NCBI GenBank assembly: GCA_034003325.1 | Contig: JAVEYW010000001.1 | Coordinates: forward strand, 219,838-283,837 | DNA length: 64,000 bases | Reading direction: 5' to 3' | Source: Desulfobacterales bacterium | Lineage (GTDB): Bacteria > Desulfobacterota > Desulfobacteria > Desulfobacterales > JAFDDL01 | In this document: positions 1 to 64,000 of the stretch, in pieces | How the letters are laid out: each line of letters opens with the position of its first letter | Numbering within the stretch: position 1 is the first letter of the stretch | Program-made: the position numbers and the translations under genes | Notes under the pieces: generated by a model | Told to the model about the DNA's origin: nothing | What the model saw: the letters and a program-made list of their open reading frames with translations, nothing else | Database searches by the model: none

Positions 1-450
1 ATACTGCTGTTTCTGCACGCCGACACCTTGTTACCCTACAACGCTCTGGAAGCTATCTGTTCCGCAGCGAGAAAACCCCATATTGCCGGCGGCGCTTTTA
101 ACCTGGGCATCGACGGGGAAAAAAAGCGTTTCCGGTTAATCGAAGCAACAGTTCGTGCACGAACTCGGCTCACCCGCATTCCTTATGGGGATCAGGCCAT
201 CTTTATCAAAAAAGCCGTCTTCCATAATCTCGGCGGCTACCCCGAGATTCCCATTATGGAAGATGTTGCGCTGATGCGTCGCATCAAAACACAGGGAATG
301 AAAATCACAATCCTTCCCGCTTGCGTCCTCACCTCCGCGCGGCGATGGGAAACGGAAGGCATCTTCTACTGTACGCTGCGAAACTGGTTGCTTTCTGCTC
401 TGTTTTCCGCCGGAGTGTCAGCCGCCAGGCTTGCGCACCTATATCCATGA
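1..450 (+). CDS. Glycosyltransferase of the rSAM/selenodomain-associated transferase 2 type, 3' part
   Basis: The reading frame is open from the first base (ILLFLHADT, a typical family-2 glycosyltransferase stretch), so the start lies before the window and about 150 C-terminal residues are seen. Further motifs are GGAFNLG, GDQAIFI, then EDVALMRRIK, and a C-terminal TLRNWLLSALF stretch. This pattern matches the TIGR04283 glycosyltransferases, known as rSAM/selenodomain-associated transferase 2. The substrate of that family is not established. The family name reflects frequent co-occurrence with a radical-SAM protein in selenium-using genomes, which fits the Sec-containing formate dehydrogenase at 36,977. 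The family call is from memory of its motifs; a generic GT2 enzyme is the alternative. Confidence 0.75.
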   Translation: MLLFLHADTLLPYNALEAICSAARKPHIAGGAFNLGIDGEKKRFRLIEATVRARTRLTRIPYGDQAIFIKKAVFHNLGGYPEIPIMEDVALMRRIKTQGMKITILPACVLTSARRWETEGIFYCTLRNWLLSALFSAGVSAARLAHLYP

Positions 451-524
451 CGGATCAATGAACAAGTCCATTTTGAGCATGGGGAAAAAGCATCGAAATA
501 CGCCGCCAGGTGATAAGGGTAGGA

Positions 525-989
525 TTAATCCCGCAAGGCACTATCGGCAGAAGCGGCTTTATGGACGATTTTGCTGATTTTCGGCTGATATTCATTTTTT
601 TTCAAAAACGCCCCACTGCCCCACCGAACGATCAAAAACGCCAACCCGAAAAATCCAAAACCACCCAGTGCCGAGCCCGCTGCTTCACTGATATGGAAAG
701 ATGATGAAAATTTCTGGCCCAATACCGCACCGACAATCAGCAATATAATAGGGAAAATATAAAGGAAAAATGAGATCCCCATCAACTTTCCGGTGTCAAA
801 ACCTATCTGGACCCTGTCCCCGGAAATGGCACCAATACTGTTTAAAACCTCGACTTCCATTTCCTTGCCGCCGCCGGAGCCTTGGCAGGCATCTCTTGAC
901 CCGCAGGACTCACAAGCGGAACTGCGCTGAGTTTTAACCCATGCCAGATTATTTAACGTCCGAACCACAATGCCTTCTTCAGTAGCCAA
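525..989 (-). CDS. rseC: RseC/MucC-like (SoxR-reducing system) membrane protein
   Basis: A 154-residue protein with an N-terminal soluble part holding a Cys cluster (Cys26, Cys29, Cys35, pattern CxxCx5C) and two hydrophobic helices at about residues 70-92 and 105-122. This is the layout of the RseC/MucC family, whose members act in sigma-E signalling or SoxR reduction and often sit beside Rnf complexes. No rnf operon is next to it here; a separate RnfB fusion lies at 34,425. The start is taken as TTG with an AAAGG ribosome site about 8 nt upstream. The family is clear; the role in this organism is inference. Confidence 0.8.
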   Translation of the reverse strand: MATEEGIVVRTLNNLAWVKTQRSSACESCGSRDACQGSGGGKEMEVEVLNSIGAISGDRVQIGFDTGKLMGISFFLYIFPIILLIVGAVLGQKFSSSFHISEAAGSALGGFGFFGLAFLIVRWGSGAFLKKNEYQPKISKIVHKAASADSALRD

Positions 990-1088
990 ATAAAACGCCT
1001 TTCTGTTGAGTCAGAAAACGACAAAGCCGTTTTCAAATTAACGACCGAATACCATTAGATAGGTCATCGGAGCCAATCACGTTTTCTT

Positions 1089-1442
1089 TTACCAGGCCCC
1101 ATCCAGGCCCCTCATGCCATTCATATATAGTCGACCGCTGGCTACAAATAGGGATTCGCGTGTTAGTAACACCGGCAGATCGTACGTTTTGGCCAGTGTC
1201 AGCATACTCGGCGTCGGCCGCTTTCCCCGAACGAAAACAACCGCGCTCACGCCAATCACTTTGGACGCCCGAATAACTTCTTCAGAAATAACGCCAGTCA
1301 TCAGCAAAGCATCCTTAGCCACAGCCGCAAGCACATCTTCCATTAAGTCAGCGCTGCCGGCACCGACTACGACCCGATCCATATGTTCATTACCCACGAG
1401 CACATCGGCATTCAATATATCACTCACCTCAGACAGCTTCAT
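1089..1442 (-). CDS. DRTGG-domain protein
   Basis: A 117-residue single-domain protein with the sequence style of DRTGG proteins: an N-terminal MKLSEVSDIL segment, the central GAGSADLMEDVLA and ending with LLTRESLFVASGRLY. Stand-alone DRTGG proteins are common in anaerobes, often near iron-only hydrogenase or NADH-linked electron-transfer genes, and are thought to be regulatory or ligand-binding. No hydrogenase gene is visible in this part of the window, so context gives little help. It may be co-transcribed with the short ORF at 1429-1569, which overlaps its start. Confidence 0.7.
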   Translation of the reverse strand: MKLSEVSDILNADVLVGNEHMDRVVVGAGSADLMEDVLAAVAKDALLMTGVISEEVIRASKVIGVSAVVFVRGKRPTPSMLTLAKTYDLPVLLTRESLFVASGRLYMNGMRGLDGAW

Positions 1443-1569
1443 TGCAAATCCGCACCCCCTTATATAGCCTATATAACTTTGATTCGAGCCGGCACATCGG
1501 CTTCAACGTTATGATTGAAACATCTTCTACAGCGTTCAGCATGTCATGCGCCCCCTCGCCGAACAACAT
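1429..1569 (-). CDS. Possible 46-residue ORF overlapping the DRTGG gene start
   Basis: An ORF begins MLFGEGAHDMLN, ends ICNEAV and overlaps the first 14 bases of the DRTGG gene, an arrangement that allows translational coupling. A GGGA lies 7 nt before its ATG. I do not recognise the product and the region could equally be non-coding or a decayed gene remnant. Nothing else is seen between 1,570 and the promoter of the GGDEF gene at 1,697. Confidence 0.25.
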   Translation of the reverse strand: MLFGEGAHDMLNAVEDVSIITLKPMCRLESKLYRLYKGVRICNEAV

Positions 1570-1696
1570 TTTCCATTCCCAACGTCACCCACGCAGAAAG
1601 CGTGTTCACGAGCCTTGGCCCACCCCATATCAGTGCTAAAATTTCACAATAACATAAAAAAGTCAACGCCATCGTAAAACGAAGCGCTGAACTTTC

Positions 1697-1725
1697 TTGA
1701 CAGGAAAAAATAAATTGTTCATATT
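1697..1725 (+). promoter_or_regulatory. Candidate sigma-70 promoter of the GGDEF gene
   Basis: TTGACA at 1697-1702, a 17-nt spacer and CATATT at 1720-1725, about 55 nt before the chosen start. The -35 matches the consensus fully; the -10 is only fair. Confidence 0.5.
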
Positions 1726-1782
1726 TTAACACCATCTTATCCGCCTGCCATGCATTTGCATTACACCAGGATCAGTTTGCTC

Positions 1783-2832
1783 ATGAATGATATCGAATCC
1801 CTTTTAAAACTAGTCGAAGAAAACGAGGTAATCGCTCGAAAATTTCACGAAATCGAGACCCGGGTTTTATCCATTTTGAACTTCGCCGACCTCTTTGAGG
1901 TGCTATTAACCGAGATCAGAGAAAAATTCCAGATCCCCTACGTCTGGCTCGCACTGATAGAAAACAGTGAAGTCCCTGAACTGATCCATGCTTTGGGTGA
2001 TTCGGATCTTTTAAAATCCAGTGTTCGAATTGTTAATAAGAAAACCTTTCATTCGCTGGTACCGACGGACTGTGTGCCGTTATTGATAAATTCCGATTTA
2101 ATGCGGTTTGCAAGTCTTTTTCCGGAAAGCAGAAATTTTCTGGTTGGCTCCATGGCCATAGCGCCGATCACGTTGGATGGCGTTATCATCGGCAGTCTTA
2201 ATCAGGCCGACTTTTCAGTCACCCGCTATGCACCCGGCATTGACACCAGCCTTCTGGAAAGACTCGCATTGAAGGTCTCCCTTTGTCTTGCCAATGTGAC
2301 CGCCCATGAAAAACTCGTTTACCTCGCTTTTCATGACCCACTGACGGGTCTTTTAAACCGCCGAGTCATGGAATCCATTTTAAAAAGAGAATTTTTTCGT
2401 GCTAAACGCTATCACGCTTCTCTTTCGATCGTTTTCCTGGACCTTAATGATTTTAAGCGTGTAAATGATAATCTGGGGCATCAGGTAGGGGATCTGTTGC
2501 TCCAGCATTTCGCAAACTGCCTGACGCAACTGTTTCGAAATTCCGACGTAGTGGCCCGATTCGCCGGTGATGAATTCGTGCTAATTCTGCCGGAAACAAC
2601 TGCAGAAAAAGCAGAAAGTCTGATGCTTAGAATCGAATCATTTCTGGCTGAAAGCCCTTTGGAAGTGAATGGAAAAAGCGTTCCTGTCAGCATCAGTTTC
2701 GGTATCGCCTCTTCGGAAGAGCCCAATATTAAAGATGCAGATTCGCTGCTGCGTGCAGCGGACAAACGCCTTTACGATATGAAGGGACAAAAAGCGCCGG
2801 CGGTATCGCTTGAAAGAAGCCAAGGCTTGTAA
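1783..2832 (+). CDS. Diguanylate cyclase with N-terminal DUF484/GAF-like sensor domain
   Basis: Starting at MNDIESLLKLVEEN gives 349 residues; a start 33 nt upstream (MHLHYTR) is also open but has no ribosome site. Residues 1 to about 180 form a DUF484/GAF-like sensory domain. The rest is a GGDEF domain beginning FHDPLTGLLNRR. The active-site signature is AGDEF, a variant found in active cyclases. An RxxD inhibitory site (RNSD) lies exactly five residues before it, so product feedback by cyclic di-GMP is expected. There is no membrane segment, so it should be cytoplasmic. It converges on rplQ with a shared terminator; the ligand is unknown. Confidence 0.85.
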   Translation: MNDIESLLKLVEENEVIARKFHEIETRVLSILNFADLFEVLLTEIREKFQIPYVWLALIENSEVPELIHALGDSDLLKSSVRIVNKKTFHSLVPTDCVPLLINSDLMRFASLFPESRNFLVGSMAIAPITLDGVIIGSLNQADFSVTRYAPGIDTSLLERLALKVSLCLANVTAHEKLVYLAFHDPLTGLLNRRVMESILKREFFRAKRYHASLSIVFLDLNDFKRVNDNLGHQVGDLLLQHFANCLTQLFRNSDVVARFAGDEFVLILPETTAEKAESLMLRIESFLAESPLEVNGKSVPVSISFGIASSEEPNIKDADSLLRAADKRLYDMKGQKAPAVSLERSQGL

Positions 2833-2837
2833 AAAAA

Positions 2838-2863
2838 AACCCCTTTTTAAAAAAGGGGCTTTT
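2838..2863. terminator. Bidirectional terminator between the GGDEF gene and rplQ
   Basis: CCCCTTTTT pairs with AAAAAGGGG. The plus strand ends in CTTTT; the minus strand, which ends the alpha operon, runs into nine U residues. It therefore closes both convergent units. Confidence 0.8.
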
Positions 2864-2883
2864 AAATATCAGACATAAATTTT

Positions 2884-3444
2884 TTAGTCGTTTTTTATCG
2901 GCGCGTCACCGGCATCGGCTTTCAAATCCTCAGCAGATGCTTTAATGTCGCCGGAAACGCCTGTTTCCATATTTTCCTGCTTAGCACTTTGGTGAACGGC
3001 TTCTTTCTCTGCAGGAGCGGTAGGCGCCTTAAGTTCTTTCTCCTTTTCCTCTTTTGCCGTCACGCCCTTCTTTTCGGCTTTCCCTGATGGTTTTGCCACC
3101 AATTCAATCAAAGACATGGGTGCGGCATCACCAGCCCTTCGACCGATTTTAACAATCCGCGTATATCCCCCTGCAGAACCGGAAAATCGCTCTCCAGCTT
3201 CTTCGAACAATTTATGAACCACATTTTTTTCCATCACAATCGCCAGGGCCTGACGTCGAGCGTGAAGATCGCCCTTCTTTGCCAGCGTGATCACATGGTC
3301 CGCCCATCGCCTGATCTCTTTCGCCTTCACATCGGTGGTTCGTATCTTGTCATGTTTCAAAAGGGAAGTGACCATATTTCGGAACATGGCGTTCCTGTGG
3401 CTGCTACTTCTCCCAATTTTTAAAGCTATTTTGCAGTGTCTCAT
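2884..3444 (-). CDS. rplQ: 50S ribosomal protein L17 with C-terminal extension
   Basis: Residues 1 to about 117 are a normal L17 ([45 protein letters not shown]). About 69 further residues, rich in Ala, Lys and Glu and likely disordered, follow the usual end, giving 186 residues against 117-130 in most bacteria. L17 sits near the peptide exit tunnel. It is the last gene of the alpha operon, 8 nt after rpoA. Confidence 0.97.
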
Positions 3445-3452
3445 GGAATCAA

Positions 3453-4472
3453 TTATTCTCCTTCTTCGGTATCGTCCTCTGGCGGATCGAACCCGTCAAG
3501 CTTCATCCCAAGGCCAAGTCCCATATCACTTAACACCTCCTTAATCTCATTAAGCGATTTTCGGCCAAAATTTTTGGTTTTCAGCATCTCGGGTTCCGTC
3601 TTGCTGACCAGCTGATATATTTTATGTATGTCCGCATTTTTCAAACAATTGGCACTCCTCACGGACAGTTCCAGCTCCTCCACGCTTCGATACAGGTTTT
3701 CGTTGAAGTTCGAGGATTCCGCGTTTCTTTCTCGTTTTATCTTTTCAGGCTCGCGCTCTTCATCAAAATTAATAAAAATGCTCATCTGCTCTTTAAGAAT
3801 TTTACTGGCATAGGCAACAGCATTTTCAGGATGAATACTGCCATCGGTCCAAACCTCAAGGGTCAGCTTGTCATAATCCGTCTTCTGCCCGACCCGTGCA
3901 TTGCCGACAACATAGTTTACTCTCTTAATCGGCGAAAAAACCGCATCAATCGGAATCGTTCCGATAGGCGCTTCTTCGTCCTTATTGTCTTCAGCGAGTC
4001 TATACCCTTTACCAATATGCGCAATCATGGTCATTTGCAATCGCGCGTCCGCCCCCAGAGTAGCAATTTTTTGTTCGGGATTTAAAATATCACACCTGCC
4101 ATCATCGCTCGTTATATCCCGAGCCGTCACAATCCCTTCACGCGAAATATCCAAATGAAGCACCTTGGGTTCGGTGTCGGTGACTTTCAATCGAACCTCT
4201 TTAAGATTTAATATGATTTCGGATACATCTTCAAGAACACCGTCAATCACGCTAAATTCGTGCATCACATTTTCAAATTTCACCGACACAATGGCTGCAC
4301 CATACAAAGAGGACAGAATGATCCGGCGAAGAGCGTTCCCAATGGTAATACCAAATCCCCTCTCCAGCGGTTCACAAACAAACTTCCCATAATTAGAGGA
4401 GCTGGTAACCTGGACTTTTTCCGGCTTGATAATAGACTGCCAGTTTTTATAAATTAGATCATTCGTTGACAT
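3453..4472 (-). CDS. rpoA: DNA-directed RNA polymerase subunit alpha
   Basis: A 339-residue subunit with the usual N-terminal dimerisation domain ([16 protein letters not shown] near residue 40) and a C-terminal domain that binds UP elements and activators ([14 protein letters not shown], then [14 protein letters not shown]). The tail is short and acidic. It lies between rpsD and rplQ in the standard alpha operon order. Confidence 0.98.
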
Positions 4473-4580
4473 GGGCTATTCTCCGGATTCTTTGAAACTG
4501 TAGATGAAGAGAAGCGCTACACTACAACACACGCTTTGTGAATTTTCGATCTTTTGCTATCCGTTTCCGTCCGGTCAACA

Positions 4581-5210
4581 TTATTTCGAATAAAGCTCTA
4601 CAATCAACTGTTCTTGAATCGGCATAGTGAAATCTTCACGAACCGGTGCTGCCTTGATAACACCGGAATACTTCTCTTTTTCAATTTCAAACCACTGCGG
4701 GAGCCCTCGCCGAACGACAGCCTCGAGCGACTCATTAATTGCTTTCATTTTTTTGCTTTTTTCCCGAACTTCAACCATATCACCGACTTTGACACGATAT
4801 GACGGAATATTTACTTTTTTACCATTTACGAGGAAGTGATTATGTCGCACAAAGTGTCTCCCTTGAGTCCGGGAGTTTACAAACCCCATACGATAAACCA
4901 CATTATCCAAACGTTCTTCCAGTAATACCAACAGGTTTGTGCCGGTAACGCCCTTCATTCTATCCGCTTTTTCGAAGAGAAGGTGGAATTGTTTCTCCGA
5001 AAGCCCATACATCCTTTTTACTTTTTGTTTCTCCCGAAGCTGTATACCATAATCGGATATTTTCCCGCGTCTATTCTGGCCATGTTGTCCGGGGGCGTAG
5101 CTACGCCGATCAAACGCGCATTTATCCGAGTAGCATCGGTCGCCCTTTAAAAAAAGTTTTAGGTTTTCACGTCGGCAGAGCCGGCAAACCGAACCTGTAT
5201 ATCGTGCCAA
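4581..5210 (-). CDS. rpsD: 30S ribosomal protein S4
   Basis: A 209-residue S4 with an S4 RNA-binding domain ([11 protein letters not shown], then [19 protein letters not shown]). It keeps the N-terminal zinc-binding form, with Cys residues at VCRLC and RCYSDKC. S4 nucleates 30S assembly and can repress the alpha operon in other bacteria. Confidence 0.98.
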
Positions 5211-5269
5211 ATCTTCCTCCTTATTTTCAGTTTTGGCTCATCAACTGTTGCTTTGCAGTTAATGCAAGC

Positions 5270-5656
5270 TTAAACCCTACGTCTCTTGGGCGGCCGGCAT
5301 CCATTATGGGGAATCGGCGTAACATCCCGAATAGCTGTCACCGTAAATCCGACAGCCTGCAAGGCGCGTAAAGCGGACTCACGCCCAGAACCCGGCCCTT
5401 TTACAAACACCTCAACATTTTTCATACCGTGTTCCATCGCCTTTTTAGATGCATCTTCCGCAGCGAGTTGAGCGGCAAAAGGTGTGCTCTTTCTGGACCC
5501 TTTAAACCCCTGAACACCGGAGCTGGACCAGGAAACCACGTTTCCGGCGGGATCGGTAATCGTGATAATGGTGTTGTTAAATGTTGACTGAATGTGAACA
5601 ACGCCACTGTGAATATTTTTCTTTTCTTTTTTTTTCGTCCGGGTTCTTTTAGCCAT
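5270..5656 (-). CDS. rpsK: 30S ribosomal protein S11
   Basis: 128 residues with [19 protein letters not shown] and the conserved C-terminal [15 protein letters not shown]. It is a platform protein of the 30S subunit and sits between rpsM and rpsD, the usual alpha operon order. Confidence 0.98.
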
Positions 5657-5696
5657 GTATCTTAATCCTGTCTCCGGTCCTGTCTCCGGTTATAAA

Positions 5697-6077
5697 CTAC
5701 TTCTTAACGGCACCTTTTTTCTTAACCGCTGCGCGTCTGGGGCCTTTTCGAGTTCGGGCGTTGGTCTTGGTACGCTGACCATTAACGGGTAGCGATTTTC
5801 GGTGTCTTAGGCCGCGGTAGCATCCAAGATCCATGAGCCTCTTTATGTTCATGGATACTTCGCTCCTGAGTTCGCCTTCCACCTTATGCTCGCTGTCGAT
5901 CGCCTTACGAATATTGTTGATTTCATCCTGTGTCAACTGATCGGTTTTGGTATTCGGATCTATATTGAGGCTTTCGAGTATCTTCTGAGAAGATGATCGT
6001 CCAATACCGTAAATATAGGTGAGCCCGATCTCAATGCGTTTTCGATTGGGTAAATCTACGCCCGCGATTCTTGCCAC
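5697..6077 (-). CDS. rpsM: 30S ribosomal protein S13
   Basis: 126 residues beginning [19 protein letters not shown], with [20 protein letters not shown] near the C terminus. S13 forms bridges to the 50S subunit and contacts P-site tRNA. It follows rpmJ by 19 nt. Confidence 0.98.
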
Positions 6078-6096
6078 TTGTTCCTCCTATTAAAAA

Positions 6097-6210
6097 CTAT
6101 CCTTGTCGCTGTTTGTGCCGTTTGTTTTCGCATATGACACGGATAACCCCTTTTCGTCGTATTACCTTGCATTTGCTGCAAATTTTTTTTACAGATGCTC
6201 TGACTTTCAT
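6097..6210 (-). CDS. rpmJ: 50S ribosomal protein L36
   Basis: A 37-residue gene starting [14 protein letters not shown]. The metal ligands of the zinc-ribbon form are all present (Cys11, Cys14, Cys27, His32). It lies between infA and rpsM, its normal place, with a GGAG ribosome site upstream of the ATG at 6,210. Confidence 0.95.
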
Positions 6211-6294
6211 GGGTTCAACTCCTTATATTTCTCTGTTGCAGCACAGTGTGTGATGATGGCGCACGGATTCCATCTGCTGCCTTTATTTCTTTTC

Positions 6295-6513
6295 TTATTT
6301 CGATCGGTAAACAATCCGGCCGCGTGAAAGATCATACGGCGAAAGCTCCATCGTCACCTTGTCCCCGGGAAGTATTTTGATAAAATGCATTCTCATTTTC
6401 CCGGAAATATGCGCCAAAACCTGGTGTTTATTTTCCAATTCCACTTTAAACATCGCGTTGGGCAAAGTCTCCAAAACGACGCCTTCAACCTTAATGGGCT
6501 CATCTTTCGCCAT
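6295..6513 (-). CDS. infA: Translation initiation factor IF-1
   Basis: 72 residues of a single OB fold ([18 protein letters not shown], then [19 protein letters not shown]), the standard length. It follows secY directly: adk and map, which commonly separate secY and infA, are absent. Confidence 0.97.
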
Positions 6514-6543
6514 GCATGACCTTTCCTGTCTTTTTCAGGACGA

Positions 6544-7842
6544 CTAGCGGCGCCCCCGCACTCTAGCACCGCTTTTTTTCAAAAATCCATCATAATGTCT
6601 CGATAGCATGTGAGATTCCATCTGCGCGATGGTATCTATAGCAACACCGACCACTATCAGAAGAGAAGTTCCGCCGTAATAGAACGGTACGTCAAACTTA
6701 CTAATTAAGATGGTGGGCAGCACACATATGGCAGATACGTAAATGGCTCCGCCAAGAGTGATACGGGTTAGCACCCGGTCAATATAATCAGCAGTCCGTT
6801 TTCCAGGACGAATACCGGGAATAAACCCGCCATGTTTTTTCAAATTATCCGCCACGTTTTCCGGGTTAAAGGTAACGGCGGTATAAAAATAACAAAAGAA
6901 AAAGATAAGCCCGACATATATCAAATTATATGCGATGTGTCCCGGAGAAAGCGCATCTGCAGCCGTTTTTAACCAGGGAATCGTAATAAAACTAGCCGCT
7001 GTCGCAGGAAACATCATAATTGAAGAAGCGAAAATAGGTGGGATAACGCCGGAGGTGTTAATTTTAAGCGGCAAATGTGTGCTCTGCCCTCCGTACATCC
7101 GCCTTCCCACTACGCGCTTGGCATACTGAACGGGAATTCGTCGTTGCCCCTGTTCCACAAATATTATGAAACCAAGGACGGCAATCATCAACACCAGCAA
7201 AAGAATGACGAGAAAAATCCCGATCTCTCCAGCGCTTAGTAGCCGCACCGTATTCCCGATGGCGCTAGGAATGGCGCAAATTATCCCGGCAAAAATAATT
7301 AGCGAAATCCCGTTTCCGATGCCCCGCTCAGTTATCTGTTCGCCGAGCCACATAATAAAGGCTGTACCGGCAGTTAGTGTTATGACGGTCATCAAGCGAA
7401 AAGTCCATCCGGGATTAATTACCGTCCCCATCTGCTCCAGACCGACGCTGATCCCGAAACCCTGAATCACACTAAGGACAACAGTCCCATAGCGGGTATA
7501 CTGGGTAATTTTCTTTCTCCCCTGCTCCCCCTCTTTGGACAATCGTTCCAGATAAGGAATCACCACCGTCATCAACTGAAGGATAATCGAGGCGCTAATG
7601 TAAGGCATAATCCCCAAAGCAAACACGGAGAGGCGTTCCAATGCACCGCCGGAAAACATATTGAACAAACCAAGGATCGTTCCGGAAGCTCTCGCAAAAA
7701 GCTCAGCAAGTGCTTTACTGTCAATGCCGGGTGTGGGAACATGGACACCAATCCGGTAAACGATCAGAAGACCCAGCGTGTAAAGAACCCTTCTTTTCAA
7801 TTCCGGGATTTTGAAAATATTCTGGAATCCACCAGATACCAT
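6544..7842 (-). CDS. secY: Preprotein translocase subunit SecY
   Basis: The ten-helix channel protein of the Sec translocon. The start [15 protein letters not shown] at 7,842 is chosen because GAGG lies 9 nt upstream; it gives 432 residues and no overlap with rplO. An in-frame GTG at 7,860 is the alternative. Plug and pore regions look normal. It is the last gene of the spc-type group before infA. Confidence 0.97.
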
Positions 7843-7843
7843 A

Positions 7844-8284
7844 TTATATTTCCTCGACACTTCCGCCGGCAGCCGTGATTTTTTGGCCGGCGTTCTTGCT
7901 CACCTGGTTAACCTGAATCGTAACGGGAAAATCGATCTCGCCTTGTCCCAAAAGCTTAATGCCGTCGAATTGCCCCTTTACCAATCCTGCCGCCATGAGC
8001 GCGGCCGAATCAATTCTGCTTCCGCTTTCAAATTTTAGAAGATCTCTGATATTGATGGTAATAATATTCTTTTTAAAAATATTGGTGAACCCTCTTTTCG
8101 GCAGCCGCCGATGAATCGGCATTTGCCCACCTTCAAATCCGGGTCTCACGCCTCCACCGGAGCGGCTTTTTTGCCCCTTGGTGCCCCGAGCAGCCGTTTT
8201 TCCGGCACCGGATCCTACACCACGCCCCAGTCTTTTCCGGCCGCGATTTGCTCCCTTTTCCGGAGCTATCTCATTTAGCTTCAT
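7844..8284 (-). CDS. rplO: 50S ribosomal protein L15
   Basis: 146 residues with the Gly/Arg-rich N-terminal half typical of L15 ([20 protein letters not shown]) and the folded C-terminal domain ending near [17 protein letters not shown]. It lies 2 nt after rpmD. Confidence 0.97.
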
Positions 8285-8286
8285 TC

Positions 8287-8469
8287 TTACTTCTCCTCGG
8301 CAGTAACAAGATGCTTTACGGCCTGAATCATCCCAATTACAGCGGGATTAGCCTCGCATTCAACCTCTTGGCTGATTTTTCTCAACCCCAGGCCACGAAG
8401 AATTTTCCTTTGTTTTTCCGGGCGGCCAATCATGCTCTTGACCATTTTTATTTTTAAGGTTTTCGCCAT
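8287..8469 (-). CDS. rpmD: 50S ribosomal protein L30
   Basis: 60 residues (KMVKSMIGRPEKQRKILRGL), the short bacterial form of L30. It sits between rpsE and rplO as in the classical spc operon. Confidence 0.95.
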   Translation of the reverse strand: MAKTLKIKMVKSMIGRPEKQRKILRGLGLRKISQEVECEANPAVIGMIQAVKHLVTAEEK

Positions 8470-8484
8470 GCTTCTATTTCCTGA

Positions 8485-8985
8485 TTAGAGTTCATCGACT
8501 GTTTTACCGCGGCGTTCCGCCACTTGCTCTTTGCTCTGAAGTTGCGAGAGCCCCTCAATAGTCGCTTTTACGACGTTGTGCGGATTATGGGTTCCCATAC
8601 ATTTTGTAAGAACATTTTGAATGCCGACGGCCTCAAGTACCGCCCTTACGGCACCGCCCGCTATCACACCGGTTCCTTTGCTGGCGGGCTTGAGCAACAC
8701 CTTACCGGCGCCGAACCTGCCGATCGCCTCAAATGGAATCGTTCCCTCGATCAAAGGCACTTTAATCATGGTCTTCTTTGCCTTTTCAACCCCTTTTCGA
8801 ATGGCCTCAGGAACCTCACCCGCTTTCCCGAGTCCAAATCCAACGGAGCCGTCGCCGTCACCTACCACCACAATCGCACTAAAACTAAATCGCCGACCGC
8901 CTTTTACAACTTTGGCAACTCGGTTGATATGAACCACTTTATCAATAAGCTGATTATCTTCTCTTTCCTGCTTAAACAAGGCCAT
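8485..8985 (-). CDS. rpsE: 30S ribosomal protein S5
   Basis: 166 residues with the double-stranded RNA-binding fold ([19 protein letters not shown]) and the C-terminal domain ([18 protein letters not shown]). S5 contributes to decoding accuracy and mRNA unwinding. Confidence 0.98.
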
Positions 8986-9008
8986 GCCTCCTTTACCCTG
9001 TGAATTGC

Positions 9009-9377
9009 CTAAAAGTCCAATCCTGCTTCCCTGGCACCATCCGAAACCGCCTTAACCCGTCCGTGATAAAGAAATCCATTTCGATCAAAGACGACCTTGG
9101 CAATACCTTTTTCTTTGGCCCGTCTTGCAACCAACATACCGACAGCCTTTGCAACGTTGCTTTTGCCCGTAAGACTGTCGTCCCCAAGAATTGTCTTTTC
9201 AGTGCTGGCGGAGGCAGCCAGCGTATTGCCCGTCGTATCATCAATAATCTGAGCATAAATATGTTTTATACTTCTAAAAACACTTAGCCGCGGACGGGAA
9301 GCGGTTCCGAACACTTTTTTGCGAACCCGCAGCTTGCGTTTATTATGAGACAGTTCTTTTTTGTTTGCCGTTTTCAT
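9009..9377 (-). CDS. rplR: 50S ribosomal protein L18
   Basis: 122 residues with the basic N terminus ([20 protein letters not shown]) and the conserved end [16 protein letters not shown]18 binds 5S rRNA. A 126-nt gap to rplF upstream holds nothing I can identify. Confidence 0.97.
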
Positions 9378-9503
9378 CTTGTTATCCCCGTACTGCTAAA
9401 ATGGCTAAAATGCCTTCCGTATCCGTTCAGTGGCTTAATTTCCACGTCCATCGGTTTATTTTTTCCGCCCAGCGGCCATTCAATATAGCCGAAAACAATG
9501 CAG

Positions 9504-10043
9504 TTATTTGGTGCCCGTCTTGCCGGCTTTGCGATTAATATGCTCCTCAGCGTACTTAATCCCCTTCCCTTTATAGGGTTCGGGCGGCCGTAACTTTCTG
9601 ATGGAAGCAGCCGTCTGTCCAAGCTGCTCACGATCAATTCCGGAAAGTTTGATCACCGTATTTTTTTCAACTTCAGCGGAAATCCCTTCCGGAAGTTGAA
9701 AACCGATCGGATGAGAATAGCCAAGGTTAAGATTGATGACATTGCCGCTGACTTCGGCCCGGTACCCGATGCCGTTAATTTCCAATACCCGCTGAAATCC
9801 GGAAGAAACGCCAGTCACCATATTTGCCACCAGACTTCGAACAAGCCCTTGAAGCGCACTGGCCTCTCGCCCTTTAGTAACCGGAATCACCTTGAGCACG
9901 CCGTTGTCGATCTGTAGATCCACCCCCGGGTGAATGGCACGATGCAAGGTTCCTTTTTCACCCTTGACTGTTACCATACCATCCTTGAACTCAATTTTTG
10001 CCTTTTCAGGTATCGGAATCGGCAGTTTGCCTATTCGAGACAT
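9504..10043 (-). CDS. rplF: 50S ribosomal protein L6
   Basis: 179 residues with two similar domains and the L6 signature PEPYKGKGIKYAEEHINRK near the C terminus. It follows rpsH by 14 nt. Confidence 0.98.
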   Translation of the reverse strand: MSRIGKLPIPIPEKAKIEFKDGMVTVKGEKGTLHRAIHPGVDLQIDNGVLKVIPVTKGREASALQGLVRSLVANMVTGVSSGFQRVLEINGIGYRAEVSGNVINLNLGYSHPIGFQLPEGISAEVEKNTVIKLSGIDREQLGQTAASIRKLRPPEPYKGKGIKYAEEHINRKAGKTGTK

Positions 10044-10057
10044 TAGAAACTCCTCTA

Positions 10058-10456
10058 TTACCAGATTTTACAAAGGACTTCACCACCGACGTTCTGCTTA
10101 CGTGCCTGTTTGTCGGTCATGATGCCTTTTGAGGTCGATATAACAGCAACGCCCATACCATCTAAAACCGGCTTGATGTCTTTGCCCTTAAAATACACTC
10201 TGCGACTCGGCTTGCTGATACGCTGAATACCGAAAATCGCATGACGCTGATCCTCGCCATATTTAAGGTACACCTTCAGAATGCCTTGCTTGTTGTCTTT
10301 CACGAATTTGTAATTACGAATATACCCTTCGTTTTTCATCAACTTCGCAAGCTCTACCTTAATTTTCGCCCCAGGAATTTCAACACTGTTGAATTTCGCT
10401 TTTCCGCCGTTTCTGATCCTGGTTAGCATATCGGCGATCGGATCACTCATTGACAT
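10058..10456 (-). CDS. rpsH: 30S ribosomal protein S8
   Basis: 132 residues beginning MSMSDPIADMLTRIRNGGKA and ending with the S8 signature STSKGIMTDKQARKQNVGGE. S8 binds the central domain of 16S rRNA and represses the spc operon in E. coli. Confidence 0.98.
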   Translation of the reverse strand: MSMSDPIADMLTRIRNGGKAKFNSVEIPGAKIKVELAKLMKNEGYIRNYKFVKDNKQGILKVYLKYGEDQRHAIFGIQRISKPSRRVYFKGKDIKPVLDGMGVAVISTSKGIMTDKQARKQNVGGEVLCKIW

Positions 10457-10525
10457 CGTATTCTCCGTACTTTGAATTCGCTGTTTGTTAATACTGCACT
10501 TTAATGGTGGAAAGCTCCAAAGTAA

Positions 10526-10711
10526 TTACCAACTGGACTTAATAACACCGGGGAGTCTTCCATGTGATGCCAAATCTCGAAAACAGATTCGACAGATACC
10601 AAATTTCCGCATATACGCCCTGGGTCTGCCGCACATGGGGCACCGGTTGTATCCCCGAACCTTGAATTTCGGTTCTGCCTGGGCTTTGTTCTGAAGCGAT
10701 TTTTTAGCCAA
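10526..10711 (-). CDS. rpsN: 30S ribosomal protein S14, zinc-binding (type Z)
   Basis: 61 residues, the short type Z form, with two CxxC pairs (RCPMC and GICRIC) that bind zinc. E. coli has the longer, Cys-free form. Located between rplE and rpsH. Confidence 0.97.
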
Positions 10712-10758
10712 ACTATCCTCCTTGTAACCGTCGAACCAACGATACCCTTCGCGCCGAT

Positions 10759-11298
10759 TTAATTTCGAAACGGCATCCCGAGCAGTTTTAGCAGTTGCTT
10801 GCCTTCTTCATCGGTCTTTGCGGATGTTACAATCGTAATATTAAGACCTTTGATCTTATCAATTTTATCGTAGTCAATCTCGGGAAAGATAATATGTTCC
10901 TTAATGCCCAGTGAATAATTGCCATTGCCGTCCATCGCCTTTCCCGAAATTCCTTTGAAGTCTCGCACACGGGCTAAGGCAATATTGACCAGTTTATAGA
11001 AGAAATCGTACATACGGTCCCGACGAAGCGTCACTCGGCAGCCGATGGGCATCCCTTCCCTCAATTTAAACGCCGCAATGGATTTTCTGGCCCGGGTAAT
11101 CACGGCTTTCTGCCCGGCAATCGTACTCAATTCCTCAACGGCTGATTCCAGAAGTTTGACATTTTGAATAGCCTCACCAAGCCCCATGTTCAACACGATT
11201 TTCTCAAGCCTCGGGACCTGCATGACGTTTTTATACCCAAAGGTCTCGGTCAATTTGGGGGCTATCTCATTACAATATATTTCTCTTAACTGCGACAT
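10759..11298 (-). CDS. rplE: 50S ribosomal protein L5
   Basis: The start [16 protein letters not shown] at 11,298 has a GGAGGAG ribosome site and gives 179 residues, the normal length; the frame is open further upstream into rplX but that part is not L5. Motifs include NMGLGEA and [20 protein letters not shown]5 binds 5S rRNA and contacts P-site tRNA. Confidence 0.97.
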
Positions 11299-11320
11299 AA
11301 CACTCCTCCGGCTCCGTGCC

Positions 11321-11650
11321 TTATGCGTCGAGTTGTTCAGCGCATTTCCGGCAGATCCGCATTTTTTTGCCGTCTTCCAGTATCTGCATTTTGACACGAG
11401 CCGGCGCCATGCATTTATTGCACAAGAGCATCACATTGGATAAATCAATCGGCGCTTCTCGCTCGACAATACCCCCCTGACGGTTTTGCGCATTGGGTCG
11501 TGTGTGGCGTTTTACCTTATTAATATTTTCAACAAGCACACGGGCTTTTTTACGATCGGTCTTTAGGACCTTACCAATTTTCCCCTTGTCCTTGCCGGCA
11601 ATAATTTTAACCTTGTCATCCTTTTTTACGCGCACTTTATTTATCAGCAT
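11321..11650 (-). CDS. rplX: 50S ribosomal protein L24
   Basis: 109 residues: a KOW domain ([19 protein letters not shown]) and a C-terminal segment with two CxxC pairs (LLCNKC and RICRKC), a zinc-ribbon-like end that E. coli L24 lacks. L24 is an assembly initiator of the 50S subunit. Confidence 0.97.
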
Positions 11651-11679
11651 AATTCACTTCTCCGCATGGCAGCATTCGC

Positions 11680-12048
11680 CTAAATGACTTCCGGCGCCAA
11701 GGAAATAATTTTCATAAACCGCTTGGCCCTTAGCTCTCTTGCGACCGGCCCGAAAATACGCGTTCCAATCGGCTCCCGGTTTTGATTTATCACCACCGCC
11801 GAGTTATCATCAAACCGAATGAATGACCCATCCGGACGACGAATCGCCTTTTTGGTGCGCACCACAACCGCTTTGAGTACGTCACCTTTTTTCACCTTTG
11901 CATTCGGTATCGCTTCTTTCACCGATACGACGATAATGTCGCCGATACTGGCATACCTCCTCCGGGAGCCACCGAGCACTTTAATGCAACTCAGTATTTT
12001 CGCGCCGGAATTATCAGCCACTGTCAATCTGGTCTCTGCCTGAATCAT
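11680..12048 (-). CDS. rplN: 50S ribosomal protein L14
   Basis: 122 residues, beginning [17 protein letters not shown], the highly conserved L14 N terminus. It lies between rpsQ and rplX. Confidence 0.98.
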
Positions 12049-12069
12049 TTTATTTGCATTCCTTTTCCA

Positions 12070-12327
12070 TCAAACAGCTTTTTCAATTATCTGACTGACG
12101 CGCCATTTCTTGGTTTTGCTCAAAGGCCTCGATTCGGTGATGATAACCTTATCCCCGATCTTGCAAGTGTTGTTCTCATCATGAGCAGCAAATTGGACTC
12201 GCCTTTTAATATATTTTTGGTACAGACGATGTTTGACCAACCGTTCAATTTTAACGACAATGGTCTTTTCCATTTTGTCGCTGACAACGACTCCGGTCAG
12301 CTGTCTTTTCATTCCTCTTATTTTCAT
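12070..12327 (-). CDS. rpsQ: 30S ribosomal protein S17
   Basis: 85 residues from the ATG at 12,327 ([14 protein letters not shown]); a GTG three codons upstream is also possible. OB-fold motifs [19 protein letters not shown] and [17 protein letters not shown] are present. S17 binds the 5' domain of 16S rRNA. Confidence 0.95.
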
Positions 12328-12347
12328 GGCGCTCACTAATTGTTTGA

Positions 12348-12542
12348 TTACGGTTGAATTTCTTTTTGTCGGATAATGGTCTTGACCCTGGCGATTTCGC
12401 GTTTAACCGATTGTAATTTCGAGGTATTCTCTAACTGTCCGGTACCGTGCTGAAATCGTAAATTAAACAATTCCTGCGTTAGATCGAGTTCTTTGCGCGA
12501 TATCTCATCAAGGCTCATTTCCTTGAGTTCAATAGCCTTCAT
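12348..12542 (-). CDS. rpmC: 50S ribosomal protein L29
   Basis: 64 residues, a helical hairpin ([35 protein letters not shown]). It shares one base with the rplP stop (TAATG), so translation is probably coupled. Confidence 0.96.
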
Positions 12543-12955
12543 TACCCTTCGCTCCTCTCTATAAACCTAGTCTTCAATGGAAGTTTGTGTGCGGCAAGCC
12601 GAAGCGCTTCTTTTGCCATTTCACGGTCAACACCTTCCATTTCATAGAGGATTCGACCTGGGCGAACAACGGCCACCCACCCCTCAGGAGGCCCTTTCCC
12701 CTTGCCCATTCTGACTTCCGCGGGCTTTTTGGTAATCGGTTTATCCGGAAAAATACGAATCCACATTTTTCCGCCCCTTTTAACATGGCGCGTCATAGCG
12801 ACACGGGCAGCCTCGATTTGTTTCGAGCTGATATACCCGCATTCAATTACCTGCAATCCGAAATCGCCAAAATTAAGGTTGGCGCCGCGGGTGGCCGCAC
12901 CTCTCATTTTGCCCCGCTGTTGTTTTCGGAATTTTACCCTCTTTGGACTCAGCAT
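12542..12955 (-). CDS. rplP: 50S ribosomal protein L16
   Basis: 137 residues with the L16 signature [18 protein letters not shown] and [19 protein letters not shown]16 lies close to the A site and the elbow of tRNA. Confidence 0.98.
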
Positions 12956-12959
12956 GTCC

Positions 12960-13628
12960 TTATACTCCTATCGGCGATTGCGCGCTCAGTTCCGTCTCAT
13001 TTTTCTTTAAAATTTCACCCTTAAAAATAAACACCTTTACCCCGATGATCCCATAGGTGGTTCGCGCCTCGGTAAATCCATAATCGATATCAGCCCGAAG
13101 GGTGTGCAGCGGCACTCTTCCTTCCTTATACCATTCCGTACGGGCCATTTCAGCCCCGCCCAACCGACCGGCGCATATAATCTTCACGCCTTGAGCCCCG
13201 AAACGCATCGCGCTTGTCACCCCTCGTTTCATAGCACGCCGAAACGCCACACGACGTGTAATTTGCATGGCAACACTTTCAGCCATTAATTGGGCATCCA
13301 CCTCAGGTTTTCTGACTTCCTGAATATCGATGGAAACTTCCTGTGTAATCGTCTTCTCGATGTCCTTTTTGAGTTGCTCGATTTCGGACCCTTTTTTACC
13401 GATCACGATCCCGGGTCTGGCTGTAAAAATTCTGAGCCGAATCCGTTTGGCGGATCTTTCTATCTCTATCCTGGAAACACCGGCATGGTAGAGTTTTTCT
13501 TTTAAAAATTTTCGAATATTGAAGTCTTCAAGGATATAATCCGAGTAATTCTTATCAGAATACCACCGGGATTCCCAGGTTTTGACAATACCTAATCTCA
13601 TTCCAATCGGATTTACTTTCTGGCCCAA
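12960..13628 (-). CDS. rpsC: 30S ribosomal protein S3
   Basis: 222 residues with a KH domain ([20 protein letters not shown]) and the C-terminal domain ([20 protein letters not shown]). S3 is part of the mRNA entry tunnel and helicase activity. Confidence 0.98.
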
Positions 13629-13641
13629 ACTGCTTCCTCCT

Positions 13642-13992
13642 TTATAACACCTTTTCGTCCGATAAAGTGACGGCGATATGACTCGTCCGCTTTAGAATGC
13701 GGCTTCCCCTTCCGCGCGCTCTTGCCGTGAATCGCTTCAACATTGGCCCCTGATCCGCCGTAATGTTTCTTATAACCAGGGAATCCACATCAACACCGGG
13801 TTTTTGATCGGCATTCGCCACCGCACTGGTAATAATCTTCTCCAATATTCTGGCACTTTTTTGCGGCATAAACTTGACTTTCTGCAGACCCGTTTCAACC
13901 GGCAATCCCTTGATCCCCCCAACCAGCATACGTACTTTTTGCGGTGAGATGCGGGCATATCTTAATACGGCTCTTACCTCCATACCAGACAT
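13642..13992 (-). CDS. rplV: 50S ribosomal protein L22
   Basis: 116 residues. Either the ATG at 13,992 (MSGMEVRAV) or that at 13,983 could start it; both are in range of a GGAG site. L22 lines the exit tunnel; its hairpin and the end [12 protein letters not shown] look normal. Confidence 0.97.
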
Positions 13993-14007
13993 TCTCCAAT
14001 CTCCAAT

Positions 14008-14289
14008 TTACTTCTTAATTTTGGTTTTTTTATCGCCGGCATGTCCATAAAACGTCCGAGTCGGAGAAAATTCGCCCAGTTTGTGCCCGACCATATTTTC
14101 CGATACGAACACCGGCACGAACTTTTTTCCGTTATGAACGGCCAGCGTGATGCCCACCATCTCCGGAACAACCGTAGAGCGTCTGGACCAGGTTTTAATC
14201 ACCCGATTAGACCGACTCTCCTGTGCGGTAACCACTTTTCCCATCAGTTTGGGCTCAATATAAGGACCTTTTTTTAACGACCGTGGCAT
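14008..14289 (-). CDS. rpsS: 30S ribosomal protein S19
   Basis: 93 residues, beginning [15 protein letters not shown] and holding [20 protein letters not shown]19 forms a complex with S13 in the head of the 30S subunit. Confidence 0.98.
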
Positions 14290-14368
14290 ATTTTCTCCTG
14301 ATTTCGCCTTCTATTCGTATTTCCTTGGCTGCTGCACCATCGCCGCCACCATCAATCCGGCTGGTTTT

Positions 14369-15193
14369 TTACTTCTTTCTTCTGGTTACAATAAACTTAT
14401 CCGTTCGCTTATTCTTTCGCGTGCGAAAGCCTTTTGACGGCATGCCCCAAGGGCTGCATGGATGCCTGCCACCCGAAGATCTTCCTTCACCACCCCCCAT
14501 CGGATGGTCCACCGGGTTCATCGCAACCCCTCGAACTTTCGGACGGTTACCCAGCCAACGTTTTCTCCCTGCCTTGCCAAGAGAAACATTCTCATGCATC
14601 AGATTTCCAAGTTGACCGATGGTCGCTCTGCAGGCAAGTAAGACTTTTCGAACCTCACCGGAAGGCAGCTTCACCATCGCATAATTGTCTTCCTTTGCCA
14701 TCAGCTGCGCAAAACCACCCGCACTCCGAACAATCTGCCCGCCCGCACCCGCTCGCAACTCAATATTATGAATATGGGTTCCCAGTGGAATATTACGCAG
14801 CGGAAGCGCATTTCCGGGTTTAATATCCGCCTCGGGGCCAGACATGATAGTATGGCCGACTTCAAGCTTCAGCGGCGCCAGAATATATCTTTTTTCGCCA
14901 TCAACGTAATGCAGCAATGCAATGCGGGCTGTTCTGTTCGGATCGTATTCTATGGCCGCCACTTTGGCCGGAATGCCGCTCTTGTCCCGCTTGAAATCGA
15001 TCAATCGGTAATGTCTTTTATGACCGCCGCCCTTATGCCTGCTGGTGATTCGGCCGTTCACATTGCGGCCACCGGTCTTTTTTATCCGTGTTAACAGGCT
15101 TTTTTCAGGCGTTTTTTTTGTTATTTCGTCATTCGTAGAAAACGCCTGGAACCGTCGTCCCGGGGAAGTTGCTTTTACTTTCTTAACTGCCAT
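14369..15193 (-). CDS. rplB: 50S ribosomal protein L2
   Basis: 274 residues with the C-terminal signature [20 protein letters not shown], which includes the conserved His near the peptidyl transferase centre. Normal length for L2. Confidence 0.99.
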
Positions 15194-15269
15194 CTTCGCC
15201 TCTCTCGCTAGTGCCTTGATCCGGCTTCACCGGCATCCGTACAATACGCGCCCACGACACGCTTTAACG

Positions 15270-15557
15270 TTATACACCTTCAAAGAATTCGATTCGCTCG
15301 CCGGGCATCAACTTCACATTTGCCTTCTTCCAGTCCCTGCGCTTACCGACAATTCGCCCCCGCTGTTTTACCTTACCCTTTACTTGTATCGTTCGAACAG
15401 TCGCGACTTTAACATTGAATAATTTTTCAACGGCATGCCTGATTTCAACCCGGTTTGCCCTGCGATCCACTTCAAAACACACCTGGTTGTTCGATTCCTT
15501 TTGAAGCGTCGATTTTTCCGTAATCATCGGCCGTTTAATGATATCATAGGGCGTCAT
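15270..15557 (-). CDS. rplW: 50S ribosomal protein L23
   Basis: 95 residues ([35 protein letters not shown]). L23 is the docking site for trigger factor and SRP. It overlaps the rplD stop by an ATGA. Confidence 0.97.
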
Positions 15558-16174
15558 GAGAGCCTCCCTTCAATAGCCGAAACAGCGGACTGAATGATTA
15601 CCAGACTGTCATGGGCCAAAATGTCGTAAACGTTGATACCTTCGGTTTCCAAAACCTTGACCCCCTGAATATTTCTAGAAGATCTATCCAGATGTTCATT
15701 GGGTTGATCCGTCAAAAAGAGCGCCTTGCCCAGATTCAGCGCTTTTTGAACTTCCACAAAACGCTTGGTTTTGACCTCTTCCAGAAAAAAGCCGTCCAGC
15801 ACCACCAATTTATTTTCGATCAGCTTGCTGCTCAATGCCATCTTCAGCGCCAACCGTCTAACTTTTTTGGGCACTTTGTAAGTATAGGAGCGTGGATCCG
15901 GTCCAAATATCGATCCACCGCCTCTGAGCACCGGAGACTTGATATCGCCGCGTCTAGCCCGGCCGGTCCCTTTCTGACGGAAAAGCTTGCGCGTACTGCC
16001 GGTCACATCGCTCCGGTGCTTTACCGCGTGGGTGCCTGCGCGCCGGTTTGCCAGCTGCATCTTGACCACCTCGTGCAGAACGCTTCCCTTTACCGGAACG
16101 CTGAAAATTTGGTCAGAAAGATCTACCTGGGAAACCTTCTCCCCTTTTTGGTTGACTACATCTATGACAGCCAT
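15554..16174 (-). CDS. rplD: 50S ribosomal protein L4
   Basis: The start [15 protein letters not shown] at 16,174 gives 206 residues, the family length; the frame is open 60 nt further but that part is not conserved. It has [20 protein letters not shown]. In E. coli L4 represses its own S10 operon and modulates RNase E. Confidence 0.97.
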
Positions 16175-16289
16175 AATTTTCCCGCTTTTTTTCAAAGTGT
16201 TATTCTGGTCTTGCTTCAATCCACCAAGTCGCAACGATCATTCCCCAGTCCGCCTTAGTACGATTCCCATATGGAAGACCCAATTAATT

Positions 16290-16916
16290 TTAATATTTAA
16301 CCTTTTTTACCATCACAAGACCGGACCGGCTACCGGGCAATGCCCCCTTGATCAGAACAATATTGTCATCCGGGCGAATATCCACGATAACGACATTTCG
16401 AACCGTCTTTCGCTCGTTCCCGTATTGTCCGGGCATTTTTTTCCCTTTGACAACCTTTGAAGGCCAAGCGCTGCAACCGATTGATCCCGGAATCCGCTTG
16501 CTGTGACTCCCATGAGTAACACGACCACCGCCGAATCCATGCCTTTTGATAACGCCGGAAAACCCTCGCCCCTTTGTATTACCTACAACATCGACCTTTT
16601 CCCCGATTTTAAATATTTCGGGCGAGATCACTTGGCCCAGCTGATAGCTATCCGGGTCATCCACCGGAAACTCGCGTGTCACTTCAAATAGACCGTCACC
16701 ACTTTTTCCGAAATGGCCTTTGAGCGGTTTGGTAATATTTTTGGCTTTTTTTTCACCGAATCCGACTTGAAGCGAATTATATCCGTCTTTGGCAATGGTT
16801 TTAATTTGCGTCACCACGCACGGCCCGAGCTTCACCACCGTCACCGGCACAAAGGTGCCCTCGGTGGAAAAGACACCCATCATCCCAAGCTTTTTGCCTA
16901 TTATTCCTTTACACAT
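16290..16916 (-). CDS. rplC: 50S ribosomal protein L3
   Basis: 208 residues. The L3 motif region GRGFSGVIKRHGFGGGRVTH is intact, including the loop that reaches the peptidyl transferase centre. Confidence 0.98.
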   Translation of the reverse strand: MCKGIIGKKLGMMGVFSTEGTFVPVTVVKLGPCVVTQIKTIAKDGYNSLQVGFGEKKAKNITKPLKGHFGKSGDGLFEVTREFPVDDPDSYQLGQVISPEIFKIGEKVDVVGNTKGRGFSGVIKRHGFGGGRVTHGSHSKRIPGSIGCSAWPSKVVKGKKMPGQYGNERKTVRNVVIVDIRPDDNIVLIKGALPGSRSGLVMVKKVKY

Positions 16917-16934
16917 GGCTTTCAGGTTCCTATG

Positions 16935-17246
16935 CTACAGTTTAATTTCAACATCCACACCCGGTGACAGATCCAATTTCATCAGTGCATCAACTGTCTG
17001 CTGGGTAGGATCCTGAATATCCAAGAGCCGTTTATAGGTGCGCATTTCAAACTGCTCCCTCGATTTTTTATTCACATGCGGTGATCGTAGGATACAATAT
17101 TTATTGATAACCGTCGGAAGTGGAATCGGGCCGACCACTTTGGCACCGGTTTTTCGGGCCGTATCGACTATATCCGAAGCAGATTGATCCAAGAGCTTAT
17201 GATCGTAAGCCTTGAGCCGAATCCGAATTTTTGTGTTCATTTTCAT
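16935..17246 (-). CDS. rpsJ: 30S ribosomal protein S10
   Basis: 103 residues ([20 protein letters not shown]). First gene of the S10 operon; S10 also takes part in NusB-dependent antitermination. It starts 17 nt after the tuf gene, so the str and S10 operons are contiguous. Confidence 0.98.
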
Positions 17247-17263
17247 GGTTGCCTGCTTTCCCT

Positions 17264-18457
17264 CTACTCGATGATTTCGCTGACGACACCGGCGCCGACC
17301 GTACGACCGCCTTCGCGAATCGCAAACCGCAACTCCTTCTCCATGGCAATCGGCGTAATCAGACTGGCCGAAATCGCCACATTGTCTCCCGGCATGATCA
17401 TCTCAACGCCCTCGGGAAGCATTAGGTTCCCGGTTACGTCCGTCGTCCGGAAATAAAACTGCGGCCGATACCCGTTAAAAAACGGCGTGTGCCGGCCTCC
17501 CTCTTCCTTGCTCAATATATAGACTTCCGCCTTGAACTTCGTGTGCGGCGTGATGCTGCCCGGCTTCGCCACTACCTGACCACGCTCCACTTCCTCACGC
17601 TTCGTCCCCCGCAGCAACAACCCCACATTGTCTCCCGCTCGACCCTCATCCAGCAGCTTACGGAACATCTCCACCCCTGTACACACGGTCTTGATCGTCG
17701 GACGTATCCCCACTATCTCAACCTGATCACCCACTTTGATGATCCCTCGCTCTGCCCGGCCCGTCACTACCGTCCCTCTACCCGATATACTGAACACATC
17801 CTCTATCGGCATTAAAAACGGCTTGTCGATATCCCGCTCCGGCTCCGGTATAAACGAGTCAATCGCTTCCATCAGGTCAAATATGCACTTGGCTTCCGCG
17901 CTGTCAGGATCATCGCTCTCCAGCGCCTTTAACGCACTGCCCCGTATGATCGGTGTATCGTCCCCGGGAAACTCATACTTGTCCAACAGTTCCCGAAGCT
18001 CCAGCTCCACCAGCTCAATCAACTCCTCATCATCCACCATGTCGCACTTGTTCAAAAATACCACAATCCGCGGAACACCCACCTGACGCGCCAGCAATAT
18101 ATGTTCCCGCGTCTGGGGCATCGGTCCGTCATCGGCTCCCACCACTAATATGGCGCCATCCATCTGCGCGGCTCCCGTGATCATGTTCTTAATGTAGTCC
18201 GCATGACCCGGACAGTCCACATGCGCATAATGCCGATTCGGTGTCTCATACTCCACATGGGCCGTCGCTATTGTAATCCCGCGCTCTTTCTCCTCCGGCG
18301 CTTTGTCAATCTGATCAAACGGCACAAACTCCGCCATACCTCGCAGACCGTTGTGCTTCGTGATCGCCGCCGTCAGTGTCGTCTTCCCATGATCGATATG
18401 GCCAATCGTTCCCACGTTGACATGCGGCTTCGTCCGCTCAAATTTCTTCTTCGCCAT
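17264..18457 (-). CDS. tuf: Elongation factor Tu, copy in the str/S10 cluster
   Basis: 397 residues with all G motifs: [25 protein letters not shown] and GSALKAL. EF-Tu delivers aminoacyl-tRNA to the A site. The nucleotide sequence matches the second copy at 32,334 except for two synonymous third-position changes that I found (17,294 and 17,362). It lies between rpsG and rpsJ, but fusA, which usually precedes it, is absent. Confidence 0.99.
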
Positions 18458-18525
18458 TGTTTTATTCCTCCAATTTAAAGGGGCACGCCATTAGATGTCT
18501 TCTCTTCGAAGCCCCTCGCTTGTCG

Positions 18526-18996
18526 TTACCAGCGGAAATGCGCAAAAGCCTTATTGGCTTCTGCCATTTTATGGGTATCTTCTCGCTTTTTAACCGATGT
18601 GCCCCTCATATTGGCGGCATCCATCAATTCACCGGCCAGCTTGCTTGCCATATCCCGTTCCGAGCGCCCCTTTGAGTAATTGATAATCCATCGAATACCT
18701 AATGCCATCCTACGCGATTGACGAATTTCAGTCGGCACCTGATAGGTTGATCCCCCCACTCGCCGTGACTTAACCTCTATCACCGGTTTGACATTGTCCA
18801 GGGCTTTCTCAAAGATCTTGAGCGGTTCTTCCTTTGTCTTATCTTTTATAATGTTGAATGCGCCATATAAAATTGCTTCAGCCGTGCTCTTTTTACCATC
18901 CCGCATGATGGAATTGATAAACTTTGCAACCAGCTTGCTGCTGTATTTGGCATCCGGAATTACGGGCCGCTCTGGAACTTCTCTTCTTCTCGGCAT
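18526..18996 (-). CDS. rpsG: 30S ribosomal protein S7
   Basis: 156 residues ([18 protein letters not shown]; ending [13 protein letters not shown]). S7 nucleates the 30S head and represses the str operon in E. coli. It is followed directly by tuf. Confidence 0.98.
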
Positions 18997-19050
18997 AGAT
19001 CACACCATTTCACTTAAGTTACAGTTTAGAAGGATATGTGTTACGATTAT

Positions 19051-19422
19051 TTATTTAGGCTTCTTGGCCCCATATTTACTGCGGCCCTGTTTCCGATCTT
19101 CCACACCAAGGCTATCGAGCGTCCCTCGAACGATATGATATCGAACGCCGGGAAGATCCTTCACGCGGCCGCCTCTAACCAAAACCACCGAATGCTCCTG
19201 AAGGTTATGGCCTATACCGGGGATGTATGCCGTCACTTCGATCCCGGTCGTCAATCTTACCCTGGCCACCTTTCTAAGCGCCGAATTCGGCTTTTTCGGT
19301 GTTGAGGTATACACGCGTGTGCATACCCCTCGTTTCTGCGGCGCGCCCTTCAGCACCGGCGTGGTGGTCTTCTGTTGGACTCGTTTTCTACCTTTCCTGA
19401 CTAACTGGTTGATGGTCGGCAT
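19051..19422 (-). CDS. rpsL: 30S ribosomal protein S12
   Basis: 123 residues with the decoding-site motif [15 protein letters not shown] and [15 protein letters not shown]. The lysines associated with streptomycin sensitivity in the family are present. First gene of the str operon; it has its own promoter. Confidence 0.99.
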
Positions 19423-19480
19423 TTTTTCCCCTTAATGACGATAATCCAAACGCAAAGTTCACATCTTGACAAAAACCGCA

Positions 19481-19509
19481 TTAGTATACAGATAGGCTAT
19501 TATTGTCAA
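19481..19509 (-). promoter_or_regulatory. Promoter of the str operon
   Basis: On the minus strand TTGACA (19,504-19,509), 17 nt, then TACTAA (19,481-19,486); TATACT two bases earlier is an overlapping choice. The leader would be about 50 nt. The rest of the rpoC-rpsL gap shows a weak AGCAC/GTGCT hairpin after rpoC but no U run. Confidence 0.7.
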
Positions 19510-19666
19510 GCACTTTATATAAATATTTTAAAACGGTCATCCTTTATCAACCCCCTATAGTACTGTCCCATGCCTGCCACGCTGTCGTTCGCGCGCCCGA
19601 AAGCAGGTAGAAACTCGGTGAATCCCTGTTCTTTTCAGCCCAAGCACGTGAAGTGCTAAAGAGGAG

Positions 19667-22600
19667 CTAAACCGTCTCAACATCAATTGATCCGTAGGCA
19701 GGCAACCCAGTCCCGGCTGGTATCAATCGGCCCATAATTACGTTTTCCTTCAGCCCACGCAGATAATCCACGGCCCCGGCGATGCTCGCATCCGTAAGCA
19801 CTTTGGTCGTTTCCTGAAACGACGCCGCTGAAATGAAGCTATCCGTACTCAAAGAAGCCTTGGTAATACCAAGAATCAAAGACTCGGCCATCGCGGGTTT
19901 ATCACCATTATCTATAACCAATTGATTCGCCTCTTCAAACCTTGTACGGTCCACTTGTTCCTCAAGAATAAAATCCGTATCCCCCACGTCGGTAATTTTT
20001 ACCCGTCGCATCATCTGCCGAACAATCACCTCGATGTGTTTGTCGTTAATGCGAACCCCCTGAAGACGGTAGACTTCCTGCACTTCGTTCACAAGGTACC
20101 TCGCCAGGGCCACTTCCCCCTTGATATTTAAAATATCCTGAGGATTGGCCGAACCGCCGATGATCGCTTCACCCGCGCGAACATAGTCCCCTTCATACAC
20201 ATTAATATGCTTGCCGCGGGGTACGAGGTACTCTTTTTTTTCTCCGACACCCACCGGGGTAACCGTTACTTTCTGTTTCCCCTTCTTGGTACCCTTGGAA
20301 ATGGAAACATAGCCATCAATCTCGCTGAGGATTGAAGCCTCTTTGGGCTTTCTAACTTCAAAAAGCTCCGCCACTCGCGGAAGACCACCGGTAATATCCT
20401 TGGTTTTGGTGGTGGCACGCGGCAGCTTCGCGATAATATCCCCAGCCTTCACCGTATCACCTTCCTCCACCAGCAAAATAGCATCCGTGGGCAGAATATA
20501 GCGCGCCAGCCCGGAACCGCCGGTCAGTTTTGCCGTTTTCCCGGCCGCATCTTTAATGGAAATACGTGGCCGGACATCTCCTATTTTAGATTCGATAATG
20601 GTCCGGCTCGATTTTCCGGTAACCGGATCCACTTTTTCCTGCATCGTTTTTTGGGGGACGATATCCCCAAATTTTACGGTTCCCGGCACTTCCGTGATGA
20701 TGGGGGTGGTAAACGGGTCCCAAGTGGCCAGAATATCCCCGGGTTTTACCTCCTGGCCGTCTTGAACCACCAAATGCGCTCCGTAGATGATCGGAAGACG
20801 CTCTCTTTCCCGGCCAGTACTACCGACAATCGAAAACTCCCCGCCCCTACGGTTCATAACAATGGTCTGATTTTCAGCGTTTCGAACCACTTTGAGGTTC
20901 TCATCCAACTTGATCGTGCCGTCCACCCGAGCGCGCGTATCGGCCTGTTCGACCCGCCGGCTGGCCGTACCACCAATGTGAAAGGTCCGCATGGTCAACT
21001 GAGTGCCGGGCTCGCCAATGGATTGTGCCGCCAAAATACCAACCGCCTGACCGATCTCGACCCGTTGGCCATGCGCCAGATCCCGACCGTAGCACTTGGC
21101 ACAAACGCCAAAGCGCGTTCGGCAAGTCAATACCGAACGGATCTTCACAATTGAAATACCGGCAGATTCAATCTTTTCCGCCGCAGCCTCGTCAATTTCC
21201 TGTCCGCTAGGCACCAGAACTTCATCGGTAAACGGATCAAGTATATCCTCCAAGGCCGTCCGGCCAAGGACTCTCTCGCCGATTTCCTGAATGACTTCAC
21301 CACCCTCCATCAGGGGTTCAACTTCAACACCCATCATGGTGCCACAATCGACCTCCATCACGGTGCAATCCTGCGCAACATCGGCCAAACGCCGGGTCAG
21401 ATACCCGGAGTTGGCGGTTTTAAGCGCCGTATCGGCAAGGCCTTTTCGCGCGCCATGTGTCGAAATAAAATATTGAAGCACGGATAATCCTTCTCGGAAA
21501 TTAGCCGTAATCGGTGTCTCAATAATTTCACCCGACGGCTTGGCCATCAACCCCCGCATGCCCGCCAGCTGTCGCATTTGGTCCTTGCTGCCGCGGGCGC
21601 CGGAATCAGCCATCATAAAAATCGGGTTGAATGCTTCGCGAATCACCGGATTTCCGGCCCGGTCGACTTTCATTTGCCCGTCTTCATCAAGCTCGGGCGA
21701 AGCCTTCATGGCGTCCATCATTTCATTGGCAATATCATCTGTGGCCTTGGCCCAGATGTCGACGACCTTATTATATTTTTCGCCCTGGGTAATAAGGCCT
21801 TCCGTGTATTGACGCCCGATTTCGGTGACCTGCTCCTCGGCTTTCTTGAGAATCCCCCATTTGGACTTGGGAATGATCATCGCGTCTATCGATATGGAAA
21901 GCCCGCCGATAGTCGAATACCGATATCCGATATCTTTTAGCCGGTCCGAAAGAATGACCGTGGCCTTGGGTCCCAGATGCCGATACACATAATCAATCAA
22001 TTCCCGAAGCGACTTTTTGTTCTGGACCATGTTGATCTTTTCAAACGGTACTTCCTTTTGCTTCTCGACGACTTCAAACAGATGATACCTGCCTTGCTCT
22101 ACGATAATATCGCTGAACTGACCGACATCAAGATTAAACAAGGCACTCGCCACCTTCTCGCCCGCATTGAACACCCGTTTAAACTCATCGGCCCGCACCC
22201 GACCCAGCATGCCGTTATTTTCCTTGTCCAAACTCTGGGAATAGGTATCAACCAGCTCTTCAAACGCCATCCCGGTTCGCAGTTTCTTTTTGACTTCTTC
22301 AGCGGTAGCATGATCGGATACCATGATATGCCGTAATACCAGCACCGAATCATCGGGCATGATATCACCGAGCAGAATACGCCCGACCGTGGTATGAACC
22401 CGTTTACCTTCTATACGAACGATTATTTCCGCATGCAGATCGATGACACCGGCGTCATAGGCGCAACGCACTTCTTCCGGCCCGGAAAACAACCGACCTT
22501 CACCCTTGGCCCCCTTGAATATCTTGGTCATATAGTAGATACCCAAAACGATATCCTGACTCGGCACAATAATCGGCGATCCGTTTGCAGGCGACAAAAT

Positions 22601-24070
22601 ATTGTTGCTCGAAAGCATCAGCACCCGCGCCTCGATCTGTGCCTCCACGGAAAGCGGAATATGCACGGCCATCTGATCCCCGTCAAAATCCGCATTGAAC
22701 GCCGTACAAACCAAAGGATGAAGCTGAATGGCCTTTCCTTCAATCAGGGTCGGCTCAAACGCCTGAACGCCCAACCGATGCAGTGTCGGAGCGCGGTTGA
22801 GCATCACGGGATACTCCTTAACCACCTCGTCCAGTGTGTCCCAGACTTCAGGCACTTCTCTTTCCACCATCTTTTTGGCGCTTTTAATCGTTGATACCAG
22901 CCCTTTTCGTTCCAATCGATAATAAACAAACGGCTTAAAGAGCTCCAGAGCCATTTTTTTGGGCAACCCGCATTGGTGAAGCCGCAAGTTCGGTCCAACC
23001 GTAATGACGGTTCTTCCAGAATAATCGACGCGCTTCCCCAGCAAATTCTGGCGAAACCGTCCTTGCTTCCCCTTTAATGTGTCACTTAGAGATTTAAGCG
23101 GGCGTTTGTTGGTGCCGGTGACAACCCGGCCGTGCCGGCCGTTATCGAACAGGACGTCCACGGCCTCCTGAAGCATCCGTTTTTCATTTCGAACAATAAT
23201 GTCAGGGGCTTTTAGATCAATAAGCCGTCTAAGCCGGTTGTTCCGATTGATTACTCGGCGGTATAAATCATTTAAATCCGAAGTGGCAAACCGTCCCCCC
23301 TCCAGCGGCACCAACGGTCTCAAATCGGGTGGCAACACCGGAATCACATCCATGATCATCCAGACCGGGTTGATGCCGCTTCTTCGAAACGCATCCACTA
23401 TTTTCAGCCGTTTAGCCAGTTTTTGACGTTTGGTTGTGGAACCGGTGGAGCGAATTTCAGATTTTAACTGCTTGTAAATTTCCTCCAGGTTCAGCTCTTC
23501 AAGCAGCTTATATACCGCCTCGGCCCCGATGCCGGCCTCAAATTTTGCGCCGAAGGTTTCAATGGCTTCACGGTATTTATCATCGGAAAGAAGCTGCCCT
23601 TTGGTCAGCGTGGTTTCCTTGGGGTCAATCACAATATAGGAGTCAAAATAAAGCACCTTCTCCATATTCTTCAGCGTCAAATCGAGTAAATTTCCAATCT
23701 TGCTGGGAAGACTCTTTAAAAACCATATATGGGATACCGGCGTGGCCAGCTCAATATGCCCCATGCGCTCCCGGCGAACCTTAGACTGAATCACCTCCAC
23801 GCCACATTTCTCACAGATCACACCGCGGTGCTTCATCCGTTTGTATTTGCCGCAATTACATTCATAATCCTTGGTCGGACCAAATATTTTCGCGCAGAAC
23901 AGCCCATCCCGCTCGGGCTTGAAGGTGCGGTAGTTAATCGTTTCCGGTTTTTTTATTTCCCCATGAGACCATTCACGAATCTGGGCCGAAGAGGCCAGCG
24001 CAACCTTTACGCCGGTATATAGTCTTGGATCCGTCGGTTTCGCAAAAAAATCGTAAATTGTTTCCATCAT
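19667..24070 (-). CDS. rpoC: RNA polymerase subunit beta-prime with an internal parvulin-like domain
   Basis: 1,467 residues. The N-terminal zinc site ([19 protein letters not shown], residues 71-89), the catalytic NADFDGDQM (459-467), the trigger region ([13 protein letters not shown]) and the second zinc site ([15 protein letters not shown]) are normal. Between [15 protein letters not shown] and [17 protein letters not shown], where E. coli beta-prime is continuous, about 95 extra residues (about 575-671) align well with parvulin-type peptidyl-prolyl isomerases: [58 protein letters not shown]. The frame is uninterrupted, so the domain is part of the enzyme. Located after rpoB. Confidence 0.98.
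22058..22348 (-). other. Parvulin-like PPIase domain inserted in RpoC
   Basis: Nucleotides coding residues 575-671 of beta-prime. Against Bacillus PrsA (HILVADKKTAEEVEKKLKKG..F..LA..YS) the insert gives [25 protein letters not shown]. The two conserved histidines are kept (His581 and His663). The Cys/Asp position of active parvulins is not, and the GGDLG turn reads NGMLG. Fold assignment is strong; catalytic activity is doubtful. Confidence 0.85.
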
Positions 24071-24158
24071 CTCTTCCTATTTCAGGGTTAACGGGTTTGG
24101 GGCGGCTTGATTTGGCAACAGGTTCTCGTTAAACGGCACAGGTGCCATCTTTGCCGGA

Positions 24159-27100
24159 TTAAGACTCTCCCTGTAATAGAGACACATCCAGGCCCAAACT
24201 CTGCAATTCCTTTGTAAGAACACGGAAAGACTCGGGAAGGCCCGGCTCCAGTGAGTTTTGACCTTTCACGATCTTTTCATACATCCGGGTTCTGCCGGCC
24301 ATGTCATCCGATTTGACCGTCAGAAATTCTTGCAGCGCATTGGCAGCGCCATATGCCTCCATGGCCCATACTTCCATTTCCCCTAATCGCTGACCACCGA
24401 ATTGCGCCTTGCCGCCGAGCGGTTGCTGGGTCACCAAGGAGTACGGTCCGATGGATCGGGCATGAATCTTGTCGTCCACTAAATGGTGGAGCTTTAGCAT
24501 ATACATGGTACCGACGGTGATCTTCTCATTAAACGCCTCGCCGGTTCGGCCATCATAAAGCGTCGCTTGGCCAGTCCTGCTCAAGTTGGCTTCTGAAAGC
24601 AGCGCCTTAACCTCCTCCTCCTTGGCACCGTCAAAAACCGGCGTCGCCATGTGAACCCCATTGACATATTTGACGGCTAGATCGCAGAGCATGTCATCAT
24701 CCAATCCCTGAATCTGCTCCTTTTCGGCCGGGGCATCGAATATGCGCAACATTTTTTCCCTTAAGGCCTCTTTCTGTTTTTCCTCCAGCAGGACATTGAT
24801 CTGGTCACCAAGCCCCTTTGCAACCCTTCCCAGATGAATCTCGAGAATCTGCCCCACGTTCATACGAGAAGGAACGCCCAACGGGTTTAAAACCATGTCG
24901 ACGGGTTTGCCGTCTTCAAAATAGGGCATGTCCTCAACCGGCAATATCCGCGAGACAACACCTTTGTTCCCATGCCGACCCGCCATTTTATCGCCTACGG
25001 ATAGTTTTCGCTTCATGGCCACATACACCTTGACCATCTTGATAACACCCGGAGGCAAATCATCACCTCTCTCAAAACGGCTGATCTGTTTTTCAAACGC
25101 ATCCCTAAAATAATCACACTGGCGGCGATACGCCGCGAGAATATCATTTACCTTCTGAGTTACCTCACTATCGGTCAAAATAAGCCCTTCGATTTGGGCC
25201 AAAGAGACATCAGCCAACATGGCGGGGTCAATTTTATCCCCTTTTGATATAATGGTTTTCTTTCCTTTGCGAATGGCCGACATCGCTTCATGGCCGGAAA
25301 GAAGCTTCGCCAGGCGATCCCGAAATGCTTCCGTGGTAACGGCTATTTTATCGTCCCGATCTTTTTCCATTCGGGCGATCTCTTCTGCTTCAATTGTTTT
25401 GGATCGCTCGTCCTTGTCCACACCGCGGCGCGCAAAGACCTTGGCATCAATCACAATGCCTTCCACCCCCGGCGGAACACGAAGCGAGGTATCTTTCACC
25501 TCCCCAGCCTTCTCTCCGAAAATGGCGCGCAAAAGCTTTTCCTCGGGGGATAACTGGGTTTCACCCTTGGGTGTTACTTTTCCCACCAGAATATCTCCCT
25601 GGCCGACTTCCGCACCCAAGCGAATAATTCCGCTCTCGTCAAGGTTTTTAAGGGCTTCTTCCCCCACATTGGGAATGTCTTGAGTAATCTCTTCCTTTCC
25701 AAGTTTTGTGTCCCTGGCCACCATTTCGAATTCTTCGATATGAACGGAGGTATAGACACCGTCCCGAACCAACCGTTCACTGACCAGAATGGAGTCTTCA
25801 AAATTATAGCCTCCCCACGGCATAAAAGCGACAATGACGTTTTTACCAAGGGCCAATTCGCCTTGTTCCGTTGCCGGGCCATCACTGATCACTTCCCCCG
25901 CCTTAACTCTTTGACCTCTCTTAACAATGGGTCGATGGTTAAAGCAGGTGTTTTGGTTGGACCGGACAAACTTCTGCAGGTTATGAATCTCCACCACGGA
26001 CTGGCCGTCATCCGGCTTGGCATCAAGGCGAAGCACAATCCGGGAGGCCTCCACAGCCTCTACCGTTGCATCGTGATCCGCAACAACCGTAACCCCGGAA
26101 TCCTTTGCCACAACCCCTTCGATACCGGTACCCACCAAGGGGGCTTCACTGGTCATCAGCGGCACGGCCTGGCGTTGCATATTGGAACCCATCAGCGCAC
26201 GGTTGGCGTCATCATTTTCCAGAAAAGGAATCAGGGAAGCGGAAACACTCACCAATTGGTTCGGTGAGACGTCCATCAATTCGATAAGCTCCCGCTCCAC
26301 CATCATAAACTCGCCCGCCACCCTGGAGGTCACCAACGCGTTCACGTATCTGTTGCTTTCATCCACCGGCGCATTGGCTTGCGCGATGGGATGCTCTTTT
26401 TCTTCAAATGCGCTTAAAAATTTTACTTCCCCGGTGACAGCAGCGTCTTTAACCACACGATAGGGTGTTTCGATAAATCCGTAATCATTTACCCGCGCAT
26501 AGGTGCTCAAGGAAACAATAAGGCCGATATTCGGACCTTCCGGCGTTTCGATGGGACATATTCTGCCGTAATGGGACGGATGCACATCCCGAACCTCAAA
26601 CCCGGCCCGCTCTCGAGTAAGCCCACCCGGCCCCAATGCGCTCAACCGGCGTTTGTGGGTCGTCTCGGAAAGCGGATTGGTTTGATCCATAAACTGGCTG
26701 AGCTGGCTCGTTCCGAAAAATTCTTTAACGACCGCAGACACCGGTTTGGGGTTTATCAAATCGTGGGGCATGAGCGCATCGACTTCTTGTAAACTCATCC
26801 GCTCTTTAATTGCCCGCTCCATTCTTACAAGCCCGATTCGATAATGGTTCTCAAGCAGTTCGCCGACGGCACGCACCCGGCGGTTACCCAGATGATCGAT
26901 ATCATCCACCATCCCTTGCGTATCCCGAAGCTCCACGAGAGTTTTGGCGGTAAGAAGAATATCTTCCTTTCTCAGGGTGGTAACGTGAATAGGGGTGTTC
27001 AAGCCCAACCGCAAATTAATTTTAAGTCGGCCGACGCCGGATAAATCATAATAGGCGGATTTAAAAAACAGGTGATCTACAAATTCCTGGGCCACTTCCG

Positions 27101-28256
27101 GTGTAGCGGGATTCCCCGGACGAAGCCGTCTGTAAATTTCTATGAGCGCATCTTCCTTGCTCTCGACCTTATCCATCAGCAGGGTTTTTCGAATGGAATC
27201 GCCGATGCCTACCCCGTCGTTGTATAAGACTTCAAATTCCGTGATGCCAATCTCATCGAATTTTTTCAGAACGCTCTCATCCAATGGATCGTTGGGCCGT
27301 TGAAGCACCTCGCCGGTTTCAGGATGAAGAATGACCGAGCAAAACGCCTTTCCCATCAATTCTTCAACATCAATGGGGAGCAGCTCAACTCCGGATGTTT
27401 TTAATTGTCGAATGGCCCTGCGGGTAAAATGTCTCCCTTTTTTAACCAGCACCTCGCCGGTTTCCGGCAGGACAATGTCCATACTGGCCCGCTGCCCTTT
27501 TAAGAAATCCTCATTGTAGGCCTTAAAGATTTCCTTTCCTATAATAACAATTTTTTCTTTCTGGTAAAAATAGGACAGCAAATCTTCGGTTGAATAACCA
27601 AACGCCTTGAACAACAACGTCACGGGAAATTTTCTGCGCCGATCGATCCGAATGTACACGATGTCTTTCGGATCGATTTCCATGTCGATCCATGACCCGC
27701 GAACCGGTATGATTCTGGAAGTATATATGATTTTTCCACTGGAATGGGTTTTGCCCTTGTCGTGGTCAAAAAAAACGCCCGAAGACCGGTGCAACTGGCT
27801 GACGACAACGCGCTCTGTTCCGTTGATGATAAAAGTTCCTTTTCGGGTCATCAGGGGAATCGTGCCAAAATAAATTTCCTGTTCCTTAATATCCCGAATA
27901 TTGGAAACGCCGGTTTCCTTATCAACATCGTAAACAACCAGCCGAACCGTAATTCGTACGGGCAACTCATAGGTCATGCCGCGGTTGATACATTCCTCAA
28001 CCCCATGCTTTACTTCGCCAAACCGGTAGGAAACAAACTCCAGGGAGGCGCTTCCTGTAAAATCTTTTATGGGGAAAACAGACTTAAATACGGCCTGAAG
28101 ACCGATATCTTGACGCTTTTCAGGCGGAATGTTGATTTGCAGAAATCGAGCGTAGGAATCTCGTTGCATTCCGATCAGGTCTGGAATCTCAACTATTTTC
28201 CGAATTTTTCCGAAACTTTTTCTGATTCTCTTATTTGCCGAAGGCCTTACCGACAT
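24159..28256 (-). CDS. rpoB: DNA-directed RNA polymerase subunit beta
   Basis: 1,365 residues. The rifampicin-binding region ([33 protein letters not shown] is split by conserved positions: [29 protein letters not shown]) looks sensitive-type. [10 protein letters not shown] and the C-terminal [18 protein letters not shown] clamp region are present. It is slightly longer than E. coli (1,342). Transcribed before rpoC with an 88-nt gap. Confidence 0.99.
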
Positions 28257-28289
28257 GGCATCTCCATATTGGGGTCGGAAAAGCGTGAA

Positions 28290-28325
28290 AATGGGATAAC
28301 CGGATATGTTTCCTTTTATCCCATT
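28290..28325 (-). other. Hairpin in the rplL-rpoB spacer
   Basis: AATGGGATAA and TTATCCCATT form a 10-bp perfect stem with a 16-nt loop, about 35 nt before the rpoB start. In E. coli this spacer carries an attenuator and an RNase III site; this may be its counterpart. No long U run, so full termination is unlikely. Confidence 0.45.
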
Positions 28326-28460
28326 TAAACGCCTCCAATTTATTTCAAGCAGACGGGCGACAGCCGCGCCCTGAATCCTCCCCGGTACAGCCGCCTGCCC
28401 TATCGTTTCCCGTTTGTCTTGAGTCGTTCGGGTTCGCTGTGTACCGAAAATGCCGGCGAT

Positions 28461-28841
28461 TTATTTCATATCCACCTGTGCGCCGGCACTTTCAAGCTGC
28501 TCTTTTATCTTTTGCGCCTCATCCTTGGGAATACCTTCTTTTACCGGCTTCGGCGCGCCGTCCACCAAATCCTTGGCATCTTTTAAACCAAGCCCCGTAA
28601 TAGCGCGAACCTCTTTAATGACATTAATTTTCTTGTCTCCGGCAGCTACCAGAATCACGTCAAATTCGGTCTTCTCTTCAACGACTGCAGCCGCTTCGGC
28701 AGGGCCGGCCGCCATCATCGCCACAGGCGCCGCCGCGGAAACACCAAATTTTTCTTCCATTTCCTTGACCAGTTGAGATAATTCAAGCACAGTCATGTTC
28801 GCTATAAATTCTACCACATCCTCTTTGGTAATGCTCGCCAT
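28461..28841 (-). CDS. rplL: 50S ribosomal protein L7/L12
   Basis: 126 residues: N-terminal dimerisation helices, an Ala-rich hinge ([20 protein letters not shown]) and the globular domain [19 protein letters not shown]. It forms the stalk that recruits translation GTPases. Confidence 0.98.
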
Positions 28842-28928
28842 GTTTATCTTCCTCCATTTTTACACAAAACGGCGCTTTTGATTCGCCGTTATCAAACAAT
28901 AAATTAGGTTAGGGTGAGATCGTCCTTT

Positions 28929-29450
28929 TCAGGCCGCCTCTTTTTTTTCCTTAATAGCTTGAAGTGCATTCAGGAACTGCACGGGTACGCCGGCAAGGAC
29001 CCTGACAAAGGACGTCGGTACGGCATTCATCACCGAAAGCACCTGCGCCAGCAGCACTTCTCGCGACGGCAGCGCGGATAATGCCTTAATATCGTCCAGG
29101 CTCAGTACTTTTCCATCAATAACACCGATCCGAATCTCTAGCTTGTTATTCGTTTTCATAAATTCGGTCAGCACCTTGGCCGGCGCAACCGGATCGCTAA
29201 AGCTGAGCGCAACAGCATTTGGCCCTTTGAATTCATCTGCGATGGCTTCCACACTTGTATCTTTGGATGCCCTGGCAAGAAGTGTATTCTTGGCCACTCG
29301 ATACTCGATGCCTGCTTCACGGAGCTTTTTTCTAAGCTGACTGATATCGGCCACATTTAGCCCTTTGTAGTCAGTGACGATCACCACCTTGGCCTTTTCG
29401 AACTTTTCATGAAGCTCTTCGGTAATGGCTTTTTTTTGATCAATTTTCAC
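28929..29450 (-). CDS. rplJ: 50S ribosomal protein L10
   Basis: 173 residues beginning KIDQKKAITEELHEKF; the start codon is GTG with an AAGGAGG site 11 nt upstream. L10 anchors L7/L12 dimers and binds its own leader RNA, a candidate for which precedes the gene. Confidence 0.97.
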   Translation of the reverse strand: MKIDQKKAITEELHEKFEKAKVVIVTDYKGLNVADISQLRKKLREAGIEYRVAKNTLLARASKDTSVEAIADEFKGPNAVALSFSDPVAPAKVLTEFMKTNNKLEIRIGVIDGKVLSLDDIKALSALPSREVLLAQVLSVMNAVPTSFVRVLAGVPVQFLNALQAIKEKKEAA

Positions 29451-29479
29451 GTTATTATTACACCTCCTTTCCGTGTCTG

Positions 29480-29570
29480 TAAAAACCGGAGGTTGGACAT
29501 TTCACCCTACAAGTCTGTCTAGGTAGGCCGGCACAGCCGATTAGGCGTCCGCAAGGACACACCTACGGTC
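29480..29570 (-). promoter_or_regulatory. L10 leader (autoregulatory RNA), candidate
   Basis: On the minus strand the 328-nt rplA-rplJ gap holds CCGTAGGTG, then GGCCTACCTAGACAGA, paired segments typical of L10 leaders, with an internal GTCC-TTGC-GGAC hairpin. The L10/L12 complex binds such leaders to repress translation. An AT-rich promoter-like stretch lies just upstream (29,575-29,610). Nothing else is recognisable between 29,620 and 29,779. Confidence 0.6.
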
Positions 29571-29779
29571 TTTGACAACAAATTTAATATAGTTAAAATA
29601 ATTGATTTTAACCCATACCGGTTCATGCGATGAATGCTGATAACCGCATCAATACGCCGTATGGCCTAAAGCCGGCATTAACTATTCCTGGAAAAACAAG
29701 CGGATGTCGGAATACAACATCCTGCATCAATCAAGCGCGTTCGCTTCCGGAAACTCCGTGAAATTCCTGAAGCTGTTTT

Positions 29780-30484
29780 CTACTTCAGCAGCTCTTTCAC
29801 AAAAGCCGTATCGACCTTGAAGCCGGGACCCATCGTCGTTGAAATCGCGATGCTTTTCAAATAGGTTCCCTTACTTGAGGACGGCTTTAATTTCGAGATC
29901 GTTTCAATAAACGCGGTCACATTCTCAATAATTTTTTCCGGTCCGAAAGAAACCTTCCCCATCGGCGCATGAACGATTCCGGCTTTTTCCACCCGGAAAT
30001 CGATCTTTCCTGCCTTGAGCTCTTGGACGACTTTGCCGATATCAAACGTGACAGTACCCGTTTTGGCATTGGGCATCAGACCTCTTGGCCCGAGCAATCG
30101 TCCGATTTTACCGACCGTTCCCATCATGTCCGGCGTCGCCACGGCTTTATCAAAGCCGAACCAGCCATCCTTAATTTTTTCGACCAGATCATCGTTACCG
30201 ACAAAATCAGCGCCGGCTTCTTGCGCTTCGATTTCTTTTTCGCCCTTGGCAAAAACAAGCACCCTTATAACCTTGCCAAGCCCGTTCGGTAAAATAACCG
30301 TACCCCTCACCATTTGATCGGCGTGTCTCGGATCAACCCCAAGTTTAACGGCAACATCAACTGTTTCATCAAACTTGGCATATGATGACTCAATAGCCAT
30401 CCGAGCCCCTTCCAAAAAGTCGTAACGCTTCCGGGTATCGAATTTCTCAATGGACTTTATGTATTTTTTCCCCCGCTTCGGCAT
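29780..30484 (-). CDS. rplA: 50S ribosomal protein L1
   Basis: 234 residues, with the L1 signature [14 protein letters not shown] and [15 protein letters not shown] at the end. L1 forms the mobile stalk near the E site and represses the L11 operon in E. coli. It follows rplK by 27 nt. Confidence 0.98.
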
Positions 30485-30511
30485 CGTTACCTACTCGCTC
30501 CTTTTTTTTTC

Positions 30512-30934
30512 TTAAACGACCTCAATCCCCATGCTCCGGGCCGTTCCCTCAATAATGAGACAGGCGGCTTCCAGGTCATTCGCATTCAGATCAACCATCT
30601 TCAGGCCGGCAATTTCTTCAACCTGTTTCCGGGTTACTTTCCCAACCTTATCCCTTTTCGGATCGGCCGCGCCCTTAGCAATCTTGGCCGCTTTTTTCAA
30701 TAACACGGCAGCCGGCGGAGTTTTTGTGATAAAGGTGAATGTCCTGTCTTGGTATACCGTTATCACAACAGGTATAATCATCCCCTCTTCACTTGCAGTG
30801 CGCGCGTTAAACGTTTTGCAAAAGTCCATAATATTCACCCCATGCTGACCCAGCGCGGGCCCAATGGGGGGGGACGGGTTTGCCTTACCAGCAGGCACCT
30901 GCAGTTTTATCAGTGCAATAACCTTTTTCGCCAT
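30512..30934 (-). CDS. rplK: 50S ribosomal protein L11
   Basis: 140 residues: [20 protein letters not shown] near the N terminus and the RNA-binding C-terminal domain. Forms the GTPase-associated centre with L10. Confidence 0.98.
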
Positions 30935-31017
30935 TTTCCTATTATACTCCTGATGCTGAAATAAATTTGTAATCCGGCGCGATGTCGGATAACCGGAAAA
31001 TCATCTTCGCCTTGAAG

Positions 31018-31548
31018 TTACAATCGGGAGACCTGAACAAAATCCAGCTCAACAGGCGTTGCCCGGCCGAAAATGCTCACCAGTACTTTGATTTTCCCCT
31101 TTTCCTGATTGACTTCCTCTACCGTACCGTTAAAATTCGTGAACGGACCGTCGATGACACGGATATCGTCGCCAATCTCAAAAGAATATTTGGGCATCGG
31201 TTTCTTTTTGCCGGCCTCCATTCGATTCAGAATTTGTTCCGCTTCTTCATCTGTGATCGGTGTCGGCTTTTCCCTTCCGCCCAGAAACCCTGTTACCTTA
31301 GCGGTGTTGTTGACGATATGCCATGTGTCATCACTCAACTCCATTTGAACCAGTATATATCCGGGATAAAATTTTCTGGATGATGTTTTCCGTTTACCCT
31401 TTACCAGTTCCATTACTTGCTCGGTGGGCACCAGTACTTCTCCAAACTTATCGGCATGGTTCGATAACGCAATGCGCTCCTCGAGGGCCGCTTTTACCTT
31501 ATTTTCAAACCCCGAATATACATGGACAATATACCATTTGAGTCCCAC
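31018..31548 (-). CDS. nusG: Transcription termination/antitermination protein NusG
   Basis: 176 residues: NGN domain (MGLKWYIVHVYSGFENKV) and C-terminal KOW domain (VIDGPFTNFNGTVEEVNQE). It binds the beta-prime clamp helices of RNA polymerase and couples to Rho or S10. It follows secE by 19 nt. Confidence 0.98.
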   Translation of the reverse strand: MGLKWYIVHVYSGFENKVKAALEERIALSNHADKFGEVLVPTEQVMELVKGKRKTSSRKFYPGYILVQMELSDDTWHIVNNTAKVTGFLGGREKPTPITDEEAEQILNRMEAGKKKPMPKYSFEIGDDIRVIDGPFTNFNGTVEEVNQEKGKIKVLVSIFGRATPVELDFVQVSRL

Positions 31549-31567
31549 AAATTGCTCTCCTTAATAT

Positions 31568-31921
31568 TTATTGCAGCACAACCCGAACCAGGCTGGACAA
31601 TCCGATGTCCACCGCCCCCAAGAAAAAGGATAGGATCATGACGAGTACAATCACGACCACCGTTGAACCAATGGCCTGAGTTCGAGACGGCCACGCCACC
31701 TTTTTCAACTCAACTCGGACTTCCCGTAAAAACTGCATTGCCTTGTCAGTATAATTACGACCGGGAAAGTTTAACGGTGTTTTGACCGGCTTCTGAACAG
31801 CCAAAACTACCTTCCCTTTAGCTGAGGATTCATCCGCAACCGGGCTGGCGTCCACCGTTTCAGCACCATTTTCTTTTTTCTTTGGTCTGAATGCAGTCTT
31901 TTTCTTTAATAACCGTCCCAT
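31568..31921 (-). CDS. secE: Preprotein translocase subunit SecE
   Basis: 117 residues. About 55 N-terminal residues are polar and variable; the conserved amphipathic segment (FLREVRVELKKVAWPSRTQA) is followed by a single membrane helix (STVVVIVLVMILSFFLGAVD). This is the one-helix form of SecE. Confidence 0.95.
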   Translation of the reverse strand: MGRLLKKKTAFRPKKKENGAETVDASPVADESSAKGKVVLAVQKPVKTPLNFPGRNYTDKAMQFLREVRVELKKVAWPSRTQAIGSTVVVIVLVMILSFFLGAVDIGLSSLVRVVLQ

Positions 31922-32017
31922 TTCGCACCTAAAAATAAAAGATCAGAGGGTTCGCGGCTGCGTTTATATTGGCCGCTCGCGGCCGTCTTCCCCTGATCTT
32001 TCCTAATATAAGTATAC

Positions 32018-32094
32018 TGGCAGGCCAGGAGGGATTCGAACCCCCAACACCCGGATTTGGAGTCCGGTGCTCTACCAATTAGAGCTACTGGCCT
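32018..32094 (-). tRNA. trpT: tRNA-Trp (CCA)
   Basis: Cloverleaf with acceptor AGGCCAG/CTGGCCT, anticodon loop CTCCAAA (anticodon CCA) and T loop GGTTCGAATCC; the 3' CCA is encoded. Between rpmG and secE, a common position. Confidence 0.95.
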
Positions 32095-32165
32095 AAAAGA
32101 TCTCCGCCACCAACATTGACAAGTAGATCGGAGAAGCCCTCATGTACATCCGGCAAGCATGATCC

Positions 32166-32315
32166 CTATTTCGTCTCCTTATGCGGCGTATGCTTTCGGC
32201 AAAAGCGGCAATACTTTGAAAACTCCAGCTTATCGGGCGTCGTACGCTTATTTTTGGTAGTTGTGTAGTTTCTCCGTTTGCATTCTGAACATGCAAGGGT
32301 GACTATTACTCTCAC
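32166..32315 (-). CDS. rpmG: 50S ribosomal protein L33
   Basis: 49 residues from a GTG with GGAG 8 nt upstream: [15 protein letters not shown], then [19 protein letters not shown]. Two CxxC pairs make this the zinc-binding form. It lies between tuf and tRNA-Trp, 18 nt after tuf. Confidence 0.95.
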
Positions 32316-32333
32316 GAAACGTCTCCTTCACCT

Positions 32334-33527
32334 TTATTCGATGATTTCGCTGACGACACCGGCACCGACCGTACGACCGCCTTCGCGAATCGCAAACCGC
32401 AACTCCTTCTCCATGGCAATCGGCGTAATCAAACTGGCCGAAATCGCCACATTGTCTCCCGGCATGATCATCTCAACGCCCTCGGGAAGCATTAGGTTCC
32501 CGGTTACGTCCGTCGTCCGGAAATAAAACTGCGGCCGATACCCGTTAAAAAACGGCGTGTGCCGGCCTCCCTCTTCCTTGCTCAATATATAGACTTCCGC
32601 CTTGAACTTCGTGTGCGGCGTGATGCTGCCCGGCTTCGCCACTACCTGACCACGCTCCACTTCCTCACGCTTCGTCCCCCGCAGCAACAACCCCACATTG
32701 TCTCCCGCTCGACCCTCATCCAGCAGCTTACGGAACATCTCCACCCCTGTACACACGGTCTTGATCGTCGGACGTATCCCCACTATCTCAACCTGATCAC
32801 CCACTTTGATGATCCCTCGCTCTGCCCGGCCCGTCACTACCGTCCCTCTACCCGATATACTGAACACATCCTCTATCGGCATTAAAAACGGCTTGTCGAT
32901 ATCCCGCTCCGGCTCCGGTATAAACGAGTCAATCGCTTCCATCAGGTCAAATATGCACTTGGCTTCCGCGCTGTCAGGATCATCGCTCTCCAGCGCCTTT
33001 AACGCACTGCCCCGTATGATCGGTGTATCGTCCCCGGGAAACTCATACTTGTCCAACAGTTCCCGAAGCTCCAGCTCCACCAGCTCAATCAACTCCTCAT
33101 CATCCACCATGTCGCACTTGTTCAAAAATACCACAATCCGCGGAACACCCACCTGACGCGCCAGCAATATATGTTCCCGCGTCTGGGGCATCGGTCCGTC
33201 ATCGGCTCCCACCACTAATATGGCGCCATCCATCTGCGCGGCTCCCGTGATCATGTTCTTAATGTAGTCCGCATGACCCGGACAGTCCACATGCGCATAA
33301 TGCCGATTCGGTGTCTCATACTCCACATGGGCCGTCGCTATTGTAATCCCGCGCTCTTTCTCCTCCGGCGCTTTGTCAATCTGATCAAACGGCACAAACT
33401 CCGCCATACCTCGCAGACCGTTGTGCTTCGTGATCGCCGCCGTCAGTGTCGTCTTCCCATGATCGATATGGCCAATCGTTCCCACGTTGACATGCGGCTT
33501 CGTCCGCTCAAATTTCTTCTTCGCCAT
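32334..33527 (-). CDS. tuf: Elongation factor Tu, copy in the tRNA-tuf-secE group
   Basis: 397 residues, identical in protein sequence to the copy at 17,264. The match at DNA level begins about 12 nt before the ATG and ends at the stop; the flanks are unrelated. It lies downstream of four tRNA genes, as tufB does in E. coli. Confidence 0.99.
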
Positions 33528-33641
33528 TGTTTTATTCCCCCCTGCTTTTGTTAGGAACCTTAATGCCTTCTAAATTCGTATAATATGGTCAAAGGTGGAG
33601 ACGCCTCCCGATTTAACGCAACAATCCTGCCCCCGAACATC

Positions 33642-33718
33642 TGGAGCCCACGACCGGAGTCGAACCGGTGGACCTCTTCCTTACCAAGGAAGCGCTCTAC
33701 CAACTGAGCTACGTGGGC
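33642..33718 (-). tRNA. thrT: tRNA-Thr (GGT)
   Basis: Acceptor GCCCACG/CGTGGGC, anticodon loop TTGGTAA (anticodon GGT), T loop GGTTCGACTCC, encoded CCA. Last of four tRNAs before tuf. Confidence 0.95.
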
Positions 33719-33771
33719 TTATATGTTCAAGAAGGCAATGGAACCGTCTTAATATCTGATACCTGATAACA

Positions 33772-33847
33772 TGGAGCGGGAGACGAGTCTCGAACTCGCG
33801 ACATTCAGCTTGGAAGGCTGACGCTCTACCAATTGAGCTACTCCCGC
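33772..33847 (-). tRNA. glyT: tRNA-Gly (TCC)
   Basis: Acceptor GCGGGAG/CTCCCGC, anticodon loop CTTCCAA (anticodon TCC), encoded CCA. Confidence 0.95.
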
Positions 33848-34023
33848 CCGAATCTTCGGCACCACAAATTATATGAGTCTATACCGGCCGATACACGCAC
33901 GTCAAGTGCGCCGACCCTTCACGCAATCAATGCCGTAAGCAATTTCATTGCAGGAAGTTGTGTAGTCCCAAAACGATCCCGGTGCGTTCCCGGGTGTCTC
34001 CTACAGCTAACTTTCAGTCCGGT

Positions 34024-34108
34024 TGGTGGTGGGGGGAGGATTCGAACCTCCGAAGGCATCGCCGACAGATTTACAGTCTGTTCCCTTTGGCCGCTCGGGA
34101 ACCCCACC
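34024..34108 (-). tRNA. tyrU: tRNA-Tyr (GTA)
   Basis: 85 nt with a long variable arm. Acceptor GGTGGGG/CCCCACC, anticodon loop CTGTAAA (anticodon GTA), encoded CCA. Confidence 0.95.
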
Positions 34109-34128
34109 TATTTTAGCTTTCTTTGTCA

Positions 34129-34204
34129 TGGAGCCAGCGAAGGGACTCGAACCCCCGACCCACTGATTACAAATCAGTAGCTCTACCAACTGAGCTACGC
34201 TGGC
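34129..34204 (-). tRNA. thrU: tRNA-Thr (TGT)
   Basis: Acceptor GCCAGCG/CGCTGGC, anticodon loop TTTGTAA (anticodon TGT), encoded CCA. First gene of the tRNA-tuf unit; the Thr-Tyr-Gly-Thr-tuf order is the same as thrU-tyrU-glyT-thrT-tufB of E. coli. Confidence 0.95.
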
Positions 34205-34250
34205 TGAACACCCGCCAGCACCAGGGCGCCACCAAGATTAAGAATTTGGA

Positions 34251-34279
34251 TAAATACCTATCCTTTTGTCAAATAGCAA
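34251..34279 (-). promoter_or_regulatory. Candidate promoter of the tRNA-tuf unit
   Basis: On the minus strand TTGCTA (34,274-34,279), 17 nt, TATTTA (34,251-34,256), about 45 nt before the first tRNA. A perfect TTGACA overlaps but lacks a good -10. The remaining gap up to 34,424 is AT-rich without another feature. Confidence 0.45.
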
Positions 34280-34424
34280 CCTCAATTATGGGGGGTTATT
34301 AGCTATTATGGCAATTTAAAGCAACATATATCCGTAATTGTCTATTTTTCGGGGATTATCTAAATTATTAATCAAAATATCATCATAATATAATGCAAAA
34401 CCAATATACTCTCTCGCCCTTCTA

Positions 34425-36464
34425 TCAGGCCACGGTGTTGGTCACACCAACCGGTTTGGCATGTTCATAACACACGAGCCCGCACCGAAGGCATCGAGCC
34501 GCTTCAGAACGGGCCATCGCATCAGAGAACCCTTTTTCCAACTCCTGACCAATCGCCAATTCCCTGGGTTGACTGATCGGCATGATCTGCCTGGCAACGG
34601 AACTCACATTCACCACCTGATGAACGTTTTGAACGATTTGCTCCGATTTAATAACCTTCTCCGGCAGATTGGGCAAAATGCCGTGAATCATTTGGTGAAT
34701 GGAAACCGCCCCCCTTCGACCGGCCGCAATGGCTCGAATGGCAGCGCTGAAATCCGTTTGCGGATCTCCCGCGGCAACAAACCCGGTCTCTTCAGCTTGT
34801 TCCGGCTTCTTATAGGGCACCCTGGCTTCCCACTGAACAAGATCTCCTGAGTTAACAGCAACGTTATCCCCTTCAGGAAGCTTCATTTTCACAAAAATAA
34901 GTTCCGGAAACCGGCCGGACTCCAAAATCAATGTCCCGGCAGCCAGACGCCTAACTTCACCACTGTCAAGATTCATGTATTCAATTTCGGCAATATGGTC
35001 TCTCTCGCCTAAAATCCGGTGAACGCAAGCCCCATTGACAATGTCCAGCCCTTCCGTTTCCACCGGGTCTTCCACAGGCAAGGTGTTGCGGCAAACAATC
35101 GTTATCTTTTGCGCACCGTTAGCTCGGCAAAGCGCCGCTACTCGGACCGCCTGCCAACTGGTTCCGACAATCACCACATCGTTGCCGCATGCCAGCGCGT
35201 CTTTGCCGCCGGCCTTGAGCCAATCAATAGCAAGATACATCTGCGGCAGAGGCGTTTCAGCATGAACAACACCCCGCGCAAGCCGGCTGTCCCACCCACC
35301 GGTGGCAAGAAATACCGCGTCCGCGCCGCCTTCAAGCAACGCATCGATGGAAATCTCTTTCCCCAGGGACATATTTGTCTGAGCGCTAACCCCCAGATCC
35401 AGAATACCTTGAATATCCCAATCGAGGATTTCGCGGGGAAGCCGATAGGCGGCAATGGCGCTATTCAGCAGTCCACCCAACTTGTCCGTAGCTTCATAAA
35501 CGGTTACCGAATGGCCCAACCTCGCAGCAAAAAATGCGGTGGAAAGGCCTTGGACGCCGCCGCCGATAACATCAATCCGCTTTCCGGAGGGCGGTGCCTT
35601 ATATGGCAATACGCGGTTTTCCCCCGCACGCTCGAAATCAGCAGCATACCGCTTCAGGTAATTAATGGCCACAGGCTCATCAACATATTGCCTTCGGCAT
35701 TCCTGCTCGCAGGGGCGAGGGCAGATTCGACCGATAACCGACGGGAAGGGGTTGCGCTCCTTGATAACTTGCACAGCACGATAATTATCCCCAATGGCTA
35801 TCTGATGAATGTACTCGCTGATATTGATCCCGGCGGGACAGGCACGCTGACAGGGCGTGGTACACTCTTCTGTAGTATATTCCTTCATAATACGACGCGT
35901 TATCGACGATAACGTAATAATATGTTTTGGGCACACCCGCTCGCATGTCCCACACCCCGTACATTTTTTCTCATCAACCACCGGCAGCCCATCCGGCCCC
36001 ATGGACAGCGCATCAAATGGGCAAGCCTTAACACATGAGCCAAGCCCGAGGCATCCGATGCGGCAGACTTTCATGCCGCCTCCCAATAGAGCCGCCGCCT
36101 GGCAGCTTATGATGCCGTCGTATAAAAATTTTACATCCGCATCCTTAACCCCGTAATAGCATCCGAGCCTGGCAATATCCGGCTCAGCAGCAGAAACCGA
36201 CAACCCCAACAATTCAGCAATGGCCTGTGCCAGTTCCGGGCCACCCGCCACACATGAATTCGGGGCCGCTCTACCGGCCACAATCGCCTCTGCATTGGCA
36301 GAGCATCCGGGCAATCCGCACCCACCGCAATTAGCGCCCGGCAGCAATGCCTCCACCTCAAGTATAATAGGATCCACATAGACATAAAAAAGTTTTGAAG
36401 CCATCGCCAAACCAACGCCTACAATGACCCCCAAGCCTCCCATGAGAACAACTGCTTCAAACAT
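34425..36464 (-). CDS. RnfB-like ferredoxin fused to a GltD-like flavoprotein
   Basis: 679 residues from MFEAVVLMGGLGV, chosen for its GGAGGGGG site; 63 upstream residues in frame are not conserved. Residues 4-24 are a membrane helix. A four-Cys Fe-S domain follows (Cys46, 49, 54, 71, as in RnfB), then two [4Fe-4S] ferredoxin motifs (Cys134-148 and Cys168-178). From about 190 the protein resembles the glutamate synthase small subunit: Cys residues at 201, 205, 209 and 248, 252, 256 for more clusters, and a dinucleotide fold VIGGGVQGLSTAFFAARLGH. The second nucleotide site reads VGTSWQA instead of GxGxxA, and the C terminus has a CLRCGLVC motif. Likely moves electrons between ferredoxin-like carriers and a flavin at the membrane. 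Divergent from fdhA, so a link to formate oxidation is suggested, not shown. Confidence 0.85.
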   Translation of the reverse strand: MFEAVVLMGGLGVIVGVGLAMASKLFYVYVDPIILEVEALLPGANCGGCGLPGCSANAEAIVAGRAAPNSCVAGGPELAQAIAELLGLSVSAAEPDIARLGCYYGVKDADVKFLYDGIISCQAAALLGGGMKVCRIGCLGLGSCVKACPFDALSMGPDGLPVVDEKKCTGCGTCERVCPKHIITLSSITRRIMKEYTTEECTTPCQRACPAGINISEYIHQIAIGDNYRAVQVIKERNPFPSVIGRICPRPCEQECRRQYVDEPVAINYLKRYAADFERAGENRVLPYKAPPSGKRIDVIGGGVQGLSTAFFAARLGHSVTVYEATDKLGGLLNSAIAAYRLPREILDWDIQGILDLGVSAQTNMSLGKEISIDALLEGGADAVFLATGGWDSRLARGVVHAETPLPQMYLAIDWLKAGGKDALACGNDVVIVGTSWQAVRVAALCRANGAQKITIVCRNTLPVEDPVETEGLDIVNGACVHRILGERDHIAEIEYMNLDSGEVRRLAAGTLILESGRFPELIFVKMKLPEGDNVAVNSGDLVQWEARVPYKKPEQAEETGFVAAGDPQTDFSAAIRAIAAGRRGAVSIHQMIHGILPNLPEKVIKSEQIVQNVHQVVNVSSVARQIMPISQPRELAIGQELEKGFSDAMARSEAARCLRCGLVCYEHAKPVGVTNTVA

Positions 36465-36976
36465 GATCCCCCTCCGGGCTGAAAGCGGCAGTAATTTGAC
36501 CGCACATTTAAAAAAAGTATTCTGGTTCCGAAATGGGACGATAGTGTTCGAGCGGTATCTTCTACCCTTACATGCGCCCCACAGCCGACGTAAAATTTCA
36601 CAATCCCGTGGAAAAGTCAACAGATCCGAAAATGCCGCATCGCATAAAATCAATCATGTTTTTTACCCCCAAATAGCCATTGACAAAAAAACCATAATTT
36701 GGCTTATAAGCTTCATTTTAGGAACCTATTTAGTTATCAGAACAATTCGTTAGCATTTTTTTCCGGTCGGCAATCATTTCGGCGCGTCTCATTTAAGCTC
36801 GCCTTTTTCCTGCTGAAATGTGAGGCTGAATGCATACCGTTATCAATTTGCCGGGATTGCTTTTTATGTCAGCTTGTTGTATTTCTGGTTTGCGCATTGC
36901 AAGAAAGGGGACTATATAGTCTGCTTCGGCCGGGCTGATATCGGACCAGCGATGAAATGAAAGGGCAAATTAAACT
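36465..36976. other. Intergenic region between the RnfB fusion and fdhA
   Basis: 512 bases between divergent genes. It holds two promoter candidates for fdhA: TTGACA, 18 nt, TTATAA at 36,680-36,709, and a closer one listed separately. I looked for a molybdenum-cofactor riboswitch and saw no convincing match. No ORF is supported. Confidence 0.5.
36890..36918 (+). promoter_or_regulatory. Candidate proximal promoter of fdhA
   Basis: TTGCGC (36,890-36,895), 17 nt, TATATA (36,913-36,918), giving a leader of about 50 nt. Confidence 0.45.
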
Positions 36977-39745
36977 ATGGACGCACAAAACAGTATTCTG
37001 ATCAACGGGAACAAGATCGATTTTGAGCCCGGGGAAACGATTTTGGAGATAGCGCAACGGCATCATATCGATATTCCGACACTTTGTCACTTGAATCGGG
37101 CGACACCCACCGGAAAGTGCCAGGTGTGCGTGGTGGAAGTGGCAGGGGCGGACACCCTCCTAACAGCTTGCTCGACACCGGCCGAAAAGGGCATGGCCGT
37201 CTTGACTGAATCACCCCGAGTAGTGGCCAGTCGACGCGAAACAATCCGGCAGTTCTTAACGTCGGGTAATCACAACTGTGCGGTTCGGGCTGCAAGCGGT
37301 GAGGATTGGACACAGTTCCAACTGACGGTTCAGGGAGACGACGGCAGCGGTAATTTATGCCCGGTTTGGGGCGATTGTCGCCTTCAGGATCTTGCCTATC
37401 GATATCAGGTGCATGGCGACAGCTTTTCAACGACTCGAAAAAAATACCCCATGGAAATGGCCAACCCTTTTATCATAAGGGATTTTTCCAGGTGCATTCT
37501 CTGCGGCCGTTGCGTTCAGGCTTGCCGGGAAGTACAGGTCAACAACGCCATTGAGTTCGGCTACAGCGGCGAGGAAACAAAAATTATCACGCCAGACGAT
37601 CAGCCCCTGCGAAATTCCGAATGCGTCTTTTGCGGCGAGTGTGTGCAGGCATGCCCGGTGGGTGCATTGGTCGAAAAAAACGCCCGCTACAGCTGGCGTC
37701 CTTGGGAGGAGAAAAAGATACGGACCACCTGCACCTATTGTGGTGTTGGGTGCCAGATTTATCTACATGTCAAGGGCAACCGGGTCGTAAAGGTTTCCGG
37801 CGTTGAGGAGGTGGCCCCCAACTACGGCAGCTTGTGCGTCAAAGGCCGGTTTGGATTCGACTTTATCGGCTCCGAAGACCGCCTGTCAACCCCGCTTATC
37901 AAAGAGGACGGCAAGTTCAGAAAGGCATCCTGGGATGAGGCGCTTGGGCTGGTGGCAGAGCGGCTCGACCGAATTCGGGACGCACACGGGTCCGACAGCA
38001 TCGGTGTTCTGACCTCCGCCCGTGTCACCAATGAAGATAACTACATGGCCATGAAGCTGACCCGAGCGGTGCTGAAAACAAACAACATCGATCATTGCGC
38101 CCGTCTCTGACATTCTTCCACCGTGGCCGGTCTGGCCGCAGCGTTTGGAAGTGGCGCCATGACGAACACCATTGGATGTGTCGAAAAGGCGGATGTCATT
38201 CTGATTGTCGGGTCCAATACCACCGAAAATCATCCGGTTATTTCCGCAGGCATCAAACGGGCCGTTACCCAGCACGGCACCAAACTGATCGTGGTTGACC
38301 CGCGCCACATTAAAATCGCCCAATTTGCCGATCAGTATCTGCGGCCCAATCTCGGCGCCGATGTCGCATGGATCAACGCCATGATTCACGTCATCATAAA
38401 AGAGAATCTTTATGATAAAGCCTTCGTGGAAGCCCGCACAGAAGGCTTTGAATCACTAAAGACCTTGGTTGAAAAATACACCCCCGAATACAGCGAGGCC
38501 ATCACCGGAATCCCTGCGGCCGATCTCATCAATGCCGCCAGACTGTACGCAGCGGGCAAGGCCGGAAGCATTGTTTACTGTATGGGAATCACCCAGCACA
38601 CCTCCGGCACGGACAACGTTAAATCACTGGCAAATCTGTCCATGCTTTGCGGCAACCTGGGGATTGAAGGCGGCGGCGTTAATCCGCTTCGCGGTCAGAA
38701 CAATGTGCAGGGCGCCTGTGACATGGGCGGGCTACCGAATGTTTTTACCGGGTATCAGCCGGTTACGGACCCGGCTGCACGGAAAAAAATGGCGGGCGCA
38801 TGGCATGTTGACCAATTGCCGGAAAAACCGGGATTGACCGCCACTGAAATGGTGCCCATGGCCCATGAGGGGAAAATTAAAGCGCTTTACATCGTGGGAG
38901 AAAATCCACTGGTTTCGGATCCGGATTTAAATCACGCGGAAGCCAGTTTAAAACATCTTGATTTCCTTGTAGTGCAGGACATTTTTCTGACTGAAACTGC
39001 TCAATTGGCGGATGTGGTGCTTCCGACCACCTGCTTTGCCGAAAAGGACGGCACCTTTTCCAATACCGAACGGCGGGTCCAACGAGTTCGCAAGGCGGTA
39101 GACCCGCCCGGTGAAGCGCGCGGAGACTGGGAAATTCTTTGCGAAGTGGCACACCGGCTCGGTTATAACATGAAATATGAAAACAGTGAGGCCGTTTTTG
39201 ATGAAATCAGAAGCGTTACCCCGTCCTATGCCGGCCTTACCTATGACCGGATTGATGCGGAAGGACTCCACTGGCCATGCCCCACCCTGGAGCACCCCGG
39301 CACGCCGATACTTCATGGCACTCAGTTTACCCGCGGCAAGGGCATGTTCCATGCCATTGATTACCGGGATCCGGCCGAAAAGGTCGATGCGGAGTACCCC
39401 CTGTATTTGACCACCGGTCGTGTGCTTTACCATTACCATACGGGCACCATGACTATGAAATCCGAAGGACTGAACGAACGAGTGCCGGAAAATTTTGTGG
39501 AGATCTCACCACAAGACGCCGATAAATACGGCCTTGAAAATGGCTCGATGGTCAATGTGGCCTCCCGTCGCGGCGCAATACAGGCACGGGTTAAAATTTC
39601 GCCTATAGCGACCAGCGGAACGGTTTTTATTCCGTTTCATTTTGCAAAAGCGGCCGCCAACCGGCTCACGAATTCAGCTCTTGATCCGGTTTCAAAAATT
39701 CCCGAATACAAGGTGTGCGCCGTCAGGCTGTCAAAAGCGGCTTGA
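36977..39745 (+). CDS. fdhA: Selenocysteine-containing formate dehydrogenase, catalytic subunit
   Basis: 922 residues, read through the TGA at 38,108-38,110 as selenocysteine 378: the frame continues without a shift from DHCARL into HSSTVAGLAAAFGSGAM, the family active-site context. Domains: N-terminal [2Fe-2S] (Cys37, 48, 51, 65); a His-Cys3 segment (His99, Cys101, Cys128, Cys134, with an unusual 26-residue insert between the first two Cys); two [4Fe-4S] motifs (CILCGRCVQAC, CVFCGECVQAC); the Mo/W-bisMGD enzyme core starting with CTYCGVGC; and the C-terminal dinucleotide domain. It oxidises formate to CO2, or the reverse, in the cytoplasm (no Tat signal). The NuoG-like N terminus indicates partner subunits, but no NuoE/F-like genes are adjacent. 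The ribosome site AAGGG is 11 nt upstream. Confidence 0.95.
38108..38139 (+). promoter_or_regulatory. UGA selenocysteine codon and SECIS element in fdhA
   Basis: The hairpin has stem GTGGCC (38,123-38,128) and GGCCGC (38,134-38,139), with apical loop GGTCT (38,129-38,133). The loop starts 18 nt after the TGA, exactly as in the E. coli fdhF SECIS, which also has a GGUCU loop. SelB binds this loop. selA, selB and selC are not in the window. Confidence 0.95.
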
Positions 39746-39797
39746 TCCCATTCACCCGTTCTTAAGATTAATCCGAACGAAAGACATCGCCACCAAC

Positions 39798-39830
39798 CCC
39801 GGCCGTATCCTATATACGGCCGGGCTTTTA
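39798..39830 (+). terminator. Rho-independent terminator of fdhA
   Basis: An 11-bp perfect stem (CCCGGCCGTAT with ATACGGCCGGG), 5-nt loop, followed by CTTTTATT. Confidence 0.85.
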
Positions 39831-40040
39831 TTGTGTTATCCGCGCGGCCTTCACATCAATTTTTCCCGGATTCAGTTCGATCCGCCCGCCATAATCGAAA
39901 ATGGCTTCAGACCGATCCGAACTTATTGACACGGTTCAGCGTTAACCGTTTAAGCAAAACCGAAAATATGCCGATAACCACTTGTATCAAAACATTTTTA
40001 TAAAACGATAGCTCTCCATACAGGAAATAAGGACAAGGCC

Positions 40041-40070
40041 TTGACAATCTGGCACTTTCTCCTGTAATCA
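40041..40070 (+). promoter_or_regulatory. Candidate promoter of the MltD-like gene
   Basis: TTGACA (40,041-40,046) with TAATCA 18 nt later (or TGTAAT after 16). Leader of about 70 nt. Confidence 0.45.
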
Positions 40071-40147
40071 GGTTCCCACTGTGTGACAAGGGCTCTTGAT
40101 GCTTGGAATCTATATCACCACAGAAATCTCATTAAGGAATTTGCATT

Positions 40148-42043
40148 ATGAAATATGGATGTTGGATCTCTTGCCTGTCCTTATGGATGTTCTTTACGTG
40201 GGGATGTGCCACCTCCCCCCCTGCTTCCCATCAATCGATCGGCGATATTACTGTTCAATCAAAATCATCGCACCGAAAACCCAACGCCGATATTTCTTCG
40301 GAAAACCCGGCCATAGCATCAGAAGCAAATAACATCAGCGCCGGTAACAGGCTTTCCACTTTTTCCAACTCCGCGCAAAAAGAGCGCTCGTCCCGAATGG
40401 CTCTTATTTCGCCGCCCTCTCCCCAAGACATCGAAGAAGCCACGGAAGAAACCGTGGAAGAAGGCACTTCCGGATGCATTGCTTCCAAAATGGGCTCCGA
40501 AAAGCTGGATGAAGCACTTGAATATTGTGATTTATCTCAGGAATTATGGCAAAAAGGTGAGCTTGACAACGCGCTGGACATGCTGGATCATGCCTATGAG
40601 CTCATCCTTGAGGTGGATACTGAAAATGATCCCGTCCTTATTCAGCAAAAGGAAGATCTTCGCTATACCATTTCAAAGAGAACGCTAGAAATTTACGCTT
40701 CACGTCATATTGTCGTCAACGGCCAACACAATGCCATTCCAATGGTCATGAACAAGTATGTTCAAAACGAAATCCATCTGCTAACCGTCACCGAAAGGCA
40801 GTTTTTCATCGATGCCTACCGCAGATCCGGTCGCTTTCGCCCTAACATCGTCGAGGCCTTGCGAGAGAACGGTCTGCCCGAAGAGCTATCCTGGCTGCCG
40901 CTGATTGAAAGCGGCTTTAAAATGCGCGCACTTTCAAGTGCGCGGGCACTCGGGTTGTGGCAATTCATCCCTTCTACCGGGTACAAGTTCGGTTTGCAGC
41001 GCGATATGTTTATCGATGAGCGCCTTGATCCGGACAAAGCGACAACCGCCGCCATCAGCTATCTAAAAGAACTTCATCAGATTTTCGGTGACTGGACCAC
41101 CGTGCTGGCCGCTTATAATTGTGGGGAAGGGCGGGTGCTTCGCGTGATCCGCAATCAAAATATCAACTATCTCGATAATTTCTGGGATTTATACAAGCAG
41201 TTGCCAATGGAAACCGCCCGATACGTCCCTCGCTTTTTGGCAACGCTTCATATTCTTAACGACCCCCAACAATATGGCTTGGAGGATGAATTGACGCTTG
41301 ATGCCCCCCCTGAATATGAAACGTGCATGTTAAGCCGCCAAGTTCATCTGAAAAATGTTGCCAATATTATCGCCACACCTGAGCATGTGATAAGGGATCT
41401 TAATCCGGAACTTCGTTACGGCATTCTACCGGACGCCCCCTATCAGCTTAAATTGCCGGTGGGAACGGTTGATACTTTATCGAGTCAAATAGACTCGATT
41501 CCTTTGGCAAAGCCCCAACCCCCACCAACAAAGGCATTTTCATTGCATCAGGTTCGAAGCGGTGAAACACTCTCCAGGATTGCAACCCGCTATAAAACAA
41601 CGATTCATCGCTTAAAAAAGGCAAATGGGCTTCGGGGCGATTGTATTGTTCCCGGGCAGAGACTCAAAATACCGCAACCGGGCGCGGTATTGGCTACCGC
41701 AAGCAGCACGTCCACCGGTGGAAAACGCCGGACCGCCACACACACGGTCCGCCAAGGGGATTCTCTCTGGAATATTGCCCGTCGTTACGGCACAACCACC
41801 CAGGAAATTCAGGCATTAAACAACATGAAAGGCTCTCGGTTGGTTATCGGCCAGCGCCTGAAACTTTATTCGCCCAAAAAGGGAACTCAGTCTCGGACCA
41901 GTCGAATCTATGTCGTTCAAAAAGGCGACAATCTTTCAATCATTGCCCAAAAACTCAATACGTCTTTGGCAAAATTATTACATGCCAATCAGTTTAATGG
42001 GAAAAGCAAAATCTATCCCGGGCAAAAAATCTATATCGACTAA
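40148..42043 (+). CDS. mltD: Membrane-bound lytic transglycosylase with three LysM repeats (MltD-like)
   Basis: 631 residues. The N terminus is a hydrophobic signal with Cys20 in a weak lipobox (TWGC), so a lipoprotein is likely. After a Ser/Glu-rich linker and a helical region, the lysozyme-like domain has the catalytic Glu in SWLPLIESGFKMRALSSARA and the motifs LGLWQFIPSTGYKFGL and LAAYNCGEGRV. Three LysM modules near the end (VRSGETLSRIATRYK, VRQGDSLWNIARRYG, VQKGDNLSIIAQKLN) bind peptidoglycan. It cleaves glycan strands in the periplasm. AAGGA lies 9 nt before the ATG. Confidence 0.9.
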   Translation: MKYGCWISCLSLWMFFTWGCATSPPASHQSIGDITVQSKSSHRKPNADISSENPAIASEANNISAGNRLSTFSNSAQKERSSRMALISPPSPQDIEEATEETVEEGTSGCIASKMGSEKLDEALEYCDLSQELWQKGELDNALDMLDHAYELILEVDTENDPVLIQQKEDLRYTISKRTLEIYASRHIVVNGQHNAIPMVMNKYVQNEIHLLTVTERQFFIDAYRRSGRFRPNIVEALRENGLPEELSWLPLIESGFKMRALSSARALGLWQFIPSTGYKFGLQRDMFIDERLDPDKATTAAISYLKELHQIFGDWTTVLAAYNCGEGRVLRVIRNQNINYLDNFWDLYKQLPMETARYVPRFLATLHILNDPQQYGLEDELTLDAPPEYETCMLSRQVHLKNVANIIATPEHVIRDLNPELRYGILPDAPYQLKLPVGTVDTLSSQIDSIPLAKPQPPPTKAFSLHQVRSGETLSRIATRYKTTIHRLKKANGLRGDCIVPGQRLKIPQPGAVLATASSTSTGGKRRTATHTVRQGDSLWNIARRYGTTTQEIQALNNMKGSRLVIGQRLKLYSPKKGTQSRTSRIYVVQKGDNLSIIAQKLNTSLAKLLHANQFNGKSKIYPGQKIYID

Positions 42044-42132
42044 TGTTTCTGAATCACAGGCATCTAAAACAAATTGAAAAAAGAAGGCGTTCGGTATTTT
42101 AATAGCGGCAACATGGCCTTTCCTAAAATAAA

Positions 42133-42164
42133 CATGGGGATAACCTGTTAAGATTATCCCCATG
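42133..42164 (-). terminator. Terminator of the original tRNA-Glu, now displaced
   Basis: An 11-bp perfect stem (CATGGGGATAA with TTATCCCCATG) followed on the minus strand by TTTATTTT. It lies 10 nt beyond the tRNA-Glu 3' fragment and was probably its terminator before the element inserted. Confidence 0.65.
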
Positions 42165-42173
42165 ATGTCTCTC

Positions 42174-42221
42174 TTGGTGATCCCACCGGGATTCGAACCC
42201 GGGTTACCGGCGTGAGAGGCC
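42174..42221 (-). repeat. attL: 48-bp copy of the tRNA-Glu 3' end
   Basis: Perfect match to 48,121-48,168, covering the tRNA from the anticodon stem through the T arm to CCA plus one base. The 5' part is absent, so this copy is not a functional tRNA. It marks the left end of the integrated element. Confidence 0.95.
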
Positions 42222-42347
42222 TTCCATATACTATTTCTGTATTTTTCCTCCATTTTAAATTTATTTACTAACTTATTTATATATAGTAATTTATTGACAA
42301 TTCAGTCTTCCTCTGATATTTATTTGTTTACCTTGATAACCAAATTA

Positions 42348-42371
42348 TAGGTTGGAAATAGGGTTGGAAAA
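42348..42371 (+). repeat. 24-bp repeat near attL, possible integrase arm site
   Basis: Identical to 48,038-48,061 and in the same orientation. It contains GGTTGGAAA twice, 12 nt apart. One copy lies just inside each end of the element, as expected for arm-type integrase or excisionase sites. Confidence 0.6.
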
Positions 42372-42392
42372 ATAATTTTTAATGAGGGAATC

Positions 42393-43544
42393 ATGCCGAA
42401 ACGCACTAAAACAAAATATCCCGGCGTTTATTTCCGTGAAGCTGAAAGGATCGGCGGAAGGGGAATCGAAAGGGTTTATTATGTTGTCATAAAAAAAGAC
42501 GGCAAAGTTATTGAGGAGAAAGTGGGGCGGCAATACGCTGACGATATGACCCCTGCAAAAGCCTCTGCAATCCGATCTGAACTTATCGAAGGCAAGAGGC
42601 TTCACCGTAAAATAAATAAGCAGGTTGAGGCTGAGAGGCAAAGACAGGAGGCAGGGAAATGGACAATCGATAAGCTGTGGAAGGAGTACAGCGGGCAAAG
42701 AAAGCCGGGTAAGGGCCTTTCAATCGATCAAAACCGATATGCTCTTTACCTCGAAAAGCTTTTTGGCCAAAAAGAGCCTCATGAAATCATCATTTTGGAC
42801 ATTGATCGGTTGCGAATCAACCTTTTGAAGAAAAAGTCCCCTCAAACCGTCAAGCACGCTCTAAACCTTTTGACATGGATCATCAATTTCGGCGTTAAAA
42901 AAGGATTGTGCCAGGGAATACCATTTAAGATACAAAAGCCGCCGGTGGACAATATAAGAACAGAGGATCTTACCCCCGATCAATTGAATAACCTTCTAAT
43001 CGCCATTGACGCCGATGAAAACCGGGATGTGGCGAATATGATGAAACTGGCTCTTTTTTCCGGTTTAAGACGCGGCGAAATGTTTAACTTGAAATGGAGA
43101 GACATTGATTTTGATCGGGGCTTCATAACGATTAATGATCCCAAAGGGGGGAAGTCCCAAAAGATCCCCTTAAATGATTCTGCCCGGGCAATTTTGGAGA
43201 GCCAAAAACGGACACGAAGCGCCTATGTGTTCCCGGGGCAAGATGGTCAGAAGCGGGTCACGGCTTCCAAGGCTTCAAAGCGAATTAGGAAAAATGCGGG
43301 TTTACCTGAAGACTTTAGACCGTTTCATGGCCTTCGCCACGTTTTCGCCTCCATGCTTGCTAGTTCCGGAAAGGTTGACATGTACACCCTTCAGAAGTTA
43401 TTAACTCATAAAAGCCCACAAATGACCCAACGATATGCGCACCTGAGAGATGACGCATTAAAACGAGCCTCTGATCTGGCGGGAAGTCTCGTTGAAGATA
43501 TAATTGCAGAACAAGTAAAAAAACGGAATGCAAGCCCAAGGTAA
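42393..43544 (+). CDS. int: Tyrosine recombinase / integrase of the element
   Basis: 383 residues: an N-terminal DNA-binding part, a core-binding domain (residues 90-175) and the catalytic domain with Arg226 (SGLRRGE), Lys251 or 254, His312-x-x-Arg315 (HGLRH), His339 and the nucleophile Tyr348 (QRYAHL). All active-site residues are present, so it should be active. It faces inward from attL, 171 nt from the repeat, with GAGGG before the ATG. It catalyses insertion into and excision from tRNA-Glu. Confidence 0.95.
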   Translation: MPKRTKTKYPGVYFREAERIGGRGIERVYYVVIKKDGKVIEEKVGRQYADDMTPAKASAIRSELIEGKRLHRKINKQVEAERQRQEAGKWTIDKLWKEYSGQRKPGKGLSIDQNRYALYLEKLFGQKEPHEIIILDIDRLRINLLKKKSPQTVKHALNLLTWIINFGVKKGLCQGIPFKIQKPPVDNIRTEDLTPDQLNNLLIAIDADENRDVANMMKLALFSGLRRGEMFNLKWRDIDFDRGFITINDPKGGKSQKIPLNDSARAILESQKRTRSAYVFPGQDGQKRVTASKASKRIRKNAGLPEDFRPFHGLRHVFASMLASSGKVDMYTLQKLLTHKSPQMTQRYAHLRDDALKRASDLAGSLVEDIIAEQVKKRNASPR

Positions 43545-43572
43545 GCATGCTTTATCAGTGTAAAGGAGGGCA

Positions 43573-44814
43573 ATGCACATGTGCATCCCCATTATTCATT
43601 GTCTCGCTGCATTACTTTTTTTGCTTTTACCTGCCTTCGGGGTGAATGCTGCCGAGGTTAGGGTCCATAATCGTTCTCTCATTATACTGTCGGGAGAAAT
43701 TGAAAAGGGCGATTACGACAAGGTCTTGAGTACTGCAAAAAAGGCCGGGCCAGGCATAGATTCCATATTTTTAGCTTCGCCTGGTGGTGATCTCATAGAA
43801 GCCATGCGCATTGGCCGATTGGTCAGACAACTAAAGTGGTCATCGGAAGCACCCGATTTCATCATGGAAATCGCTGCAAAAAGCGTTATGCATGGAGGAG
43901 GTTTTTTTAAAGAATTAGGCTTCGAGGGCATAACAGAAGAACATCAACTCGTGTGCGCGAGTTCATGCTTTTTCATCTATGCGGGTGGCATATATCGATC
44001 CGGGGATGAAATTGGAATCCACCGTCCCTATTTCAGCAAGGAGGACTATGCTCGAATGGGCGGTAATGAAGTGATTGGTAAATCAAAGACAGTCGCCAGC
44101 ATGGTGGAAGACTACCTAAAGGAAATGGGCGTTCCGTCACGTTTTTCTGAAATTATGTTCTCAACACAAAAGGATTCGATTCGGTGGCTTAACCATGAAG
44201 AATTGAAAGAGCTTAATAGATACGCACCGGGATTAGATGATTTGATTGATTCCAAATGCGGAAGTCGGGCCGACCAGTGGGCAGCGATAGAAAAGATTAG
44301 GCTGCGATTTGGTGAGAAGACACCTGAAGGCCGTAAGCTTACACAAGAGTTGCGGCAACGGCATCACGATTGCTGGGACCAAATAATGCAGGAAATGCGC
44401 CAAGAGGCATGGCATAAATTCTTTGACAAGAATAATGCAAATAATGAATCGGTGGTAATGTCAAAATTAACCTTTTTAATTTTCCCCTCAAGTTTCATCC
44501 TGACAATTATTCTCTGGTTTTGGAAACAGTCAAAGCGCCCTTTAATGCATATGAGATGGGTTTTTTCTCCTATATGGATTTGTTTGTTGATTTTATACGG
44601 TGAATTCTGTTTTAAAAATCAGCTTCTACCTAAAGCTGGGCCAGCATGTGTTTTCCTCACTATAATTTTCGTTGCATTGAAACTATTAAAAAAAGTTGAG
44701 TGGAAATGGGGATGGACATTGTGCCCGATCTGGTTCTGGGCAATTTTAAATATCGGGGCAATTTTAAATATTATTTCAGTCGGCTACATAGAACCAAAGG
44801 GACTCCCTTTTTGA
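43573..44814 (+). CDS. Membrane-anchored ClpP/SppA-like protein (COG3904-like), element cargo
   Basis: 413 residues (an ATG two codons later has better ribosome-site spacing). It has a signal peptide (LAALLFLLLPAFGVNA). The ClpP-like region includes ILSGEIEKGDYDKV, IFLASPGGDLIEAMRIGRLV and VCASSCFFIYAGG; Ser130 is in the position of the nucleophile, with His150 in GDEIGIHRPY. After a charged middle region, four hydrophobic segments fill residues about 296-405. This resembles predicted periplasmic proteins of COG3904. Protease activity has not been shown for that group as far as I know. It is 28 nt after int, in the slot where satellites often carry accessory genes; a defence role is speculation. 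Confidence 0.7.
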   Translation: MHMCIPIIHCLAALLFLLLPAFGVNAAEVRVHNRSLIILSGEIEKGDYDKVLSTAKKAGPGIDSIFLASPGGDLIEAMRIGRLVRQLKWSSEAPDFIMEIAAKSVMHGGGFFKELGFEGITEEHQLVCASSCFFIYAGGIYRSGDEIGIHRPYFSKEDYARMGGNEVIGKSKTVASMVEDYLKEMGVPSRFSEIMFSTQKDSIRWLNHEELKELNRYAPGLDDLIDSKCGSRADQWAAIEKIRLRFGEKTPEGRKLTQELRQRHHDCWDQIMQEMRQEAWHKFFDKNNANNESVVMSKLTFLIFPSSFILTIILWFWKQSKRPLMHMRWVFSPIWICLLILYGEFCFKNQLLPKAGPACVFLTIIFVALKLLKKVEWKWGWTLCPIWFWAILNIGAILNIISVGYIEPKGLPF

Positions 44815-44915
44815 ATTTAGAAACAAATTTAAGGAACCAAATTGGTCAAAATCATCGCTAAAGGGGAATGAACTTTAAAGAGCGGGAAAGAAGTAGGAGA
44901 TCAAATTAAATTGGA

Positions 44916-45410
44916 TCAGTCTCGATTTAATCTGACGCCATCAACCACTAAGCCGCATTCTGCCATAGCTTTAAGGCCCCTTTCTTTAAACGCCTCTATT
45001 TCATCAGTTGTAAAATATGCCGATATTGCTGCCGATTCGATTTTCATCTGTTTCGTAGGCCCGTAACCGGCGCGGCTTAAAAGTTCCAGCGCAACATTTG
45101 CCTTCAGCTTTAGCATTTCTGGCGTTGTCCGTTCATCAGCCAAAATTTCCAGCAGCACTTCAGTACCCTTTTGCGCCCCTTCAGCGATTTTCTCTGGAAT
45201 GCCGGGAACACAAACAACGGCATTGACGTTCGCAAACTCCTGAAGCCGTTTTACCTCATTCAAAACTTTCGGATCACGAACTATCCTTGAAACAGTTGAT
45301 TTATGTAAGGTTAACAATTTTGCAATTTCAGATTGCGAATGCCCGCCGACGAGAAGGCGCGCTAGTTGCTGATGGCGCGGTGAAAGTTGCATAAGTTGTC
45401 TGTCGGTCAT
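44916..45410 (-). CDS. HTH protein resembling phage small terminase
   Basis: 164 residues. A helix-turn-helix at about residues 10-45 (LSPRHQQLARLLVGGHSQSE, then IAKLLTLHKSTVSRIVRD) is followed by a helical region with a KGTEVLLEILADERTTPEML stretch, typical of terminase small subunits and related phage HTH proteins. The ATG is preceded by AAGGA. In satellites a small terminase redirects packaging of the helper phage; here that is an inference. A plain regulator is the alternative. Confidence 0.55.
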   Translation of the reverse strand: MTDRQLMQLSPRHQQLARLLVGGHSQSEIAKLLTLHKSTVSRIVRDPKVLNEVKRLQEFANVNAVVCVPGIPEKIAEGAQKGTEVLLEILADERTTPEMLKLKANVALELLSRAGYGPTKQMKIESAAISAYFTTDEIEAFKERGLKAMAECGLVVDGVRLNRD

Positions 45411-45593
45411 TTATGGTTCCTTTTTTGTGCATAATTCATCGATTTGGTTGGAAATGATGGCCTTGGGAATGCTTTTGTTTGCACGCTTTTTTAATTTCGT
45501 TCGGTTAAATCCGTTGTTGAGTATCCGGAGCAACCCAAAAGATGTTTGTTGCGTATTGAATTTTTGTTGAGTAGCGCACTCAGCATATAACAT
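45411..45593 (-). CDS. Possible 60-residue ORF upstream of the HTH gene
   Basis: It ends directly before the ATG of the HTH gene, which would suit an operon. However there is no ribosome site, the sequence is not recognised, and two TTGAGTA repeats fall inside it. It may be non-coding. Confidence 0.2.
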   Translation of the reverse strand: MLYAECATQQKFNTQQTSFGLLRILNNGFNRTKLKKRANKSIPKAIISNQIDELCTKKEP

Positions 45594-45788
45594 ATTGATA
45601 TAATATTATTAACTGTAATTTATTGAGTGTTTGAGTAGTTTGAGTGCTATTTTCCATTTTTCCACCTTTTCCCATTCTGCCTCTCGATACAGCCACACTC
45701 AAATTACTCAACAAATATATTATATATAAAATATTATTAATATAATTAGATTGTTAGATGTTTAGTTTCACGCTCAACATTTACTCAA
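45517..45788. repeat. Cluster of TTGAGT(A/G) repeats with a 16-bp inverted repeat
   Basis: TTGAGTA/G occurs at 45,517, 45,567, 45,623, 45,631 and 45,640; its reverse complement (TACTCAA or CACTCAA) occurs at 45,696, 45,705 and 45,782. The arms 45,631-45,646 and 45,696-45,711 form a 16-bp inverted repeat with one mismatch, flanked by very AT-rich sequence (45,712-45,755). Spacings of 8 and 9 nt suggest iterons of a replication origin next to the DUF3987 gene, or operators. No gene is supported between 45,594 and 45,780. Confidence 0.6.
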
Positions 45789-47118
45789 CATTTTCAACAA
45801 CATTTTCTTTTTCATCGACCAACGTGATCATGGTCCCATTTTTGTGATCCGTATTGATCAGAACAATATTACCTGATTCTTCAAGGGTTTGTAAAACATA
45901 ATCATAATCCTTCGAGCCACCTTCCAAGACCCTTGATTGAATAAGTTGTCTGCGGGATACACTGCCGCCCCGTTTAAAAATATAATCTCTAACCTTGCGC
46001 ACCTTTTTTTGATGCGGTGACTCGCCTAAATCATTTTCAAACAGCCATATTGTCGAATCAACGGCTTGCTCCATTATCGCAATGGCACCATTTAATGCAT
46101 CCATGCCGATCTCATCAGCACACTCGTCCACGAACAGTTGAAGCAGCATGGCAATTTTGAGCACATAAGGCGACCACCGTTTTAAATAAGGTTCGAGTAT
46201 TCGCTGCGAATTTTCCAGGCGATCTGTAACTTTCTCGTATAACTCTTTATGTAACTGCTCAAAAGCTTCCTTTGCTTTGGCATTCAGGCGGTAAGCTCTC
46301 GACCCTGGCAAGGCCTGAAGGGACTCGATAACGGCTTTAACGCCCTTTTCTGCTTCCCTTTCGATGACAGGCCCGGCCTTGGGCAAGGCAGGGGGGACCC
46401 TGTCATTATGAGGCGGGAAAAAAATCAAAAACCGTGCAAAAAAGCCGGATGAAATGTCATCCACGCCAATATTATTTTTTACCCATTCAACGGTTGAAAC
46501 GCCGCAAATGGTGATGAAGGGTTCCCTAATAGTAAGGCGTCCACCGGACTTTGTCCGACTGCTGTAAACCGACGGAACATCATAAAGATGCGTGAACAAC
46601 TGTTTCAATCCCTGATTGTATGAACGTTCCAGCGTTTGAAGCCACGCTCCGAATTCTGAACATATGATCGCCCCGGCATGACCATTAACTAAATCCTCAA
46701 GTAATCCCTCTGAAGTTGTCCGGTTTGGAAGGATCACATCCTTTTTGTTTGCCCTCTCATAAAGATCTGACACATTCCCCGAATCATGCTCATAAGCTAG
46801 GTTAAAGCCCTTGTTCAATGCAGTGGTTTTGAAAGAGCCGGATCGACTTACGCATAGCGTCCAGAGGTTTGGGTATAGAGTTTGAAAATATCCTTCTCCC
46901 TCCTCCTTTGCCTCAGGTATAAAACACGAATGTTTTACAAAAGCGGACACCATGCACAGCACACTCACCACAATCATGATCGGCTCAGCATCGGTTGTGG
47001 CAACGATTGAATCAACATAGCGTTGAATCTTTTTCGGAAGCTTCCCTGTGTCGAAACTAGGGCAAGGGCAAAGCTTTGTACCCAGTGAGTTATCATCTTT
47101 AAGAGGGAAGGTTTTCAT
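45781..47118 (-). CDS. DUF3987-type ATPase, putative replication protein of the element
   Basis: 445 residues of the DUF3987 (YfjI-like) type. After LPKKIQRYVDSIVATTDAEP it has a helical segment (IVVSVLCMVSAFVKHS) and a Walker A-like CVSRSGSFKTTALNKG near residue 90, then ICSEFGAWLQTLERSYNQGL and TICGVSTVEWVKNNI. Such proteins occur in satellites and prophages in place of a primase-helicase. The C terminus has a winged-helix-like part. The TTGAGT repeat cluster follows directly. Confidence 0.75.
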   Translation of the reverse strand: MKTFPLKDDNSLGTKLCPCPSFDTGKLPKKIQRYVDSIVATTDAEPIMIVVSVLCMVSAFVKHSCFIPEAKEEGEGYFQTLYPNLWTLCVSRSGSFKTTALNKGFNLAYEHDSGNVSDLYERANKKDVILPNRTTSEGLLEDLVNGHAGAIICSEFGAWLQTLERSYNQGLKQLFTHLYDVPSVYSSRTKSGGRLTIREPFITICGVSTVEWVKNNIGVDDISSGFFARFLIFFPPHNDRVPPALPKAGPVIEREAEKGVKAVIESLQALPGSRAYRLNAKAKEAFEQLHKELYEKVTDRLENSQRILEPYLKRWSPYVLKIAMLLQLFVDECADEIGMDALNGAIAIMEQAVDSTIWLFENDLGESPHQKKVRKVRDYIFKRGGSVSRRQLIQSRVLEGGSKDYDYVLQTLEESGNIVLINTDHKNGTMITLVDEKENVVENVE

Positions 47119-47138
47119 AAATTTCCATTAATCAATAA

Positions 47139-47342
47139 TTAATTCGATTTTGTAGGTGACGGGACCCTTCTTAAATCGTCATATTGCAGTTTCTCCACCG
47201 AAACATTTCGAAAGCTAAAATTTTCATAAAGCCCTTTTGCATGATTCCAAGCAACTGCATCGTTATTAACGATTACATATTGAAATTTTGTTTCGTTGCT
47301 TTGAGATACTAAACCAATTTTGAAAAGCTTTTCTTTATTCAT
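47139..47342 (-). CDS. Small protein of unknown function
   Basis: 67 residues with a good AAGGGG site before the ATG. 20 nt upstream of the DUF3987 gene and probably in one operon with it. I do not recognise the family; the sequence is polar without membrane segments. Confidence 0.55.
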   Translation of the reverse strand: MNKEKLFKIGLVSQSNETKFQYVIVNNDAVAWNHAKGLYENFSFRNVSVEKLQYDDLRRVPSPTKSN

Positions 47343-47415
47343 GTAACGCCCCTTTAATTATGGTTTTTTTAAAAGTGGATAAAAATTTCCCGTGAAAAAC
47401 TGCCGGAAATGTTAT

Positions 47416-47610
47416 TCATATTCCCGAAGTTTTGACCGCCCGTGATTTCATAAAATCATGGATATCATTAAGTGAATACCTTACAGATCGCCCTATTTTA
47501 CTATAAGGAAAACCCTTTCCTAAAAAACGATCGTTACGCAATGTTTGAACGGCACGGCCCGTGATTTCAGCCACCTGATTTTCGGTTAAATATCTGTTTT
47601 GGTGTTCCAT
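47416..47610 (-). CDS. AlpA/excisionase-type HTH regulator
   Basis: 64 residues of the winged HTH_17 type: RYLTENQVAEITGRAVQTLR, then FPYSKIGRSVRYSLNDIHDF. AlpA-like proteins control integrase and excision in P4-like elements. A strong GGAGGGGG site and a promoter candidate at 47,665 place it first in the minus-strand operon of the element. Confidence 0.85.
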   Translation of the reverse strand: MEHQNRYLTENQVAEITGRAVQTLRNDRFLGKGFPYSKIGRSVRYSLNDIHDFMKSRAVKTSGI

Positions 47611-47664
47611 TCCCCCTCCTTCTGTACTATATTGTTGATTATTATAAGGAATTATTATGATTCA

Positions 47665-47693
47665 ATATTATACTATTATTTTTTGGTGGTCAA
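47665..47693 (-). promoter_or_regulatory. Candidate promoter of the alpA operon
   Basis: TTGACC (47,688-47,693), 17 nt, TAATAT (47,665-47,670) on the minus strand; TATAAT is also found at 47,641-47,646. Confidence 0.5.
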
Positions 47694-48037
47694 TGTAATT
47701 TTTGGTGTATTTACTGCTAGTTATATAGATTAAAGTGGGTTAATGTATCCTGAACATATTTTAAATATCGCTATCGATGGAATCGCTAGGCATTCATGGA
47801 AAAATTGTTTCAACGAGCTATATCGGGGAAAGTTTCCGCAAAATTTGTGAGCGCCAACCCCGTCGATTCTTACGGTTTATTCCCCCCATCGACGTTTAAC
47901 GACACAATTATATTCTCGCTGTTAGTTGCGCTAAGATCAAAACGGTGGCCGGCTATGCTCATGAAGCCGTATAACTATGGTATCCGCCAATAGAAGCCGG
48001 GGCTTCATTTAAGTCGCTATTGGTGAAAGTTACTCTG

Positions 48038-48061
48038 TAGGTTGGAAATAGGGTTGGAAAA
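48038..48061 (+). repeat. 24-bp repeat near attR, possible integrase arm site
   Basis: Second copy of the repeat at 42,348, same orientation. It lies 60 nt inside attR. Confidence 0.6.
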
Positions 48062-48080
48062 CAAAAGGATGACAAAACCA

Positions 48081-48110
48081 AAAAAGGCCATGCATTAAGC
48101 ATAACCCTTT
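48081..48110 (-). terminator. Terminator of tRNA-Glu supplied by the element
   Basis: On the minus strand AAAGG and ATGC pair with GCAT and CCTTT across a small internal loop, followed by a run of T. It ends 12 nt beyond the tRNA and replaces the displaced terminator at 42,133. Confidence 0.5.
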
Positions 48111-48120
48111 AATATCATTA

Positions 48121-48168
48121 TTGGTGATCCCACCGGGATTCGAACCCGGGTTACCGGCGTGAGAGGCC
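48121..48168 (-). repeat. attR: 48-bp repeat within the intact tRNA-Glu
   Basis: Perfect match to 42,174-42,221. The intact tRNA uses this copy as its 3' half. Confidence 0.95.
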
Positions 48169-48196
48169 AGCGTCCTAACCGCTAGACGATGGGACC
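48122..48196 (-). tRNA. gltT: tRNA-Glu (CTC), integration target
   Basis: Acceptor GGTCCCA/TGGGATC, anticodon loop CTCTCAC (anticodon CTC), T loop GGTTCGAATCC, encoded CCA. Intact despite the element because the inserted DNA restores its 3' half. Confidence 0.95.
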
Positions 48197-48257
48197 TGTT
48201 TTGATGAGTGGTGAATATAAAAGTGGGGCTCTTTTGTCAATCCTTATTTTTTTAGGC

Positions 48258-48482
48258 TTATTTTTCAGGCGACGGCGCGCTACCGGGTGGTTTTCCTTTT
48301 TTAAATCCGAATATCAGATAAATGACAAACCCGATAAAGGGAACTGCGCCAACAAGCATCCAGGCCGCTTTATGGCCAAAACAGCCGAATTCCTTTTGCG
48401 CGGCATCCAGAACCGCCCAGAAGGTTGCCAGAACAAAGGGAATGCAAAGACAACCCACGACCAACAAGGTGTTCAAATCCAT
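48258..48482 (-). CDS. Small membrane protein with PLDc_N-like domain
   Basis: 74 residues from MDLNTLLVVGCLC, chosen for an AAGG site (a start 18 nt earlier is open). Two membrane helices (LLVVGCLCIPFVLATFWAVL and WMLVGAVPFIGFVIYLIFGF) separated by a short loop, then a Lys/Pro tail. Like the N-terminal domain of phospholipase D-type proteins, but without a catalytic domain. Function unknown. Confidence 0.65.
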   Translation of the reverse strand: MDLNTLLVVGCLCIPFVLATFWAVLDAAQKEFGCFGHKAAWMLVGAVPFIGFVIYLIFGFKKGKPPGSAPSPEK

Positions 48483-48577
48483 TATCGACCTTTCAACCAT
48501 TCCGCCACATTCAGGACGGTGTTCACATGATAGTTGCCGCGGTTATCGTACCAGAGCGCAACAGTTAAAAAAAGATA

Positions 48578-49456
48578 TCATCTATCTCCTGATACCGGCA
48601 CTATGGGAAATTGGGGTGCTGATTTTTCCGGGTCATAGGCACCGATTTCGGGTTGGACCGTATCATTTATGGCAATTCGGCCCGGCCGCCGCTTGGTAAA
48701 GGTGGTCAACTGCGTAAGGCCGATGCGGTTTAGTGCTTCATACGCCCGGCCGTAGCATCGATCCAATTGATCCGGCCGGTGCGCATCGGATCCGAGGGTG
48801 ACCGGAATTCCAAGCGCTTGGCAGGATCGGAGTATTTCCAGGGAGGGATACATTTCCCGTATTGGGCTGTCAAAACCGCTGGTATTGATTTCGATTGCAA
48901 TCCCCTTGGTCTTGATTTTAGCCAATAACGCATCGATCTCACCTTTGAACGATCGGCTGGGTAGCCGACCGTATTTTTTCGGCAAATCAAAGTGGCAAAT
49001 CAGATCAAAATAGTCTTCATTCAGCATGCGGTCCATGAGCGCCAGGTATTGCGCATAAATGGTATCCGTATTCCCTTCTCCATTTCGCCAGCCGCTGCGC
49101 CGGGTCACGATGTCAAAATCCCCCACATAATGAATGGAACTACCGATGGCATCAAAGTCAAAGGTATTCACAATATCATCAATAGAACCGACAACATCAG
49201 GATGATAATCGATTTCGAGTCCGACTTTAACCAGAATGTCGTCTCTAAACTGATTCGCCAGCCGCCGGGCGCTATGATAATACAAAGGGACTTCCTCAAT
49301 GCTCATGGTCAGGCCTCTGTCCGCGGCATTTAGCGTGAGGTGATCCAGAAAGCAGATCTCGGTGAACCCGAGCGCGATGGCCTGCCGAATGTATTCCGGC
49401 ATGGTGCCGGTGGCATGATTACACAGAGGGGTATGAATATGGTAATTGATCCGCAT
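48578..49456 (-). CDS. hisK: PHP-domain histidinol-phosphatase
   Basis: 292 residues from MRINYHIHTPLCNHA, which has an AAGGAAAG site. PHP metal motifs are HIHT at the N terminus, LDHLTL, DLICHFDLPKKYGR, IEINTSGF and LGSDAHRPDQL. It resembles HisJ/HisK-type histidinol phosphatases, which dephosphorylate histidinol phosphate. Other PHP phosphoesterases look similar and no his genes are near, so the substrate is an inference. Divergent from radA. Confidence 0.7.
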   Translation of the reverse strand: MRINYHIHTPLCNHATGTMPEYIRQAIALGFTEICFLDHLTLNAADRGLTMSIEEVPLYYHSARRLANQFRDDILVKVGLEIDYHPDVVGSIDDIVNTFDFDAIGSSIHYVGDFDIVTRRSGWRNGEGNTDTIYAQYLALMDRMLNEDYFDLICHFDLPKKYGRLPSRSFKGEIDALLAKIKTKGIAIEINTSGFDSPIREMYPSLEILRSCQALGIPVTLGSDAHRPDQLDRCYGRAYEALNRIGLTQLTTFTKRRPGRIAINDTVQPEIGAYDPEKSAPQFPIVPVSGDR

Positions 49457-49545
49457 ATCGATTCGCTTTCCTTGATTGAGCAAAAATGGCATGCTATGAG
49501 TCTTTTTGTCAATCGGCAAGCGAATTTTTCAGGCATAGGAAACCG

Positions 49546-50907
49546 GTGAACAAGAAAACGGCCAAAACGGTATTTACCTGCCAATCCTGCGGGTATCAGA
49601 CCCCCAAGTGGATGGGGAAATGCCCGGACTGCGATCAATGGGAAAGCTTTGTGGAAGAGGTATCCCGGCCGCCGGACCCCAGAAGAGCCACTACGACCGC
49701 CAACACACCGATATCCATCGACTCGGACACGCCCGCCTATGAGGAACGCATGAGCACCGGCATCGCGGAGTTCGACCGGGTGCTGGGCGGCGGACTCGTA
49801 CTGGGCTCCCTCGTGTTGATCGGCGGTGATCCGGGTATCGGAAAATCAACCTTGATGCTTCAGGCGCTTTACGGTATGGCCCGGCTGGACCGCAAAGTCC
49901 TGTATGTGTCTGGTGAGGAATCGGTTCGGCAGTTGATGATTCGAAGCCGAAGGCTGGGAACGGTCACGGAGAAAATGTGGGTCGTATCTGAAACCGATGT
50001 GGAAGCGATTCTGGCCATGGTTTCCGCTCACACACCCGATGTGCTTGTGGTGGATTCCATTCAGACCTTATTCAGCCCCCATATCGCCTCCACGCCCGGC
50101 AGCGTGAGTCAGGTGCGCGATTCGGCCATGCGCTTGATGCTCATGGCCAAGAGCACCAATACCTCCGTGTTTCTGGTGGGGCATGTCACCAAGGACGGCG
50201 CGATCGCAGGCCCCCGTCTGCTTGAGCATATGGTAGATACGGTACTGTATTTTGAGGGGGATAGAAACCACGTGTTCCGGATTTTGCGGGCCGTAAAAAA
50301 CCGGTTCGGCTCCACCAATGAAATCGGCGTCTTTGAAATGAAAGAAAAAGGATTGGCCGAGGTGCCCAATCCTTCCGCCGTCTTCATATCCGAGCGGCCT
50401 GAAAGGACGCCAGGCTCCATCGTAACCACCAGTGTGGAAGGGACAAGGCCGATTCTGCTTGAACTTCAGGCACTAGCCAGCAGCACCAATTTCGGAACGC
50501 CCAGACGGACCATTCTCGGATTGGACGCCAACCGCGTGGCCCTGCTGGTGGCCGTGATGGAAAAAAAGCTGGGAATGCACCTGATGAGCCACGACATCTT
50601 TATGAATGTGGCCGGCGGAGTGAAAATCGTGGAGCCGGCCGTGGATATGGGCGTTGTGGCGGCTGTTGCCTCAAGCTTTTTCGATCGGCCCGTTCAGGAA
50701 GCAACCGTGGTTATGGGAGAAGTCGGACTGACTGGCGAGATTCGCGCCATCAGCCATATCGAAACCCGGGTGGCGGAAATCAAAAAAATGGGGTTTACCC
50801 GGTGTCTGATTCCGCGGGGCAACCTAATTCGAATGAGCAGCAGTATCGACGGAATCGAACTGATCGGCATCAGCCATGTGTCCGAGGCCGTGGAAGCCCT
50901 GTTTTAA
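49546..50907 (+). CDS. radA: DNA repair protein RadA (Sms)
   Basis: 453 residues from a GTG with AGGA upstream. N-terminal zinc finger (CQSCGYQTPKWMGKCPDC), RecA-like ATPase with Walker A GGDPGIGKST and the RadA motif KNRFGSTNEIGVFEM, and a C-terminal Lon-like domain. It promotes branch migration during recombination. Confidence 0.97.
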   Translation: MNKKTAKTVFTCQSCGYQTPKWMGKCPDCDQWESFVEEVSRPPDPRRATTTANTPISIDSDTPAYEERMSTGIAEFDRVLGGGLVLGSLVLIGGDPGIGKSTLMLQALYGMARLDRKVLYVSGEESVRQLMIRSRRLGTVTEKMWVVSETDVEAILAMVSAHTPDVLVVDSIQTLFSPHIASTPGSVSQVRDSAMRLMLMAKSTNTSVFLVGHVTKDGAIAGPRLLEHMVDTVLYFEGDRNHVFRILRAVKNRFGSTNEIGVFEMKEKGLAEVPNPSAVFISERPERTPGSIVTTSVEGTRPILLELQALASSTNFGTPRRTILGLDANRVALLVAVMEKKLGMHLMSHDIFMNVAGGVKIVEPAVDMGVVAAVASSFFDRPVQEATVVMGEVGLTGEIRAISHIETRVAEIKKMGFTRCLIPRGNLIRMSSSIDGIELIGISHVSEAVEALF

Positions 50908-50961
50908 GATTCGGCATATCCCCGGAGTGGGCACTATATATCTTGAAAAAACAATAATTTT

Positions 50962-51564
50962 ATGAAAAATAGATCCGCAACATCTCAGACATGGCAGGAT
51001 CATTATACGCGGCAGGCACAAAAAGAGCATTATCCCGCCCGGTCCGTGTACAAGCTTCAGGAGATACAGAAAAAATTCAACCTGATGCATAAAGGGCAAA
51101 AGGTGCTCGACCTCGGATGCGCGCCCGGCGCCTGGTTACTCTATGCAGGCGAGGTGACCGGGCCGGGAGGCACGGTGATGGGAATAGACCTCAAGCCGGT
51201 GACCGTGAAATTACCAAGGCATGTGCGGGCGGTTGTGGGGAATATACTGGACCGTGCCCCCCCTGTTCTCCGCGAAATGGAAGGTGGATTTCATGTGGTG
51301 TTAAGCGACATGGCACCGGCAACCACCGGCGCAAAGGATGTGGATGCGGCCCGATCCTATGAATTGTGCTTAGCCGCCCTTGACATCGCCCGTCAACACC
51401 TGACGCCGGGCGGTGCGTTCGTGTGCAAAATCTTTCAGGGGGAAGACTTTAAAATCTTTACCGACGCGGTTCGGGCCGAATTTCGGCATCAGAAAATTTT
51501 TAAACCTCAGAGTAGCCGAAAGGCCAGCAAAGAAATATATATCATCGGTATTGGCAAAAAATAG
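50962..51564 (+). CDS. rlmE: 23S rRNA 2'-O-methyltransferase RlmE (FtsJ/RrmJ)
   Basis: 200 residues. SAM motif VLDLGCAPGAWLLYAG; the catalytic K-D-K-E residues are visible in YKLQEI, LSDMAPATTG, VCKIFQGED and ASKEIYIIG. It methylates U2552 in the A loop of 23S rRNA in E. coli. 9 nt before yebC. Confidence 0.95.
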   Translation: MKNRSATSQTWQDHYTRQAQKEHYPARSVYKLQEIQKKFNLMHKGQKVLDLGCAPGAWLLYAGEVTGPGGTVMGIDLKPVTVKLPRHVRAVVGNILDRAPPVLREMEGGFHVVLSDMAPATTGAKDVDAARSYELCLAALDIARQHLTPGGAFVCKIFQGEDFKIFTDAVRAEFRHQKIFKPQSSRKASKEIYIIGIGKK

Positions 51565-51573
51565 GAGGAGCCT

Positions 51574-52311
51574 ATGAGTGGGCACAGTAAGTGGGCAAAT
51601 ATCAAACACAAAAAAGGGGCCGCGGACGCCAGGCGAGGCCGGATTTTTACCCGGTTGATCAAGGAAATCACCATGGCGGCGAGAATGGGAGGCGGAGACA
51701 TCAATGCCAATCCCAGGCTCAGAACCGCTATTTTGGCGGCAAAAGCCGAGAACATGCCTAAGGACAATTGGGACCGGGCCATCAAAAAGGGCACCGGTGA
51801 ACTCGAAGGCGTCAATTACGAAGAAATGATTTATGAGGGATATGGGCCGGGCGGCGCGGCCGTTATGGTTGAATCGCTGACCGATAACAAAAACCGAACG
51901 GTAGCCGATATTCGTCACATCTTCGCCAAATGCGGCGGGAACCTCGGAGAAAGTGGTTGTGTCTCTTACATGTTTGATAAAAAAGGCATCATCGAAGTTC
52001 CCCGAAAAGGGATAGATGAAACCGTGCTGATGGAAACCGCTCTTGAAGCCGGCGCTGAGGATATTCGCGAGGAAGAGGACACCTTTGAGGTCATCACGGA
52101 GCCCCAGGCCTTCGAGATGGTAAAAGAAGCTTTGGATTCAGCCGCCATCACCTACAAGCTGGCCGAAGTCACCATGATCCCCAAAACCTACTCAAACCTT
52201 TCGGGAAAAGAGGCGGAGCAGATGCTGCGGCTCATGGAAATGCTCGAAGACTGTGAAGATGTTCAAAAAATGTATACCAATGCCGATATTCCGGAAGAAT
52301 TGATGGGCTAA
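51574..52311 (+). CDS. yebC: YebC/PmpR family protein
   Basis: 245 residues ([20 protein letters not shown]), full length. Members act as transcription regulators or help translation of difficult motifs, depending on the species. It sits downstream of rlmE rather than next to ruvC. Confidence 0.96.
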
Positions 52312-52367
52312 GAGCATGGGCTCATGAATACGATGACGAATCTTTTTCATCACTTCAACGTCGTGTC

Positions 52368-52420
52368 CTTCGTGTTCTTCGTGGGTGAACCGGTATTTCG
52401 TTACCACGAAGGGCACGAAG
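52368..52420. repeat. Inverted repeat of CTTCGTG units
   Basis: A 17-bp arm at 52,368-52,384 pairs with 52,404-52,420 with two mismatches, built from CTTCGTG and CACGAAG units; one more CACGAAG follows. It looks like a dispersed palindromic element. Not coding. Confidence 0.65.
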
Positions 52421-52491
52421 AGCACGAAGCTGGTGCGCGTTAATACGTTATCGAAAAGTGTGAATTCAGGCACTACGGCTAAACCCAAAAA

Positions 52492-52522
52492 GCCGTCTCC
52501 CGGTTAGGAAGACGGCGATTTT
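52492..52522. terminator. Bidirectional terminator between yebC and nadA
   Basis: GCCGTCT pairs with AGACGGC over an 11-nt loop; T runs follow on both strands (GATTTTATT on plus, TTTTTGGG on minus). Confidence 0.8.
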
Positions 52523-52561
52523 ATTCTCAGGCACCGGGCTGGAACCGGCCGGGCAAAAATT

Positions 52562-53473
52562 TTATTCGCAAGCGAAGGCCGCACCCGGTTGCGCAATCAT
52601 TCGCGTCACAGCCGTTAAGGCTGGCACCCGAATTTCCTCGGGCACACGTACTTTTCCGGAAAAATCAGTAAGGCTTCGTATCACATCCTCGGGCGTTATT
52701 TTTTTCATATCGGCGCACACCATTTGTGAATCGACATGAAAAAAGGCTTTCTTCGGGCAGGCCTTTTGAAGCGGATATAACAACCCCGCCTCGGTGCCGA
52801 CAATAAACTGCGCGGCCTTTGATTGAACGGAAAATTGAATCATTCCCGAGGTGCTGAGGATTTCGTCGGCCAAGGCCAGCACTTCGGGGCGGCATTCGGG
52901 ATGGGCCATAAAAACGGCGTTCGGATGCGCTTTTCTGGCCACCGCCACCTGTTCCGGGGTCAGCCGATCGTGAATGGGGCAATATCCGTCCCAGAAATGA
53001 ACCTTTTTTCTGGTTCGGGCGGCGGCATATCGGGCCAGATTTCGATCCGGAACCATGAGCACCTCGTCGGCATCGATACTCTCGACCACCGCAACCACAT
53101 TGGCGGAGGTGCAGCAAACCGTGCTGAGGGCTTTGACCGCGGCGGACGAATTCACATAGGTGACCACCGGCACGCCGGGCAATTCTTTCAGTTTCTTTTT
53201 CAGCGCTTCGGGCGTCACCATATCCGCCATAGGGCATCCCGCGGTCAAATTCGGCAGAAGCACCGTTTTCCCCGGCGAGAGGATGGATGCGGTTTCCGCC
53301 ATGAAGTGGACACCGCAAAATACGATCACCTCGGCGTCGGTCCGGGATGCCCGAATACTCAATTCCAGGGAATCGCCGCATAGATCCGCCAGGTCCTGAA
53401 TGTCAGGGGGTTGATAATTATGCGCCAGAATAATGGCGTTTTTTTCCCGCTTTAGTCGTTTTATCGCTTCCAT
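52562..53473 (-). CDS. nadA: Quinolinate synthase NadA
   Basis: 303 residues. The three cluster Cys residues are in LTAGCPMAD, STVCCTSAN and SQMVCADMK; other motifs are AHNYQPPDIQD and WDGYCPIHDR. It condenses iminoaspartate with dihydroxyacetone phosphate in NAD synthesis using an oxygen-sensitive [4Fe-4S] cluster. nadB and nadC are not adjacent. Confidence 0.96.
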   Translation of the reverse strand: MEAIKRLKREKNAIILAHNYQPPDIQDLADLCGDSLELSIRASRTDAEVIVFCGVHFMAETASILSPGKTVLLPNLTAGCPMADMVTPEALKKKLKELPGVPVVTYVNSSAAVKALSTVCCTSANVVAVVESIDADEVLMVPDRNLARYAAARTRKKVHFWDGYCPIHDRLTPEQVAVARKAHPNAVFMAHPECRPEVLALADEILSTSGMIQFSVQSKAAQFIVGTEAGLLYPLQKACPKKAFFHVDSQMVCADMKKITPEDVIRSLTDFSGKVRVPEEIRVPALTAVTRMIAQPGAAFACE

Positions 53474-53484
53474 GGATATTGCCC

Positions 53485-54177
53485 TTAATTATTGTCCAGG
53501 GTTAACACCTCGGCCCCTTCAGGAATCTTAAACTGAAATAATTCTGAATCCAAAACCGGGTCAAACCGGTAGCCGCTCAGTTCAAACCGCGTTTCATCGC
53601 CGTAGGCATTCAGCGTGCTCAAAACATTAATTTCGAAGGTCACCGCCGACACCGTTAAATAAATTGCCGTCACTTCATAAGAGCTGGTTTTGGGAATCAG
53701 TTTGATTCGAAAGCTATCGCTTTGATCCGAACTTTCCAGTGACACATTAAAATCTTTGCGTATGCTTGCCATGTCGGCAAGAAACCCGGCACCGTTGCCG
53801 CCGCTAAAAAACTGCGGCGCTGCCCCGTGCGACACTTGATTGTCCTCGGGACGGTAGATCCAGAGATCTTTGTTGTCCGCAATGATCAGCTGAGGCGTCG
53901 GGGTTTCGTAGTCCCAGCGCATTTTGCCGGGACGCTTGACAAGCATTTTGCCGCCGGCATAATCGGATACATTCATCGCTTTCAATGTGGATATTTGAAA
54001 AAAATGAACCGAAAACCCCGGGCCCGAATACCGGTTTTCCACCCGATCCATGATGTCATCCAAGCTCGGGGCGGTACCCGGGTCTAACGGCGCCGGCGCG
54101 GTTTGGGCGAGCCCATTCGCCGTTACGCACAAAAGGAGCGCCAGTCCGATCAGCAATAGGTGAATTATCTGCTTCAT
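53485..54177 (-). CDS. lolA: Outer-membrane lipoprotein carrier LolA
   Basis: 230 residues with a signal peptide (LLLIGLALLLCVTANGLAQT) and the LolA fold (GKMLVKRPGKMRWDYETP, DNKDLWIYRPEDNQV). It carries lipoproteins across the periplasm. 11 nt before nadA, so likely one unit. Confidence 0.85.
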   Translation of the reverse strand: MKQIIHLLLIGLALLLCVTANGLAQTAPAPLDPGTAPSLDDIMDRVENRYSGPGFSVHFFQISTLKAMNVSDYAGGKMLVKRPGKMRWDYETPTPQLIIADNKDLWIYRPEDNQVSHGAAPQFFSGGNGAGFLADMASIRKDFNVSLESSDQSDSFRIKLIPKTSSYEVTAIYLTVSAVTFEINVLSTLNAYGDETRFELSGYRFDPVLDSELFQFKIPEGAEVLTLDNN

Positions 54178-54334
54178 TAGCGTGTTGCCTTATAAGGGTA
54201 AAAAGAAACTTTTCGTCATCGATTCAGTTGAATCCAAAACGCCATACCGATGCTGATACCGCATGCTTATCAGTTTGTAAATATGCAATCCAGGGGCCTT
54301 TGAAGCTGGTTCTTCCTTTACGGTTGAAAACACA

Positions 54335-54369
54335 AAGCGCCCGTGCGTATGCTTACCGCCCGGGCGCTT
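54335..54369 (-). terminator. Terminator of glnA
   Basis: AAGCGCCCG pairs with CGGGCGCTT; TGTGTTTTC follows on the minus strand. The rest of the gap (54,178-54,401) shows no gene. Confidence 0.65.
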
Positions 54370-54401
54370 CAATTTACCCCGCTGCTACAAAAATGCCGGC
54401 A

Positions 54402-55814
54402 TTAAATATCATAATAGAGGAAAAACTCATGCGGATGCGGCCGCAACCGAACGGGATTAACTTCGTTTTCTATTTTATATTCAATCCACCGTTCGATGAC
54501 ATCCGGGGTAAATACATCCCCTTTTAACAGGAAGGCATGATCCTCCTTGAGCGCCTGCAAGGCTTCGTCCAGAGCACCCGGCGCGGAAGGAATTTCGGCC
54601 AACTCCTCCGGCGGCAGATCGTAAATATTTTTATCCAGCGGATCACCCGGATCGATTTTGTTCTGAATGCCGTCGATAACCGCCATCAATATAGCGGAAA
54701 AAGCAAGGTATCCGTTGCAGGAGGGGTCCGGGGTCCGGAACTCGATCCGTTTTGCCTTGGGGGACGCGGAATACATGGGAATACGAATGGCGGCACTCCG
54801 GTTTCGGCTTGAATAGGCCAGATTGACCGGTGCTTCAAATCCGGGAACCAGGCGTTTATAAGAATTGGTGGTCGGGTTGGTAATAGCGCACAACGCTTTG
54901 CAATGCTTTAAAATACCGCCGATAGCCCAGAGCGCTTCCTGGGAGACGCCCGCGTATTTATCACCGGCAAAGGTCGGCTTGCCGTCTTTCCAGATGCTGA
55001 TGTGCGTGTGCATGCCGCTGCCGTTGTCTCCGAACAGCGGTTTGGGCATAAAGGTCACGGTCCGGTTGTCCCGGGTGGCCACATTTTTTAACACATATTT
55101 AAACCAGACCATCTGATCGCCCATCTGAAGCAGCGGCTTGAAGCGCATATCGATTTCCGCCTGCCCGCCGGTGGCCACTTCATGGTGCTGGCACTCCACA
55201 TCAATTCCGAGGTCTTCCAGGGTCAGGAGCATTTCCGTGCGAAGATCCTGAAATTTATCCATGGGCGGTACCGGAAAATACGCTTCCTTGTGGCGCGGTT
55301 TGTAGCCCAGGTTGGGGCATTCATCCTTGCCGGAGTTCCAGATGCCTTCAACGGAATCAAGTTCATAAAATGCGGAGTTGGTTGTAGAATCAAACCGGAC
55401 CTCATCAAAGATGAAAAATTCCGCTTCCGGGCCGATAAAGGCCGTATCGCCAAGACCGGTGCTTTTCAGATAGGCTTCGGCTTTCTTTGCGATATAGCGC
55501 GGATCCCGGGAGTAGGGTTCCCGCGTCATGGGATCGAAAATGTTCCCAATCAGAACCAGGGTGGGGACGTCAAAAAAGGGGTCGATCTTGGCGGTAGTCG
55601 GATCGGGGATCACCAGCATGTCGCTGGCATTGATCGGCTGCCACCCTCGAATACTCGAACCGTCAAAGCCGAATCCGTCATCAAAACTCGATTCATCCAG
55701 CTCGCCGATGGGGACCGTGAAATGCTGCCAGATGCCGGGAAAGTCCATGAACCGAATATCAACGACGCGAACTTCCTTTTCCTTTGCAAACGCAAGTACT
55801 TCTTTTGGTGTCAT
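54402..55814 (-). CDS. glnA: Glutamine synthetase type I
   Basis: 470 residues from [15 protein letters not shown] with a GGAGG site. Active-site motifs [21 protein letters not shown] and [10 protein letters not shown] are present. The adenylylation site Tyr lies in [10 protein letters not shown], so GlnE-type control is expected. It adds ammonia to glutamate. Last gene of glnD-glnB-glnA. Confidence 0.97.
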
Positions 55815-55883
55815 AATCAAACGCCTCCGTGTTAAAAAAAATAATTCAAATAAATGCTCTTCCAATTGATTTCCCGGACGGAG

Positions 55884-58972
<3,089 letters not shown>

Positions 58973-59053
58973 CGGCTCAATGCCCCTAAAAGATAGCAAT
59001 TGCCATGCCAAGCGGCCGACAATTAACTTTTTTTATGGTTATTCAGAAAGATA

Positions 59054-59076
59054 GGCCCGTTGTTGACAAACGGGCC
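59054..59076 (-). terminator. Terminator of the signalling operon
   Basis: GGCCCGTT with AACGGGCC, then TATCTTTCT on the minus strand. Just before it a perfect 13-bp inverted repeat (CTACAAAATTGTA, 59,091-59,103 and 59,123-59,135) overlaps the stop of the PHP gene. Confidence 0.55.
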
Positions 59077-59121
59077 GGAGAGTGGCAAAGCTACAAAATT
59101 GTATAAATCACCCCTAAAAAA

Positions 59122-59745
59122 TTACAATTTTGTAGTTTTTTCATGGCAAACGCCGCGACAGCGTCCTTGTCTGATTTGTGCAACGATTTCGGCTATGCTT
59201 GTAACCGGTTGGTCAAACCGGGTAAAGGCTCGACCCACCTGATCTTTCCGGTGGCAATCGCTTCCGCCCACGGACACCAGCCCCCGCTGTCGGGCAAAAT
59301 CGCGCGCAAGATTGTTTTCAGAAACTGAGTTGGATCCATTATGGGTTTCCACGGCATCCAGGCCGTCCAGTTGCGCCAATCTGTTTCCAAAGGACGCAAA
59401 GGAACGAAAGGGGTGGGCCGGCACACAAATGCCACCCAGGGAGTGAACGCTTTCGATCACTTCGCGGGCATCCAGATAATTATCCCGGCCCCAGCGGTTC
59501 CATCGGTCATCCCTAAGCCCGAAAGCCAGAAGGTGCCCCCAGGCGGTAGCAATTTCAACGCCTCTGAAAACAAAAAAGCCTCTTGGAACCTTGATGTTTT
59601 CCACTTCCCTGGACGCTTCCACGGAATAATGCTCGGTAAAACAAACCCCGTCCAACCCCCTGTCGATAGCCGCGGCAATTAAATCCTCCGGCTCCAGGTA
59701 GTTGTCGTGGGAGTATCTGCTGTGACAGTGTAAATCGATTTTCAT
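59122..59745 (-). CDS. PHP-domain metal-dependent phosphoesterase
   Basis: 207 residues from MKIDLHCHSRYSHDN. Motifs: HCHSRYSHD, DGVCFTEHYS, VPAHPFRSFASFG, VETHNGSN and GGSDCHRKDQVG. Resembles the TrpH/YciV type, which includes nucleotide 3'-5' phosphatases; substrate unknown. It lies 16 nt after the receiver gene and may be in that operon. Confidence 0.8.
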   Translation of the reverse strand: MKIDLHCHSRYSHDNYLEPEDLIAAAIDRGLDGVCFTEHYSVEASREVENIKVPRGFFVFRGVEIATAWGHLLAFGLRDDRWNRWGRDNYLDAREVIESVHSLGGICVPAHPFRSFASFGNRLAQLDGLDAVETHNGSNSVSENNLARDFARQRGLVSVGGSDCHRKDQVGRAFTRFDQPVTSIAEIVAQIRQGRCRGVCHEKTTKL

Positions 59746-59761
59746 AAGATGAATAAAGCAG

Positions 59762-60133
59762 TCATAAAGTGGCAATCCAAGCCGCTGCTTTTTCCAGCGC
59801 GGCATCCAAAGCTTCCTTGTGAATCGGCTTGTGAATAAAGGCGATGGCGTGAAGGTCCAAGGCTTTTTGGGCCAACTCGCTGTCGCCGTGGCCCGTGATC
59901 ATAATGACTGCCGTGGCCGGGTGCTCGGCTTTAATTTCCTTTAGAACCGTCAACCCGTCCATTCCCGGCATTTTAATGTCGGTAATCACAATGGGCGGCT
60001 TTTCGACTTTAAACAATTCGATGCCGGCAGCCCCGGTTTCCGCCATCATCACCTCGTATCCGCAAGCCGTCAGCAACAGACGGAACATGGCCAGGGTCGG
60101 TTTTTCATCATCAATTACCAGAATCTTTTTCAT
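59762..60133 (-). CDS. Single-domain response regulator
   Basis: 123 residues, a receiver domain only: acidic pair in VIDDEKPT, phospho-acceptor Asp in VITDIKMPG, Thr in VIMITGHGD and Lys in FIHKPIHKEA. No output domain, so it may pass phosphate on or act by protein contact. 33 nt after the histidine kinase. Confidence 0.93.
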   Translation of the reverse strand: MKKILVIDDEKPTLAMFRLLLTACGYEVMMAETGAAGIELFKVEKPPIVITDIKMPGMDGLTVLKEIKAEHPATAVIMITGHGDSELAQKALDLHAIAFIHKPIHKEALDAALEKAAAWIATL

Positions 60134-60166
60134 GCGCGGTTGCCTTTTGTTGCGTCACATGGGTGT

Positions 60167-62029
60167 TCATTGCCGCACCATCAGTGGAAAAGAGAGTTTA
60201 AAGGTCGTGTGGCTTCCGGTTTCGCTTTCAATATCGATCCGGCCGCCATGATCGCGAACCAACCCATAGATGATCGACAGTCCCAGTCCCATCCCTTTTC
60301 CCACATCCTTGGTGGTAAAAAAGGGTTCGAAAATCCGGTCCCTGATGTCTTCCGGTATGCCGGTGCCGTTATCCGTAACGGTTAGAACGGCAGAATCGTT
60401 TTCACGAAAAGAGCCGATGCGAATAACGCCCGAACGCGCCGCCGGTGTAGTGGCTCTTGACTGTATAATGGCATCCCGGGCATTGGAAATCAAGTTGAAG
60501 AAAATCTGCTCCAAATGGTTCCGGTTGGCCAGAATCGGCGGCAGGGAGTCCTCCAGGGCCAGTTGAACCTCGATATTTTGAAGGGATAGCTGCTGGCCGA
60601 TGATGGCGAGAACCGATTCGATGGGCTCCTTGAACCGGACCGGGTGTTGGGCCAGGTCCGGTTTTCTGCCGAAATTTCTCAAGTGATTGATGATTCGGGA
60701 TGCCCGGTCCACCTGCGCACACATCGCCTCCGCAAGCTCTTTCAGATCGGAATCCGGAATGGGGCGGTTTTCCGAGACCATCATTTTCAGATAATCACTG
60801 CCCATGCGAATGGCGTTTAAGGGTTGGTTCAGCTCATGCGCGACGCCCGCCGACATTTCCCCGAGCGTGGTCATCTTGCTCGCTTGCACGAGATGGGCTT
60901 CCTGTTCAATGAATTCGGTGATGTCCGTTGCCGCCACGATAATGACCTCCCGGTCCCGATATCGCGCCGGACAGGCCTTTAATTTGACAAAAAACCACCG
61001 GTTTTCCTTATTGATATGACGCTCTTTTTCCATGACCACGCAATCGATCGGCCCGGCCGTATCGCCATGCGCCATTTGGTTGATACGATCGTGATCAAAG
61101 GTGCCCAACTGAGAAAAAACCATGTCCCTCAATTCGCTTTTCGAATATCCGTAAAATTCTTCAGCGTTCGGGTTGGCATCGAGAATTTTTAAGGTTTCTT
61201 TGTCCAGGACGAAAATAGGATTGGGACCGGAATTAAAAAGAGAGCGATACTTGTCCTCGGATCGTCTGATTTCAGCCTCGGTGTGTTTCAGTCGCGCAGT
61301 CATATTCGTAAAAGAATTGGCCAGTTGAATAACTTCATCGCCGGCGAAGCGAGGTCGGATCGGACAGTCTGTATCCGGCGCGATATCGGGATTTCCCCGG
61401 CTGATTTCATCCGCCACGCGAACCAGTTGCAAGATGGGACGGGTCACCTGTTTGGCTAACAGGTGACTGATCCAGAAAAAAAGAATGGTGATGCCGGCAA
61501 TAAACCCGAGAAAGGTGGTGCGCAACCGGCCGATGAGGGCATCTATATGGCTTTTCTGAAGGCCGACATGCACGGTGCCGATTCGATAGATCCCTTCCTT
61601 GACCGGAACGGCGATATCGTACACGGTGGCGGCATGAATCTTCAACGCCTTGATACTGTAAAAACTTTCCGCAGCAATCGGGTTTGCGGCGGGCAATTGG
61701 TTCGGTAACGCCGTCACCATGGAATGCGCCAGCACCCGGTTCTCTTTGTCCACCACAAACACATAGGCGATCAGCAAACTTTCCTCACCCTGTCGGGCAT
61801 CGAACATCAGGCTCGTTAATTCCGGAATATTTTCCGTGAGAATATGACGTCGGCAGTTTTCAGCGACAGCATAGGCGATGCCGAGCCCCTGTTGCTTGAG
61901 CCCGTCTGTGAGACTCGACACCAGGGACCAGCGCGCCAGCAAAGCAATCACGATGCTTAACAGCAAAATAACGGCGAGGGTCGAAAAAAAGATTTTGTTT
62001 TTAAGGCTTATTTGCCTGAACAGATCCAT
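60167..62029 (-). CDS. Membrane sensor histidine kinase (HAMP-PAS-HisKA-HATPase)
   Basis: 620 residues. Helix 1 at about 13-35 and helix 2 at about 168-192 enclose a periplasmic sensor. A HAMP region follows ([13 protein letters not shown]), then PAS ([18 protein letters not shown]), the H box ([13 protein letters not shown]), N box ([10 protein letters not shown]) and G boxes ([27 protein letters not shown]). It overlaps the binding-protein gene by 29 bases, so the two are translated together; the binding protein may supply its signal. Confidence 0.93.
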
Positions 62030-63314
62030 TCATACCGCTTTTCTCGTCATTCAATGCTTGAAAGGGTGTCTCCATGCTACCGGCTTTTCTGGGAATACCG
62101 CGCCAGTCCGTTATCAATTCGAATTTTCCGTTTTCAATTCGAGTAAAATAGACCCGGTCGAATCCCTGATGATCCGCCGGTCCGAAGTTCAGGGGGGTGC
62201 CGGTACCGGCGTCGTAATGTTGTATGGATTCAATCGCATCGATAAACCCTTCCCGATCGAGGTTTCTGCCTGCCCGCCGAAGCCCTTCTACCAGGACCCT
62301 GGCATTGAGGTATCCTTCCATGCCGACAAAATTGGGAAGACTCTCCGGATAATATTTCGATAGGAGAGCCGTGTATTCGGCAATTCCCCACAATGGGGAC
62401 GCATCGGGCGGCTGCCGGGGAGGGGGCACCACTTGAGACACAATCACCCCATCCCCGTCCGCACCGAGCCGCCGGGCCAATTCATCCGCCCCGACAAAAG
62501 AGACGCAATAAAAAAGAGGCGCATACCCCCGATGCTTGGCGAGCGTTATAAAATTCGCGCAAAGATCATAGGTGCCGATCATCACGACGGCTTCGGCCCC
62601 AGAATCGGCAATACTGGCCATTGCCTTTTCCACGGCCAGGGTTCCCCGAATATAAGTACCCTTGGCCACCGGCACCAGACCATATTGTTTCAAAGCCAGT
62701 TCGGTGCCGCGCAAGCCGTCAAAGCCATAGGCGTCATATTGATAAAAAACGGCAATTTTATCTATCCCCAAGTCCCCGACCATGTGCCCGACGGCAGCAC
62801 CGGTTTCCTGGTAATAGGAGGCCCGCACGTTGATCAGATACCGGTTCACCGGGGAGCGGAGCGCATCAGCGCCCGTAAGCATGCCCACCACCGGAATGCG
62901 GGCTTCGGTGATCACGGGAATAATCTTCAGGGTCGTGGGCGTACCGACATAACAAAACAGCGTAAATACCTTATCTTGGATAATCAGGCGTTGCGTATTG
63001 GCCAGACACCGGGAGGGGTCATAGCCGTCATCGTGAGCGATGACGGTTATACTTCGGCCGTAAATGCCTCCCAACTCATTAATGTGGCGAATATAACTCA
63101 TGGCGCCCTGAAGGCTTTGCGTGCCCAAATAGCTGGCATGCCCCGTTAGGGCCAGGGAGGCTCCCACCATAATTTGCGTATCGCTTACACCGGCAATGGA
63201 TTCCGGAATGGTGGGCGCATCTTCTGAAGAAAAACAAGACAGAACACCGCACAGGAAACCCAAAAGGAGCGGGAAAAACCGCTTTGGGCCATTCCAGTCG
63301 GCTCGAAAACGCAT
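62001..63314 (-). CDS. Periplasmic substrate-binding lipoprotein, branched-chain amino-acid type
   Basis: 437 residues from the ATG at 63,314 (TGATG overlap with the preceding kinase gene). Lipoprotein signal with Cys in GVLSC. Type I binding-protein fold (Peripla_BP_6): IMVGASLALTGHASYLG, GRSITVIAHDDGYDP and FVGMEGYLNARVLVEGLRRA. No ABC permease or ATPase genes are near; instead it is flanked by two kinase genes, so a sensing role is more likely than uptake. Confidence 0.88.
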   Translation of the reverse strand: MRFRADWNGPKRFFPLLLGFLCGVLSCFSSEDAPTIPESIAGVSDTQIMVGASLALTGHASYLGTQSLQGAMSYIRHINELGGIYGRSITVIAHDDGYDPSRCLANTQRLIIQDKVFTLFCYVGTPTTLKIIPVITEARIPVVGMLTGADALRSPVNRYLINVRASYYQETGAAVGHMVGDLGIDKIAVFYQYDAYGFDGLRGTELALKQYGLVPVAKGTYIRGTLAVEKAMASIADSGAEAVVMIGTYDLCANFITLAKHRGYAPLFYCVSFVGADELARRLGADGDGVIVSQVVPPPRQPPDASPLWGIAEYTALLSKYYPESLPNFVGMEGYLNARVLVEGLRRAGRNLDREGFIDAIESIQHYDAGTGTPLNFGPADHQGFDRVYFTRIENGKFELITDWRGIPRKAGSMETPFQALNDEKSGMNGSVQANKP

Positions 63315-64000
63315 CACCGACGCTCCTTTTCCGGCCAGGCGGGAAAAGAAACGCGAACCCGTGTAAAGCTGCCTTCAACGCTCTCGATTTTCATTCGGCC
63401 CCCGTGAGCCCGGACAATTTCCTGACTGATGGCCAGCCCGAGACCCTTGCCTTTTCCGGTTTCCTTCGTCGTGAAAAAGGGCTCCGTGATCCGATCGATC
63501 AGATGCGCCGGAACCCCAGAGCCCGTGTCCGTCACCGTGAGCACCACCCGGTCCTTTTCGGCATGGGTTCGAATCGTGATGGTTCGATCCGCTGCCGCCT
63601 CGCCTGACTGCGGCTTGGCCATAATCGCCTCGCCGGCATTGACCAGGAGATTGTATACCATTTGCGCCAGTCTGGGTTTTCGGGCATAAATGGGCGGCAA
63701 TGGCGCGCCCAGGTCCAGCGTAACGGCAATATTTTCCAACGCGAACTGGTGACCGATGATGGCCAGGGTTTCCCGAACCGGTTCATTGATATCGATTTTT
63801 CCCCGCGTAAATTCCTGCCGGTCTTCAAGATCCCCCAATCGCCGAATCATTCCGGACACCCGGTCCACCTGGCGGCTGATCTCATCCGCCACCTGGTAGA
63901 TCTGCTCTGGAGCCACCATCGCGCCCTTTCGGGTAATCATCCTTAAAAAATCGCTACCCATTTTAATGGCGTTAAGCGGCTGGTTTAACTCATGAATCAT
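63314..64000 (-). CDS. Sensor histidine kinase, C-terminal part
   Basis: The frame is open to the window end, so the N terminus is outside. Visible are the H box ([17 protein letters not shown]), N box (NLLVNAGEAI) and G boxes (VTDTGSGVPAHL, GKGKGLGLAISQEIV). Closely similar in type to the kinase at 60,167. First visible gene of the operon. Confidence 0.92.
   Translation of the reverse strand: MIHELNQPLNAIKMGSDFLRMITRKGAMVAPEQIYQVADEISRQVDRVSGMIRRLGDLEDRQEFTRGKIDINEPVRETLAIIGHQFALENIAVTLDLGAPLPPIYARKPRLAQMVYNLLVNAGEAIMAKPQSGEAAADRTITIRTHAEKDRVVLTVTDTGSGVPAHLIDRITEPFFTTKETGKGKGLGLAISQEIVRAHGGRMKIESVEGSFTRVRVSFPAWPEKERR

Follow-up and report, generated by a model that had tools for sequence, protein, structure and literature searches.

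A small tRNA-Glu-integrated element in a Desulfobacterales bacterium, probably a minimal phage satellite

Introduction

Most phage satellites known from the literature come from Enterobacterales, Vibrionaceae and Gram-positive cocci. P4-like satellites average 10 kb; they sit at a tRNA site and encode an integrase, AlpA, a primase-type protein, and packaging-redirect and capsid-sizing functions. The cf-PICI are capsid-forming PICI. The host studied here is a relative of sulfate-reducing bacteria, and the open-licence full-text literature gave no satellite paper for Desulfobacterota, Deltaproteobacteria, Thermodesulfobacteriota, sulfate-reducing or Desulfobacter.

The described kinds closest to our element are PICMI and PICI. 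PICMI are phage-inducible chromosomal minimalist islands of Vibrionaceae. In brief, their published model comprises an integrase (PF00589), AlpA (PF05930 or PF12728) and a primase, either PF13148 (DUF3987) or PF19263 (DUF5906), and for the PICMI family proper integration next to fis is mandatory. Their packaging is by a virulent helper phage and involves concatemers, and the average size of PICMI-like elements in Vibrionaceae is 6.7 kb (PMC10803314).

Comparison with described satellites

The element lies in a 64-kb window, the whole stretch of DNA that was analysed. We suggest that it is probably a minimal tRNA-targeting phage satellite, PICMI/PICI-like in kind. The PICMI gene model fits it more closely: the element has the integrase, AlpA and DUF3987 primase listed in PMC10803314, a small gene (P0005) between alpA and the primase gene in the position of PICMI up1, a size of about 6 kb, and no capsid-remodelling gene. 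It differs in belonging to another phylum, in its convergent int and alpA row, and in its TerS, of which PMC10803314 found none in the PICMI studied. A 6-kb element that keeps a TerS of its own is also relevant to the question of which genes a satellite needs at minimum. As its site is tRNA-Glu and not fis, we do not file the element as a PICMI.

With Gram-negative PICI the element shares int, AlpA, a replication gene, the optional terS, the lack of structural or lytic genes and possibly an att site of its own. PICI att sites are reported never to hold prophages, and PICI depend on a helper phage for induction and transfer. The integrase, replication module and transcriptional regulator that define PICI in PMC6092414 are all present. 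The replication gene is of DUF3987 type, a difference from those PICI, which are also typically 12-15 kb long (PMC6092414). The element, at 5,947 bp, falls outside this range and is therefore not filed as a PICI either.

The element had originally been predicted to be P4-like or a PICI. The second half of this is fair by gene content. The P4-like half we rejected: int, AlpA, a primase-type gene and a tRNA site are shared, but the element is smaller, its primase is of the DUF3987 type, and its six proteins gave no PHROG or Pfam match to P4 redirect, capsid-sizing or regulatory genes at E<=1. Two relatives of the same integrase lineage carry a capsid-like gene, a point in common with cf-PICI; the window element differs in having no capsid, portal or TerL match.

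Boundaries and integration site

The original prediction placed the ends of the element at 48-bp perfect repeats, and these are indeed 100% identical direct copies, attL at 42174-42221 and attR at 48121-48168, both read on the minus strand, and they bound a unit of 5,947 bp. ARAGORN and Rfam place an intact tRNA-Glu(ctc) gene, the integration target, at 48122-48196 on the minus strand. It overlaps the right copy, and the 48-bp repeat is thus the 3' part of the tRNA. The G+C content is mostly 0.33-0.48 within the element and 0.45-0.58 outside.

Immediately outside attL, at 42130..42173 on the minus strand, lies a hairpin with a U-rich tail. Folding of 42120-42173 gave a 14-bp stem of -21.7 kcal/mol (z -4.74), and 0 of 200 shuffles were as good. 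This is probably the original terminator of tRNA-Glu, parted from its gene by the insertion.

The original prediction also proposed a search for empty tRNA-Glu sites in relatives. The left neighbour, an mltD-like gene, is present in 120 of 146 genomes, and reading the 29 best-matching foreign loci gave no empty site. A tRNA-Glu within 1.5 kb of the mltD-like gene was seen at 0 of these 29 loci, which makes this neighbour no marker of an unoccupied site; several of them have a tRNA-Arg(cct) nearby.

Integrase and arm sites

The first gene, int (42393..43544, plus strand), encodes a tyrosine integrase of 383 aa, P0001, identified by Pfam, PHROG and residue alignment. It matches PF00589 at 1.7e-31, and R226, K251, H312, R315, H339 and Y348, which we take to be the catalytic residues, do not vary among 11 aligned sequences. 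At E<=1e-50, relatives of P0001 occur in 22 of 146 genomes from the order, the host genome counted.

A second perfect repeat, of 24 bp, lies inside both ends of the element, at 42348-42371 and 48038-48061, both on the plus strand. The left copy, TAGGTTGGAAATAGGGTTGGAAAA, consists of two 9-bp GGTTGGAAA units with an 11-bp period; the start codon of int follows 21 bp downstream. The right copy is identical, with 62 bp between the end of its 20-bp core and the 3' end of the tRNA. These paired repeats are presumably the integrase arm sites, and the motif is also found in relatives. The two copies are the sole matches with <=4 mismatches in the 64-kb window. Across the 146 genomes the motif gave 50 matches and a reversed control pattern 0. 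We read 30 of the motif loci and found an integrase of this kind at six and a tRNA gene within 1.5 kb at 21 others; most matches adjoin such an integrase or are found some 60 bp from the 3' end of a tRNA. With the 20-bp signature, the ends of the elements and their tRNA targets can be recognised in draft genomes, so that counting such elements and calling their boundaries becomes simple.

Gene content of the element

A row of genes runs leftward from alpA to terS, opposite in direction to int; most relatives differ in this. The first gene of the row, alpA (47416..47610, minus strand), encodes an AlpA/excisionase-type HTH_17 protein of 64 aa, P0006, with a PHROG match and a PF12728 match of 29.3 bits (gathering cut-off 27). 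P0004 (45781..47118, minus strand) is a primase/helicase-like replication protein of 445 aa that matches PF13148 (DUF3987) at 3.1e-23 and a PHROG primase family at 3.4e-26. At the limits used it has no relative in the order outside its own genome, and none in viral_contigs. Between the two lies the 67-aa ORF P0005 (47139..47342, minus strand), for which Pfam, PHROG and further protein scans found no homology. The integrase with its catalytic residues, AlpA and the DUF3987 protein of the original prediction all stand.

By inspection, P0002 (43573..44814, plus strand; 413 aa) begins like a protein with a signal peptide and has hydrophobic stretches towards its C-terminus; it is probable cargo. 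Its C-terminus weakly matches phrog_1374. Searches of Pfam, the PDB and the remaining 145 genomes of the order gave no match. The ORFs of P0002 and P0005, like the 24-bp repeat, did not appear in the original prediction.

No match to TerL, capsid, tail, portal or relaxase was found in the element by protein scans (phmmer for TerL), and a scan of the six proteins and a further 60-aa ORF for phage genes gave none but TerS, in line with the predicted lack of structural and transfer genes. A plain prophage was rejected on the lack of TerL, portal, capsid and tail genes.

The 164-aa protein P0003 (44916..45410, minus strand), originally described as a TerS-like HTH protein, is homologous to terminase small subunits (TerS) by PHROG, tblastn, HMM and hhalign. 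Its match to phrog_2538 (2e-5, 25.7 bits) was rejected as sole evidence, being insufficient: this family also matches TetR regulators, at about 23 bits. We used a profile test instead, with an HMM built from seven TerS whose genes adjoin that of a terminase large subunit (TerL) or lie one gene from it. Run on a set that included 6,416 background ORFs, this HMM recovers P0003 at 2.9e-8. By hhalign, P0003 and a 55%-identical homologue match the seven TerS with 97.7% probability (1.8e-12), the Vicosavirus TerS with 92.7% and four TetR control proteins with 1.7%. By tblastn, P0003 matches a TerS encoded directly before a TerL.

The HTH domain of P0003 weakly matches many regulators in Pfam and PHROG, and PMC10803314 reports that no terS was found in PICMI. 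P0003 might thus be an element-specific regulator, with the element using a helper TerS and a cos or pac site, as in PICMI or EcCICFT073. We consider this quite unlikely, as the match covers the C-terminal part of P0003, the profile tests set it apart from TetR, and a 118-aa homologue that lacks the HTH start still finds Pseudomonas phage TerS, in six of seven hit records (E 0.06-4; related phages).

As a single-sequence query, P0003 found one relative in the order outside its own genome, in G106, none in 50,697 phage records at E<=1e-2, and none in viral_contigs, genome_contigs or 394 other genomes of the phylum. A two-row P0003 alignment reached only HTH segments in viral_contigs, and among 14 PDB hits the TerS matches were insignificant (E 0.035 and 0.061). 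An AlphaFold model (pLDDT 48) was unusable and discarded.

Related elements

The integrase lineage of P0001 bounds 20 further complete elements, one of them in the same genome as the window element. Nineteen of the 20 measure 5.2-13.8 kb and the other is a 2.7-kb remnant. Among all 21, AlpA is found in 19, TerS in seven and TerL in none. Queries for TerS and primase were partly drawn from the 21 elements themselves, and the counts therefore express gene presence and not relatedness through these proteins; the primase queries were hand-picked and include DnaB-like and AAA-type proteins. Five of the 21 use a tRNA-Glu(ctc) site, and 0 of these five has a TerL match (elements counted, not prophages). 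A TerL profile search of 16 host genomes placed none inside an element in the six genomes with known element coordinates, where the nearest match lies about 91 kb from the element on the same contig.

We left out L125 and L185, which share contigs with L040 and L045; L156 and L119, whose direct repeats have no tRNA; and the other loci at which we saw no att repeat overlapping a tRNA (19 of 28 rows in one set, 81 of 95 in the other). In the 95-row set 13 have such a repeat, and L168 was accepted as a circle. Excision within the family is supported by this relative, a 7,325-bp circle whose predicted attP lies between the two arm sites, and by L041, in which another left end, identical over 399 bp, follows on the right end.

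An intact integrase, AlpA, a primase-like gene and TerS, with no TerL or capsid gene, and 20 complete relatives likewise without TerL make a satellite the best reading of the sequence. The element belongs to a widespread and, it appears, undescribed family of probable satellites, and a bounded, recurring family of this kind is now found in Desulfobacterota.

In 14 of the 21 complete elements the searches used detected no TerS, which counts against a satellite. Some elements with the same integrase or arm motif also look like other things, by inspection: L156, of the same integrase lineage, has long ORFs resembling relaxase and coupling-protein genes, L046 has a type I restriction-like gene set, and at G000:C2, in the genome of the window element, the arm motif stands beside BREX-like ORFs. 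The missing TerS, L156 and the BREX-like island would suit an integrative mobilizable element or plain genomic island, spread by conjugation or natural transformation with TerS as a passenger. We regard this as unlikely, given the lack of a relaxase-like match in the element and given that AlpA, primase and TerS together form the satellite constellation of PMC6092414 and PMC10803314.

A decayed prophage, which had lost its structural genes and kept int, the replication gene and TerS, would account for the phage-type TerS and primase. The original prediction took structural genes at the same position in homologues as the mark of such decay. Structural-type genes do occur in the integrase lineage: L123 and L195 carry one capsid-like gene each, L042 encodes a C8-type TerS-like protein next to TerL, and L191 has a TerL homologous to that of L042. 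These loci lie elsewhere than the site of the window element, and no full structural set was seen. Moreover, all six genes of the element are open and its ends perfect, the gene set recurs at small size without a TerL match, and the TerS differ in family from element to element, which speaks for repeated use and not for one decay. Decay is thus very unlikely.

A broader reading, whose parts taken together we hold to be evenly balanced between right and wrong, is the following. One integrase lineage would carry a large satellite population through Desulfobacterota, at many different tRNA genes, with a fixed architecture of paired GGTTGGAAA arm sites, the right one some 60 bp from the 3' end of the tRNA. 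The satellites would swap TerS from several unrelated families and so switch to other helpers, with the integration and AlpA control module retained; defence islands would also be moved by this integration chemistry. The window element would be among the smallest TerS-bearing members, and the second satellite in its genome could share recombination control.

Proposed life cycle

If the element is a satellite, as we favour, its integrase would recombine an attP that matches the tRNA-Glu 3' end, so that the tRNA gene stays whole. AlpA is probably the excisionase and switch, and the DUF3987 protein probably initiates replication once the circle has been excised. TerS probably binds the packaging site of the element itself and would recognise the TerL of a helper phage, which would then fill helper capsids with satellite DNA for transfer. 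P0003 bears no resemblance to the TerS of the resident C13 prophage. The same genome holds a prophage with TerS, TerL, portal-type and capsid genes.

The tRNA-Glu element

The 5,947-bp unit is almost certainly a mobile, integrase-bounded element. The original prediction placed a repeat-bounded element at tRNA-Glu, and we find 48-bp perfect copies at 42174-42221 and 48121-48168, the right copy forming the 3' portion of the tRNA-Glu(ctc) gene at 48122-48196 (minus strand), which is intact. The element is mostly A+T-richer than its flanks and is present in one copy in its own genome. Immediately beyond attL, in the tRNA reading direction, a 14-bp stem (z -4.74) is followed by a U-rich tail; we interpret this hairpin as the terminator that tRNA-Glu originally had, displaced through the insertion. 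An mltD-like LysM gene (40148-42043) adjoins the element; its downstream neighbour in relatives is often tRNA-Arg(cct) rather than tRNA-Glu.

Six proteins are encoded. The integrase (42393-43544, PF00589) and a 413-aa protein without a family match (43573-44814) are transcribed rightward. Converging on this pair, the leftward genes encode an AlpA-type HTH_17 protein (47416-47610), a 67-aa ORF listed between the AlpA-type and DUF3987 genes, the DUF3987 protein (45781-47118; PF13148 3.1e-23, PHROG primase 3.4e-26) and P0003, a 164-aa HTH protein (44916-45410). The integrase, AlpA and DUF3987 proteins had been predicted, as had the lack of structural and transfer genes, and both hold: Pfam, PHROG, NCBIfam and PADLOC gave nothing convincing for TerL, head, tail, lysis or conjugation in the six proteins. 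One TerL family matched P0003, within its HTH portion only (E 0.12).

P0003 is homologous to terminase small subunits

Residues 7-128 of P0003 match the TerS family phrog_2538 (2e-5). A tblastn match covering 95% of the query (E 1e-3) is a protein from a Lentilactobacillus plasmid; it scores 1.2e-33 against phrog_2538 itself, and its gene directly precedes TerL and a portal gene. Weaker matches (E 3 and 4), alone not significant, were a Desulfofustis phage TerS and a Rhodobacteraceae phage gene two places before TerL, of 170 aa though annotated as terminase large subunit. A third long match carries an annotation other than TerS. The P0003 homologue in G106, another genome of the order, matched Pseudomonas phage TerS in six of seven records (E 0.06-4).

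TetR regulators, used as a control, also score against phrog_2538 (~23 bits), and we therefore built a dedicated profile from seven TerS, each adjoining TerL or one gene off. The set searched also contained 6,416 background ORFs and TetR controls; the profile recovered P0003 at 2.9e-8, and no TetR control scored better than 0.57. With hhalign, P0003 plus homologue gave 97.7% against the seven-TerS set and 92.7% against three Vicosavirus-type TerS, versus 1.7% against four TetR proteins. We accept the predicted TerS-like protein as a TerS homologue, and infer that it works as a TerS.

A common signature, putatively of integrase arm sites

Just within each end of the element lies a 24-bp perfect repeat, TAGGTTGGAAATAGGGTTGGAAAA, made up of two units of GGTTGGAAA at a spacing of 11 bp. 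No third copy of the 20-bp core was found in the 64-kb window at up to 4 mismatches. We read the paired GGTTGGAAA repeats as putative arm-type sites of the integrase. Searching 146 genomes of the order with the 20-bp arm pattern (at most 1 mismatch) listed 50 matches, against 0 for the reversed pattern. Among 30 loci with the motif, the integrase is present at six; at 21 of the rest a tRNA gene lies no more than 1.5 kb away, and three have neither. The distance from motif to tRNA 3' end, calculated by hand from locus coordinates, is 47-63 bp in 18 of the 21 tRNA loci and 86, 162 and 391 bp in the remaining three. A GGTTGGAAA pair (at most 3 mismatches) occurs within 400 bp upstream of the integrase in 25 of 95 loci located by searching with the integrase, and the arm motif is therefore not universal; further-diverged relatives (loci L054 and L045) carry other, analogous paired repeats. 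What this adds to the original prediction is the view of these elements as a family with a common arm signature.

Relatives of the element

Integrase relatives (E<=1e-50) occur in 22 of the 146 genomes, that of the window counted in. The genome_contigs collection gave 172 stretches (80 kept), in records mostly titled as Desulfobacterota groups, with a few others such as Bacteroidetes or Nitrospiraceae MAGs; viral_contigs gave 15. The complete set comprises 20 att-bounded elements, the window element included, and one circle. Their target tRNA genes are Glu, Asn, Asp, Arg, Gln, Met, Cys, Gly, His and Thr; in L041 the tRNA is visible solely as a 3' fragment within the repeat.

All 21 elements encode an integrase, 19 AlpA (missing from the remnants L045 and L049), 14 a primase-type protein, seven TerS, two a capsid-like protein and none TerL. 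Besides the window element, TerS is assigned in L007 (phrog_83, 6.2e-8), L162 (phrog_309, 8.3e-27), L123 (phrog_83, 2.8e-5), L046 (phrog_24579, 4.7e-5), L134 (seven-TerS profile, 1.8e-5) and L041 (a homologue adjoining TerL); support for the last four is modest. Of 16 host genomes, that of the window among them, 14 gave matches to a TerL profile. None of these matches lay inside an element in the six hosts with known element coordinates; for the other 10, a phmmer search with seven TerL queries detected no TerL within the elements.

Two relatives, L168 and L041, both distinct from the window element, bear on excision. The termini of L168 (7,452 bp) overlap exactly by 127 bp and it is therefore a 7,325-bp circle. 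Its junction reads right arm, tRNA 3' end, left arm, int (the tRNA end recognised by inspection), and is attP as predicted from the model. L041 runs on at its right end into another left end, identical over 399 bp; the source is either a circle or two copies in tandem.

The satellite-sized tRNA-Asp element L123 (15118-17298) encodes TerS and one major-capsid-like protein (phrog_10, 1e-28), and no TerL was detected in it; a distant homologue occurs in L195. In L042 (5772-7932), of the same integrase lineage, a TerS-like gene adjoins a GpA-type TerL, after which no portal or capsid gene was recognised; L191, also of this lineage, has a homologous TerL. L156 (Smithella sp. D17 contig, same lineage, parts masked) has relaxase-like and coupling-protein-like ORFs and is perhaps a mobilizable relative. 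The element L038, in which neither TerL nor capsid was matched, encodes an S49 head-maturation-protease-like protein (12879-14012, minus strand; phrog_53, 4e-83). In the tRNA-Asp element L046 (3788-11490, oriented coordinates), int and alpA flank an apparent set of type I restriction genes. L006 (1191-2462, G106:C38), with a broken TerS homologue and an integrase fragment next to a tRNA-Pyl gene, is a decayed element in pyrrolysine tRNA.

Comparison with known satellites

In PMC10803314, the PICMI model consists of int, AlpA (PF05930/PF12728), primase (PF13148/PF19263) and fis; with fis made optional, 135 PICMI-like elements were reported from complete genomes, and the type element yielded no terS homologue. 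The window element fits this gene model and size, but is without a fis site and has TerS. Set against the PICIs of PMC6092414, it has the same gene module and likewise lacks structural genes, but differs in size. We consider it probable that the element is a phage satellite, and call it PICMI/PICI-like without assigning it to either group. Our literature search, with thin coverage of subscription journals, found no publication on phage satellites of Desulfobacterota.

Other mobile DNA in the same genome

The genome of the window (G000) has a second satellite-like element, L007 (1733-10185, on contig C14), of 8,403 bp with 50-bp repeats in tRNA-Asn. It encodes an integrase 52% identical to that of the window element, a D5-type primase and a P27-type TerS, and both its ends carry the same GGTTGGAAA-type arm motif. 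Two prophages are present, one Mu-like (C1:345000-372000) and one podovirus-like (C13:1-36000). The latter has TerS, TerL, portal-type and capsid genes and extends into a very long ORF (>3,400 aa). C27 carries a TerL-like gene, and the portal family PF04860 gave no match. P0003 has no similarity to the C13 TerS and we therefore leave the helper phage unnamed. At L265 (C2:358000-372000) the arm motif, with 1 mismatch, lies 61 bp from tRNA-Asp and, by inspection, downstream of long BREX-like ORFs; the integrase end was not found. A third island of this kind, larger than the others, may lie here.
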